Origin: an uncultured archaeon
Lineage (GTDB): Archaea; Halobacteriota; Methanosarcinia; Methanosarcinales; Methanoperedenaceae
Reading direction: 5' to 3'
Assembly (NCBI GenBank): GCA_902386205.1
Contig: CABMIH010000074.1
Span: 1 to 45,991 of the forward strand
Length of the DNA: 45,991 nt
The translations under genes were made by a program, and so were the position numbers. Below the pieces are notes generated by a model that searched no databases, was not told the DNA's origin, and worked only from the letters and a program-made list of their open reading frames with translations. Each line of letters starts with the position of its first letter. Position 1 is the stretch's first letter. Shown one piece after another: positions 1 to 45,991 of the stretch.

Positions 1-2
1 AA

Positions 3-1271
3 TTAGCCTGGGCGCTCCGTGTGGCCAATGCGGTACCCGGCGTCCCCATGGGGGGGGGGGCGGCTTTGCACCGCAACCCGGGTAAAACCCGGCCGGGGGG
101 CGTGGGGTACGATATTAACTGCGGGGTAAGGATACTCAGGACAAACCTCACGGTAGATGAAGTGCGCCCCGGGATGAAAGAGCTGATACAGCGCCTCATC
201 CATGATATCCCATCAGGCGTGGGCTCAAAAAGCAAGATACGGGCCTCAGATAAAGAACTCACGGACGCCTTCCTCCACGGCGCGAAATGGGCGGTTGAGA
301 GCGGTTATGGTGTAAAAGAGGACATCGAGCACTGCGAAGAGAACGGGTTCATGAAGATGGCGGATCCGGGAAAGGTGAGCGAGAAAGCAAGGACAAGGGG
401 CAAACCCCAGTTCGGTACACTGGGCAGCGGAAACCATTTCCTTGAGGTGCAGTACGTTGATGAAGTGTACGATGAAGAGGTAGCAAAGGTATTCGGCCTC
501 CATAAAGGGCAGGTGACCGTCATGGTACACTGTGGCTCCCGCGGCGCAGGCCACCAGATATGCGATGACTACCTCAAGATCCTGGATAAAGCCACACGCA
601 AATACGGCATCGTCCTTCCCGACAGGCAGCTTGCCTGCGCTCCCGCCGAATCCACGGAAGGGCAGAACTATTTCAAGGCTATGGCTTCAGGTGCGAATTA
701 TGCCTGGGCGAACAGGCAGGTCATCACGCACTGGGTAAGGGAAACGTTCTCGAGGTTCTTCGGGCGCGACATGGACGATCTTGGCATGCACCTGATATAC
801 GATGTGGCGCACAATGTCGCCAAGCTTGAGGAACATGTCATAAACGGTGAGAAAAAGATGGTGTACGTGCACAGGAAAGGCGCAACAAGAGCCTTCCCGC
901 CCGGACATCCTGATGTGCCGCAGGTTTACAGGAAAGTCGGCCAGCCCGTTCTGATCCCCGGAAGCATGGGCACGCCATCGTTCGTATTGCATGGTACCCC
1001 AAAAGCAATGGAACTCACATTCGGGAGCGCATGCCACGGTGCTGGAAGGGTCTCAAGCCGCTCGGCCGCATTGAAAGAGTTCCGCGGCGAGACTATCCAG
1101 AAAGAACTGGCTGCAAGGGGTATTTCCGTGAGGGCGACCCAGCCTTCTGTGATAGCAGAGGAAGCCCCGGCAGTGTATAAGCCAAGTGAGGACGTTGTGG
1201 ATGTTGTCCACCAACTGGGAATAGCGCGTAAAGTAGTAAGGCTAATGCCTATCGGTGTGGCAAAGGGGTAG
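3..1271 (+). CDS. rtcB: RNA-splicing ligase RtcB (5' end missing)
   Basis: GTP- and Mn-dependent ligase that joins RNA 2',3'-cyclic phosphate (or 3'-phosphate) ends to 5'-OH ends; in archaea it joins tRNA exon halves after intron removal. The metal and nucleotide ligands of the family are visible: GYDINCGVR with the Cys at 120-122, GSGNHFLE, MVHCGSRGAGH, YDVAHN, and the C-terminal SACHGAGR whose His takes the covalent GMP. The frame is open to the window edge and about 60-70 N-terminal residues of the usual ~480 are missing. No intein is present, although many archaeal rtcB genes carry one. The first ~35 residues match the family poorly (GVPMGGGAALHRNPG where FPIGGVAA...GVISPGG is expected) and the DNA there holds a run of eleven G, so the edge sequence is suspect. 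Identity is certain from residue 25 onward. Confidence 0.95.
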   Translation, partial: LAWALRVANAVPGVPMGGGAALHRNPGKTRPGGVGYDINCGVRILRTNLTVDEVRPGMKELIQRLIHDIPSGVGSKSKIRASDKELTDAFLHGAKWAVESGYGVKEDIEHCEENGFMKMADPGKVSEKARTRGKPQFGTLGSGNHFLEVQYVDEVYDEEVAKVFGLHKGQVTVMVHCGSRGAGHQICDDYLKILDKATRKYGIVLPDRQLACAPAESTEGQNYFKAMASGANYAWANRQVITHWVRETFSRFFGRDMDDLGMHLIYDVAHNVAKLEEHVINGEKKMVYVHRKGATRAFPPGHPDVPQVYRKVGQPVLIPGSMGTPSFVLHGTPKAMELTFGSACHGAGRVSSRSAALKEFRGETIQKELAARGISVRATQPSVIAEEAPAVYKPSEDVVDVVHQLGIARKVVRLMPIGVAKG

Positions 1272-1366
1272 GGAAGCAACAAGACATCTTATTTGCGTTT
1301 CAAAATCCTTTCTGGAACAAAACCTTTATCCTTTTCAGATGCATCAAGGATTTACTCCCCCGAGGT

Positions 1367-1442
1367 GCCTGGGTGGGGTAGCTGGTTATCCTATGGGACT
1401 GTGGATCCTACGACTCGGGTTCGAATCCCGACCCGGGCCCCA
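1367..1442 (+). tRNA. tRNA-His (anticodon GTG)
   Basis: The full cloverleaf folds: acceptor GCCTGGG/CCCGGGC, D arm with A14, G18G19 and A21, anticodon stem TGGGA/TCCTA with loop CTGTGGA (anticodon GTG at 1401-1403), T arm TCGGG-TTCGAAT-CCCGA. The discriminator is C73 at 1439, as expected for tRNA-His, and CCA is encoded at 1440-1442. The base at position -1 is T, so the G-1 required by histidyl-tRNA synthetase is not encoded here and would have to be added after transcription. No intron. A T-rich TATA-like stretch lies at 1324-1331. Confidence 0.95.
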
Positions 1443-1637
1443 AATTTTATGTATGGTGCCTTACATATCGGTAAATTTCTTTTAACTGTGTATTTTTGCC
1501 GCTTTCACATGACTTGCCAATGAGTTATATTCTCAAAAGTTCGAGGGAAGTGCCAGTATGTCAGCCTTAAGAAAAGCTGTTAACCTTGTGAAGCTGGTCA
1601 TTCTTTCTCGCAATTCCCCCTGATCACCCCTATTTGA

Positions 1638-2177
1638 TCATGGCGTTGCCTGTGGAGTTGCAAGCACCCGGGAGATGCTGATAGACCACGCTTCGATATC
1701 ATTCCAGTCACGGAAGTCACCTTCGGGAAGCAAATTACGTGCGGCCGGTAACTTGCGTAACATCCTGTGACCGAATCCAAGTTTGCTACTGTCCAGCACT
1801 CCGAAGAAGACCCGGTGGTCGCGGGGTTTGATGAGTTCCCTGAATTCGGCGATCTCTTTGGGTTCCGTAACGGCGCGCAGATCTTGACCTTGGGCATCCT
1901 TAGTCTCGGTCCCCAGCGGGCCACTACTGAAAAACCACACCGGCCGATTGGCCAGGAGAGCGCTGTTTCCCTTCACAAACTCCGTCGCCTCCTTCAGCCA
2001 GTGCATCATATAGACTGCACTCCCGATCACAAAGGCCTCATAGTCGCCGGGATTGTGGACCTTGCCGACATGTCGGGCCTCCGCCTGCGTTCCCGCCTGA
2101 CGGAGCTTCCCAGCGATGAACTCTGCAATGCCCCTCGTGGATCCGTATTTGCTCGCATAGATAACGACTGTTTTCAT
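1638..2177 (-). CDS. Flavodoxin-domain protein (HemG-like)
   Basis: A 179-residue single-domain flavodoxin. The N-terminus reads MKTVVIYASKYGSTRGIAEF, a beta strand followed by the FMN-phosphate-binding loop (S/T-x-x-G-S/T-T type). The later strands FVIGSAVYMMHW and WFFSSGPLG fit the flavin ring loops. Size and pattern fit the HemG/menaquinone-dependent protoporphyrinogen oxidase-like branch (COG4635), but archaeal members mostly have no proven haem role, so I assign only FMN-dependent electron transfer. The start at 2177 lies three bases after the stop of the 36-residue microprotein, with a purine-rich stretch (TGGGGGCGA) upstream. It is the last gene of a three-gene operon beginning with the 204-residue membrane protein, which suggests a membrane-linked redox partner; that link is inference. 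Confidence 0.8.
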   Translation of the reverse strand: MKTVVIYASKYGSTRGIAEFIAGKLRQAGTQAEARHVGKVHNPGDYEAFVIGSAVYMMHWLKEATEFVKGNSALLANRPVWFFSSGPLGTETKDAQGQDLRAVTEPKEIAEFRELIKPRDHRVFFGVLDSSKLGFGHRMLRKLPAARNLLPEGDFRDWNDIEAWSISISRVLATPQATP

Positions 2178-2180
2178 GGC

Positions 2181-2291
2181 CTATCGCCCCCAAGCTCGCC
2201 TGAACGGGATGCTCAGCAACACGCCTGAAGCGGTAAGCACTATCCAGTTTATCGTAAGGATAGTCACTTCAAACGCGATATCTTGCTTCAT
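2181..2291 (-). CDS. 36-residue single-pass membrane microprotein
   Basis: A small gene that standard gene finding would miss. Its ATG (2291-2289) overlaps the TGA of the 204-residue membrane protein in an ATGA junction, and its TAG (2183-2181) is three bases before the flavodoxin start. It encodes 36 residues, beginning MKQDIAFEV and ending SIPFRRAWGR, with one hydrophobic stretch of about 20 residues (around residues 8-28) and a basic C-terminal end, the layout of a single membrane helix. Tight coupling on both sides is the main evidence that it is translated; it could instead be a coupling element for the flavodoxin. Function unknown. Confidence 0.6.
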   Translation of the reverse strand: MKQDIAFEVTILTINWIVLTASGVLLSIPFRRAWGR

Positions 2292-2902
2292 AATTCCGAT
2301 CTTCTCCTAAAAAAGAGAGCCAACAATAACATGGATCCTGGCGCAGTAACGATCCACGGCAAACCGAGAAGCAGTAAAGTCGTGGAAAAATTTGGATAAA
2401 AATATACGAAGGCAATCACGGGGGTAATTAAGCCATTAGCCAGGAAAAACCACCTGAGCCACCTCTGCAGCCCCTGTTTCACAAACAATGGGACTGCAAA
2501 TAAAGTCGCCAAACCCAAAGCTATGTATCCCAACGCATCAACAGTCCAGAAAAGAGAGTGAGGTGTTTGTATAAGAATCGGATCCGGGGCAACATAAGGA
2601 ATCACAGCTGTCAATTGAACAACGTAATTTAAAGTGACATATATGGTGTACATTACGGCAAAGAGAACAGCCGCATGGCTCCAAAACCTCTTCTTGTCTG
2701 GTGTCACATAGTGAAGTGCAAGCAACGCGAGCATAAATGGCGTTGCAATAAAAAGCGAAAATCCATAGATAAGAATCCCATCCCATGGAGGACCTACAAC
2801 GCCTACAACCTGCAGAATTTGAGCAACAGAGAATCCGAATGCTGCAACAAATGCAACAAACGCTGACCAGAATCCAAGTTTTCTCACCGAATTTTCTGTC
2901 AT
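2288..2902 (-). CDS. Hypothetical multi-pass membrane protein
   Basis: A 204-residue protein with six predicted membrane helices: about residues 10-34, 43-65, 75-100, 118-140, 150-170 and 175-198. It has short loops and a basic C-terminus (FFRRRSEL). I do not recognise the family; the even helix spacing resembles small uncharacterised integral membrane proteins rather than a transporter with an ATPase partner. The start at 2902 has an upstream GGAGTAGGG ribosome binding site, and a TATA-like ATATTAAAAATTAA lies about 30-45 bases upstream. It is the first gene of an operon with the 36-residue membrane microprotein (ATGA overlap) and the flavodoxin. A role as membrane anchor or quinone-interacting partner for the flavodoxin is possible but not shown by the sequence. 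Confidence 0.7.
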   Translation of the reverse strand: MTENSVRKLGFWSAFVAFVAAFGFSVAQILQVVGVVGPPWDGILIYGFSLFIATPFMLALLALHYVTPDKKRFWSHAAVLFAVMYTIYVTLNYVVQLTAVIPYVAPDPILIQTPHSLFWTVDALGYIALGLATLFAVPLFVKQGLQRWLRWFFLANGLITPVIAFVYFYPNFSTTLLLLGLPWIVTAPGSMLLLALFFRRRSEL

Positions 2903-3165
2903 TGAGCCCTACTCCAAAATTTGCAGTTAATTTTTAATATGTAGTCTCCCTCGCATATACTTATTCTGAACGACCAATCGTGAGAAAGTGAAAAGAGTAA
3001 AACAAACAAAATCAATGCAAACTAAGTGAAGGTACTAAAAATTCATCAATTTTAAGTCTGAACTAAGTATAAGATTCAGAATAGCGGGGAGGAGAATTTG
3101 AGAAAAAGGCTGGATTGGTTAAAAACCACACTATATATCAATACTTTCATGAAAATAATCGATAG

Positions 3166-3240
3166 TGGGCCTGACCGGATTTGAACCGGTGACCGCCCGG
3201 TTATGAGCCGGGCGCTCTAACCTGACTAAGCTACAGGCCC
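3166..3240 (-). tRNA. tRNA with CAU anticodon (elongator Met or Ile2)
   Basis: Cloverleaf on the minus strand: acceptor GGGCCTG paired to CAGGCCC (3172-3167 side allows the 7 bp), discriminator A at 3166, D arm with AGCTTAGTCAGGTTA, anticodon stem CCCGG/CCGGG around loop CTCATAA, T arm ACCGG-TTCAAAT-CCGGT. No CCA is encoded. It lacks the initiator features (three G-C pairs plus the A1-type start of archaeal initiators), so it is either elongator tRNA-Met or the tRNA-Ile2 whose C34 becomes agmatidine. I cannot separate these by eye. Confidence 0.85.
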
Positions 3241-3261
3241 CTGAAAATTGGACTTATAGAA

Positions 3262-3334
3262 CGCCGCCAACAGGGCTCGAACCTGTGACATCCTGGTTAA
3301 CAGCCAGGCACTCTACCAGCTGAGTTATGGCGGC
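3262..3334 (-). tRNA. tRNA-Asn (anticodon GTT)
   Basis: Minus-strand cloverleaf: acceptor GCCGCCA/TGGCGGC, discriminator G, anticodon stem CCTGG/CCAGG with loop CTGTTAA (anticodon GTT), T arm ACAGG-TTCGAGC-CCTGT. No encoded CCA and no intron. It lies 21 bases upstream of the CAU tRNA on the same strand, so the two are probably made as one precursor. Confidence 0.95.
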
Positions 3335-3437
3335 TCGTCAGTTATTCTCCATAAGGTTATGTAACCGGTTGGAGCGATTCTTAAAAGGCATTCTCCAATT
3401 TAAGCCTTTTGTTTAATCGAAAACCAGGCGACAAATT

Positions 3438-3644
3438 TCAAATTACCTCGTCGTCTTCGGAGTCTTCAGGATACAGTGGCTCTGCCATATTCATTATATC
3501 GGCAAGTTCCATAAGAAGACGCATGCAATGCATATCATTTAAACCTAAATTTTTTGCACCTTCGCTCAATTCATTAAAAACACTATACGCCACACATGCC
3601 TGTGTGCAATCTCTATCCATGAAACAGCATTTTTTTATCTTCAT
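3438..3644 (-). CDS. Small Cys-rich hypothetical protein
   Basis: A 68-residue acidic protein whose N-terminus carries four cysteines in 11 residues (CCFMDRDCTQAC at residues 6-17) and one more Cys near residue 40, followed by a helical segment and an acidic tail (PEDSEDDEV). The cysteine cluster suggests metal or Fe-S binding. The start at 3644 is preceded by a TTTTATATT box about 30 bases upstream, so the mRNA would have little or no leader. The gene is flanked by tRNA-Asn downstream and the cupin gene upstream, all on the minus strand. I do not recognise the family; it resembles small archaeal Cys-rich proteins found only as hypotheticals. Confidence 0.55.
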   Translation of the reverse strand: MKIKKCCFMDRDCTQACVAYSVFNELSEGAKNLGLNDMHCMRLLMELADIMNMAEPLYPEDSEDDEVI

Positions 3645-3706
3645 GTCATTTCAAAATAATCGCAAAGAATATAAAACCGTTGCTTTGATTTGAGATGCTG
3701 AAAAAT

Positions 3707-4015
3707 TCACGCCCGCAGCATTGTTAGAAGCATTTTGAACTTCCTCGCGGCTCGTACCGCATGAGGCACATTTGCCGGCATGATAATAAACTGGCCGGCC
3801 ATCAGGTTATGTTCTTCTCCTCCAACAGTGAACACGCCTTCACCCTCTATCACCTGGACAAAGGCATCAAAAGGGGCTGAATGCTCGCTCAGTCCCTGCC
3901 CTGCATCAAAAGCAAAAAGGGTTATAGTGCCGGCAGGATTTTGTTTCAATGTCTTGCTTACTACGGATTGCGGACTGTACTGGATATAGTCTTTTAATAT
4001 GATAGGTTCAGCCAT
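3707..4015 (-). CDS. Single-domain cupin protein
   Basis: A 102-residue cupin_2 beta-barrel protein. The two cupin motifs are visible: EHSAPFDAFVQVIEGEGVFTVGG (first motif, with H and E as likely metal ligands) and GQFIIMPANVPHAV (second motif, with the C-terminal metal His). I chose the ATG at 4015 because GGTGATC precedes it at the right distance; a GTG at 4033 that overlaps the ribC stop would add six residues. It sits directly downstream of ribC, within a few bases, so the two are probably cotranscribed. Proteins of this size bind a metal and a small ligand, or act in detoxification or signalling; the substrate cannot be told from sequence. Confidence 0.8.
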   Translation of the reverse strand: MAEPIILKDYIQYSPQSVVSKTLKQNPAGTITLFAFDAGQGLSEHSAPFDAFVQVIEGEGVFTVGGEEHNLMAGQFIIMPANVPHAVRAARKFKMLLTMLRA

Positions 4016-4029
4016 AGGATCACCATTAA

Positions 4030-4518
<489 letters not shown>

Positions 4519-4526
4519 CTATATTA

Positions 4527-4543
4527 AATTGATTCAATCAATT
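4527..4543. promoter_or_regulatory. Palindrome upstream of ribC TATA box
   Basis: AATTGAT-TCA-ATCAATT is a perfect inverted repeat with 7-base arms, placed immediately upstream of the ribC TATA-like box in the divergent ribC/pheA spacer. Its place and symmetry fit a dimeric regulator site; the regulator is unknown. Confidence 0.4.
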
Positions 4544-4573
4544 ATTTTCAGACGGGATAACAGGATCATAATA

Positions 4574-4589
4574 TTACTTTTAAAAGTAA
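4574..4589. promoter_or_regulatory. 16-base perfect palindrome at the pheA promoter
   Basis: TTACTTTTAAAAGTAA reads the same on both strands. Its centre TTTTAAAA lies about 45 bases before the pheA ATG, where an archaeal TATA box would be expected, so a protein bound here would compete with TBP. Confidence 0.45.
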
Positions 4590-4625
4590 CAAACTATTTC
4601 TTTTCCCCATCAATATAAAGGATAG

Positions 4626-5435
4626 ATGATAATCGGAATCTTAGGACCAGAGGGTTCATTCTCGGAAAAAGCTGCAAACCAATGGAACAAAGTGGCAAAA
4701 TTGCGGTATTACGACGACATCCTTGATGCAGTGGATGCCCTCCTCCGAAATGAAGTTGACACCAGTATCGTACCCATTGAAAATTCTCTTGAAGGGTCTG
4801 TCACTCTCACACTTGATCTGCTTATGGAGCACCAGTTAAAGATCATTGGCGAGGTAACAGTACGGATAAAACACTGCCTTCTTTCAAAAGGCGACGAGAT
4901 AAAGATCATCATGTCCCACCCGCAGGCCCTGTCCCAGTGCAGGAAATACATTAAGACCAATTTCAAGGATGTTGAAGTGCGCCCGGTATTGAGCACTTCA
5001 CTGGCCGCCAGGCTCGCTTCTGAATCAAAAGAGATCGCTGCCATCGCCTCCAGGGAATCAGCCGGGATTTACGGATTAAGGATATTGGATGAGAATATCC
5101 AGGATGTGAACGAGAATGTCACAAGATTCATCGTGATAGGAAAAAATACGCCCCCTGCAACCGGTAATGATAAAACATCGATCATCGTATATCTTGAAAA
5201 GAACAGGCCGGGTGCACTTTATGAGATACTCGGTGAGTTCGCGGAGAAGGGCATAGATTTGACAAAAATAGAATCCCGGCCTACTAAAAAGATATTGGGG
5301 GATTATCTTTTCTATATCGACCTGAAAGGCCATATTGAAGAGAAAGCAATAAAAGAGACCCTGGAGAAAGTAAAGACCAGGGTCGGGATGCTCAAGATAA
5401 TAGGTTCATATCCTGCTGCAAAAAATCCAGGTTAA
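4626..5435 (+). CDS. pheA: Prephenate dehydratase
   Basis: Converts prephenate to phenylpyruvate in phenylalanine biosynthesis. The 269-residue protein begins with the family motif IGILGPEGSFSEKAA and carries SIVPIENSLEGSV in the catalytic domain and the essential NVTRFIVIG motif (Thr-Arg-Phe) near residue 165. Residues ~185-262 form an ACT domain (KNRPGALYEILGEFAEKGIDLTKIESRP), which binds phenylalanine for feedback control. Length is normal for a monofunctional archaeal PDT; there is no chorismate mutase domain. The start is preceded by AAAGGA. It is divergent from ribC, and its promoter overlaps a 16-base palindrome. No other aromatic gene is adjacent. Confidence 0.95.
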   Translation: MIIGILGPEGSFSEKAANQWNKVAKLRYYDDILDAVDALLRNEVDTSIVPIENSLEGSVTLTLDLLMEHQLKIIGEVTVRIKHCLLSKGDEIKIIMSHPQALSQCRKYIKTNFKDVEVRPVLSTSLAARLASESKEIAAIASRESAGIYGLRILDENIQDVNENVTRFIVIGKNTPPATGNDKTSIIVYLEKNRPGALYEILGEFAEKGIDLTKIESRPTKKILGDYLFYIDLKGHIEEKAIKETLEKVKTRVGMLKIIGSYPAAKNPG

Positions 5436-5504
5436 TGAACAGGGGAAAATATAATAACCGAAAAGATATTATAGCACAGATTCATTAAAAAAGTTTTGAT
5501 ACTT

Positions 5505-6413
5505 ATGGAAATATTTTCTATAATCCTTATCATCTTAGGTCTGATCCTGTTTGAAACCATAAGCAGCATCGATAACGCCGTAATAAATGCCGAAGTGCTT
5601 TCCACTATGTCCCAGAGAGCAAGGCGATGGTTCCTGATATATGGTTTGTTCTTTGCGGTTTTCGTTATCAGGGGTATGCTTCCATGGGGTATTGTATGGG
5701 CGACAAATCCATCACTCGGCCCAATCGGAGCCCTGACCGCCACCTTCAGCGACGACCCTGCGATAGCGAAGATGATCGAGGAGTCCTCACCCTTTTTGCT
5801 CGTTGGCGGAGGAGTGTTCCTGATCTTCCTGTTCTTCCACTGGCTGTTCATTGAGGCGAAAAACTACGGCCTTCGAGGCGAGCGGTTTTTCCATCAGCAC
5901 GGGGTATGGTTCTACGCGATAGTATCCATTATCCTTACAGTAATTGTCTGGTTTTCTATAAAGGAGCACCCATTCATGGCATTCGGGGCAGTGGTCGGTT
6001 CAACGGCATTTTTCATAACCAACGGATTCAAACAGAATGCAGAGACGCATGAAAAACAACTCATGGGGGGTACGAGCATGAGCGACTGGAGCAAGATAAT
6101 GTATCTTGAAGTGATCGATGCCACATTTTCAATAGACGGTGTGGTTGGGGCTTTCGCCTTTACGCTTTCGGTACCCCTGATACTCATCGGCAACGGGATC
6201 GGGGCTTTCGTGGTCAGGGAGTTAACAGTAAGCAATATCGAGCGTGTCAAGAGGTATATATACCTGAAGAACGGGGCGATGTACTCCATATTTTTCCTCG
6301 GGATAATTATGGTGCTTGACAGCTTCGGAGTCCATATAAAGGAATGGGTGTCACCTATGATAACGATAGGCGTGATAGGATATTTCTTTTACAAATCCCG
6401 TAAATGCCTGTGA
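5505..6413 (+). CDS. TerC/DUF475-family integral membrane protein
   Basis: An integral membrane protein of about 302 residues with seven to nine helices. It has the internal pseudo-symmetry of the TerC superfamily: acidic motif LFETISSIDNAVINA in the first helix and EVIDATFSIDGVVGA in the second half, both of the E-x-x-x-S-x-D-N/G type that is thought to bind metal ions. The length and the second motif fit the DUF475 branch. TerC relatives are linked to Mn efflux or metal homeostasis and to metalation of exported proteins; the actual ion here is unknown. I chose the ATG at 5505; a TTG nine bases earlier is possible. It stands alone downstream of pheA, 60 bases away. Confidence 0.75.
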   Translation: MEIFSIILIILGLILFETISSIDNAVINAEVLSTMSQRARRWFLIYGLFFAVFVIRGMLPWGIVWATNPSLGPIGALTATFSDDPAIAKMIEESSPFLLVGGGVFLIFLFFHWLFIEAKNYGLRGERFFHQHGVWFYAIVSIILTVIVWFSIKEHPFMAFGAVVGSTAFFITNGFKQNAETHEKQLMGGTSMSDWSKIMYLEVIDATFSIDGVVGAFAFTLSVPLILIGNGIGAFVVRELTVSNIERVKRYIYLKNGAMYSIFFLGIIMVLDSFGVHIKEWVSPMITIGVIGYFFYKSRKCL

Positions 6414-6573
6414 TTTATTTTTCATCTAAATGTATATCATCTTAATATATATAATTCCAGTAGAAATAAGGGGGTTAATATATGCCAATATATATAATGA
6501 TGGGCATTCTTGTCAAATTATTCACAACAAATATTTTATAGTTATTATTACAAAAATGTCTTAATAAGTATAT

Positions 6574-6768
6574 ATGAAATCAACAACTGAAAAATTCCTA
6601 AATTTGGTAGTACCTGTAACTTTTACTCTTAGTACAGGTATTACAATAATGTCTAATAAATTTGATTCATTACTTACAGTAAGTTTCATTATGTGGAGTA
6701 TTTTACTTTTAAGTATCTATGTTATGATAATGCATAAACGGGGCCAAAGACTAAAACGAGTCCATTAA
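6574..6768 (+). CDS. Small two-helix membrane protein, hypothetical
   Basis: A 64-residue ORF with two hydrophobic stretches (about residues 10-27 and 34-54) and a basic C-terminal tail (HKRGQRLKRVH), as expected for a small membrane protein with its tail in the cytoplasm. It lies in an AT-rich 400-base zone between the DUF475 gene and larC, with base composition lower in GC than its neighbours. There is no clear ribosome binding site; TATA-like ATATATA runs occur upstream, so a leaderless mRNA is possible. I do not recognise a family. It may be real or a chance ORF in AT-rich DNA. Confidence 0.4.
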   Translation: MKSTTEKFLNLVVPVTFTLSTGITIMSNKFDSLLTVSFIMWSILLLSIYVMIMHKRGQRLKRVH

Positions 6769-6824
6769 GAGCTTTTGCATATCCAGAAAGTGCTTTAAGC
6801 AGTGGGGGAATATAGGGCATAAGG

Positions 6825-8015
6825 ATGAAAGCAATACTTTTTGACCCTTTCTCAGGCACTTCTGGCGATATGACAATAGCTGCCCTTATCGACCTTGGAG
6901 CTGATGCCGGAAGGGTGAGGGAAGCAATGGAGCTTGCGGCAGATGTGGATGTCGACATTTCAAAAACCAATAAAAAGGGAATTTCTGCCCATGCTGTCAG
7001 TGTTTCAACCAGAAAAGATGGCAGCCTTGGATTTTCAAATATCCTTGATCGCATCAACTCCCTGGAACTTCCCCATGATATTATTTCAGATGCGATATCC
7101 GTCTTTAACATCCTTGGAAAAGCCGAGGCAACGGTACATGGGGTGAGCATTGAAAAATTGCATTTCCATGAACTCGGGCAGGAAGATGCGATGGCTGATA
7201 TTATCGGGGCATGTACAGCATTTCATGACATCGGACTAAAAAAACACATGATATACTGCACTCCCATATCAGCGGGCGCGGGATTCATTGAATTCTCGCA
7301 TGGGAAATTCCCCGTCCCTTCACCCGCCGCGCTTGAGATCCTGAAGGAATATTCCCTCCCATGGAAAATCGGGCCTGTGGAATGGGAATTGCTCACGCCC
7401 ACCGGCGCGGCGCTCCTTGCCCATTTTGTCAATGAAAAAGGAGCCTGCCCCCCTATGAAGGCTGAAAGCATAGGCTATGGAGCGGGAAGCAGGGACCTGT
7501 CCATCCCCAATGTATTGCGGATAATCTCAGGTGAGATAGATGACTCGCTTATACAGGACAGGATCGAGATGCTTGAGACCAATGTAGATGATGTGACAGG
7601 CCAGGTGCTTGGCAACCTCATCGATGAGTTGCTTGGGGCAGGCGCACTTGACGTATCCGTTATACCGGCCACGATGAAAAAAGGACGAAGCGGCCACATT
7701 ATCCAGGTAATAACAAAACCTGAGGGTTCTGCGGTTCTTTCAAGGAAAATAATAGAAGAAACAGGTTCTCTTGGCATCAGGATAATCCCCGTAAAACACA
7801 GGTTGATCGCAGAGAGGGAGATGAATGAAGTGGAACTCATGATAAATGGCAGGAAATTCACGGTCGCTGTAAAAATAGCCAGGGATTTGCGAGGTGTTCT
7901 TTTGAATATTTCAGCGGAGTTTGATGACTGTAAAAGAACGGCACAGGAATCAGGAATTCCTGTGCGGGATGTTATCAGGCTTGCAGAGGAGAAAGCGAGG
8001 AAGAGCTTTTACTAG
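6825..8015 (+). CDS. larC: LarC-type nickel insertion protein (DUF111)
   Basis: The 396-residue protein matches LarC, which inserts nickel into pyridinium-3,5-bisthiocarboxylic acid mononucleotide to make the nickel-pincer cofactor. Recognised features: N-terminal LFDPFSGTSGDMTIAAL, the metal-rich HFHELGQEDAMADIIGAC, ISAGAGFIEFSHG, LTPTGAALLAHF, and the C-terminal half ETNVDDVTGQVLGNLID. Bacterial larC is often split by a programmed frameshift into LarC1/LarC2; here it is one continuous ORF. In methanogens the gene is common without larA nearby, and no larB, larE or larA is in this window, so the client enzyme is unknown. The start has a weak AAGG four bases upstream. Confidence 0.9.
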   Translation: MKAILFDPFSGTSGDMTIAALIDLGADAGRVREAMELAADVDVDISKTNKKGISAHAVSVSTRKDGSLGFSNILDRINSLELPHDIISDAISVFNILGKAEATVHGVSIEKLHFHELGQEDAMADIIGACTAFHDIGLKKHMIYCTPISAGAGFIEFSHGKFPVPSPAALEILKEYSLPWKIGPVEWELLTPTGAALLAHFVNEKGACPPMKAESIGYGAGSRDLSIPNVLRIISGEIDDSLIQDRIEMLETNVDDVTGQVLGNLIDELLGAGALDVSVIPATMKKGRSGHIIQVITKPEGSAVLSRKIIEETGSLGIRIIPVKHRLIAEREMNEVELMINGRKFTVAVKIARDLRGVLLNISAEFDDCKRTAQESGIPVRDVIRLAEEKARKSFY

Positions 8016-8074
8016 ATTTTTATCCATCCAATCGTTATTTATACTTTCTATGTGTTATCAATTCTGGTGGTTCT

Positions 8075-8905
8075 ATGAAGTCTTATCCAAACATTGGTAT
8101 GATACAGTCTGCGGGAAGAGCTATAATTCTTATATTCATAATAGCGATCATTGTAGGCGGAGTCGCCTGGGCCGCATCGGTGATCATACCTGCAGGTCAT
8201 GTAGGTGTAGTGGATTATTTCGGCCAGGTTCAGGATGAAGAGCTCGGTCCGGGATTTTATGTGATAAATCCACTGAAACATGTTCAAAAGATCAATATAC
8301 AAACACAGGAACAGGAATTCAAAGAGATTAGGGGGACACTTACGCGGGAAGGACTTGAAGTTGTACTCGATGCAAGTATCATCTGGCACATTGAACCTGA
8401 TAAAGCAAGCGATATCTATAAAACCGTAAGAGGATCCTACGGTGAAACGCTTATTATACCTAATTTTATGGGTCTGCTCAGGGAAGAAATCAAGAAATAT
8501 ACGGCAGAGGACATTTATACGGGCAAGAGCACAGAAATCGAGATAGCCGTGGAATCCAGTTTAAAGCAGACATTGGCTACCCGTGGTATCATCGTAGAAA
8601 GGGTGTTATTCAGGGGATTAACATTACCTCCTGATGTAACAAATGCAATCCAGGCAAAAATCAGAGAAAAACAGGCCGTAGAACAGATGAAATTCACAGT
8701 GGAAAAACAAAGATTGGAGGCTGAGAGAGTGATCATCGAAGCAAATGCAACTGCCCAATCCAATTTTATCAAATCCAAATCCATTACCCCGGAGCTGATA
8801 AGCTGGGAGTTCGTCCAGGCCTTGAAAGAAAATAAGAACTTTATTTACGTAACAGGAAGCGGAGGAGTATCAACAATACTTCCCATGCCCCAGAGCGTAA
8901 AGTAG
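8075..8905 (+). CDS. SPFH/prohibitin-family membrane protein
   Basis: A 276-residue Band 7 protein: one N-terminal membrane helix at about residues 14-38, then the SPFH domain (PAGHVGVVDYFGQV...GPGFYVINP, typical of prohibitin/HflK-like proteins), and a helical region with REKQAVEQMKFTVEKQRLEAER at about residues 195-220 that forms the coiled coil. Such proteins build ring or cage assemblies on membranes and control FtsH-like proteases or membrane microdomains. A 72-residue two-helix protein follows 31 bases downstream, which is likely cotranscribed. The usual NfeD partner is not here. The start is preceded by TTCTGGTGGTTCT with GGTGG as ribosome binding site. Confidence 0.85.
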   Translation: MKSYPNIGMIQSAGRAIILIFIIAIIVGGVAWAASVIIPAGHVGVVDYFGQVQDEELGPGFYVINPLKHVQKINIQTQEQEFKEIRGTLTREGLEVVLDASIIWHIEPDKASDIYKTVRGSYGETLIIPNFMGLLREEIKKYTAEDIYTGKSTEIEIAVESSLKQTLATRGIIVERVLFRGLTLPPDVTNAIQAKIREKQAVEQMKFTVEKQRLEAERVIIEANATAQSNFIKSKSITPELISWEFVQALKENKNFIYVTGSGGVSTILPMPQSVK

Positions 8906-8936
8906 GGACGATCCCTGCTTTTCATAAGGTGAGACC

Positions 8937-9155
8937 ATGAGCGGCAAACGATTAAAAGATGCTCTTGCAATACTATCCATCATATTAATAGGAACCGGGA
9001 TCGGATTGATAGTGATCAAACGGGCACGTTCCTGGGAGTTCGGGATAATACTTTTGATCCTGGGAGCAATAATTTTCTATATCCGGTATTTCAGCACAAT
9101 TATGAAAGATGAACCAAAGATAAAAATCATAGATGCGGATTATAAAATAAAATGA
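8937..9155 (+). CDS. Small two-helix membrane protein next to SPFH gene
   Basis: A 72-residue protein with two membrane helices (about residues 10-29 and 33-53) and a charged C-terminal tail of about 18 residues (MKDEPKIKIIDADYKIK). A good ribosome binding site, AAGGTGAG, sits five bases before the ATG. The gene lies 31 bases after the SPFH gene and seven bases before the aminotransferase, so it belongs to this plus-strand operon. It is too short for NfeD and lacks an OB fold; a small membrane partner for the SPFH ring is the natural guess, with no direct evidence. Confidence 0.6.
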   Translation: MSGKRLKDALAILSIILIGTGIGLIVIKRARSWEFGIILLILGAIIFYIRYFSTIMKDEPKIKIIDADYKIK

Positions 9156-9162
9156 TATATCT

Positions 9163-10305
9163 ATGTTCTCCAGCAAAACCACCAGGCTCACCCCCTTCTA
9201 CGTAATGGAACTACTCGAGCGGGCGCAGGAACTGAAACGCGAAGGAAAAAGCATAATCGACCTTGAGATCGGGGAGCCCGATTTCCCTACGGCCCCTCAT
9301 ATATGCGATGCTGCGATTAACGCTTTAAAGGCTGGTGAGACAAAATACACCCACAGCCTTGGTCTCCTTGAACTCCGGGAAGCGATAGCGCAATACTATA
9401 ACCGCAGATTCGCTCTTGAAGTAAGCCCCCGGCAGGTGATCGTCACCTCAGGTACAAGCCCGGCACTGCTACTGCTTTTTATGGGTCTTCTTGACAGGGG
9501 GGACGAGGTTGTGATGTCAAACCCCTATTATGCCTGTTATCCCAATTTTGTGGAATACCTGGGCGGAAAGTCTATATTTGTGCATACATGTGAAGAGGAT
9601 GGTTTTAGTTTAAAGCCGGATACGGTTGCACACACGTTAACCGGAAAAACAAAAGCCATACTGGTAAATTCACCCTGTAACCCAACAGGCCAGGTAATGC
9701 CTCCTGAGACCATGCGCGGGATATCAGAAGCTGCTGGTAAAGTTCCCGTGATCTCGGATGAGATATACCAGGGCCTTATCTATAAAGGAAAAGACCATTC
9801 GGTCCTGGAATTCACAGACAACGCATTTGTCCTGAACGGCTTTTCCAAGCTTTATGCCATGACAGGATGGCGGCTCGGGTACCTGATCGCTCCGCCAGAA
9901 TATATCAGGCCGCTGCAAAAACTCCAGCAGAATTTTTTTATATGCGCCAACAGCTTTGTACAGCATGCCGGTGTTGCGGCGCTTTTGGGACCGCAGGAGC
10001 ATGTCAGGAAAATGGTGTGCATTTATGATGAACGGCGGAAATATATTCTCAAACGGCTCAAAGAAACCGGATTTGGGGTAGGACATGAGCCACAGGGCGC
10101 TTACTACGTTCTTGCAAATGCGCGTGATTTCGGTGAGGATTCACTCCTTCTTAGCAGGCGCATCCTTGAAGACGCAGGTGTGGCAATAACCCCGGGAATC
10201 GATTTCGGGGACGGAGCCCAAGGATATCTTCGCTTTTCATACTCCAACAACCTCGATAATATCAGGGAAGGTATGGACAGGATAGATAAATACCTCAATG
10301 ATTAG
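9163..10305 (+). CDS. Class I PLP-dependent aminotransferase (AspC-like)
   Basis: A 380-residue fold-type I aminotransferase. PLP-binding features are clear: TSGTSPALLLLF at the phosphate cup, NSPCNPTGQV, ISDEIYQGLIY (Asp and Tyr for the pyridine ring), and NGFSKLYAMTGWRLGY with the Schiff-base Lys at residue 229; RFSYSN near the C-terminus supplies the carboxylate-binding Arg. It falls in the archaeal aspartate/aromatic aminotransferase group. With pheA a few kilobases away, transamination of phenylpyruvate is possible, but the substrate cannot be fixed by eye. The start overlaps closely with the preceding small membrane gene (seven-base gap), and the gene converges on the oxidoreductase on the other strand. 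Confidence 0.9.
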   Translation: MFSSKTTRLTPFYVMELLERAQELKREGKSIIDLEIGEPDFPTAPHICDAAINALKAGETKYTHSLGLLELREAIAQYYNRRFALEVSPRQVIVTSGTSPALLLLFMGLLDRGDEVVMSNPYYACYPNFVEYLGGKSIFVHTCEEDGFSLKPDTVAHTLTGKTKAILVNSPCNPTGQVMPPETMRGISEAAGKVPVISDEIYQGLIYKGKDHSVLEFTDNAFVLNGFSKLYAMTGWRLGYLIAPPEYIRPLQKLQQNFFICANSFVQHAGVAALLGPQEHVRKMVCIYDERRKYILKRLKETGFGVGHEPQGAYYVLANARDFGEDSLLLSRRILEDAGVAITPGIDFGDGAQGYLRFSYSNNLDNIREGMDRIDKYLND

Positions 10306-10325
10306 ATGATGTACAGTAAAGTTCC

Positions 10326-11258
10326 TTACTTCACCCCTATTGCTTTTCCCTTCTGGTATGATTCAATGGCCGCCATTGATACGGCCAGGGCATGCCTGCT
10401 GGTTTCACCGTTTGAGATAACGTCATGGCCATTGCTTACAGCTTTGATAAAATGCTCCAATTCGTTCTTCAGGGGTTCCCTGGGTTCGACTTTTGCCGTC
10501 CTGATCCATGCTTCATCGTGCAATTCCACGGTCTGTTTTATATAGTCAAGGTACGCTACGCCTTTTAAACCTATGGCCGTAAGGTTCCTTATCTTATGCG
10601 GCGTCAGCCAGTTCGTCTCTACCATTCCTGAAAGGTTGGTATCGCATCTTAAGAGTATTGATGCATGGTCTTCAAACGAATGTATATCGCTTCCTGCAAT
10701 TGTGTAAACCTCGTTGATCTTCCTTCCGTACAGATACGATATGACATCGATATCATGAACACCAAGGTCCATTATTATACCCACGTCACGTATGCGGGGA
10801 TTGTATGGGCCCACGCGCCGTGAGGATACGGAGACGATTTTCCCGAGCATGCCCGAATCAATGATCTCTTTTAATTTCAGGACAGCAGGGTTGAATCTCT
10901 CAATGTGCCCTACCATCAGCTTTACTTTGGCATCGTGCGCCGCCTTGATCATGATGTCGGCGTTTTCAACCGTATCTGCTATAGGTTTTTCAACCAGCAA
11001 ATGTGTCCCCGATTTGATCGCCTGCAATGCCACTTTTGAATGAAGTGTAGTGGGTACTACTATACTCACTGCATCAAGTTCCTGTTCCAGCAATTTCTCA
11101 GGTTCAAAAAATGGCCTGGTATTGTACGTCTTTGCCAGCGATGTTGCCCTGGCTTTATCAATGTCACATACCCCTACCAGTTCTATGTCCTTCATTTCAC
11201 TGTAAATTCTTAAATGATTCTGGCCCATTGCGCCAGCACCTATCACACCTACTTTCAT
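10326..11258 (-). CDS. Gfo/Idh/MocA-family NAD(P)-dependent oxidoreductase
   Basis: A 310-residue two-domain dehydrogenase: N-terminal Rossmann fold MKVGVIGAGAMGQNHLRIY (GxGxxG at residues 7-12), VVPTTLHSKVALQAI, the conserved catalytic-site motif HLLVEKPIADT (E-K-P), and a C-terminal alpha/beta domain with MDLGVHDIDVISYLYG, where the DxxxHDID His is the likely catalytic residue. The family acts on sugars, inositols and nucleotide sugars; members close to this pattern include UDP-N-acetylglucosamine 3-dehydrogenases. No glycosyltransferases or sugar aminotransferases adjoin it, apart from the convergent class I enzyme, so the substrate stays open. A strong TATA region (GATATATTTAAATAAT) lies about 65-85 bases upstream of the start. 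Confidence 0.88.
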   Translation of the reverse strand: MKVGVIGAGAMGQNHLRIYSEMKDIELVGVCDIDKARATSLAKTYNTRPFFEPEKLLEQELDAVSIVVPTTLHSKVALQAIKSGTHLLVEKPIADTVENADIMIKAAHDAKVKLMVGHIERFNPAVLKLKEIIDSGMLGKIVSVSSRRVGPYNPRIRDVGIIMDLGVHDIDVISYLYGRKINEVYTIAGSDIHSFEDHASILLRCDTNLSGMVETNWLTPHKIRNLTAIGLKGVAYLDYIKQTVELHDEAWIRTAKVEPREPLKNELEHFIKAVSNGHDVISNGETSRHALAVSMAAIESYQKGKAIGVK

Positions 11259-11396
11259 CTGGTCTCTCCATAATTTTTATTTAATTATGATATCACAACA
11301 GACACCATATCACCATCAATACGCTGTCTAATTATTTAAATATATCGAATTATAATATAATATATTTATAATCATCATTATCATAACTTCCTCTGG

Positions 11397-12506
11397 TTAT
11401 ATCATTGATCTTATGACTTCCCACAGGATCAACACTACTATCGCAATTTCAAGTATCATGGTTAACTGCTCGGTAGAAAGTTCCCTTTCAGTAGCATAGA
11501 GATCCTGTAAGGCATCGATCTTATGCTCTACTACTTTTTCAAAGTCCCACACTTTGAGGGTGTTCAGCATCTTCTGGTAGGCCGACTGGTAGTACCAGTC
11601 CTGTGTTATTTTATGGGGATTCAGGAGGTCTTCGATATCATCGAGTATGACAAGCCCTATCTCGCTCACCTTGAGGAGAGACCTTTCAAGTTTTCTTGGC
11701 GCCTGTGTGAGGAAGTAAAACTTTGAAGTGTTCATTTTTTTTATAGCTTCAAAAGCATTTGTGATCTCTGAATCTATCTTCAGGTCGTAAATCTGGAATA
11801 ACAGCAAAAGAGATATCGACAATTCAAGCAATTCCCGAAGGTCCTTGAGGTAATCATCGCAGCCCATGATAAACACACCCTCGGGCGAAGCAAGGAACAG
11901 GTCCTCGTCATAGTAGGAGAGGTCGTTTGCCAGTTTTTCCGTTATTTCTTTGCTGTGCAGCGGGCGGATGGATGTCTCGCCTGACAGGAAACGCGTGAGG
12001 ATAACCCCGTACTGTTCTTTCAGGCTTTTCTGGTCAAGCATGGGGGTAAAATCCTTTATTTTTAAGAGCGTATATTTCTTTGTGAGAGGGTAATACGAAA
12101 CCTTCATGCCGGGATTGAGTTTTTCACGTATCTCGCTTATCCTCTTTCCGGCAAACGACTGGAAATCAAGCCCATCCACGATAATCGTGTTTGAATGAAG
12201 GGAGACCAGTATATCGTTTAACAGTATCCTGTCCCTGATCTCGATCTCGGTCCTGAGGATTGAAACCCCGGCTATGAAAACATCGGTGTATATGTCTGCG
12301 CTGCAGGTTATTTTTTCACTTCCCGCCACGATCACAGCCACACCTTCTGATTGCTCGATCTCTATGGGTTTGTTCCATCTTTCTGCGATCACATCAGAGC
12401 CGATGAATTTTTTTAAATGGCTTTTATCCACATCCCCCCCGTGCCCAAAAGCAACAAGTATGGTGAGCTTGCCGTTTAAAATGGTCAGATCGCCCGATGC
12501 ATCCAT
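11397..12506 (-). CDS. DUF155/RMD1-YagE-like protein with C-terminal helix
   Basis: A 369-residue protein with a mixed alpha/beta N-terminal part, a helical second half and one strongly hydrophobic C-terminal helix (about residues 347-366, beginning after TERELSTEQ). The order - a soluble domain, the helical stretch with DDIEDLLNPHKITQDWYYQ, then a C-terminal EIAIVVLILWEVI anchor - fits the RMD1/YagE (DUF155) family, whose eukaryotic members act in mitochondria and whose prokaryotic role is unknown. I am fairly but not fully sure of this family. The start at 12506 is 26 bases from the centre of a TATATA box, which suggests a leaderless transcript; that box lies inside an inverted repeat that also covers the end of gpmI. 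Confidence 0.6.
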   Translation of the reverse strand: MDASGDLTILNGKLTILVAFGHGGDVDKSHLKKFIGSDVIAERWNKPIEIEQSEGVAVIVAGSEKITCSADIYTDVFIAGVSILRTEIEIRDRILLNDILVSLHSNTIIVDGLDFQSFAGKRISEIREKLNPGMKVSYYPLTKKYTLLKIKDFTPMLDQKSLKEQYGVILTRFLSGETSIRPLHSKEITEKLANDLSYYDEDLFLASPEGVFIMGCDDYLKDLRELLELSISLLLLFQIYDLKIDSEITNAFEAIKKMNTSKFYFLTQAPRKLERSLLKVSEIGLVILDDIEDLLNPHKITQDWYYQSAYQKMLNTLKVWDFEKVVEHKIDALQDLYATERELSTEQLTMILEIAIVVLILWEVIRSMI

Positions 12507-12522
12507 ATAATGGAATACGTTT

Positions 12523-12541
12523 GAGAACTATATAAGTTCTC
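12523..12541. promoter_or_regulatory. Palindromic TATA region between gpmI and DUF155 gene
   Basis: GAGAACT-ATATA-AGTTCTC is a perfect inverted repeat with 7-base arms. It contains the TATA box of the downstream minus-strand gene and overlaps the stop codon of gpmI (12530-12528). As RNA it could also form a hairpin at the end of the gpmI message. Confidence 0.45.
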
Positions 12542-14063
12542 GCGGTATTATTAAAGACCGCCCGGTCATTTCTTCCGGCTTTTCGATATCGAGCAATTCG
12601 AGAATCGTGGGGGCAATGTCTGCCAGTATCCCATCCCGCAACGTGATATCATTTTTACATATAATGAAAGGCACGGGGTTGGATGTATGCGCAGTATGTA
12701 TCCCGCCATCCTCATCCAGCATTTTTTCTGCATTCCCGTGGTCTGCTGTTATTACCAAAACCTCGCCGGTATTATTAATTGCAGAGAATACTCTTCCAAT
12801 GCACCGGTCTATCGCTTCTGTGGCTTTCACGGTTGCTTTGAAAACACCTGTATGCCCGACCATGTCAAGATTGGCGTAATTAAGGATGATAATATCGTAT
12901 TTTCGTGATAGTATGGCTTTGCCCACTTCATCTGTAACGAGAAACGCACTCATCTCAGGTTGAAGGTCATAAGTCGGAATTTTCGGTGAGGGTATAAGAA
13001 GCCTGTCCTCGCCTGGAAAAGGGGTCTCCTCCCCGCCATTGAAAAAGAACGTAACATGGGCATATTTCTCTGTTTCAGCTATCCGAAGCTGCTTTAAATG
13101 ATGTGTTGAAAGGACATCAGACAGAATATTCCTGAGATGTTCAGGCGGGAAGGCGACAGGAACGTTGAAAGTCTCATCGTACTGTGTGAAGCACACAAAA
13201 TGTGTTCGGGGGAACTGTTCTCTCTTGAAATCCCTGAAATTTTCATCTATAAGAGTGCGGGTTATCTCGCGCGCCCTGTCAGAGCGGAAATTGAAGAATA
13301 TCACCGAATCCCTGTCAGAAATGATGCCCGCAGGATTATTATTCTTTAAAATGACTGTCGGAGTGACAAATTCGTCGGTTTCCCCGCGTGAGTAGGCATT
13401 TTCTACCGCAAGAGAAGCATTTTGTGCTGTGACGCCTATACCGCCTGTCATGGCATCATAAGCCTTTTCAACCCTGTCCCATCTCTTGTCCCTGTCCATT
13501 GAGAAATACCTGCCCGATATCGTGGCAAATTCCCCGCATAGTTCTTTCATTTTTTCTTCCGCGTTCTTGATATAGCTAAGCGCACTTTTCGGGGCCACAT
13601 CCCTGCCGTCAAGGAAAGCGTGGACGAATACATTTTTAATACCCTGTTCTTTTGCCAGCCCGAGAAGCGCATAAAGATGGCTGATATGGCTGTGTACCCC
13701 ACCGTCAGAAAGTAAACCCATAAGGTGCAAAGATGAGTTATTGGCCCTGGCATTTTCCATGGCGTCCAGAAGAATTTTATTTTGTTTGAAATCCCCTTCC
13801 CGGATCGATTTTGTTATCCGTGTCAGGTCCTGGTAAACGATCCTTCCTGCCCCGATGTTAAGATGACCGACCTCTGAATTCCCCATCTGGCCGTCTGGAA
13901 GTCCCACAGACTCACCGGACGCGTCGAGAGTGGAGTGAGGATAGCTTGAAAAAATTTTATCAAGGTTGGGTGTTTTCGCGGCTGTTATGGCATTACCTGC
14001 GTTTTTTTCACCCAGCCCGTAACCGTCAAGTATCATCAATAATAGAGGCCTGTTTTTAATCAT
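12528..14063 (-). CDS. gpmI: 2,3-bisphosphoglycerate-independent phosphoglycerate mutase
   Basis: Interconverts 3- and 2-phosphoglycerate in glycolysis and gluconeogenesis through a phosphoserine intermediate, with two Mn ions. The 511-residue protein (ATG at 14063) has bacterial-type iPGM length, unlike the ~400-residue ApgM of most archaea. Motifs: [13 protein letters not shown] (first metal Asp), [14 protein letters not shown] with the catalytic Ser, [40 protein letters not shown] and [11 protein letters not shown], all in the alkaline phosphatase superfamily fold. An upstream in-frame start would add 17 residues that do not resemble the family, so I chose MIKNRP. It is divergent from the MgtC/DUF4010 gene. 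The bacterial form suggests old transfer, known also in Methanosarcina. Confidence 0.95.
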
Positions 14064-14149
14064 TTGTGTTGAATACTTTACATAGATGTATGTAGTTATC
14101 GGTTTAGGCAGCAATAAGTATTTACAAAAGTATTGACCTTTTATTATTA

Positions 14150-15451
14150 ATGTTCGACCTCGTACCTCAATTTTCCGGCAATATGAGTATGACCATTGAA
14201 TTTTTCCAAAAATTGGCGCTGGCTACACTCATTGGTATTCTCATCGGCATCGAAAGGGAACACAGGCGCACCGAAGGAATGGAGTTGATAGCCGGGGTCC
14301 GATCGTTTACCATAGCCTGCATCACAGGGATGATATCTTCATACCTGGCAATTATCATAAATCCCGGCGTCTTACTTATTTCCCTTGCCTTTTTTGCCAT
14401 AATTTCAGCAATTTTCGTTTATGTAAAAAATGTTATATTAAATCAGCCGGGGATCACAGGCCCGATAGCCCTTTATTGCACTTTCCTGCTTGGCGTGATT
14501 ATAACATACGATCAATACCTGGTCGCCATAGTGGGGGCTGTCGTCATGACCCTCCTGCTTGCGGAAAAAAGACCACTGCACTCTTTTGCGACAAACCTGG
14601 CAGATGAGGAGATATTGAGTGCCATACGTTTCCTGGCCGTGGTTTTTATACTCTACCCGATAACCCCGGATGAACTGTTCATGGGGGTAATAAACCCGAG
14701 ATGGATCCTTCTTATTGTAATAATCGTGGCTACGATCAGTTTTGCAAGTTTTATAATAATGAAAAAAATGGGAACAAGATACGGCATACCTGTCTCAGGA
14801 TTGCTTGGAGGGCTTGTTAACAGTGAAGCCACAACAGGTGCGCTTGCTGTGATGGCTAAAAAGAAAAGCGTATTTGTCGAGTCAAGTTATATGGGGATAA
14901 TCCTGTCAAACGCTGCAATGCTGATAAGGAACCTGATCATAGCGCTGATAGTAGACCCAAGCGGCAGGGTTCTTTTGCTCATGGCTGCGCCCCAAATGCT
15001 AATCACATCTTTTGCGATCGTTGTTTTAGTAAAATCAAGAAACAATGTGCCAGCCAGCGAGACGATAAAGTTGCAGTCGCCGTTTGCACTTTCTCCGGCT
15101 ATCAAGTTCGCTTTTGGTTTCGCGGGATTGTCCGTTGTTTCAAGGTTCGCCAACATGTGGGCCGGGGCCGCAGGTGTTTATGCCACGGCACTTGGAGGAT
15201 TCGTCAGCAGCGCAGTCGTGACGGCATCGGCAGCAGCACTTGCTGTGAGCGGTAATGTGTCCTACACAACTGCCGCACTTACGGCGGTGCTTGCAAGCAT
15301 AATAAGTACCGGGAATAAGATGATACTTGTGAAATGGGCAGGCCCGCCCGAGCTTGCAAAACTTGTAAATAAAACGTTCACGGGTTTTATTATACTTGGT
15401 ATTATCGTGCTGATAATATGGGGGATTTTATTAAACTACACAATCATGTAA
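14150..15451 (+). CDS. MgtC/SapB-DUF4010 membrane protein
   Basis: A 433-residue integral membrane protein with about 12 helices. The N-terminal third is an MgtC/SapB domain ([20 protein letters not shown] and [16 protein letters not shown], the family signature), and the remainder matches the DUF4010 extension ([39 protein letters not shown]). Proteins with this pairing are widespread in archaea and bacteria and are of unknown function; MgtC itself affects Mg homeostasis and ATP synthase activity in pathogens. The true start may be the ATG 33 bases further in (MSMTIEFF). The gene is single, divergent from gpmI and convergent with rpl12, with only 45 bases to the ribosomal operon. Confidence 0.85.
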
Positions 15452-15496
15452 AAAAACTATTGAACTGCCAAAAAATAAGAAGAGGAATGCGGGTAC

Positions 15497-15811
15497 TTAC
15501 CCGAACAGTGCGCCGAGCCCTTCCATTCCGCTTTCTTCAGCTTTTTCCTTATCTTTTGGTTTTTCTTCTTTCTTCGGAGCTTCTGCCGCAGCAGGAGCAG
15601 CTGCTGCCGCCGGTGCTGCCGCTGCCGGAGCCGCAAATGCAGCTTTTGAAATTGCTTCTTCGATATTGACGCCTTCAAGAGCTGAGACCAGCGCTTTTGC
15701 TCTTACAGGATCAACTTCACTACCTGCTGCCTTGATAACAGCAGTAATCGCTTCATCTGTCACTTTTTTTCCTGCGCTGTGTAATAACAGCGCTGCATAT
15801 ACATATTCCAT
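15497..15811 (-). CDS. rpl12: Large ribosomal subunit protein P1/L12
   Basis: Archaeal stalk protein that binds P0/L10 in several copies and recruits translation GTPases. The 104-residue protein starts [15 protein letters not shown], has the dimerisation domain to about residue 60, a long Ala/Pro hinge and an acidic tail ending MEGLGALFG, the factor-binding end shared with P0. I chose the ATG at 15811 because AGGTGATC precedes it at normal distance; a GTG nine bases earlier is inside that ribosome binding site. It is the last gene of rpl1-rpl10-rpl12 and is separated from rpl10 by 39 bases holding a strong inverted repeat. Confidence 0.97.
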
Positions 15812-15828
15812 TTTGATCACCTATTAGT

Positions 15829-15848
15829 CCCCGTATTTAAATGCGGGG
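15829..15848 (-). promoter_or_regulatory. Inverted repeat between rpl10 and rpl12
   Basis: The 20 bases CCCCG-TATTTAAATG-CGGGG form a near-perfect palindrome (one G-U pair) in the 39-base rpl10-rpl12 spacer. As RNA it can fold into a hairpin; as DNA its ATTTAAAT core could act as an internal TATA box about 25 bases before rpl12. Either would help make more L12 than L10, which the stalk needs. Confidence 0.5.
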
Positions 15849-15850
15849 TA

Positions 15851-16879
15851 TTAACCGAACAATGAACCAAGGCCAGCAGCAATATCTGTTTCCTTGTGTT
15901 CTTCTTTCTTTTTCTCCTCTTTAGCTTCCTTTGGTGCCGCAGCCTCAGGCTTCTTTTCTTCCTTTGGCGAAGCCGCAAGCTTCTCTTTTACCTTATCACT
16001 AACGGCATTTGCATCCTTATGGGATACGACACCGGCAAGGGATAACATCTGTGCATTGGCTTTTGCAAGCAACACATCAATGATATCCGGCATTATTATT
16101 TCGGCATTTATTGCAAGATTCCTTGACTGGGACGCCGCTTTTGTAAGCAGGGTACTTATTGTGGCTTTTGCCGGGTATGCCGAGTTGACGGATAAATTAA
16201 ATGCACGCTGGACTGCCAGGGTCAGGTCATTTATATATTTAGATTCATCCACAGACAATAACTTTGATTCATAGACAATGCCTTTTTCATATACTGCCCG
16301 CAGATCGAGTCCCAGTTCAACAGGATGAATTTCCAGGCGCGACAGGATCGCTGCAAGTTTCGCATTTACTACATCGCCTTCTTTAGCTACTATCTTTGTC
16401 TCGCGGATTACAACTTTTCCGCCTTCAATACCTGCCGGGATTCCGGCCCCTGTCAGTTCTCCTACGATTGGCCCTGGCGGGAATGATGTGGGGCCTTTCT
16501 GGACAACAATATCTTTTGGAGCGATACCGCCGGGTTTAATGGGGGCCATCGTCTTTCCTTTTTCCAGAATCTTATAGAGTTTAAAAGGATTCTCGTTCGT
16601 GAATAACAGGGCAGTCTGGTCATCCACATATTTGTCCATCTGTTTTACATTATCAGAGGACCCATCCAGGGCACGGTATATTAGGGAGTTCCTGCACATC
16701 TTAATATTAGCCAGGCCACGCAGGTTCTTTCGCATCACCTGAAGCTGGCTTGATGGAATCCCATGCACGCCGACAATGCCTGTTAAGGAATAGGTCGAAA
16801 TCAGCTTCTTGATTTCCTCAACTTCATCCTTTTTCCATTGCGGGATGTGGATACTGTGATGCTTGACGTCTGCAGCCAT
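15851..16879 (-). CDS. rplP0: Large ribosomal subunit protein P0/L10
   Basis: Base of the ribosomal stalk; binds 23S rRNA and several L12 dimers. The 342-residue archaeal form has the rRNA-binding domain (WKKDEVEEIKKLISTYSLTGIVGVHGIPSSQLQVMRKNLRG), the inserted domain from about residue 110, long helices at about 250-290 for L12 binding, and the Lys/Glu/Ala-rich C-terminus ending TDIAAGLGSLFG, the same GTPase-contacting end as in L12. It starts at the base after the rpl1 stop codon, with AAGGTGA inside rpl1 as ribosome binding site. Length and composition are normal for Methanosarcinales. Confidence 0.97.
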   Translation of the reverse strand: MAADVKHHSIHIPQWKKDEVEEIKKLISTYSLTGIVGVHGIPSSQLQVMRKNLRGLANIKMCRNSLIYRALDGSSDNVKQMDKYVDDQTALLFTNENPFKLYKILEKGKTMAPIKPGGIAPKDIVVQKGPTSFPPGPIVGELTGAGIPAGIEGGKVVIRETKIVAKEGDVVNAKLAAILSRLEIHPVELGLDLRAVYEKGIVYESKLLSVDESKYINDLTLAVQRAFNLSVNSAYPAKATISTLLTKAASQSRNLAINAEIIMPDIIDVLLAKANAQMLSLAGVVSHKDANAVSDKVKEKLAASPKEEKKPEAAAPKEAKEEKKKEEHKETDIAAGLGSLFG

Positions 16880-17521
16880 TCAAATCACCTTCACTGATGG
16901 TCCCATAGTAGTCTTGACATATATCGATTTCACGTTATACAAACCGCGCTCGTACCTGTGCTCTATACGGTTTATCACAGCTTCGAGATTCTCAGATAAT
17001 TTCACGGGATCCATATCTTTTTTTCCGATTGAGATGTGGAAAGTCATCTTGTCTTTGGACCTGACTTTTATGGAGTTCCTGGATTTATTGATTATCTGTA
17101 CTACATCCTTGTCAGGCGTCAGGGGTATGGGCATTTTTCCTCTTGGCCCGAGCACCTGACCCAGGGTCTTTCCGATTACCGGCATGTAAGCGGCTTCGGC
17201 AATGAAAAAATTGACTTCTTCTGCAAGGCTCTTTGCCCTTGTTTTGTCCTCACCAAGAACGCTTATTTCTTCAGGATCGAAAACGTAATCAGCACCTGCG
17301 GCCTTTGCCCTCTGCGCGGTCTCGCCTTTTGTGAATACCGCGATCTTGATAGGTCTTCCAAGGCCGTTTGGCAGGATTATTTCTTCGTCAATCCTGTTCT
17401 GCGGCTGGTTCATATCAAGATTCTTAAGATTGATGGCCAGGTCGATACTTTCTGAGAACTTACGCTCAGGCGATTTCTCAAGCGCCTGTTTTACAGCAGT
17501 TAATATCAGTTCGTGTTCCAA
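16880..17521 (-). CDS. rpl1: Large ribosomal subunit protein L1
   Basis: Binds 23S rRNA at the L1 stalk and, in methanogenic archaea, represses its own operon by binding its mRNA. The 213-residue protein has the two-domain pattern of archaeal L1: FSESIDLAINLKNLDMNQPQNRI at the N-terminus, KIAVFTKGETAQRAKAAGADYV in the inserted domain, LGPRGKMPIPLTPDKDVV and SIKVRSKDKMTFHISIG in the rRNA-binding part. The start is a TTG at 17521; no in-frame ATG fits, and GGGAGGA lies seven bases upstream. It is the first gene of rpl1-rpl10-rpl12. Its leader carries a hairpin next to the ribosome binding site, a candidate autoregulatory site. L11 is not adjacent. Confidence 0.97.
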   Translation of the reverse strand: MEHELILTAVKQALEKSPERKFSESIDLAINLKNLDMNQPQNRIDEEIILPNGLGRPIKIAVFTKGETAQRAKAAGADYVFDPEEISVLGEDKTRAKSLAEEVNFFIAEAAYMPVIGKTLGQVLGPRGKMPIPLTPDKDVVQIINKSRNSIKVRSKDKMTFHISIGKKDMDPVKLSENLEAVINRIEHRYERGLYNVKSIYVKTTMGPSVKVI

Positions 17522-17533
17522 TGAATATTCCTC

Positions 17534-17563
17534 CCGTAGTATTCGACTGTATGTCTCCTACGG
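17534..17563 (-). promoter_or_regulatory. Candidate L1 autoregulatory hairpin in rpl1 leader
   Basis: On the minus strand the leader reads CCGTAG-GA-GAC-ATACA-GTC-GAATA-CTACGG: a 6-bp outer stem, an asymmetric internal loop of 2 and 5 bases, and a 3-bp inner stem. The last two bases of the outer stem belong to the GGGAGGA ribosome binding site. L1 in methanogens is known to bind an mRNA copy of its rRNA site, a stem with an asymmetric internal loop; this fits in shape, not base for base. Confidence 0.5.
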
Positions 17564-17586
17564 ATGATAGGGAGGTGCTACTTTCG

Positions 17587-17595
17587 ACTATATAG
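17587..17595 (-). promoter_or_regulatory. TATA box of rpl1 operon
   Basis: ACTATATAG on the minus strand, preceded by a purine-rich AAAGT (BRE-like). Transcription would start around 17566, so the message would begin almost exactly at the leader hairpin. Confidence 0.55.
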
Positions 17596-17781
17596 TACTT
17601 TAAGCTATCGGTCAAATAAGTTGGGGGCGTTTAAACTGGTATCAATTTCAGGATAACATTTTGCCGGAGCTATTCATGTAAGGGCCGGCCACTGCAGGAA
17701 AAGCAAAAAGTTTTTATAGGCCTGAAAAAAAAATGCATTATTGAGAGCGGAAATTATTCTGATTTCAGTGGGGTGAATAAT

Positions 17782-17973
17782 ATGAAATATTCTATAGGAG
17801 AAATTGTCAGGTTCAAGGTCGGGTCCGGTGAAGTGATCGAAGGAAATGTCCAATTTGTGGAAAAAAGCGCGGATGAAAATATATTGTACATAAATGGTTT
17901 CTGCGGGTGGGCATACAAAGTTCCCGAGAAAAAGGTGGTATCGAAGGTTAACAGATCAAAAGTATGCTTCTGA
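17782..17973 (+). CDS. Small hypothetical beta-rich protein
   Basis: A 63-residue protein (ATG at 17782, preceded by GGGGTGA). The sequence YSIGEIVRFKVGSGEVIEG, followed by ENILYINGFCGWAYKVPEKKV, suggests a small SH3-like or PRC-type beta barrel with a conserved-looking Gly/Trp core. A TTTTTATAGG promoter element lies at about 17708-17717. The gene stands alone between the divergent rpl1 operon and the convergent fpoO, with a hairpin terminator candidate 38 bases after its stop. Family not recognised; such proteins are common archaeal hypotheticals. Confidence 0.55.
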   Translation: MKYSIGEIVRFKVGSGEVIEGNVQFVEKSADENILYINGFCGWAYKVPEKKVVSKVNRSKVCF

Positions 17974-18010
17974 TTTTCCCGCTCTTAACCTCTGCTTTCC
18001 CTTTTATTCT

Positions 18011-18030
18011 CAGGAATGGCACCATTCCTG
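18011..18030. terminator. Hairpin between two convergent genes
   Basis: CAGGAATG-GCAC-CATTCCTG, a perfect 8-bp stem with a 4-base loop, lies between the small plus-strand gene ending at 17973 and fpoO ending at 18088. Position suggests a shared 3'-end or mRNA-protecting structure for both transcripts; the flanking T tracts are weak. Confidence 0.5.
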
Positions 18031-18087
18031 TATTCTAAAAAGGAAAACAAATTCTAAACAGGGTTGAACAAATACGGATATAAATAA

Positions 18088-18435
18088 TTAATGATGCACT
18101 TCTGCCTTCTCAGCTTCCCGTCTTTTTATTGTATCCTCGCAGGCTTCAAAGCAGCTCTCACAGATAGCTTTGGATGCTTCCCTGTGATAGGGTTCCTGGA
18201 AGATCGGCACCTGGATTTTCACCTGGAATAGTGGTGCGTTCTTTATCCCGCATAAATCGCATTTCTTCCCTTTTATTGGCACCCTGTTCTGGTTTGCCTC
18301 ATGACAGCTCTGGAGGCATTCCTCGTTAATGCCTCTCCACGTTCCTGTAGGGTAGGCTGCTTTGACATCCGGTGCATTTACTTTTACTGGGCACAGCGTG
18401 GGGCTTGCCACGCCGCACAACTCACAGTCTTCCAT
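18088..18435 (-). CDS. fpoO: F420H2 dehydrogenase subunit FpoO
   Basis: Last gene of the fpo operon, six bases after fpoN, the position of fpoO in Methanosarcina. The 115-residue soluble protein is built from two similar halves, each with CxLCG at its start and a paired-Cys helix at its end: CELCG...CPV...ECLQSCHEA and CDLCG...ICESCFEACE. In all there are ten cysteines, enough for two metal or Fe-S sites. FpoO has no counterpart in bacterial complex I; it was proposed to be a redox or docking subunit, with unclear function. Assignment rests on operon position and Cys pattern. The CxxxCH here is not a standard haem c site, so I do not call it a cytochrome. Confidence 0.75.
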   Translation of the reverse strand: MEDCELCGVASPTLCPVKVNAPDVKAAYPTGTWRGINEECLQSCHEANQNRVPIKGKKCDLCGIKNAPLFQVKIQVPIFQEPYHREASKAICESCFEACEDTIKRREAEKAEVHH

Positions 18436-18441
18436 TTAAAA

Positions 18442-19908
18442 TCACACTCCTAATACCACATTTGCTGCATTCATAGCCATCTCAATAAAGGGTTGCGGAT
18501 ATAAACCTATACCTATTGTCCCGATCACGGCCAGAACGATCGCTATGACATATGGTGCCGGTTCCTTTATCTTTTCACCGGCCGGGGGCAATACGTACAT
18601 GTACCTTATGACACGGGCATAATAATAGATGGATAACGCGCTGTTCAATATAGCAATAATGACAACGATGAGAAACCATGTGCTTGCCTGTCTTACTGCC
18701 TCGATGGTGATCGAATAGAAGAGGACGAATTTCCCGATGAATCCGGCTGATGGGGGGATACCTGCTAAAGCCAGGAAGAACACAAACAGTGCAAATGCAG
18801 TTATTGGCGCACGTTTCCCGAGCCCTGCAAAATTTTCAATGTCATCGATGTTCTTTGCATTCTTATTATCAGATAAAACCATATAACCTACAACTGCAAC
18901 TGCGATGAACGCCCCTCCTTTCATAAGGGCATGCCCAAGGGCAAGCAATATTCCTCCTGCTATGGACATTTGTGTTGTAACAACGAATGCCAGGGCTATG
19001 TAACCGGCCTGTGCTATGGAAGAATATGCCAGCATGCGTTTGATACTCCGCTGGGATATTGCAACGATATTGCCATAGGTCATTGTAATTACTGCAAGAA
19101 TTCCGAATGTTACCCAGAGATCAGCGCGCAATGCCACAAGCGCGAGCACAAGTACCCTGAAGGCTGCAACAAAACCCATTTTCTTTGAGCCTGCAGCCAG
19201 CAGGGCTGACACGACGCTTGGAGAACCTTCGTATGTATCTGGTGCCCACATGTGGAACGGGACAAGGGCCATCTTGAAGCCAAATCCAGCAACAAGGAAG
19301 ACCATTGCTATCACATCAAGGCCGCTCACAGCAGGATTTGCCTTGAAAAATTCAATGATCGCAGTTATATTTGTAGAACCCGTGACTCCGTAAACAAGCG
19401 ACATACCAAATAACATCAATGCCGAGGAAAGGGATCCTATTATGAAATATTTTAAAGCCGCTTCCAATGAGGCCGGATTCTTTTTCTCAAAACCCGCAAG
19501 TACATAGGTTGACATGCTTGCAAGCTCGAATCCCACAAAGAGCGACACGAGGTCATTTGCTGAGGCAACTACCATCATTCCGACAGTAGCAAGAAGGATG
19601 AGGGCATAATATTCATCCTGGTTGCGGTTATTCTCGAAATACTTTATCGACGCTATCACTGCCAGAAGCGATACTACAATAAATATCAATTTGAAAAACT
19701 GTGATAGCGGATCGATCACAAGTGCATTATAGAAAAAACTCCCTTCGCCTTTTGTGCCAAGGACGTATACAAGGGAAGCAACAAGGCCTGCTGCGCTTAT
19801 GTAACCCAGCATGTTCTTGGACCTGTCGCTTACCAGGAGGCCAATGAATATTACTATTAAAGCCAGTACTGTCAGCAGTATCTCAGGCGCAAGTAACACA
19901 TAGTTCAT
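18442..19908 (-). CDS. fpoN: F420H2 dehydrogenase subunit FpoN (NuoN-like)
   Basis: Antiporter-type membrane subunit of the F420H2:methanophenazine oxidoreductase, one of three that pump protons. 488 residues, about 14 helices, with the conserved features of the family: GFELASMSTYVLAGF (Glu in helix 5), KYFIIGSLSSALMLFGMSLVYG, the Lys/His region VPFHMWAPDTYEGSP and KKMGFVAAF, and the helix with KRMLAYSSIAQAGY. The ATG overlaps the fpoM stop as ATGA. It is followed by fpoO. Length is normal for NuoN. Confidence 0.95.
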   Translation of the reverse strand: MNYVLLAPEILLTVLALIVIFIGLLVSDRSKNMLGYISAAGLVASLVYVLGTKGEGSFFYNALVIDPLSQFFKLIFIVVSLLAVIASIKYFENNRNQDEYYALILLATVGMMVVASANDLVSLFVGFELASMSTYVLAGFEKKNPASLEAALKYFIIGSLSSALMLFGMSLVYGVTGSTNITAIIEFFKANPAVSGLDVIAMVFLVAGFGFKMALVPFHMWAPDTYEGSPSVVSALLAAGSKKMGFVAAFRVLVLALVALRADLWVTFGILAVITMTYGNIVAISQRSIKRMLAYSSIAQAGYIALAFVVTTQMSIAGGILLALGHALMKGGAFIAVAVVGYMVLSDNKNAKNIDDIENFAGLGKRAPITAFALFVFFLALAGIPPSAGFIGKFVLFYSITIEAVRQASTWFLIVVIIAILNSALSIYYYARVIRYMYVLPPAGEKIKEPAPYVIAIVLAVIGTIGIGLYPQPFIEMAMNAANVVLGV

Positions 19909-21398
19909 GGAATCACTACTCCTTTAAGCACAGTATATAATTGTTCTGAATTCGTGGTCATCATAGTAAGAACGGGATTCGGATTGAGCCCAAAGTATAT
20001 TACAAAAAGTATTATTACAGCCATTGAAAACATCTCGTAATTAGCTCCATCATGTATATGCCCGAGTTTTTCATTATATGTTCCAAACACGGCTCTTTGC
20101 ATGGCCCACAGATGATATCCTGCAGTGAATACAATTCCAAAGAGTGCAAGTATCACGAAATTGGGTAACGTGAAGTATGAATTAACAAGTACAAGGAATT
20201 CGGCAATAAATCCGCTCATTCCAGGTAACCCAAGCGAGGCAAGGAACCCGGCAAGCATAAGGAACGTAAGTTTTGGCATATATTTAGCTATTCCTCCCAG
20301 GTCACCGATGATCCTCGTACCTGCGGAGTGCTGTATCACACCGCATGACATGAACAACACACATGTAATAAGCCCGTGTGAGAACTGCTGGTACATTGCA
20401 CCACTGATAGAAAGCGGCACGATGGCTGCTGCGCCCAGCGTCACATAACCCATGTGGCTTATACTGGAATATGCCACCATCTTCTTGAGGTCGCGCTGGG
20501 CAAGTGCCAGGAATGTCCCGTATAGAATGCTCACCACACCGATTATTGCCATTACAATTACCAATTCCCCAGGAGAACCTGAAAATGGAAGTAGCGGAAG
20601 TATGACCCTGAAAAGGCCGTAACCGCCCATTTTAAGCAGCAGTGCCGCAAGTATGACCGAACCTGCTGTCGGGGCCTCCACATGCGCATCAGGCAACCAG
20701 GTATGGAAAGGCACAGCTGGCATCTTTACCAGGAAACCGAACAATAGCGCCAGGAATATTGCATCTTTCAGCATCGAAGATTCGATCACAGAATAGTTCT
20801 TCAGGAGGTAGAACATGTCAAAGTTCGGGGTCCCGGATATCTGCCATGCATTGAAGTAGAGTGAGAATATCGCAAGCAACATAACCAGGCTCGCCACATG
20901 TGTGTATATGAAGAATTTAATGGCCGAATAGTCCTTTCTCGGGCCTCCCCATATGCTTATCAGGAAATACATGGGTATGAGGACAATCTCCCAGAATATG
21001 TAAAATACAAAGAAGTCAAGAGATGTGAAAACCCCGAGCACACCTACAAGCTCAAGGAGTATCAGGCCGTAGAACTGGTTTGCCTGTTTTGTCTCTCCCC
21101 AGGCAAATATCACTGTTAGCGGGATGACGATATTGGACAGGAGCACAAGCGGCATTCCTATTCCGTCGACACCGAATTTCAAGCTTATCCCAAGACTGAC
21201 TATCCACGGATATGATTCAGCGAACTGGATTGTGGGGATGGAACTGTCAAACCGCAAGAACAAAATCAAGGAAATCACAAATGAAATCCCGGAAGCCAGC
21301 AGGGCAACTGCACGCGCCTGTTCACGGGTCCTGGTCAGGAACGTGATTATAGCACCTATTAATGAGATCAGGATCATCAATGAAATTAAAGCAGCCAT
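19905..21398 (-). CDS. fpoM: F420H2 dehydrogenase subunit FpoM (NuoM-like)
   Basis: Second antiporter-type proton-pumping subunit. 497 residues with about 14 helices; family motifs include FFVFYIFWEIVLIPMYFLIS with the conserved Glu, VKMPAVPFHTWLPDAHVEAP in helices 7-8, KMGGYGLFR, and QRDLKKMVAYSSISHMGYV. It begins one base after the fpoL stop codon and overlaps fpoN by four bases, so translation of L, M and N is coupled. Nothing departs from the family. Confidence 0.96.
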   Translation of the reverse strand: MAALISLMILISLIGAIITFLTRTREQARAVALLASGISFVISLILFLRFDSSIPTIQFAESYPWIVSLGISLKFGVDGIGMPLVLLSNIVIPLTVIFAWGETKQANQFYGLILLELVGVLGVFTSLDFFVFYIFWEIVLIPMYFLISIWGGPRKDYSAIKFFIYTHVASLVMLLAIFSLYFNAWQISGTPNFDMFYLLKNYSVIESSMLKDAIFLALLFGFLVKMPAVPFHTWLPDAHVEAPTAGSVILAALLLKMGGYGLFRVILPLLPFSGSPGELVIVMAIIGVVSILYGTFLALAQRDLKKMVAYSSISHMGYVTLGAAAIVPLSISGAMYQQFSHGLITCVLFMSCGVIQHSAGTRIIGDLGGIAKYMPKLTFLMLAGFLASLGLPGMSGFIAEFLVLVNSYFTLPNFVILALFGIVFTAGYHLWAMQRAVFGTYNEKLGHIHDGANYEMFSMAVIILFVIYFGLNPNPVLTMMTTNSEQLYTVLKGVVIP

Positions 21399-23405
21399 TT
21401 ATATCCCTCCGAATTTGATTTTGAGAAGAATTATCAGGAGGCCAAGCCCAAGAAGAGTTACAGATGCATAATTCTGTACAACTCCTGTCTGCAATTTCCT
21501 TACAATCTCGCCAAGCATGAACACTGTTTTGCCGATGATGTTATCGATCACAAGCCCATCGATTATCTTCCTGTCTATGAATTCCCCTGACTGTGCCACA
21601 ACACCGTGTGTCAGTTTAACGCCTATAATGTCGGCTCCAAGTTTGGGTTCGTAATACCTGTTCAAAAGTAATTTATAGATCGGATTTCCCGAAGATACAA
21701 GCTTGCTCATATCCAGCATCCTCCTATTGTATATCGCATATGATATGAGAATGCCAAGAACCCCTACGATAACAGGTAACATCACAATTATGGGTGACGG
21801 GTGGAACGCTTCACCTTCATGAACGGCTATTTCCACATTCATAAGTTCAAAATTTTTCTCAACATAACCATAAAATCCAAGTTGTGAGAAACCGAATAAA
21901 AGGGCAAATATCGCAAGGATCATGAGCGGACGTGTCATCACACCCGGCGACTCGTGTGCATGCCGCTCAGAACGCGGCTTTCCCGTAAATGTCATGAACC
22001 ACAGCCTGAAAATATATATGGATGTTAGGAGGGCTGCAAGTATCGCCATCCCGTAAGGGATCATGTCGCCTTTTACTTCCCCGTATTCCAATGCGCCTTC
22101 TATGATCGCATCCTTGCTGAAGAAACCTGCCGTGCCGATGTTCATAATCGGCATACCCAAACCTGCGAATGGGAAGCCGATGCCAGCCAGGGCAAGAGCT
22201 GCAATGAGCATAGTAATGGCGGTGATTTTCATCTTCCCGAACAACCCGCCCATTTCGCGTATATCGTTAGTGCCTACGGCATGTATCACACTGCCGGCGC
22301 ACAGGAACAGGAGGGCTTTGAAGAAAGCATGAGCTATCAGGTGGAACATTGAAATGCCAACGGCTTTGGCTCCAAGAACCGCGCCTGCGGTACCGAGTGC
22401 CAGCATCATATATCCAAGCTGGCTAACGGTCGAATAAGCAAGCACTCTTTTGATGTCGTTCATAACAAGCCCCATTGTGGCAGCGAACAACGCCGTGAAA
22501 CCGCCAACATACGCGACAATCAGAAGTGCGTCAGGCACACCTGGTGATATCGTATCAGGTGTTGCGACAAACATCGGGAACGTCCTTGCCACAAGATATA
22601 CGCCTGCTGTGACCATTGTTGCGGCATGGATAAGTGCAGAAACCGTCGTTGGCCCTTCCATTGCATCGGGCAGCCAGCCATGAAGCGGGAACTGGCCGCT
22701 TTTACCTACAGCGCCGCCGAAAAATAATAAAGTGATAAGTGTCAGTTGTGTAGGATCAATCAGTTTTGCTGCCTCGAACATGGTCGAAAACTGCAATATG
22801 AAATTTCCGGGTTCAATGCTAAAAGCCCTGGTTGTTATGATTTCGCTGATATTGACATAAAGCAGGACAATACCTGCGAGGAACAGCACGTCTCCCACCC
22901 TTGTCACAAGGAACGCTTTCTTTGCAGCCGCTGCTGCTGAGGGTTTGTGATACCAGAATCCTATTAAAAGGAATGAACACAATCCCACAAGTTCCCATGA
23001 AATAAAGAACTGAAGTATATTATCTGATAGGACTACGCTCAACATCGCTGCTGTGAACAGTGATGTCTCGGCAAAATATCGCGGTTTGGCAGGATCGTGG
23101 GCCATATACCCGACCGCATAAATGTGTATCAAAAGGCTCACGAATGAAACCATCATCAGCATCACTACGGCCAGCGGATCAATGAGTATGCCGATATTCA
23201 TTCCCGCAAACCATGGCCAGGATTGCTGTACCATACCATCAGGATATATCTCAAGGAAAGTTCCCAGTGAGATGATAAATGATCCTGCGATTGCCGCTAT
23301 TGGCAGATATGCTCCGCCCGATGGAAGTTTCTTACCCAGGAAAAGAGTCAGTACGAATGCCAGTACAGGTAATAATACTATTAATGCTGATATCTCGCCA
23401 AACAT
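21399..23405 (-). CDS. fpoL: F420H2 dehydrogenase subunit FpoL (NuoL-like)
   Basis: Largest antiporter-type subunit, 668 residues. The core shows FFISWELVGLCSFLLIGFWY, GKSGQFPLHGWLPDAMEGPT with the proton-path Lys and His, and DIKRVLAYSTVSQLGYM. After the 14-helix core the C-terminus continues with a long amphipathic segment and a last helix (about residues 560-665, ending LLIILLKIKFGG), the lateral arm that ties the pump subunits together in complex I. The start is two bases after the fpoK stop with GGTGG as ribosome binding site. Confidence 0.96.
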   Translation of the reverse strand: MFGEISALIVLLPVLAFVLTLFLGKKLPSGGAYLPIAAIAGSFIISLGTFLEIYPDGMVQQSWPWFAGMNIGILIDPLAVVMLMMVSFVSLLIHIYAVGYMAHDPAKPRYFAETSLFTAAMLSVVLSDNILQFFISWELVGLCSFLLIGFWYHKPSAAAAAKKAFLVTRVGDVLFLAGIVLLYVNISEIITTRAFSIEPGNFILQFSTMFEAAKLIDPTQLTLITLLFFGGAVGKSGQFPLHGWLPDAMEGPTTVSALIHAATMVTAGVYLVARTFPMFVATPDTISPGVPDALLIVAYVGGFTALFAATMGLVMNDIKRVLAYSTVSQLGYMMLALGTAGAVLGAKAVGISMFHLIAHAFFKALLFLCAGSVIHAVGTNDIREMGGLFGKMKITAITMLIAALALAGIGFPFAGLGMPIMNIGTAGFFSKDAIIEGALEYGEVKGDMIPYGMAILAALLTSIYIFRLWFMTFTGKPRSERHAHESPGVMTRPLMILAIFALLFGFSQLGFYGYVEKNFELMNVEIAVHEGEAFHPSPIIVMLPVIVGVLGILISYAIYNRRMLDMSKLVSSGNPIYKLLLNRYYEPKLGADIIGVKLTHGVVAQSGEFIDRKIIDGLVIDNIIGKTVFMLGEIVRKLQTGVVQNYASVTLLGLGLLIILLKIKFGGI

Positions 23406-23406
23406 T

Positions 23407-23706
23407 TTACCACCTCAAAATATTGATATTGTCAAGATTTATCGTATCCCGTACCCTGAACAGCGCAACAAGAATCGCAAACCCTATACCTGCTTCCGCA
23501 GCCGCTATCGCGATCGAGAACAGTGCAAAAACCTGCCCTGCGGCATTGCCGTTGAAACTTGAAAATGCTACAAGATTGAGATTTGCAGCTGTTAGCATAA
23601 GTTCTATGCACATAAGGATTTTAATTCCGCTTCTTTGCGTAATTATCCCGTACGCACCGATAGTGAATATTATGGCTGATATTATAAGATACAAATAAAG
23701 GGTCAT
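23407..23706 (-). CDS. fpoK: F420H2 dehydrogenase subunit FpoK (NuoK-like)
   Basis: Small membrane subunit of 99 residues with three helices. Conserved acidic residues that form part of the proton path are visible: [20 protein letters not shown] (Glu in helix 2) and [19 protein letters not shown] (Glu in helix 3). I chose the ATG at 23706, two bases after the fpoJ2 stop, because GGAGG lies eight bases upstream; the longer reading adds seven basic residues without family support. Confidence 0.95.
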
Positions 23707-23707
23707 G

Positions 23708-23953
23708 CTATGCCTCCTTTTTAGCAATATAAAGGGCTCCTATCAATGCCGCAAGCAGTAAAAGTGAGAGCAGTTCAAACGAAAAGATATAATCACTGAA
23801 TATCCCGCCTTTCTGCGGGCCTGCGATATCCCCTATGCCGATAGTATTCACTTCCTCTTTTCCACCCCATACCCTGATACTATCGTCGATTGCCATGAAC
23901 AATACTGCGAATAACATTACCGCAATCAATAGATTAAGGATTTTTGTGAGCAT
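23708..23953 (-). CDS. fpoJ: F420H2 dehydrogenase subunit FpoJ, C-terminal part
   Basis: An 81-residue protein that corresponds to the second half of NuoJ, with two helices: [15 protein letters not shown] at the N-terminus and [27 protein letters not shown] at the C-terminus, the last being the conserved NuoJ ending. In Methanosarcina the J subunit is likewise encoded by two adjacent small genes, so the split is a lineage trait and not a frameshift. It starts directly after the first fpoJ stop, with GGAGGAATAA as ribosome binding site. Confidence 0.92.
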
Positions 23954-24199
23954 TTATTCCTCCTCTCCCTTTTTGGTCAACATAATAGTGAACAATATCA
24001 GTGTCACGACTGCTCCAACATAGACAAGCACCTGTATCCATGCAACGAACTCAGCCTTAAGGAGAATGAAGAACGCTGCAGTTCCCATAAATGAGCCCGC
24101 AAGATACACGGCGCTGTGGACTAATTTTCTGGATCGGATTACCATAATAGATGAAAGTATGGTGATAACCGAGATAACTAAAAATACAATATCTATCAT
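23954..24199 (-). CDS. fpoJ: F420H2 dehydrogenase subunit FpoJ, N-terminal part
   Basis: An 81-residue protein equal to the first half of NuoJ, with three helices. It has the VYLAGSFMGTAAFFILLKAEFVAWIQVLVYVGAVVTL-type region of helices 2-3, including the conserved Glu and the pi-bulge-like GAVVTL stretch that couples quinone reduction to pumping in complex I. The ATG overlaps the fpoI stop (ATGA). Together with the next gene it makes one complete J subunit. Confidence 0.92.
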   Translation of the reverse strand: MIDIVFLVISVITILSSIMVIRSRKLVHSAVYLAGSFMGTAAFFILLKAEFVAWIQVLVYVGAVVTLILFTIMLTKKGEEE

Positions 24200-24612
24200 T
24201 TATTCACCTCTTTCTTGAACAATATCCTTTCCGGACCATACACCAGGCTCTCCCTGCTGTAATTTGCCAGTTCATAGCCTCCGTTCATTTTAATGGCATT
24301 CATCGGACAGGCATCCACGCACAATCCGCAGAAGAGGCACATTCCGAGATTGAATTCGGGAAACCACCTGCCATTATACTTGACTATCCTGATAGTACCG
24401 TTGGGGCAACTTACTTCGCATATCCCGCAGCCGATGCACGCATCCTGATCTACTGAATGGCGACCCCTGAACCTGGGAGCCAGCTTCATCTTCTCATAAG
24501 GATACTGGACTGTTACAAGAGGTCTATTCCCGATATGGAAAATATGTTTCAAGGTGACAATGAGTCCTTTCATTATTCCGGTCATTGCCCAGTTCTTTGA
24601 AATCCAAGCCAT
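24196..24612 (-). CDS. fpoI: F420H2 dehydrogenase subunit FpoI (two [4Fe-4S])
   Basis: Ferredoxin-like subunit, 138 residues, that passes electrons from FpoF to FpoB. It has two full eight-Cys motifs: CIGCGICEVSCPNGTI at about residues 59-74 and CLFCGLCVDACPMNAI at about 93-108. The first ~30 residues form an amphipathic helix that in complex I lies on the membrane. It is joined to fpoH and fpoJ by ATGA overlaps at both ends. Slightly shorter than bacterial NuoI. Confidence 0.96.
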   Translation of the reverse strand: MAWISKNWAMTGIMKGLIVTLKHIFHIGNRPLVTVQYPYEKMKLAPRFRGRHSVDQDACIGCGICEVSCPNGTIRIVKYNGRWFPEFNLGMCLFCGLCVDACPMNAIKMNGGYELANYSRESLVYGPERILFKKEVNK

Positions 24613-25709
24613 CAGACCACCCCTGCTGTCAACAGGAAACTGGTCACTAACAGGTTCAATAAAGCTAAAGGTATCATGATTTTCCAGCCGAGGTTAAGTA
24701 ACTGGTCAATCCTCATTCGTGGGACTGTATCTCTTAACCACATTGCGAAGAATATCACGGCATAGGTCTTTATGATGAAATACACCAGAGATGTTATCTG
24801 GACCGGAATAAAAGGCAGTACAGGTCCTGTCCACCCTCCAAGGAAAACCGTGACTATAACTCCGGATACTGCAAACATGTGAGCATATTCCCCGAGGAAG
24901 TACATCGCGAATTTCATTCCGCTGTACTCGGTATAGAATCCGGCCACAAGCTCCTGTTCAGATTCCTGGAAATCGAAGGGTATGCGTCCCATTTCAGCAA
25001 TGGATGCGATGAGAAACAGGATAAATGCCAGGGGTTGCACGAATATGAACCATCTGGGTATTATGTCGAACCATGTCCCTTCCTGGGCCCTTACTATATC
25101 TACCGTACTGAGGGAGCCTACATACAATACCACAGCAATCGCCGCCAGAGCAAGCGGTATTGTGTAGCTTATATCCTGTGCCACGGCCCTCATAGCGCCC
25201 ATTAGGGAATATTTATTATTGGAAGCCCACCCTGCAAGAAGAATAGAAACGGGTGAGAGCGCAGATATTGCAATAATATAGAGTAATCCGATCCTCAGGT
25301 CAGATATGATAAGGGAATCGCCAAACGGAAGGGGGATAAATACAAGGAGCGCAGGTACAAATATGATAAATGGCGCAAGTGTGAAAATCCACCTGTCTGC
25401 GCCTGCAGGGATAATATCTTCCTTTCCGACAAGCTTAATCCCGTCCGCGATAGGCTGGAAAAGCCCGTGCGGTCCTGTTATCATGGGTCCGTACCTTGAC
25501 TGCACCCAGGCAAACATTTTACGTTCCAGCCATGAAAGGAACATCACTGTAAGAAGCACGAAAACCAACAGGACTACAATTTCTACCACTATTATAATAA
25601 TTCTTAAAAGATATTCCATTCCGTAATTCTGGAAGAACCCGTTTATCGGGTCATAGATCCCTATTGCAGATAAAATATATACTACCAGCTCGTAAGCATT
25701 TGCTATCAT
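24612..25709 (-). CDS. fpoH: F420H2 dehydrogenase subunit FpoH (NuoH-like)
   Basis: Membrane subunit of 365 residues that forms the entrance of the electron-acceptor cavity, here for methanophenazine. Signatures: WLERKMFAWVQSRYGP and GLFQPIADGIKLVGKE after helix 1, MGRIPFDFQESEQELVAGF with the acidic E-channel residues, and WLRDTVPRMRIDQLL near the C-terminus. About eight helices. I chose the ATG at 25709, four bases after the fpoD stop with AGGTGATA just before it; the in-frame start at 25754 lies inside fpoD. Confidence 0.95.
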   Translation of the reverse strand: MIANAYELVVYILSAIGIYDPINGFFQNYGMEYLLRIIIIVVEIVVLLVFVLLTVMFLSWLERKMFAWVQSRYGPMITGPHGLFQPIADGIKLVGKEDIIPAGADRWIFTLAPFIIFVPALLVFIPLPFGDSLIISDLRIGLLYIIAISALSPVSILLAGWASNNKYSLMGAMRAVAQDISYTIPLALAAIAVVLYVGSLSTVDIVRAQEGTWFDIIPRWFIFVQPLAFILFLIASIAEMGRIPFDFQESEQELVAGFYTEYSGMKFAMYFLGEYAHMFAVSGVIVTVFLGGWTGPVLPFIPVQITSLVYFIIKTYAVIFFAMWLRDTVPRMRIDQLLNLGWKIMIPLALLNLLVTSFLLTAGVV

Positions 25710-25713
25710 TTTA

Positions 25714-26862
25714 TCACCTGTCCACATCGCCGAGAACAATGTCAATGGTTCCAAAAGCTGCTATAAGATCCGGGATCTTAAGCCCCACAATCATCTTTGG
25801 GAGTGCAACGAGGTTGCAAAACGAAGGCGAACGTATCTTGACCCTGTATGGCTTGGTGGTGCCATCGCTGACAACATAGAATCCGAGTTCACCTTTTGGA
25901 GCCTCGGTTCTCGTATAGACTTCACCCACAGGAGGTGTGAATATTCTCGGGAAATATGTCATGACCGCTGATGGCGCTCCTGTCATGGGAGCTATTCCGT
26001 ATTTTTGGGTAGTGATTATATCTCCTGCAGGCATGGTATCGGCTACCTGTCTTAAAATATGAAGGCTTTCCTTCATCTCATCCATCCTGACAAGATATCT
26101 GGCATAGCTATCGCATTCTTTGCGGACGCATGCCTTGAAATCAATATCCGGATAGATGGAATATGGCTCAAGTTTCCTTATGTCATAATTCACGCCTGAA
26201 CCGCGAAGCGATGGTCCGGTCATCCCGTAATTGATCGCCTCATCAGCATTTATTACCCCGATATTCTTCATTCTCAGTAGGAATATTTCGTTACCGTTAA
26301 TCAACTGTTCATAATCAACTATCCGCTTTTCCATGTCTTTTATGAAATCATTGAGCTTGGGAATGAAACCTTCAGGCAGGTCTTCTCTCACTCCGCCAAT
26401 CCTCATATAGCTGAAAGTCATCCTGGCGCCGCAGAGCATCTCATATAACTGAAGAGCCTTCTCTCGTTCCCTGAATCCCCACATTATCGCTGTGTTCGCC
26501 CCAAGGTCCAGTATCAGAGAACCCATAAATACGAGATGGTTAATTATCCTGTTGAGCTCCAGTGTGAGTACACGAATATACTCCGCCCTCAACGGCACCT
26601 CTATGTCTGCAAGCTCCTCGACAGCTTTGACGTAAGCATAGTTGTTGGGCATGGCAGAGAGGTAATCCAGTCTATCGGTATAAGGGATGAACTGCAGATA
26701 GGTTTTCATCTCTCCCAGTTTTTCAGTTCCCCTGTGCAGGTAGCCCATAACAATCTCGCAATCCCTGATTATTTCTCCGTCCATCCTTAACTTGAACCGC
26801 AACACGCCATGCGTGGCTGGATGCACAGGTCCCATGTTTAAAAGAAGTTCATCTGTTTCCAT
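25714..26862 (-). CDS. fpoD: F420H2 dehydrogenase subunit FpoD (NuoD-like)
   Basis: Peripheral 382-residue subunit related to [NiFe]-hydrogenase large subunits; with FpoB it forms the acceptor-reducing site. Family motifs: GPVHPATHGVLRFKLRMDGE, GYLHRGTEKLGE, PYTDRLDYLSAMPNN (with the Tyr and nearby His/Asp of the quinone pocket), RMTFSYMRIGGVREDLPEG, and the C-terminal LIAAFGTIDIVLGDVDR. The hydrogenase Cys ligands are absent, as in all complex I forms. It begins one base after the fpoC stop. Confidence 0.96.
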   Translation of the reverse strand: METDELLLNMGPVHPATHGVLRFKLRMDGEIIRDCEIVMGYLHRGTEKLGEMKTYLQFIPYTDRLDYLSAMPNNYAYVKAVEELADIEVPLRAEYIRVLTLELNRIINHLVFMGSLILDLGANTAIMWGFREREKALQLYEMLCGARMTFSYMRIGGVREDLPEGFIPKLNDFIKDMEKRIVDYEQLINGNEIFLLRMKNIGVINADEAINYGMTGPSLRGSGVNYDIRKLEPYSIYPDIDFKACVRKECDSYARYLVRMDEMKESLHILRQVADTMPAGDIITTQKYGIAPMTGAPSAVMTYFPRIFTPPVGEVYTRTEAPKGELGFYVVSDGTTKPYRVKIRSPSFCNLVALPKMIVGLKIPDLIAAFGTIDIVLGDVDR

Positions 26863-26863
26863 G

Positions 26864-27367
26864 CTACCTCCTCCTTAACAGGTTTGACCCGTCTGTGCTT
26901 ACTATATCTTCCCCATCTTCCCCCATTGTCACGAACTGCTCTGTTTCCATGTCATAATCTTTTCTGAGCGGATGTCCGTTCCAGCCATCGGGCAGCAGTA
27001 TCCTGACAAGATTGGGATGACCTGTGAACTTAATTCCTACAAGATCATATGTTTCTCTCTCAAGCCAATCAGCAACTTTCCAGATAGATGCAACCGAGTC
27101 CACGGATGGGGCCTCATGGTCAAGAACAACTTTTAATACAAGATTCTCTTTCTTCTTGTAAGAGAAGAAATTATAGATAACCTCGAACCTGTCCCTATAA
27201 TCAATGCCGGTAATTACGGAAAGGTTGTCAAAACCCATTTCTTTGACTTTACCTGCGGCCTTTAATATCTCTTCCTTTTTTATGATGGCAAGAGGCTTAT
27301 CGATCAGCATCCCCGTGCTCACCACTGCCGCCGGCATTGCCTGTTTCAACTCTTCTGCTGCATTCAT
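26864..27367 (-). CDS. fpoC: F420H2 dehydrogenase subunit FpoC (NuoC-like)
   Basis: Peripheral subunit of 167 residues without cofactor, holding FpoD and FpoI together. The C-terminal signature is complete: ERETYDLVGIKFTGHPNLVR followed by ILLPDGWNGHPLRKDY. I chose the ATG at 27367, which has AGGTG upstream; a longer reading from 27394 would add nine residues. The start codon and ribosome binding site lie inside a perfect 10-bp hairpin, the third of three hairpins in the 77-base spacer after fpoB, the only long gap in this operon. Translation of fpoC and everything after it may therefore be controlled at this point. Confidence 0.95.
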   Translation of the reverse strand: MNAAEELKQAMPAAVVSTGMLIDKPLAIIKKEEILKAAGKVKEMGFDNLSVITGIDYRDRFEVIYNFFSYKKKENLVLKVVLDHEAPSVDSVASIWKVADWLERETYDLVGIKFTGHPNLVRILLPDGWNGHPLRKDYDMETEQFVTMGEDGEDIVSTDGSNLLRRR

Positions 27368-27388
27368 AAAGCGACACCTCGCTTTATG
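27365..27388 (-). promoter_or_regulatory. Hairpin holding the fpoC ribosome binding site and start
   Basis: Minus strand: CATAAAGCGA-GGTG-TCGCTTTATG. The 10-bp stem is perfect. The last three bases of the 3' arm are the fpoC ATG, and the AGGTG ribosome binding site fills the loop and the base before it, so the start codon would be paired when the hairpin forms. Confidence 0.65.
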
Positions 27389-27395
27389 ATACATA

Positions 27396-27414
27396 GGGTA
27401 TGCGAAGCATACCC
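27396..27414 (-). promoter_or_regulatory. Second hairpin in the fpoB-fpoC spacer
   Basis: GGGTATGC-TTC-GCATACCC on the minus strand, a perfect 8-bp stem; inside, C(TTC)G makes the very stable cUUCGg-like turn. It lies seven bases before the start-codon hairpin. Confidence 0.6.
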
Positions 27415-27424
27415 TCCATTTGAT

Positions 27425-27443
27425 AAAACTTTCCTAAAGTTTT
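27425..27443 (-). promoter_or_regulatory. First hairpin in the fpoB-fpoC spacer
   Basis: AAAACTTT-AGG-AAAGTTTT on the minus strand, a perfect 8-bp stem that begins at the base right after the fpoB TGA. AT-rich, so weaker than the other two. Confidence 0.55.
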
Positions 27444-28037
27444 TCATTTATTAAGCCCCCATTTTGCCCCGTATCCCTGGCTCTTGATCTTTTCTCTTAA
27501 TTGGATAATCCCGTAAAGCCATGCCTCAGGTCTCGGGGGACAGCCCGGAACATACACATCCACGGGGATGATATTATCCACACCTTTCAGGACAGAATAT
27601 GATTCGATGTACGGTCCACCTGTGTTCGCGCAACTACCTATTGAAATGACCCATTTGGGTTCGGCCATCATCTCGTACAGTTGCTTGACCCTCGGTGCCA
27701 TCCGCTTGGTAACCGTGCCTGCCACGAACATGAGGTCTGCCTGCCTGGGGCTTGCCCTGAATGCTTCCATCCCGAATCGCGCAAGATCATGGTGCGCCAT
27801 TGTAACGGCCATCATCTCAATGGCACAGCAGGCAAGACCTGAGGTAACAGGCCACAAGGAACTGAAACGCCCCCAGTTAATAAACTGATCCACGGTCGAG
27901 AAAAGGATCATGCCTTCCCTTTCCCTTGCTGCCAGCAAAGTATTTATCAGCCCGGTATCGTTAAGTTTTTCAAGTGCAGTCTCCGGCTTCTTTTTAGCAG
28001 GTTTAATTTTTGTTGTATCAATGGTTACTGAGTCCAC
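27444..28037 (-). CDS. fpoB: F420H2 dehydrogenase subunit FpoB (NuoB-like)
   Basis: Carries the terminal [4Fe-4S] cluster (N2) that reduces methanophenazine. 197 residues; the four ligands are visible as the adjacent pair in [12 protein letters not shown], the Cys in [17 protein letters not shown], and the Cys in [17 protein letters not shown]. The first ~35 residues form a Lys-rich tail ([15 protein letters not shown]) not needed for the fold. The gene overlaps fpoA by 13 bases, so the two are translationally coupled, and is followed by the only long spacer of the operon. Confidence 0.96.
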
Positions 28038-28399
28038 TCTAAAGCCTCCTTTCTCCAGGCATATGCAAGACCGATTATAAGTATCTCAATAAAAACCACC
28101 ATTTCAATGAACCCGATAGCCCCAAGTTGTTTGAACTGTACAGCCCATGGATATAAGAACAGAACCTCAACATCAAAAATCAGGAAAACAATAACAATCA
28201 TATAATATTGTATATTGAAATGTATCCTGGCATCGCCTATCGGGATCTCCGCACATTCATACGTGGATAATTTTACCTTTGTTTTATTGCTGGGTCTGAT
28301 TATCCAAGACAATAACAGTGCGATCGCCACGAAAGCGATACCGATTACTGTTAAGAGCGCAACTGGCAGGTAATTATCTAAAAGTTCATTTGATACCAT
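28025..28399 (-). CDS. fpoA: F420H2 dehydrogenase subunit FpoA (NuoA-like)
   Basis: First gene of the fpo operon: 124 residues, three helices. The conserved loop between helices 1 and 2 reads [24 protein letters not shown], with the ECxE-type motif seen in NuoA, and helix 2 has [16 protein letters not shown] with its two acidic residues. A strong ribosome binding site AAAGGTGG precedes the ATG, and a TATA box lies about 48 bases upstream. Electron input subunit FpoF is not in this operon, as in Methanosarcina. Confidence 0.95.
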
Positions 28400-28442
28400 T
28401 GAACCACCTTTACTATATATTAAGGCTTAAAAAAGGATTATT

Positions 28443-28452
28443 GATATAAAAA
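28443..28452 (-). promoter_or_regulatory. TATA box of the fpo operon
   Basis: TTTTTATATC on the minus strand, about 48 bases before the fpoA ATG, would start transcription near 28422 and give a leader of about 23 bases including AAAGGTGG. A second AT-rich motif, TTAATATATAG, lies nearer to the gene and is less well spaced. Confidence 0.5.
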
Positions 28453-28538
28453 GCTTATGAAATTGTTTTAGCGCAAGATTCTTAAATAATTCCGACAACT
28501 GAAGGCTAAAATTTTTAAGCAACGAACGAGGACATATC

Positions 28539-29657
28539 TTGACAAATGACTTATTCGACATTAAAATCGGTTACGCTTCTCCCAAAAACCCGATCGCGCT
28601 TGCCTCTATGGCAGGAATAACCGACAACAAATTCGCATCCGGGTTCACCAATGCCGGATTGATTATTTTAGGCGGGTATAACCTGGACCGGGAAACAAAC
28701 GACGCAGCACGAAAAGAGATAGAAAGGGGCAGGAAGGAATTTGTATCCGGTGACCCTATGGGATTCCTGAAAGCAGAACTTGAAGCTGCCAGCAAACCTG
28801 GTGCAACTATCGCAGTTAATGTGCGTGCTGCATCATTAAAACCTTTCCTGGAAGCTGCCGATATCGCAAAAAAATTCGGAGCCATCCTTGAAATAAATGC
28901 ACACTGCAGGCAGCCTGAAATGCTGGTCCTGGGAGCAGGTGAAGCATTACTGAAAGATCTGGAAAGGCTATGCGGGTACATAAGAGAAATAAAAAAAACG
29001 GGTGTTGTGCTCTCTATCAAGATCAGGGCCAACGTGGTAAATGATGTCGAGCTTGCAAAAGCCATTGAAAAAGCAGGCGCTGATATTATACATATCGACG
29101 CCATGCATCCGCAGGGCGTTGATTTCGGGGTCATAAAACGCGTTCGCAACTCAACCGGCCTGTTCATAATAGGCAACAACTCGGTCGTTGATTTTGAAAG
29201 CGCAAAGGAAATGTTCTCCCGCGGCGCAGATATGGTCTCACTCGCGCGGGCTGTTCTTCATGACCACAGGATCATTAAATACCTTGTTGATGAGATTTCT
29301 TCATTCCAGGCAATGACAGGCTGGTACAATGCACCCAAGCATATCTGTGCGGGCGGGGATTTGAGGGCGCTAGCTTTCTGCTGTCTTCCGGTTAAACCCT
29401 GCGCTCTCCACAGCGCGCTGAAGCAGGCCGGCCTCAGCGCCGAGGAGTTCATGAAAATCAAACTGAAATTCGCAAAAGGAACTCCTATCGAATATGGGGA
29501 AGGGACATGTTTTGGCAGCATGACCTGGTGTTGCAAGATAACCAAACCCTGCTATCTGAGGGACGGTGCGCTTGAATCCTCGGGCCTTTCTGATGTGGAA
29601 TACATGCGGATAAAAAAGAGATTGTCAGAATATATCCGTAAGCATATGAAAATGTGA
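28539..29657 (+). CDS. TIM-barrel protein with duplicated Cys motif (methanogenesis marker 9-like)
   Basis: A 372-residue protein in two parts. Residues ~1-250 are a TIM barrel of the dihydrouridine-synthase/dihydroorotate-dehydrogenase type (PIALASMAGITDNKFA, VLSIKIRAN, IIHIDAMHPQGVD, FIIGNNSVVDFESAKEMFSRGADMVSLAR), fitting an FMN site. Residues ~255-365 hold two copies of a Cys motif: C-x10-CC-x5-C (ICAGG...FCCLPVKPC) and C-x6-CC-x5-C (TCFGSMTWCCKITKPC), each followed by a helix of the type L-S-x-x-E-[FY]-M-[KR]-I-K. From memory this is the domain layout of the methanogenesis marker 9 family, restricted to organisms with methyl-coenzyme M reductase; I could not check it. The start is a TTG with GAGGA upstream. 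Divergent from fpoA. Confidence 0.6.
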   Translation: MTNDLFDIKIGYASPKNPIALASMAGITDNKFASGFTNAGLIILGGYNLDRETNDAARKEIERGRKEFVSGDPMGFLKAELEAASKPGATIAVNVRAASLKPFLEAADIAKKFGAILEINAHCRQPEMLVLGAGEALLKDLERLCGYIREIKKTGVVLSIKIRANVVNDVELAKAIEKAGADIIHIDAMHPQGVDFGVIKRVRNSTGLFIIGNNSVVDFESAKEMFSRGADMVSLARAVLHDHRIIKYLVDEISSFQAMTGWYNAPKHICAGGDLRALAFCCLPVKPCALHSALKQAGLSAEEFMKIKLKFAKGTPIEYGEGTCFGSMTWCCKITKPCYLRDGALESSGLSDVEYMRIKKRLSEYIRKHMKM

Positions 29658-29734
29658 ATTTTCAGACCTGCAACTACTATATTTAAATATTTGAAGTGAA
29701 AATATTGAGTAAGGTCAAAGGAGGCCGAGATAAT

Positions 29735-31762
29735 ATGAATAAGATCAAGACCATCGTGCTGATGGCGATGGTTTTGACTGTGATTACGGCAGTCGCGCTT
29801 GCAGAAACTGGTGTTGTGGCCAGTTCAGCAGGAGGCGTTATTGGTAACACTTCAAATAATACTATCACTGCAGACGGCTCTGCAACAAGTGTTATTAGTA
29901 GCTATTCAAAAAGCGCGATAACCCGTGATGCGGTCAAGACACAGCTTGGCACGAGATATGCAGCAGGTACGCTCACAAAAGCGGAACTGAAAAATGCTGT
30001 AACTGCAGCATACAATCACAACACATTGAAAAGAGATGACTTAAGGTGGCTGCTGGGTGAGATGTATAAAGAAGGCAAACTCACACGGCCAGACCTGCGT
30101 TGGATTCTTACCGAAGCCTATAAAAAAGGCCAGCTTACAAGAGACGATGTTCGTTTTATTGTCGCTGAAGCATACAAGAACGGGGAGCTTACAAGGGCTG
30201 ACGTCAAGTTCCTTGTGACAGAAGCTTATAAGGCAGGCGAACTCAAACGCAGCGACGTGGCGTGGATTTTAAACCATGCATACAAGAACGGAGAGCTTTC
30301 CCGCGAAGATCTGAGATGGATTATTATGCAAGCTTATAAGGCCGGTGAGCTTACGCGGGACGATATACGCGAAATAGTGATAGCGGCTTACAATCGCGAA
30401 GAACTCAAACGTGACGACGTGAAATGGCTGCTCATGCAGGCATACAAGAACAATGAGCTTACACGCGAGGATATCCGCATCCTTCTGACCGCGGCCTACA
30501 ACCACGGCGAACTATCAAGGGCTGATGTGAAATGGCTGCTCATGCAGGCATACAAGAATAATGAGCTTACAAAGGATGATGTAAAATGGATCCTGGCTGA
30601 AGCCTACAAGCTCGGCGAACTGCGAAAAGCCGATGTGCTCTGGGTGCTGAACGAGGCATACAAGGCAAAAGAGCTTTCAAGATCAGATATCAGCGAACAG
30701 GACATCACCGGGGTCCAGCCTGAGGTTGAGCCTGCCGATGTGCCCAGCGTTGAAACCATAACCGAGCCGAATGCCGAGACTGCGGACAGGGCAACGACAG
30801 TAAGAACATTTGATGAAGAGAAGAACGCGGCTCCCGCAGATTCTGTCATAAAAACCAAACAGGCATGGATGCTCTATAAATATGCGCTCTTGCCTGCTGA
30901 GAAACACCGGGTCGGGATGGAAGCGTTGATAGGCTATGTTGAAGCCCAGGGAAAAGACGCCTCAAAACTTTCAACATTAAAGGAGAACTTCGTATCCCTG
31001 ATAGACCAGCTCAGGGCAGCGGCGGAAAAAAATGACTACCAGCTTGGAAAGAGATTAGTAACCCAGATGAAGGATACGGTCGCAAGCTTTAAGACCGAAG
31101 TGAAGCTGCTTGTTGCAGGCAATGAAACAGCTGCAAAAGGGGCCCTGGATGCAGCACTTTTACAGAACAGCGATTATTTCGACTCTCTTGTAACAGAAGC
31201 CAGGGAAGCAAAAAGGGACAGGAACCTTGAGTTCTTTGACCTTGCAAGTGCACGGGCACAGGGAAGGCTTGACAAGGCAAAAGAAAAAGGAATCGATGTG
31301 AGTGCCCTCCAGGCAAAACTGGATGAAATAACAGAACTCAGGAGCGAGCTCCTGGATGCCATGAACACAGGTATTGCATCCTGCAAAGGAGAAGGTATCG
31401 GGAAGTGCAATACAACAGAATCAGCGGCCTACATCGCGCTCAGGGAAGAGATAAGGAACAAGTATAAAGAGCTTGCAGAACTGGCAAAAACCGCGGGGCA
31501 GGCCCAGAGGTTTTCCGCTGCTATTACAAAGGCAAGGGAAATCATAGCAAAGGGCGAGACGCTCCTTGACACCGCGGAAAAGCGCGGTGTCGATGTATCC
31601 AAAGAAAAGGTAAGTCTTTCCGATATAAAGGGCCTTGTGGATTCCGCTGAGTCCAAATACAAAGGCGGGGACTTCACAGGTGCGGCAAAGGATCTAAAAC
31701 AGGCCCAGGAGAAATATAAAACCCTGAGAAATGATGTGGTTTCAAGGAGGAATACGAAATGA
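29735..31762 (+). CDS. Secreted protein with fifteen 18-residue repeats
   Basis: A 675-residue exported protein. Residues 1-23 are a signal peptide (KIKTIVLMAMVLTVITAVALA), followed by a Ser/Thr/Asn-rich stretch. Residues 57-326 consist of fifteen tandem 18-residue units with a Tyr at every 18th position and the consensus Y-K-x-G-E-L-T-R-x-D-V-x-W-[IL]-[LV]-x-x-A. Residues ~345-395 are an acidic linker with Pro, and residues ~395-675 are helical and charged, with two Cys near residue 550 (ASCKGEGIGKC). I chose the ATG at 29735 because AAAGGAGG precedes it. It is overlapped at its end by a lipoprotein gene (ATGA). Family unknown; an extracellular helical scaffold or adhesin is likely. Confidence 0.75.
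   Translation: MNKIKTIVLMAMVLTVITAVALAETGVVASSAGGVIGNTSNNTITADGSATSVISSYSKSAITRDAVKTQLGTRYAAGTLTKAELKNAVTAAYNHNTLKRDDLRWLLGEMYKEGKLTRPDLRWILTEAYKKGQLTRDDVRFIVAEAYKNGELTRADVKFLVTEAYKAGELKRSDVAWILNHAYKNGELSREDLRWIIMQAYKAGELTRDDIREIVIAAYNREELKRDDVKWLLMQAYKNNELTREDIRILLTAAYNHGELSRADVKWLLMQAYKNNELTKDDVKWILAEAYKLGELRKADVLWVLNEAYKAKELSRSDISEQDITGVQPEVEPADVPSVETITEPNAETADRATTVRTFDEEKNAAPADSVIKTKQAWMLYKYALLPAEKHRVGMEALIGYVEAQGKDASKLSTLKENFVSLIDQLRAAAEKNDYQLGKRLVTQMKDTVASFKTEVKLLVAGNETAAKGALDAALLQNSDYFDSLVTEAREAKRDRNLEFFDLASARAQGRLDKAKEKGIDVSALQAKLDEITELRSELLDAMNTGIASCKGEGIGKCNTTESAAYIALREEIRNKYKELAELAKTAGQAQRFSAAITKAREIIAKGETLLDTAEKRGVDVSKEKVSLSDIKGLVDSAESKYKGGDFTGAAKDLKQAQEKYKTLRNDVVSRRNTK
29903..30712 (+). 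repeat. Tandem array of fifteen 54-base coding repeats
   Basis: The 18-residue units of the secreted protein are exactly in phase over 810 bases with no indel. Protein identity between units is high while most codons differ, so the array is old, but two neighbouring double units (around 30424-30475 and 30532-30583) share long DNA matches such as GGCTGCTCATGCAGGCATAC, which points to a later 108-base duplication. Confidence 0.85.
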
Positions 31763-31974
31763 GAAGGCTATATCTGATAATGGTCGGTCTTCTGGTACTC
31801 CTGGTTGTTACGGCAGGTTGCGTGAACAAGCAGCCATCTGAGCAACCTCAACAGAATACCCCATCGGGTTCATCTCTTGAAGGCAATATAACTGTCCCTG
31901 GAGAGAAGGACCTGGTGATAGAAGATGCACAGACAAGCCAGGACGAGAACATCGATATGGGCTCATTGATTTGA
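31759..31974 (+). CDS. Small putative lipoprotein
   Basis: A 71-residue protein with a lipobox signal peptide: basic start MRRLY, hydrophobic core LIMVGLLVLLVV, then TAGC with the lipid-attachment Cys at residue 21. The mature part is short, polar and acidic (QPSEQPQQNTPSGSS..., ending SQDENIDMGSLI) with no fold evident. Its ATG overlaps the TGA of the repeat-protein gene in an ATGA junction, and GGAGG lies just upstream inside that gene. The coupling suggests that it anchors or accompanies the secreted repeat protein at the cell surface; that is inference. Confidence 0.7.
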   Translation: MRRLYLIMVGLLVLLVVTAGCVNKQPSEQPQQNTPSGSSLEGNITVPGEKDLVIEDAQTSQDENIDMGSLI

Positions 31975-31980
31975 GCCCGG

Positions 31981-32003
31981 TTTTCTTTTTTAGTCTTTTT
32001 TTA
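31981..32003 (+). terminator. T-rich terminator after the lipoprotein gene
   Basis: Two long T tracts (TTTTCTTTTTT and TCTTTTTTT) within 25 bases, a few bases after the lipoprotein stop codon. Archaeal RNA polymerase stops at such T runs without needing a hairpin. Confidence 0.65.
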
Positions 32004-32210
32004 TTATAGGATTTCTACATGGAAATCAAATTTGTTTAGTGTGGGAACGTATATCATCCCCGGGAGCAGCCAGCGTGAAACGGATTATGGCTATTCGGAT
32101 TTACATAAAGTTGTTGACAGACAAGCTTTTCTTTACTATAGAAAACCTTAAGTGTATTCTCCTTCATAAGATTTTATTGTTGCCAGTTGAAGTCAAAGGG
32201 GGTGACAAAA

Positions 32211-32375
32211 ATGGCCAAGGAAGTCGAATGTAAGTCCGCAGGTATAGACTGTCCTTTCATGCTTCGCACTGAGAATGACGATGAGCTTGTATCTTTCTCC
32301 CAGCAGCATGTTAAAAAGACGCATAAGAAAGATATGTCAAGACAGGATATCCTCAAAATGGCAAAGAATGTGTAG
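32211..32375 (+). CDS. DUF1059 family small protein
   Basis: A 54-residue protein starting MAKEVECKSAGIDCPF with the family pattern C-x5-C-P-F, then a middle ENDDELVSFSQQHVKKTHKKD with two His residues, so that two Cys and two His could form a small zinc site. This fits DUF1059, found in many archaea and soil bacteria, with no known role. I chose the ATG at 32211 because GGGGGTGA lies six bases before it; an in-frame ATG at 32187 is too far upstream. It is a single gene between two terminator-bounded units. Confidence 0.8.
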   Translation: MAKEVECKSAGIDCPFMLRTENDDELVSFSQQHVKKTHKKDMSRQDILKMAKNV

Positions 32376-32509
32376 GCAGGTATCGCCTACGCATATTTTT
32401 TGTCCTGATAAGCAAATCGGAACAAATCATTTCCGAACATCTGGAACAACACGGTAGTTTCCATCCATCATCCAGAACCTATAAATATTAACACAATTAA
32501 CCATTATTA

Positions 32510-32527
32510 TGCCAGATTCTTCTGGCA
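32510..32527 (+). promoter_or_regulatory. Palindrome at the predicted start of the cytochrome mRNA
   Basis: TGCCAGA-TTCT-TCTGGCA, a perfect 7-bp inverted repeat. A TATA box (TATAAATATT) lies at about 32479-32488, so transcription should begin near 32509, at the first base of the repeat. It is either an operator over the start site or a 5'-end hairpin. Confidence 0.5.
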
Positions 32528-32549
32528 GAAAATTAAAGTGGAGGTTACG

Positions 32550-34055
32550 ATGAAAAAGATTAGCTTAATTGGTATTTTAGCAGTTGCTCTCATCTTTGGG
32601 GGTCTTGCTGGCTTAAATGCAGTAAACGCATCGTCTGAGAAAACACTGGATGAACAAATCCGCGGAAATGTAAATCAGATGGTCAACAATCAAATTAATG
32701 ACGCACTGGGGCAAATCAACGAAGAACCGTTATTGTCCCCCGGTCTCATAAAAAAAGACCCGGCTCTAAATAACGCACAGCAGATGGTACTGGAAGGGAG
32801 GCAGATCTTCCGTTTCGATACCTTCGGTGACGAGGCATTCTGGGGAGATACGCTTCAACTTCACAAGGCCATAGCAGGGGAGAAGTTTGGCGGCGTGGGG
32901 CCTGGCGTTAACCCGAAGACCGCACTGGCTGTGGGCCTGAAGGTTGATGTGGATGCACTTCCCAGGAGTCTTATCAGAGACCTTGAAAAGGGCAAAGTAA
33001 ATCTCGATGACCCGGCTACAACCCTTGCACTTCTTAAACTCAATGCTGTAGTGGGAGTCAAAGGCACCTTTGATAAGAATGGAACTATTACAACGATGGG
33101 CATTACGTGCGCCTTATGCCATTCCACGGTCGATAACTCGCTGGCTTTCGGCATCGGCCACCGTCTTGATGGCTGGGCGAACCGCGACCTGAATGTAGGG
33201 GCAATAGTAAGTCTTTCCCCCAACCTGAAACCCGTCGCCGATCTTCTTGGCACGGATGAAGCCACGGTTCGAACAGTATTGAATAGCTGGGGGCCCGGTA
33301 AATTCGATGCCGAGCTTTTCCTTGATGGTAAGGCATTTAATCCTCAACAAGTCACTGATGGCGTTGTAACCGGGACAAATGTGTCTGGTGCTACATTGCT
33401 TCCGAACGCTTATGGCCTGGCCGGATTCAACCAGCATACATGGACAGGCGCATGGGGCAGTGTCCCGTACTGGAATGCCTTTGTTGCGAACCTCGAGATG
33501 CACGGGAAAGGGACGTTCTTTGATCCCAGGCTTGATGATGCAACGAAGTTCCCCATAGCTGCAGCCAATAAATTCGGGCATGTACTAACTGATCCTGATG
33601 AGGACATGATCACCTCGAAACTTCCGGCCCTCCAGTTCTATCAGCTTGCTCTCCCGTCGCCGAAGCCAAAAGCTGGTGTAGACTTTGATGAAGCGGCCGC
33701 AAAACGCGGGGATGAAATTTTCGGCGGGAAGGCGCAGTGCAACAACTGCCACACTGAGCCGCTCTGGACTGAGCCTGGCTGGAATCTGCACAAACCATCT
33801 GAAATTGGAATCGACAGCTTCGAGGCGGATAGGGCGCCGGATGGAGTTTACAAGACGATGAATCTGGGCGGCATATTTGTACGAGAACGCGGCCTGTTCA
33901 TGAAACCTGAGAATAAAGGTCGCTTCTACCATGACGGTCGTTTCGCAACCCTGCTGGATGTCGTGGATCACTACAATAACTTCTTTAAGCTGAACCTGAG
34001 TGACCAGGAAAAGAATGATCTGGTAGAATATCTGAAATCATTGAGTTCGCCTTAG
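32550..34055 (+). CDS. Exported di-haem cytochrome c (MauG/CcpA-like)
   Basis: A 501-residue exported protein with a signal peptide (KKISLIGILAVALIFGGLAG). It has two c-type haem sites: CALCH at residue 187 and CNNCH at residue 397. The C-terminal part, with ALPSPKPKAGVDFDEAAAKRGDEIF before haem 2, the EVRERGLFMKP-like stretch and YHDGRFATLLDVVDHYN after it, matches the di-haem cytochrome c peroxidase/MauG superfamily, where YHDG or FHDG follows haem 2. The N-terminal ~170 residues and the region between the haems are longer than in plain CcpA. Substrate unknown: peroxide, a protein side chain, or electron transfer to outside acceptors. ATG at 32550 with GGAGG seven bases upstream. A single gene ending at a clear terminator. 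Confidence 0.85.
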   Translation: MKKISLIGILAVALIFGGLAGLNAVNASSEKTLDEQIRGNVNQMVNNQINDALGQINEEPLLSPGLIKKDPALNNAQQMVLEGRQIFRFDTFGDEAFWGDTLQLHKAIAGEKFGGVGPGVNPKTALAVGLKVDVDALPRSLIRDLEKGKVNLDDPATTLALLKLNAVVGVKGTFDKNGTITTMGITCALCHSTVDNSLAFGIGHRLDGWANRDLNVGAIVSLSPNLKPVADLLGTDEATVRTVLNSWGPGKFDAELFLDGKAFNPQQVTDGVVTGTNVSGATLLPNAYGLAGFNQHTWTGAWGSVPYWNAFVANLEMHGKGTFFDPRLDDATKFPIAAANKFGHVLTDPDEDMITSKLPALQFYQLALPSPKPKAGVDFDEAAAKRGDEIFGGKAQCNNCHTEPLWTEPGWNLHKPSEIGIDSFEADRAPDGVYKTMNLGGIFVRERGLFMKPENKGRFYHDGRFATLLDVVDHYNNFFKLNLSDQEKNDLVEYLKSLSSP

Positions 34056-34097
34056 CAGCTTCGGTAATATAAAATCCCAAAACAAATTGAAAAACTG

Positions 34098-34134
34098 CCA
34101 CCGGTTAATTCCCCGGTGGATTTTTCTTATTTTT
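34098..34134 (+). terminator. Hairpin-plus-T terminator of the cytochrome gene
   Basis: CCACCGG-(8 bases)-CCGGTGG, a 7-bp GC-rich stem, followed at once by ATTTTTCTTATTTTT. It lies 43 bases after the cytochrome stop codon and 11 bases before the convergent dnaJ end. Confidence 0.75.
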
Positions 34135-34144
34135 AATGATACTC

Positions 34145-35281
34145 TCACCTGAAAAATCCCCTGCTTTTTACTTTCTCACCGCTTGCCTCCGCGAATTCGC
34201 GAAGCAACTGTTTCTGCCTGTCGTTCAGCTTTGTCGGGACTTCAACCTTTATCTTCACAAGCTCGTCCCCCTTCCCCGATATGTGAAGGCTTGGAAAACC
34301 TTTACCCCGCAGGCGGAATATTTCACCGTTCTGGGTTCCGGCCGGGATTTTCATCTTGGCTTTACCGTCGAGGGTAGGAACGATTATCTCATCCCCGAGA
34401 GCAGCCTGGGTAAAGCTGATGGCTGTCTCCATGATGATATCATTTTCATGGCGTGTGAAAATGCTGTGGGGCTTGACATATATTTGCACATACAGGTCGC
34501 CGGGAGGACCACCTTTCTCTCCTGCTTCCCCTTCCCCCGTCACCCTGAGCCTTGAGCCCGTATCAACACCGGCTGGGATTTTCACCTCAAGCTTGCGCCT
34601 TCTCTGTACAGTGCCCGAACCGTGGCAGCTTGCGCAGGGAGAATCGATTATCTGTCCATTCCCGCGGCACGTCCCGCAGGTGGAGGTTGTCATGAACCTT
34701 CCAAAAGGCGTGTTCTGCGTCCTGCTCACCTGGCCAGTGCCGCGGCATGAGGGACATGTCTTGGGCGACGTGCCCGGTTTAGCCCCGGTTCCATTGCATA
34801 CATCGCATTTCTCTGTCCTTGGGATTTCCAGGTCAATGGCTTTCCCGAACGCAGCATCCTCAAAATTTATAGCTAACTCGTAAAGTATATCCGACCCCCG
34901 CCTCGGCCCTTCACGCCTTCTTTCTCCTCCAAAGAATATGTCAAAAATTCCGCCGCCGCCTCCCCCTCGGCCAAAACCAAACCCACCCGCCCCAAAATCC
35001 CTGAGAATATCCTCAAAGTCCACGCCCCTGAAGATATCCTCCTGCGAATATCTCATATCTATGCCCGCGTGGCCGAACTGGTCATACTGCTGGCGCTTGT
35101 TCTGGTCAGATAGCACGGCGTATGCCTCTGAGATCTCCTTGAACTTTTCCTCGGCATCAGGCGCCTTGTTCCTGTCCGGATGGAATTGCATAGCCAATTT
35201 TCGATATGTTGATTTTATATCATCGGCTGATGCTTTTTTGTCCACACCGAGGATCTCGTAATAGTCGCGTTTAGTAGCCAT
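34145..35281 (-). CDS. dnaJ: Chaperone protein DnaJ (Hsp40)
   Basis: Co-chaperone that delivers substrates to DnaK and stimulates its ATPase. 378 residues with all class I parts: J domain at residues 1-70 with the HPD motif (MQFHPDRNK), Gly/Phe-rich linker (~75-115), zinc-finger domain with four CxxCxGxG repeats ([32 protein letters not shown]), and the beta-sandwich substrate domain to the end. It is on the same strand as grpE and dnaK but 3.9 kb downstream of dnaK; in Methanosarcina relatives the three genes are usually together. Its own promoter region must lie in the 35282-35400 AT-rich stretch. Confidence 0.97.
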
Positions 35282-35409
35282 AAATAGGCCTTAATACTAC
35301 TCTGAGATACTTTAATTTTAGCTAAGTTAGTCCCCTTGGCTCGTTGGCGTAAAATACTATTCCCGTATTCAGCTTTCCGCTGTTGCCATCGCGGAACCAT
35401 CTGTTACTA

Positions 35410-35607
35410 CTACGCGTGCCTGGTATCCGAGACGTGATGAAAAGTACTCGCAACTTCGGGATATTTTTCATGGATTTCAACCAATTTGCCGTTATTATCA
35501 TAAATTTCCTGATAGAACCTTAAAGTTTCTTCCATTTGATTTACTTGGTAAGACCTAACAGCATCCTTGAGAGTACCGAAAGTTTTATACATGATGATGA
35601 ACATCAA
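35410..35607 (-). CDS. Hypothetical small protein
   Basis: A 65-residue ORF (60 if the second in-frame ATG at 35592 is used, giving MYKTFGTLKDAV...). The composition is protein-like, with an amphipathic helical stretch NQMEETLRFYQEIYDNNGKL and a His-rich C-terminus. No clear ribosome binding site precedes either start, though TTTTTAATTT upstream could serve a leaderless mRNA. It lies between dnaJ and the protease cassette, on the dnaJ strand. I do not recognise the family, and it may be a remnant of DNA brought in with the cassette. Confidence 0.4.
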   Translation of the reverse strand: MMFIIMYKTFGTLKDAVRSYQVNQMEETLRFYQEIYDNNGKLVEIHEKYPEVASTFHHVSDTRHA

Positions 35608-35737
35608 TCTATTGGGAAATTAAAAAGGTGAGGTGGATAACGATTCGTCGTAATCACTACAGTACGTACTAATATGATTATCATAGTAGCACTAAGAGAC
35701 ATTTACTGAGCCTTTTTGGGTATATTTTGGAGGAAGA

Positions 35738-35827
35738 ATGTGGGAAAATAAATTAAGAAAGAAACGTCAGTCAAATGTTAGAACAGAAAATCGTTTACGA
35801 TCTGGTCTGGAATGGGGGATGAATTAA
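35738..35827 (+). CDS. 29-residue basic leader ORF of the protease cassette
   Basis: ATG at 35738 with a strong GGAGGAAG ribosome binding site, 29 codons, and a TAA that shares its last base with the protease ATG (TAATG). The peptide begins MWENKLRKKRQSNVRT and is rich in Lys and Arg, with no hydrophobic segment. The junction implies that ribosomes finishing this ORF start on the protease. It may be a regulatory leader peptide or a small partner of the protease. Confidence 0.55.
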   Translation: MWENKLRKKRQSNVRTENRLRSGLEWGMN

Positions 35828-37764
35828 TGAACGAAGAATTTGAGAAGCCTCCAAAAGGAGAGCTAACAGATAGACCTGTACCCCCGAAAATAGCCAAAGC
35901 CAAAGAAGCCAAAGTAGCAGCTAAGGCAGCAGCTAAAGCAGCAGCAGCAAGAAAAGGAAAAACCGTTTTGATAATAAATGGTGACAATGATATACATTTC
36001 GAAGACGATCAGAGTGTTCTTGCGTTCACATCAGCGTTTCAGAACATGGGAGATGAAGTGAGAGTTGAACTAGCAAAGGATACTTCATATTCAACATGGG
36101 GTAATTATGATATTGTGGTCTGGAGCTGCGGGGATGATTATTCTGCAATAGGTGATGTAAACAACAAGCAGATGCTTGTTGATTATGTAAGTGGTGGAGG
36201 GTGTCTGATACTTGAGGGTGGAAATATTGCGGGATGGTGCAAAGAATTTGGAGCAGGGACAATCCCTAATCGTATGTTTCGTGAAAAAGTGCTTTATGCA
36301 ACAACAGATTGGGTGTATCACGATGTTGGTGATCTGAAATTAAAAAATCCGCATCCAATTGCGACCACACCGAATAGTCTTCCTGAAACCATTGGCTTCA
36401 CACCAACTGAACCCGGTGATGGCTCTGGTGATGCAAACGCTGTCAGGATTTTACCCGATGCTACAGGCATATATAATTGGTCTTATGTTGCCTACAATGG
36501 TAACCTCGTAAGAGAGAGTGTATCAAGCATCTCATACGGGTTGATAGCATGTGAATCAGAAAATGGCGGTCGAATAGTGTACTATGCCTTTGATATAGAT
36601 GACATTGACAACCCCGACATACAGCAAAAATTAATACAAAATTCAGCAGACTGGCTTAGAAAAACTTCAAATCCTTCTGCATTAATAATCAGTAGCAAGG
36701 GTCAATTAGTTGAAAAATACGGAGAAGATGGATTTAATCAGATTGAACAAAAGATCAACGATTACATACAGGCTTTAAACAATGCTGGCCTTTTGGGAAA
36801 TCTGATATATGTGGATGATGAAAACTGTTTGTCTCCATTTGAGTTAAACCCGGTTGATCCAAAAGATGCCAACAAAATAAAAGAATTGCTGGACGACCTG
36901 GATAGAAAACTTGTCCCAAGTACTTTCTTAATCCTGGGAGGGCATTCAATAATCCCATTCCATATTATAGATAATCCATGTGGAAATGATGGTGATTCCC
37001 AGGTATATTCAGACAATCCATATGCTTCCAGAAATGAGGATATTCTCATACCAGAACGTTCTTTGGGTAGGTTGCCTGATGACAGTTCCACGAATGTCAC
37101 ATTTTTAATCTCTTTATTGGAAACAATCACATCCAGGATTAAAAAGGCGAAGAAATCTTCTTTTGGTTTATCTGCGAAGGTCTGGAAAGAAGCATCTGAG
37201 TATGTTTATGATGCAATAAAATATGGTCAAGAATTAAAACTATCACCACCTGTCCTTAGTAACAACCTGAAAATAGATTGGATTAATGATAAAGGATATT
37301 TTTATTTTAATCTTCACGGTTCGGAAGAAACCCCGAATTGGTATGGTCAAGAGAATTCAAGATATCCGGTTGCATTTAGTCCAGACAACTTAGCTAATAC
37401 AAATGTTGAAAATGCAGTTATTTGCACTGAGGCTTGCTACGGGGCAAATATTATTGATAAGAGTGTGGATGAAGCTATCTCGCTGAAGTTCTTGGAAAGA
37501 AAGGCAGCTTGTTTTGTGGGTTCAACTAAGATCGCTTATGGTCCTTCAGAACCGCCCAGTACAGATGCAGATCTTATTGTGTTGAAATTCTATGAGCATA
37601 TCAAAGAGGGACTCACTTTTGGAGAAGCTTTTATTAGAGCTAAAAAAGACTTTGCAGATGAGACTATTCGCAGGCTTGGTTATCTTGATGAGACTGGCAA
37701 AAAGACGTTATTAGAATTTGTGATGTTTGCCGATCCGGCATTGAAAATGGAGGAGACAGAATGA
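35827..37764 (+). CDS. C25/caspase-like cysteine protease with amidotransferase-like N-domain
   Basis: A 645-residue protein without signal peptide. Residues ~18-45 are a Lys/Ala-rich helix; ~45-280 resemble a class I amidotransferase/ThuA-like domain (YDIVVWSCGDD, LVDYVSGGGCLILEGG); ~285-643 form a clan CD protease domain like gingipain-type C25 peptidases. The catalytic pair is His497 (FNLHGSEE) and Cys537 (ICTEACYGANI), followed by the family features AACFVGSTKIAYG, LTFGEAFIRAKKDF and FVMFADPALKM. Cytoplasmic location sets it apart from secreted gingipains and recalls CHAT/caspase-type enzymes of defence or cell-death systems. It is coupled to the 29-residue leader ORF and overlaps the next gene (ATGA). 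GC content is lower than in the flanking chaperone genes, which suggests acquisition. Confidence 0.75.
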   Translation: MNEEFEKPPKGELTDRPVPPKIAKAKEAKVAAKAAAKAAAARKGKTVLIINGDNDIHFEDDQSVLAFTSAFQNMGDEVRVELAKDTSYSTWGNYDIVVWSCGDDYSAIGDVNNKQMLVDYVSGGGCLILEGGNIAGWCKEFGAGTIPNRMFREKVLYATTDWVYHDVGDLKLKNPHPIATTPNSLPETIGFTPTEPGDGSGDANAVRILPDATGIYNWSYVAYNGNLVRESVSSISYGLIACESENGGRIVYYAFDIDDIDNPDIQQKLIQNSADWLRKTSNPSALIISSKGQLVEKYGEDGFNQIEQKINDYIQALNNAGLLGNLIYVDDENCLSPFELNPVDPKDANKIKELLDDLDRKLVPSTFLILGGHSIIPFHIIDNPCGNDGDSQVYSDNPYASRNEDILIPERSLGRLPDDSSTNVTFLISLLETITSRIKKAKKSSFGLSAKVWKEASEYVYDAIKYGQELKLSPPVLSNNLKIDWINDKGYFYFNLHGSEETPNWYGQENSRYPVAFSPDNLANTNVENAVICTEACYGANIIDKSVDEAISLKFLERKAACFVGSTKIAYGPSEPPSTDADLIVLKFYEHIKEGLTFGEAFIRAKKDFADETIRRLGYLDETGKKTLLEFVMFADPALKMEETE

Positions 37765-38048
37765 CCTTAACATCAGAACAACTAAATAAAATAGTGAAAG
37801 ACTACATCAAAAAGGAATCTCCTGAATTTAAAGATGTGGAACCTACTATTCGAGACGAAGAACGCAGTATTCCCCAAGAAGTAGAAAGAAAATTGGGACT
37901 AGTGCATCCAAAAGAAATACCCGCAAAACTAAAAGTATTTACTTTCAAAAAAATTGTTACTGCTGAAGATGGGGCAAAAATTTCGATTGTAGGCAAAGTT
38001 ACAGTGGATGCTAAAACAGGTAAAATATTAAAATCAACTGGGAACTAA
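37761..38048 (+). CDS. Small protein coupled to the C25-like protease
   Basis: A 95-residue, highly charged protein. Its ATG overlaps the protease TGA (ATGA), with GGAGG eight bases upstream inside the protease gene, so the two are made together. Residues ~1-50 are helical and polar (LNKIVKDYIKKESPEFKDVEP); residues ~55-95 are beta-like and end KVTVDAKTGKILKSTGN, recalling the end of PepSY-type domains, which occur as inhibitors or propeptides of proteases. A substrate, inhibitor or activator of the protease is the natural guess; no homologue is recognised. Confidence 0.65.
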   Translation: MTLTSEQLNKIVKDYIKKESPEFKDVEPTIRDEERSIPQEVERKLGLVHPKEIPAKLKVFTFKKIVTAEDGAKISIVGKVTVDAKTGKILKSTGN

Positions 38049-38098
38049 AAACCACATACACATCAATTGAGTCCTCGATAACAAAAGGAGGTCTTATA

Positions 38099-38380
38099 AT
38101 AGGTATATATGACTTTAAGTACGGTGTTCGAATACCGGCTGAAAGTGGGGCCACCTATTTGAATACACGTACTCAAATTATTAGCGCAAGTGGAGGTTTG
38201 GCTATCTACAATTTAGATGGTTCCATCTCAGTAAATTGCGTTTGTCAACTACCTGTTCCAGAGAAAGCGCATATTCGTAAGTTTGTGATGGTAGGTAATG
38301 TGGAAAAAGGTGAAATCCATGCTGAGTGGGAGGAGTACGATGGAACGCGCCTAGGCAACATCTGGTGTATGCAAGTGTAG
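38099..38380 (+). CDS. Third cassette protein, apparent ATA start
   Basis: An open frame of 93 residues (from 38099) with a near-perfect AGGAGGT at 38086-38092 but no ATG, GTG or TTG at the right distance: the codon six bases after it is ATA. The frame continues IYDFKYGVRIPAESGATYLN, then the only in-frame ATG-type start comes 20 codons later (38159), without a ribosome binding site. The protein looks beta-rich (GGLAIYNLDGSISVNCVCQL, HIRKFVMVGNVEKGEIHAEWEEYDG). Either ATA is used, the start was mutated from ATG, or the base is a sequencing error. Two Cys lie close together in the middle and one near the end. Confidence 0.5.
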   Translation: MGIYDFKYGVRIPAESGATYLNTRTQIISASGGLAIYNLDGSISVNCVCQLPVPEKAHIRKFVMVGNVEKGEIHAEWEEYDGTRLGNIWCMQV

Positions 38381-38401
38381 AGATGTTACCAACCACGCCT
38401 T

Positions 38402-38812
38402 ATGAAGCCCACAAATGAAACAAAAGAAAGTAGTGCAAAATTTACCTGTTTCAGGAACCGGGAACTTAACATGACAAATTTCAAAAATCCCCAAGATTTT
38501 TTCGGCTCGTATATAGGTTACTACGATGGCCGAAACGCCAAGTTAGTTATCGGAGACGTGAAAGCTGATTCACCGTGGCCCATGTTTCATCTTACGTTTA
38601 CCGATCTAGATAGAAACGAGGTTTATGTGGGCACGCACCAGCATAGAGGTAATCAAGGCCATGTTCTGACCGACATTAAATTGAATAAAAAAGGAGGCGG
38701 GGGTGCGGTTAATTGGAGCAGACTCCACCTTCACACATGGGACATTGCACATTTGTCTGGTGTCAGCTTATGGAACGGCATTGAGTTCGGCATGTATTTC
38801 AAGCGTTTTTAG
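38402..38812 (+). CDS. Fourth cassette protein, beta-barrel-like
   Basis: A 136-residue ORF, or 113 residues if translation starts at MTNFKNPQD (38471), which begins the protein-like part. The pattern of alternating short strands, GSYIGYYDGRNAKLVIGDV, FHLTFTDLDRNEVYVGTH, LTDIKLNKKGGGGAVNW and the end GIEFGMYFKRF, suggests a small antiparallel barrel like avidin or lipocalin folds. The His-rich LHLHTWDIAHL is unusual. It lies 22 bases after the preceding small gene and closes the protease cassette. No ribosome binding site is strong. Possibly an effector or a secreted lectin-like protein, but no signal peptide is seen; function unknown. Confidence 0.5.
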   Translation: MKPTNETKESSAKFTCFRNRELNMTNFKNPQDFFGSYIGYYDGRNAKLVIGDVKADSPWPMFHLTFTDLDRNEVYVGTHQHRGNQGHVLTDIKLNKKGGGGAVNWSRLHLHTWDIAHLSGVSLWNGIEFGMYFKRF

Positions 38813-39159
38813 ACGAACTGGAGCATATTTCTGGAAGCAAAAATGGAGTCATAGAAAAACGATAGGAAAAATAGGAACCAATAACATTGGTGGAGGGCAT
38901 GCCCTCATATTCGCGGTTGATTTCGCGACATTGGCTTTAGCCCCGGAGTATGCGATGCCAATATCCGTGCATCATTAAAGATTGTTTTTGGCACGGAGTT
39001 TCCGTCTCTCGACGCCTGTCGTAATTGAAAAGGAGAAGACGGCCCTGTTGCGGCCCATGCCGAATATCCTGTGAGTACAGATGCCCGTTTCCTCACCGAC
39101 TATTCAGGTCAGATGGAACTGAACAGCCGATGAGGCTGGCAAATGTTTGTTAGACGCAA
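38813..39159. other. Noncoding spacer before dnaK with possible gene remnant
   Basis: 347 bases with no convincing gene. It contains a perfect palindrome GAGGGCATGCCCTC (38894-38907) and a short CGCG...CGCG inverted repeat at 38911-38926. One plus frame from 38926 to 39128 reads protein-like (RDIGFSPGVCDANIRASLK; DGPVAAHAEYPVSTDARFL) but is broken by a TGA near 39025 and has no start; I take it as a possible decayed fragment. It lies at the junction between the inserted cassette and the dnaK 3' end. Confidence 0.35.
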
Positions 39160-41025
39160 TTATTTCTTGTCGTCGTCCACAACCTTATATTCCGCATCCG
39201 TGACTTTCTCATCTTTTTTCTCTTCTTTCGGTGACTCCTGTTGCTCTCCCTGAGGACCTTGCTGACCCTGTTGCTGCTGCGCCTGCTGCTGATACAGAAT
39301 AGTGCTTATCGCATGCATCTCTTTCGTGAGGTCCTCGATTGCCGCCTTCATCCTTCCCGGATCGTCGCTTTTCATTGCCTCCTTTAAATTCTCGACGGCT
39401 TTTTCGGCTTTTGCTTTCTGGTCGCCGCTTACCTTGTCGCCAAGTTCTTTGAGCGTCTTCTCTGTGGAGTATATCAGGGTATCCGCCTGATTCTGGAGTT
39501 CCACCTTTTCTTTTCTCTTCCTGTCCTCTTCGGCGTATTTCTCTGCATCCTTGATCTTCTTGTCTATCTCATCCGAAGCCATCTTTAGCGGCGCTGTTAT
39601 GGTCATCTTCTGTTCTTTTCCGGTGCCGAGGTCTTTTGCCGTAACATGCAATATCCCGTTCGCATCGATATCAAATGTAACTTCTATCTGTGGAATTCCA
39701 CGCGGCGCGGGCGGTATCCCCACAAGGTTGAACCTGCCGAGGGTGACGTTGTCGTATGCCATGGCCCTCTCTCCCTGGAGCACATGGATCTCGACGGTTG
39801 TCTGGCTATCAGCCGCAGTCGAAAATATCTGGCTTTTCCTCGTGGATATCGTTGTATTCCTGTCTATGAGCTTTGTCATGACATGGCCCAGGGTTTCGAT
39901 ACCCAGGGTCAGGGGAGTAACATCAAGCAGCAGGATATCCTTTACCTCGCCTGTAAGCACACCAGCCTGTATCGCTGCGCCCATGGCCACGCATTCCATC
40001 GGGTCAACACCCCCTTCCACTTTCTTCCCGATATAGTCCTCAACGAATTTTTGCACTATAGGCATCCGCGTTGGCCCGCCCACCATGATTATTTTATTAA
40101 CATCATTTGGCGTCAACTTGGCATCTGATAATGCCTGCTCGAGGGGAGATTTGCATCTGTCTATGACAGGGCGTATGACCTCCTCAAGCTTTGACCGCGT
40201 CATGGTCATTGTGAGATGTTTAGGGCCGCCGGCATCCGCTGTTATGAAGGGCTGGTTGATCTCCGTTGTGAGTGTCGTGGAAAGTTCGATTTTTGCCTTC
40301 TCTGCAGCATCACGCAACCTCTGGTTCGCAACCCTGTCTTTTCGAAGGTCGATACCGTGCTCTTTCTTGAATTCCTCGGCTATGTAATCCACAAGCCTGT
40401 TATCCATATCCGTGCCACCAAGCTGCGTGTCGCCCGCAGTGGATTTAACCTCAAAAACCCCGCCGCCCATCTCCATTATGGTCACATCGAGAGTGCCCCC
40501 GCCCAGGTCGAATACGAGGATCTTCTGGTCCCCGGCTTTATCAAGACCGTAGGCAAGGGATGCTGCCGTGGGTTCGTTGATTATCCTTACGACTTCCAGT
40601 CCCGCTATCTCCCCCGCATCCTTGGTGGCCTGCCTCTGGTTATCATTGAAATACGCAGGCACCGTGATAACGGCCTTTTCCACCTTCTCACCAAGGAAGG
40701 CCTCAGCGTCCTGTTTTATCTTTTGCAGGAGAAAAGCTGAAAGTTCCTGCGGCCTGTATTCCTTCCCTCGCAGGTTGTATTTGAAATCCGTTCCCATTTT
40801 TCTCTTGAAAGCGAAAGCTGTACCTTCCGGATTTGTCACTGCCTGTCTTCTTGCCGGCTCCCCGACGAGCCTCTGCCCGTCTTTTGTGAATGCCACGTAC
40901 GAAGGGAAAGCCTTCCCTCCAAGGGATATTCCTTCCGCGCTCGGTATTATTACGGGACGCGTTCCCTGCATTACCGCAGCGGCCGAATTGCTCGTACCCA
41001 GGTCTATTCCTATTATCTTAGCCAT
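39160..41025 (-). CDS. dnaK: Chaperone protein DnaK (Hsp70)
   Basis: ATP-dependent chaperone for unfolded proteins, found in mesophilic archaea after transfer from bacteria. 621 residues: ATPase domain with phosphate-1 [15 protein letters not shown], phosphate-2 [30 protein letters not shown] and adenosine motif [11 protein letters not shown]; substrate domain from about residue 370 ([15 protein letters not shown]); helical lid; Gln-rich tail ([18 protein letters not shown]) and an acidic [12 protein letters not shown] end. It overlaps grpE in a TAATG junction with GAGGTG as ribosome binding site. dnaJ is displaced by the protease cassette. Confidence 0.98.
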
Positions 41026-41618
41026 TATTTCACCTCATTTTCCATTTTATCCTCAGATTCTTTCTTCTTCGATACTCTTACTTTAGAATAACGAATGACT
41101 TTGCTGTTCAACATATAACCCCTTGCAAATTCTTCAAGTATTGTATCTTCTTCATATTCATCCGTGAGCGTCTGCATCATAGCTTCATGCCTGTAGTGGT
41201 CGAATTTTTCCCCCACCGCCTTGATAGGGACAAGACCATTTTTCTCAAGGACGTTTTTGAATTGCTTATAGACAAGTTCCATGCCTTCTGTCAATTTATC
41301 TTTATTGTCTGACTTCCTGGCATTTTCTAATCCTCTCTCAAGGGCCTCGAACACGTCTATAAGTTCCAATATTAATTTTTCGTTCGCATATTTAATAAAT
41401 TCTTCTTTTTCCTTCAGTGTCCTTTTCCTGAAATTATCGAATTCCGCGTTAAGGCGAAGGAATCTGTCTTTTTCCTCCGCGAGTTGCTTTTTTGTAGTCT
41501 CAAATTCTTTTATGAACTCTTCTTCACACGGTTCTTTTATCTCTTTATCTTCAGGTTCGGAAGTTTCGCTTTCCCTAGTTTGCGTTTCTTCCGGATTTTT
41601 GCCTTGTTTGTTTGCCAT
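41025..41618 (-). CDS. grpE: Nucleotide exchange factor GrpE
   Basis: Releases ADP from DnaK. 197 residues: an acidic disordered N-terminus (~1-30), a long coiled coil with [35 protein letters not shown], a four-helix section ([17 protein letters not shown]) and the C-terminal beta wing with [41 protein letters not shown], the family signature. It is the first gene of grpE-dnaK, with a TATA-like ATATTTATTCTAAATTTAA upstream in the 92-base gap to the thermosome gene. Confidence 0.96.
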
Positions 41619-41710
41619 CAGACAACTCCATAATTAAATTTAGAATAAATATCCTGAAGTGCTGACTCAACAACCTGATATGCACCGGATTTTGCGCTTT
41701 GATCTATTGA

Positions 41711-43354
41711 TCATTCATCATCGTGTTCAGGAGGGGCCATTCCGTCATAATAATTTGCCGTGTGTTCGGGTTTGACGTCCATCATGCCTGTTTCCTTCGC
41801 CATCAGGATATCATCGATACGCAATATCATATTGGCCGCATCTGTTGCTGATTTTATAATTTGTGTCTTTACGCGCAATGGTTCGACTATTCCCAACCCC
41901 AGCATATCCTCGGTTTTGCCGGTGAAAACATTCAGGCCCTCGGTCATCTTTCCTTCGCTGTGCATTTTCCGCAGATCCACAATGGTGTTAATGGTATCAA
42001 GTCCTGCATTCTCAGCAATGCCTTTGGGTATTTCCTCAAGCGCATCTGCATAGGCCGATACTGCAAGCTGTTCCCTTCCTGAAAGCGTGGTCGCATAATT
42101 CCGCAGTCTCATTGCAAGCTCGATCTCTGGCGAGCCGCCACCGGCCACGATCTTTCGGTCCTCTATCACGTCGCCTACTACGCGCAGCGCATCGTCAAGC
42201 GCACGCTCGACTTCCTCCGCCACGTGTTCTGCGCCGCTGTATATCAGTATGGATACTGCTTTTGGATTCTCGCATCCTTCCACGTAAATCATTTTATAAT
42301 TGCCGACACCGCGCTCCTCGACAAGTTCCGCTTTCCCGAGGTCTTCTTCTTCCACGCCGTCAACTTTGGAGACCACCCGTGCGCCCGTGGCTTTCACGAG
42401 TTTCTTTATCTCCTCGTCCTTGCATCTTCGAACAGCAAAGAGGCCTTTCTTTACAAGATAATGCATTCCTATATCGTCTATGCCTTTTTCCGTGAATATG
42501 ACATTTGCACCGCTTTTTGCAAGCGCCTCCACCTTCTCCTCCACAAGCTTGCTCTCCTCAAGCCGTGCTTCTGTAAGCATATCTGCCGATGATATCTGGA
42601 GCTTGGAACTGGATTTTGTTTTTTCGACTTCGATGCCGGTATCGAGTATCGCTATCCTTGCGTTCTCGATTTTCTTGGGCATGTTTTTATGCGCCCTTGA
42701 CTTATCTATCACGATCCCGTGGATGAATTTTGTATCTTTGATGCTCCCGCCCCGCTGGTGGATGATGTTGATGTTGTCCTTTACATTTACCTTGCCGCCT
42801 TCTCTGACCGACTGGGCGGTCTTCACGCACAACTGGACAAGTGGTTCAAGTGCGAGGTCTGCACTTTTTCCTGTGAGCGCCGTCCTTGCGATATTTTCAA
42901 GAACGTCATCCGTGGCATCAATGGCCAGCTCATCAAGTATCTCAAGAGCTTTTACGGAAGCAAGACTGTAGCCCCTGGTTATCGTTGTGGGGTGGACGTT
43001 CTGTTCGACCAGCATCCTGGCTTTGTTGAGAAGCTCTCCCGCAAGAACGACAGCGCTTGTTGTTCCATCCCCGGCTTTATCTTCCTGTGTACGGGCAATC
43101 TCAACCATCATCTTGGCAGCCGGATGTTTTATGTCCATCTCCCTTAAGATCGTCGCACCGTCATTTGTGATGACCATGTCGCCGACAGGATTCACAAGCA
43201 TCTTATCCATGCCTCTTGGACCGAGCGTTGTCCTTACTGCATCTGCTATTGCTTTTGCCGCCGTGATGTTGAAATTGAGCGCTTCTCTTCCCTGCGTCCT
43301 TGTTTTCTCTTTGTCTAATATAATAATAGGCTGTCCACTTAGTTGCCCTGCCAT
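41711..43354 (-). CDS. thsA: Thermosome subunit (group II chaperonin)
   Basis: Subunit of the archaeal double-ring chaperonin. 547 residues with the conserved ATPase motifs [49 protein letters not shown] and the late [16 protein letters not shown] and [12 protein letters not shown]; the apical domain with helical protrusion lies at about residues 210-360. The C-terminus ends PEHDDE without the Gly-Gly-Met tail of many thermosomes. The ATG at 43354 follows GGAGGT, part of which lies in a 7-bp inverted repeat. It has its own TATTTATAG-type promoter and is followed by grpE-dnaK, so the region is a protein-folding cluster. Alpha or beta type cannot be assigned by eye. Confidence 0.97.
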
Positions 43355-43358
43355 AATG

Positions 43359-43383
43359 AATTACCTCCAATGTAAAGGTAATT
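43359..43383 (-). promoter_or_regulatory. Hairpin over the thermosome ribosome binding site
   Basis: Minus strand: AATTACC, 11-base loop, GGTAATT, ending four bases before the ATG. The ribosome binding site GGAGGT spans the loop end and the 3' arm, so folding would pair half of it. An AT-rich 7-bp stem that hides a ribosome binding site of a chaperonin is the form expected of an RNA thermometer; it could also be a DNA operator. Confidence 0.45.
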
Positions 43384-43448
43384 CTAAGTGTTTGTGGTTC
43401 TATAAATAATTTGTGAATAAAAAAATTTTTATCTTTTCCCAAAAAAAT

Positions 43449-43787
43449 TTAAATTGCCTCCTTCCCGCGCTCGCCGGTGCTGATACGCACGACATCTTCA
43501 ACAGGATATATGAATATCTTACCATCGCCATTCTTGCCTGTTCTCGCAGCTCTGATGACAGCATCTATCGCGGTCTCCACATCTTTGTCATCAACGATTA
43601 TATCCATCCTGACCTTTGGCAGGAACTCTACGCAGTATTCGCCTGCACGCCACTGCAGGCAGACGCCTTTCTGGCGTCCGCGTCCCTGCACTTCTTCCAC
43701 GGTCATTCCCACGATACCTTTCTCTTGAAGCGATAATCGAACGCCATCAAGATCTTCAGGTCTTATTATTGCCTCGATTTTCTTCAT
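43449..43787 (-). CDS. glnK: PII signal protein GlnK-like
   Basis: Trimeric nitrogen sensor that binds ADP/ATP and 2-oxoglutarate and blocks the ammonium channel when nitrogen is plentiful. The 112-residue protein starts MKKIEAIIRPEDLDGVRLSL (ATG at 43787, GAGGTGAA upstream) and keeps the family core: GMTVEEVQGRGRQKG, EYCVEFLPKVRMDIIV, ARTGKNGDGKIFIYPVEDVVRI, TGERGKEA. In the T-loop the position of Tyr51, uridylylated in enterobacteria, is Trp (QWRAGEY against LYRGAEY), so that control is absent. It starts 11 bases after the amt stop; the amt-glnK pair is standard. Confidence 0.95.
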   Translation of the reverse strand: MKKIEAIIRPEDLDGVRLSLQEKGIVGMTVEEVQGRGRQKGVCLQWRAGEYCVEFLPKVRMDIIVDDKDVETAIDAVIRAARTGKNGDGKIFIYPVEDVVRISTGERGKEAI

Positions 43788-43797
43788 TCTGTTCACC

Positions 43798-45099
43798 TCA
43801 CGCGTAAGCTTTCTCAGCATGCTGGGAAATGTCCAACCCAACCGCTTCTTCCTCATCGTGCACCCTCAAACCGATTGTTGCGTCTATGATCTTTGCCAGT
43901 ATGAATGTCACGACAAAAGCGTATACCCATGTCACGCCGACTGCAATTAACTGCGTTACCAGCTGTCCGGGGTTGCCGTAAAGCAAACCATTCGCACCAG
44001 CGGAATTTACCGCGACTGTGGCAAATATGCCTGTGGCTATGGCACCCCAGGTTCCACCCAGGCCGTGGCATGCCCATACGTCAAGTGAATCATCCACGTT
44101 CTGTTTGCTCCGAAAGAGCATAGCATAGTAACTGATAGTTGCACCTACCGCTCCTATCACTATGGCGGCCAGCGGTGTAACGTAACCTGAAGCCGGCGTT
44201 ATTGCCACAAGACCCACGACACCGCCTGTTGCTGCACCTATGACGCTTGGCCTCTTGTGGTACCAGCTAAGAAGCGTCCACATCAGCGCCGCTGCGGCTG
44301 CGGCTGTGTTAGTTACAACAAAGGCGCTTGCTGCAAGTCCGTTGCTTGCTATTGCGCTGCCCCCGTTGAACCCGAACCAGCCGAACCAGAGAAGCGCCGC
44401 GCCAAGAACCACCATAGGTATGTTATGCGGCTCCATGGCCTGCTTTCCAAAACCCTTGCGCGTGCCTATCACAAAGGCGATTGCAAGGGCTGAAACTCCT
44501 GAGCTTATATGTACGACTGTGCCTCCTGCAAAATCAAGTGCACCCATGTTGCGAAGCCAGCCCCCTGTACCCCATACCCAGTGCGCTATCGGGTCATATA
44601 CAAGAGTCGCCCAGAGCAGGGAGAACACCATGAAGGCCTTGAACTTTATACGCTCAACGAATGCACCAGAAATGAGCGCGACTGTGATTATGGCAAACAT
44701 CGCCTGGAATATCATATATGCCAGGGCAGGAATGGTCGCCGCATAGTCGGCATTGGGTTCCTGGCCCACCCCATTGAGCCCGAGCCAGTTGAGATTGCCA
44801 ATTACATGGCCTACGTCCGGTCCGAAGGCAAGGCTGTAGCCATAAAGAACCCACTGCACACTTATTAATGCAAGGATCACAAAGCTGAACATTATAGTCG
44901 AGAGTGCGTTTTTCTTCCTCACCATGCCGCCGTAGAACAAACCCAGGGCGGGCGTCATTATCATCACGAGCGCTGAACTTATAAGAATCCATGCAGTGTC
45001 GCCTGTATCTACCTTGGTTGCATCTGCTGCCAGAGCAGGTACAGAGAGCAGCAGAAGAACCATCATTGCCGACCAGTATATTGATTTTTTTAACTTCAT
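43798..45099 (-). CDS. amt: Ammonium transporter Amt
   Basis: Trimeric ammonium channel. 433 residues with a cleavable signal peptide ([18 protein letters not shown]) and 11 helices. Motifs: [20 protein letters not shown] at helix 1, [17 protein letters not shown] with the first pore His, and [19 protein letters not shown] with the second pore His, plus the cytoplasmic C-terminus ([21 protein letters not shown]) that GlnK contacts. A ribosome binding site AGGAGGAAA precedes the ATG. The promoter TTTAAATAATATTAA lies at 45141-45155, and a sequence element shared with nifH lies near its start site. Induction in nitrogen shortage is expected. Confidence 0.97.
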
Positions 45100-45104
45100 T
45101 TTAA

Positions 45105-45991
<887 letters not shown>

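Follow-up and report, generated by a model that had tools for sequence, protein, structure and literature searches.

What kind of protein is built from fifteen exactly phased units of 18 residues, and what could such a protein do in the envelope of a methane-oxidizing archaeon? Named alpha-solenoid families have units of about 30-45 residues, which mostly consist of two different helices, and to our knowledge few surface proteins beyond cytochromes have been explained in archaea that oxidize methane with external electron acceptors. The question is raised by a pair of genes on contig CABMIH010000074.1 of an uncultured member of the Methanoperedenaceae (assembly GCA_902386205.1), the whole 45,991 nucleotides of which are designated the window. 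The first gene encodes an exported repeat protein and the second a small lipoprotein. The features of the locus are the following:

29681..29692, plus strand: TATA-box-like archaeal promoter element TTTAAATATTT (conservation across orthologues)
29717..29726, plus strand: ribosome-binding site AAAGGAGG ahead of the ATG at 29735 (sequence)
29735..31762, plus strand: gene of the exported repeat protein, 675 amino acids (open reading frame, dN/dS, orthologues in 9 of 31 genomes of the genus)
29735..29806, plus strand: Sec-type signal peptide MNKIKTIVLMAMVLTVITAVALAE, about residues 1-24 (lysine in the n-region, hydrophobic core, AxA motif)
29903..30712, plus strand: fifteen 18-residue units, residues 57-326, with one predicted 13-residue helix each
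30713..30844, plus strand: acidic disordered linker, residues 327-370 (pLDDT below 50 at residues 332-374; net charge -8)
30845..31759, plus strand: C-terminal helical domain, residues 371-675 (Cys550, Cys558 and the sequon at N463 invariant)
31759..31974, plus strand: gene of the lipoprotein, 71 amino acids (open reading frame; strong matches in exactly nine carrier genomes)
31958..32006, plus strand: terminator-like hairpin with T-runs, spanning the end of the lipoprotein gene and the DNA after it (consensus scan)

The start of the lipoprotein gene overlaps the stop of the repeat-protein gene via an ATGA, and this overlap is kept throughout the orthologous loci. Upstream of the pair, the box TTTAAATATTT is present in seven orthologues (as TATAAATATTT in one of them), the DNA farther upstream having diverged, and the ribosome-binding site of the orthologues is GTCAAAGGAGG or a variant of it. 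The start codon at 29735 is supported by AAAGGAGG ahead of it and by the box, which seven orthologues conserve; by its likeness to the archaeal TATA consensus, the box would serve as promoter. Among the neighbouring genes, the lipoprotein alone is conserved throughout, and the others vary by species: fpo and dus beside the pair are shared with one close relative, and the adjacent cytochrome was seen at none of the seven loci over the length available for each. As the promoter box, both genes and the lipoprotein tail are conserved while the neighbours change, the two genes are regarded as a self-contained cassette. Export and coupling to a 71-residue lipoprotein, both proposed in the original prediction, are supported by the signal peptide, which was called by eye from the sequence, and by the overlapping open reading frames.

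Genes for complex-I-type fpo subunits (the NADHdh, 49-, 30- and 20-kDa subunits and chain 3) lie just upstream of the cassette on the minus strand (24196-28399). Downstream, the product of positions 32538-34055 is probably exported, bears two CxxCH haem motifs and resembles a di-haem cytochrome, its matches to Pfam cytochromes being weak only; its gene was not found next to the cassette of the closest relative. A 650-residue protein encoded at 35812-37764 has no Pfam match at 1e-5 and contains the motifs HGSEETPNWYG and EACYG, which we take to be reminiscent of peptidases of the caspase/gingipain fold (C25-like).

The phasing of the repeats is as perfect as originally claimed. Tyrosine occurs fifteen times, at residues 57, 75 and so on to 309, with an exact spacing of 18 residues and zero indels; 14 of the units are clean (residues 75-326) and the first (residues 57-74) is divergent. 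The self-identity of the region at shifts of 18, 36, 54 and 72 residues is 0.46, 0.50, 0.44 and 0.49, whereas it never exceeded 0.157 in 2000 shuffles for which the best of lags 10-59 was taken. The consensus of the unit, from 13 units of 7 species, is YKNGELTRDDVRWLLTEA. At the DNA level, a single repeat is detectable (108 bp, 1.9 or roughly two copies, 79% match); because the array is nearly invisible in the DNA, the duplication must be old and the repeat is one of protein, not a recent DNA repeat.

Within the unit, position 4, which lies in the loop, is glycine or asparagine in 100 of 104 cells (96%), and threonine or serine fills position 7, which precedes the helix, in 71 of 104. Hydrophobic residues at positions 11, 14, 15 and 18, together with Leu6, give the helix a strongly amphipathic character, and position 13, tryptophan or phenylalanine in 78 of 104 cells, is located on a face 146 degrees from this hydrophobic core. 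Between species, the core positions freely interchange valine, isoleucine, leucine and methionine, whereas Tyr1, Arg8, Asp10 and Trp13 are mostly invariant, a pattern in the aligned units that suggests either a surface under selection or contacts between units. Units two apart are 53% identical and adjacent ones 49%, and an even/odd alternation of the units was not significant (permutation p 0.11). With this value and a period of 18, one helix, rather than a hairpin of 36 residues, is considered the unit; a concealed 36-residue hairpin is not supported by the alignments, a weak one being conceivable.

AlphaFold2, run on the full-length protein with eight orthologues, predicts helices of 13 residues and loops of 5 residues in the repeats and longer helices C-terminally. 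When the repeats were modelled alone, with an input of 7-8 fairly similar sequences, the best model reached a pLDDT of 89.3 and a pTM of 0.84 and contains 14 evenly spaced helices, the remaining four models having a pLDDT of 64-70; the register of helices and loops is identical in both runs. As one model of five is confident, the repeat fold is likely, short of certain. The structure prediction advocated originally as a check has therefore returned a repeating fold, and it bears out the helical unit and the regular solenoid that had been anticipated: in the predicted model, evenly spaced helices follow one another, joined by short loops, and would be stacked as in an alpha-solenoid. A Foldseek search of the PDB with the predicted solenoid gave no close match, the best ones being designed helical repeat proteins; the same search with the whole protein was uninformative, and a search of a viral library returned no match below an E value of 0.003. 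The repeats probably form a new repeat class among the alpha-solenoids.

The original prediction described residues 57-326 well and left out a second domain. Residues 371-675, nearly half of the protein, form a separate helical domain that is unrelated to the repeats, with an invariant pair of cysteines, Cys550 and Cys558, which form a probable disulphide, and an invariant N-glycosylation sequon at N463. Distantly related to it are secreted helical proteins that stand alone in other Halobacteriota genera (L033, L034 and L035); they lack repeats, unlike the Methanoperedens protein, and Pfam holds no family for them; the alignment with L033 (1042-2103) by hhalign has a probability of 97.6% and an E value of 3e-12, and weaker matches of the domain are coiled-coil-like and may be due to chance. 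Since the relatives of this domain have no repeats, the latter seem to have been added, in this genus alone, to an envelope module of wider distribution.

The lipoprotein is composed of a hydrophobic N-terminus ending in a lipobox (TAGC, with Cys21), a variable linker and a conserved acidic tail, GNITVPGEKDLxIED..TSxDENxDMGSLI, which has a net charge of -6 and an invariant C-terminal GSLI. In all eight lipoprotein sequences, the hydrophobic N-terminus is followed by an [SA]GC lipobox with invariant Gly-Cys, and an NxT/S sequon is likewise invariant. The protein thus has the signal peptide and the lipobox cysteine that characterize archaeal lipoproteins, its lipidation being putative. One invariant sequon in each of the two proteins and the invariant cysteine pair would fit an extracytoplasmic location.

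The repeat protein is carried by nine of the 31 Methanoperedens genomes, including BLZ2, M. nitroreducens Mnv1, MnB_21, FeB_1, LC 1 and LFW-280_3_1, and the lipoprotein was found in the same nine (E 1e-35 or better; next match 3e-6). The cassette is missing from the other 22 genomes, and on a DnaK tree the pattern of carriers requires at least five gains or losses; its role is therefore considered accessory. Fifteen units are present in all eight full-length orthologues, and units of the same index are 80% identical between species compared with 48% for different indices; hence there is no turnover of units within the array. The protein is under strong purifying selection (dN/dS about 0.07-0.18), the values being 0.07-0.13 for the repeats and 0.08-0.18 for the C-terminal domain. 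The ninth copy (G011, L018 1-1112) comes from an incomplete genome, where its contig measures 5.7 kb; five units, a large part of the C-terminal domain and a recognizable signal peptide are missing, and the copy may be decayed or misassembled.

Beyond Methanoperedens, a search of 345 genomes from the same phylum yielded false matches only, and no relatives of the repeats were found in the viral contigs, phages and plasmids searched; prokaryotic genomes as a whole were covered by one pattern-based scan. One false match (L029) is the antisense of a Pro/Ser repeat, another (L030) overlaps a glycosyltransferase-like open reading frame, and the best plasmid match, from Pseudodesulfovibrio, consists of 18-residue repeats that are unrelated to the Methanoperedens array and resemble a coiled coil. 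Two of these sequences are worth describing in their own right: L029, from a genome in the same order, contains at 749-2680 a long Pro/Ser/Asp repeat with 18-residue units such as SDSVISPSLPDPLDSPLI, the opposite strand of which is also a long open frame, and a glycosyltransferase encoded on the Pseudodesulfovibrio plasmid (L097 1850-5479) contains the independent, near-perfect 18-residue repeat AERDKVLVAEQARLEGEL. In the literature, no paper was found about the repeat protein, nor any about a helical solenoid with 18-residue units. A natural alpha-solenoid with one 18-residue helix per unit, half the unit of TPR or Sel1, which stands outside every curated repeat family and forms, together with a dedicated lipoprotein with an acidic GSLI tail, a complex of the envelope that exists in some Methanoperedens and nowhere else is a description that we put forward tentatively, and on balance it is somewhat less likely than not.

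How might the two proteins work together? In the mechanism that we prefer, and to which we would give about an even chance as a whole, the product of the first gene would be exported by the Sec system as a protein of two parts, the fifteen-unit alpha-solenoid and a bundle of C-terminal helices that probably contains a disulphide, and the product of the second gene would be anchored at the external side of the cytoplasmic membrane. The acidic tail of the lipoprotein, with GSLI at its free C-terminus, would probably dock on the first protein and thereby tether it between the membrane and the S-layer, where the solenoid might act as a scaffold or receptor of fixed length that binds a protein or polymer partner via the residues repeated in every unit. 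Docking and tethering are suggested by a conserved tail that sits on a flexible linker past the lipid anchor and is always paired with the solenoid. Solenoids that bind acidic or free C-terminal ends are well known, examples being TPR domains with EEVD ends and PEX5 with PTS1. The charge of the tail and the repeated lysine, arginine, tryptophan and tyrosine residues would be compatible with docking, for which either domain of the first protein could provide the site.

The original prediction had suggested adhesion, cell contact or an extracellular matrix as possible roles, and a stalk or adhesin at the surface, or a filament of the matrix, its repeats supplying length or polymerizing, would indeed account for regular repeats, an export signal and a lipoprotein. 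Position 13, opposite the hydrophobic core, might furthermore be a surface for side-by-side assembly; in the models, its tryptophan could either be packed against the neighbouring helix or be free. The repeat number of adhesive stalks commonly drifts, but all full-length orthologues are fixed at fifteen individually conserved units, and fifteen stacked helices of 13 residues make a short object. By eye, moreover, the mature protein has neither a transmembrane segment nor a wall or S-layer anchor, and its partner is a membrane-proximal lipoprotein. An adhesive role was therefore not borne out and appears unlikely; a defined scaffold or receptor is more in keeping with the fixed length, the unit-specific invariant residues and a partner close to the membrane. 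Still less probable is a binder of clients or ligands, such as a pseudoperiplasmic chaperone or cargo adaptor, with the lipoprotein as mere anchor and its tail serving another partner. Alpha-solenoids commonly bind peptides, and the PDB matches are solenoids of the peptide-binding type, all of them weak, but nothing points to a specific client, and mutual binding is the better explanation for a lipoprotein that is always present and keeps its tail. The period of 18 residues equals five helical turns and, as in the coiled-coil-like repeat of the unrelated plasmid glycosyltransferase, could reflect one continuous long helix or a coiled coil; the glycine or asparagine at position 4 of nearly every unit, the frequent threonine or serine at position 7 and the loop placed at every unit by both AlphaFold2 runs make this very improbable.

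A different origin would be a tandem array of the SHOCT/DUF1707 type, in which the SHOCT helix-loop-helix would be the ancestor of the unit and SHOCT activity would be exerted many times over by one protein. DUF1707 (SHOCT-like, PF08044) is the sole Pfam family that exceeds its whole-protein cutoff (38.2 bits vs. 27.6) and is matched by the repeat regions of all seven members tested; the unit aligns in register with a true SHOCT protein encoded in this genome (KKYARGEISKEEFEEKKKDLL, 42.5 bits), and a Naegleria protein with eight SHOCT copies is on record (PMC3581485). The best single stretch, however, scores 18.5 bits, an idealized array of three units 22 bits and an N-terminal fragment 20.8 bits, and the SHOCT profile itself (PF09851) gives 13.0 bits, or 16.5 for idealized units, against a cutoff of 27. 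The helix-loop-helix profiles EF-hand_6 and VbhA score similarly on the unit, so the motif may be convergent helix-capping. As no single copy passes the DUF1707 cutoff and the EF-hand and VbhA profiles behave alike, the likeness is recorded and the protein left outside DUF1707; kinship of the unit with SHOCT/DUF1707 may serve as a lead, and a SHOCT array in the full sense seems doubtful. The original statement that no named repeat family has this unit holds in that no characterized repeat family was matched, and it needs the qualification that DUF1707, which is no solenoid family, does pass at the level of the whole protein. A genuine SHOCT domain of this genome ends a small membrane protein (L045) encoded near a gene for a heavy-metal-type P-ATPase.

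Several other assignments were rejected. An EF-hand or dockerin is not consistent with the loop YKNGELTRDD, which is without DxDxDG ligands (EF-hand_7, 13.3 bits vs. a cutoff of 30), nor is an S-layer or PGF-CTERM surface protein with a C-terminus of SRRNTK and, by eye, no hydrophobic segment past the signal peptide. Many low-scoring families of Pfam and NCBIfam that were named on the repeats (Spo16_C, AcMNPV_Ac75, LcrQ and others) were discarded as summation of scores over the repeats, and a Borg-type tandem-repeat protein does not agree with a fixed number of position-specific units and the lack of near-identical recent DNA repeats.

If the proposed reading is correct, an array with one 18-residue helix per unit would show in simple form how alpha-solenoids could have begun and would give the designed helical repeats a counterpart in nature, and it would name a cell-envelope component of archaea that oxidize methane with external electron acceptors. 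With SHOCT and DUF1707, the unit has in common the motif Y/F-x-x-G-x-[IL]-[TS]-x-x-[DE]-[VLF] of a helix-loop-helix in the same register; SHOCT, for which a test of oligomerization was negative, usually occurs as a single copy at the protein C-terminus (PMC3581485), whereas fifteen units are arranged head to tail here in an exported protein. Two units, or 36 residues, have the length of one Sel1 or TPR hairpin, but Sel1 and TPR units consist of two different helices in about 34-44 residues, and the repeat protein has a period of 18 and an alternation of p 0.11. A match of the repeat profile to HcpC (1ouv, E 9e-4) is the sole resemblance to Sel1: the Pfam Sel1 profile gave no match on the repeat protein in lists at E values up to 1 and up to 10, and no good superposition of the repeat model on solenoids of the Sel1/TPR class was obtained. 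The best Foldseek matches of the repeat model, the designed repeats 8cwy (E 4e-5) and DHR4 5cwb (E 7e-4), are artificial, and their TM-scores (query) are just 0.31 and 0.12. Tandem repeats associated with Methanoperedens are shared by this array and the proteins of Borgs. In PMC9879509, Borg repeats are described as recent and fast-evolving, as creating disordered regions and as virtually absent in the host; the array described here, by contrast, is old, conserved and predicted to be ordered, and it lies beside the fpo operon.
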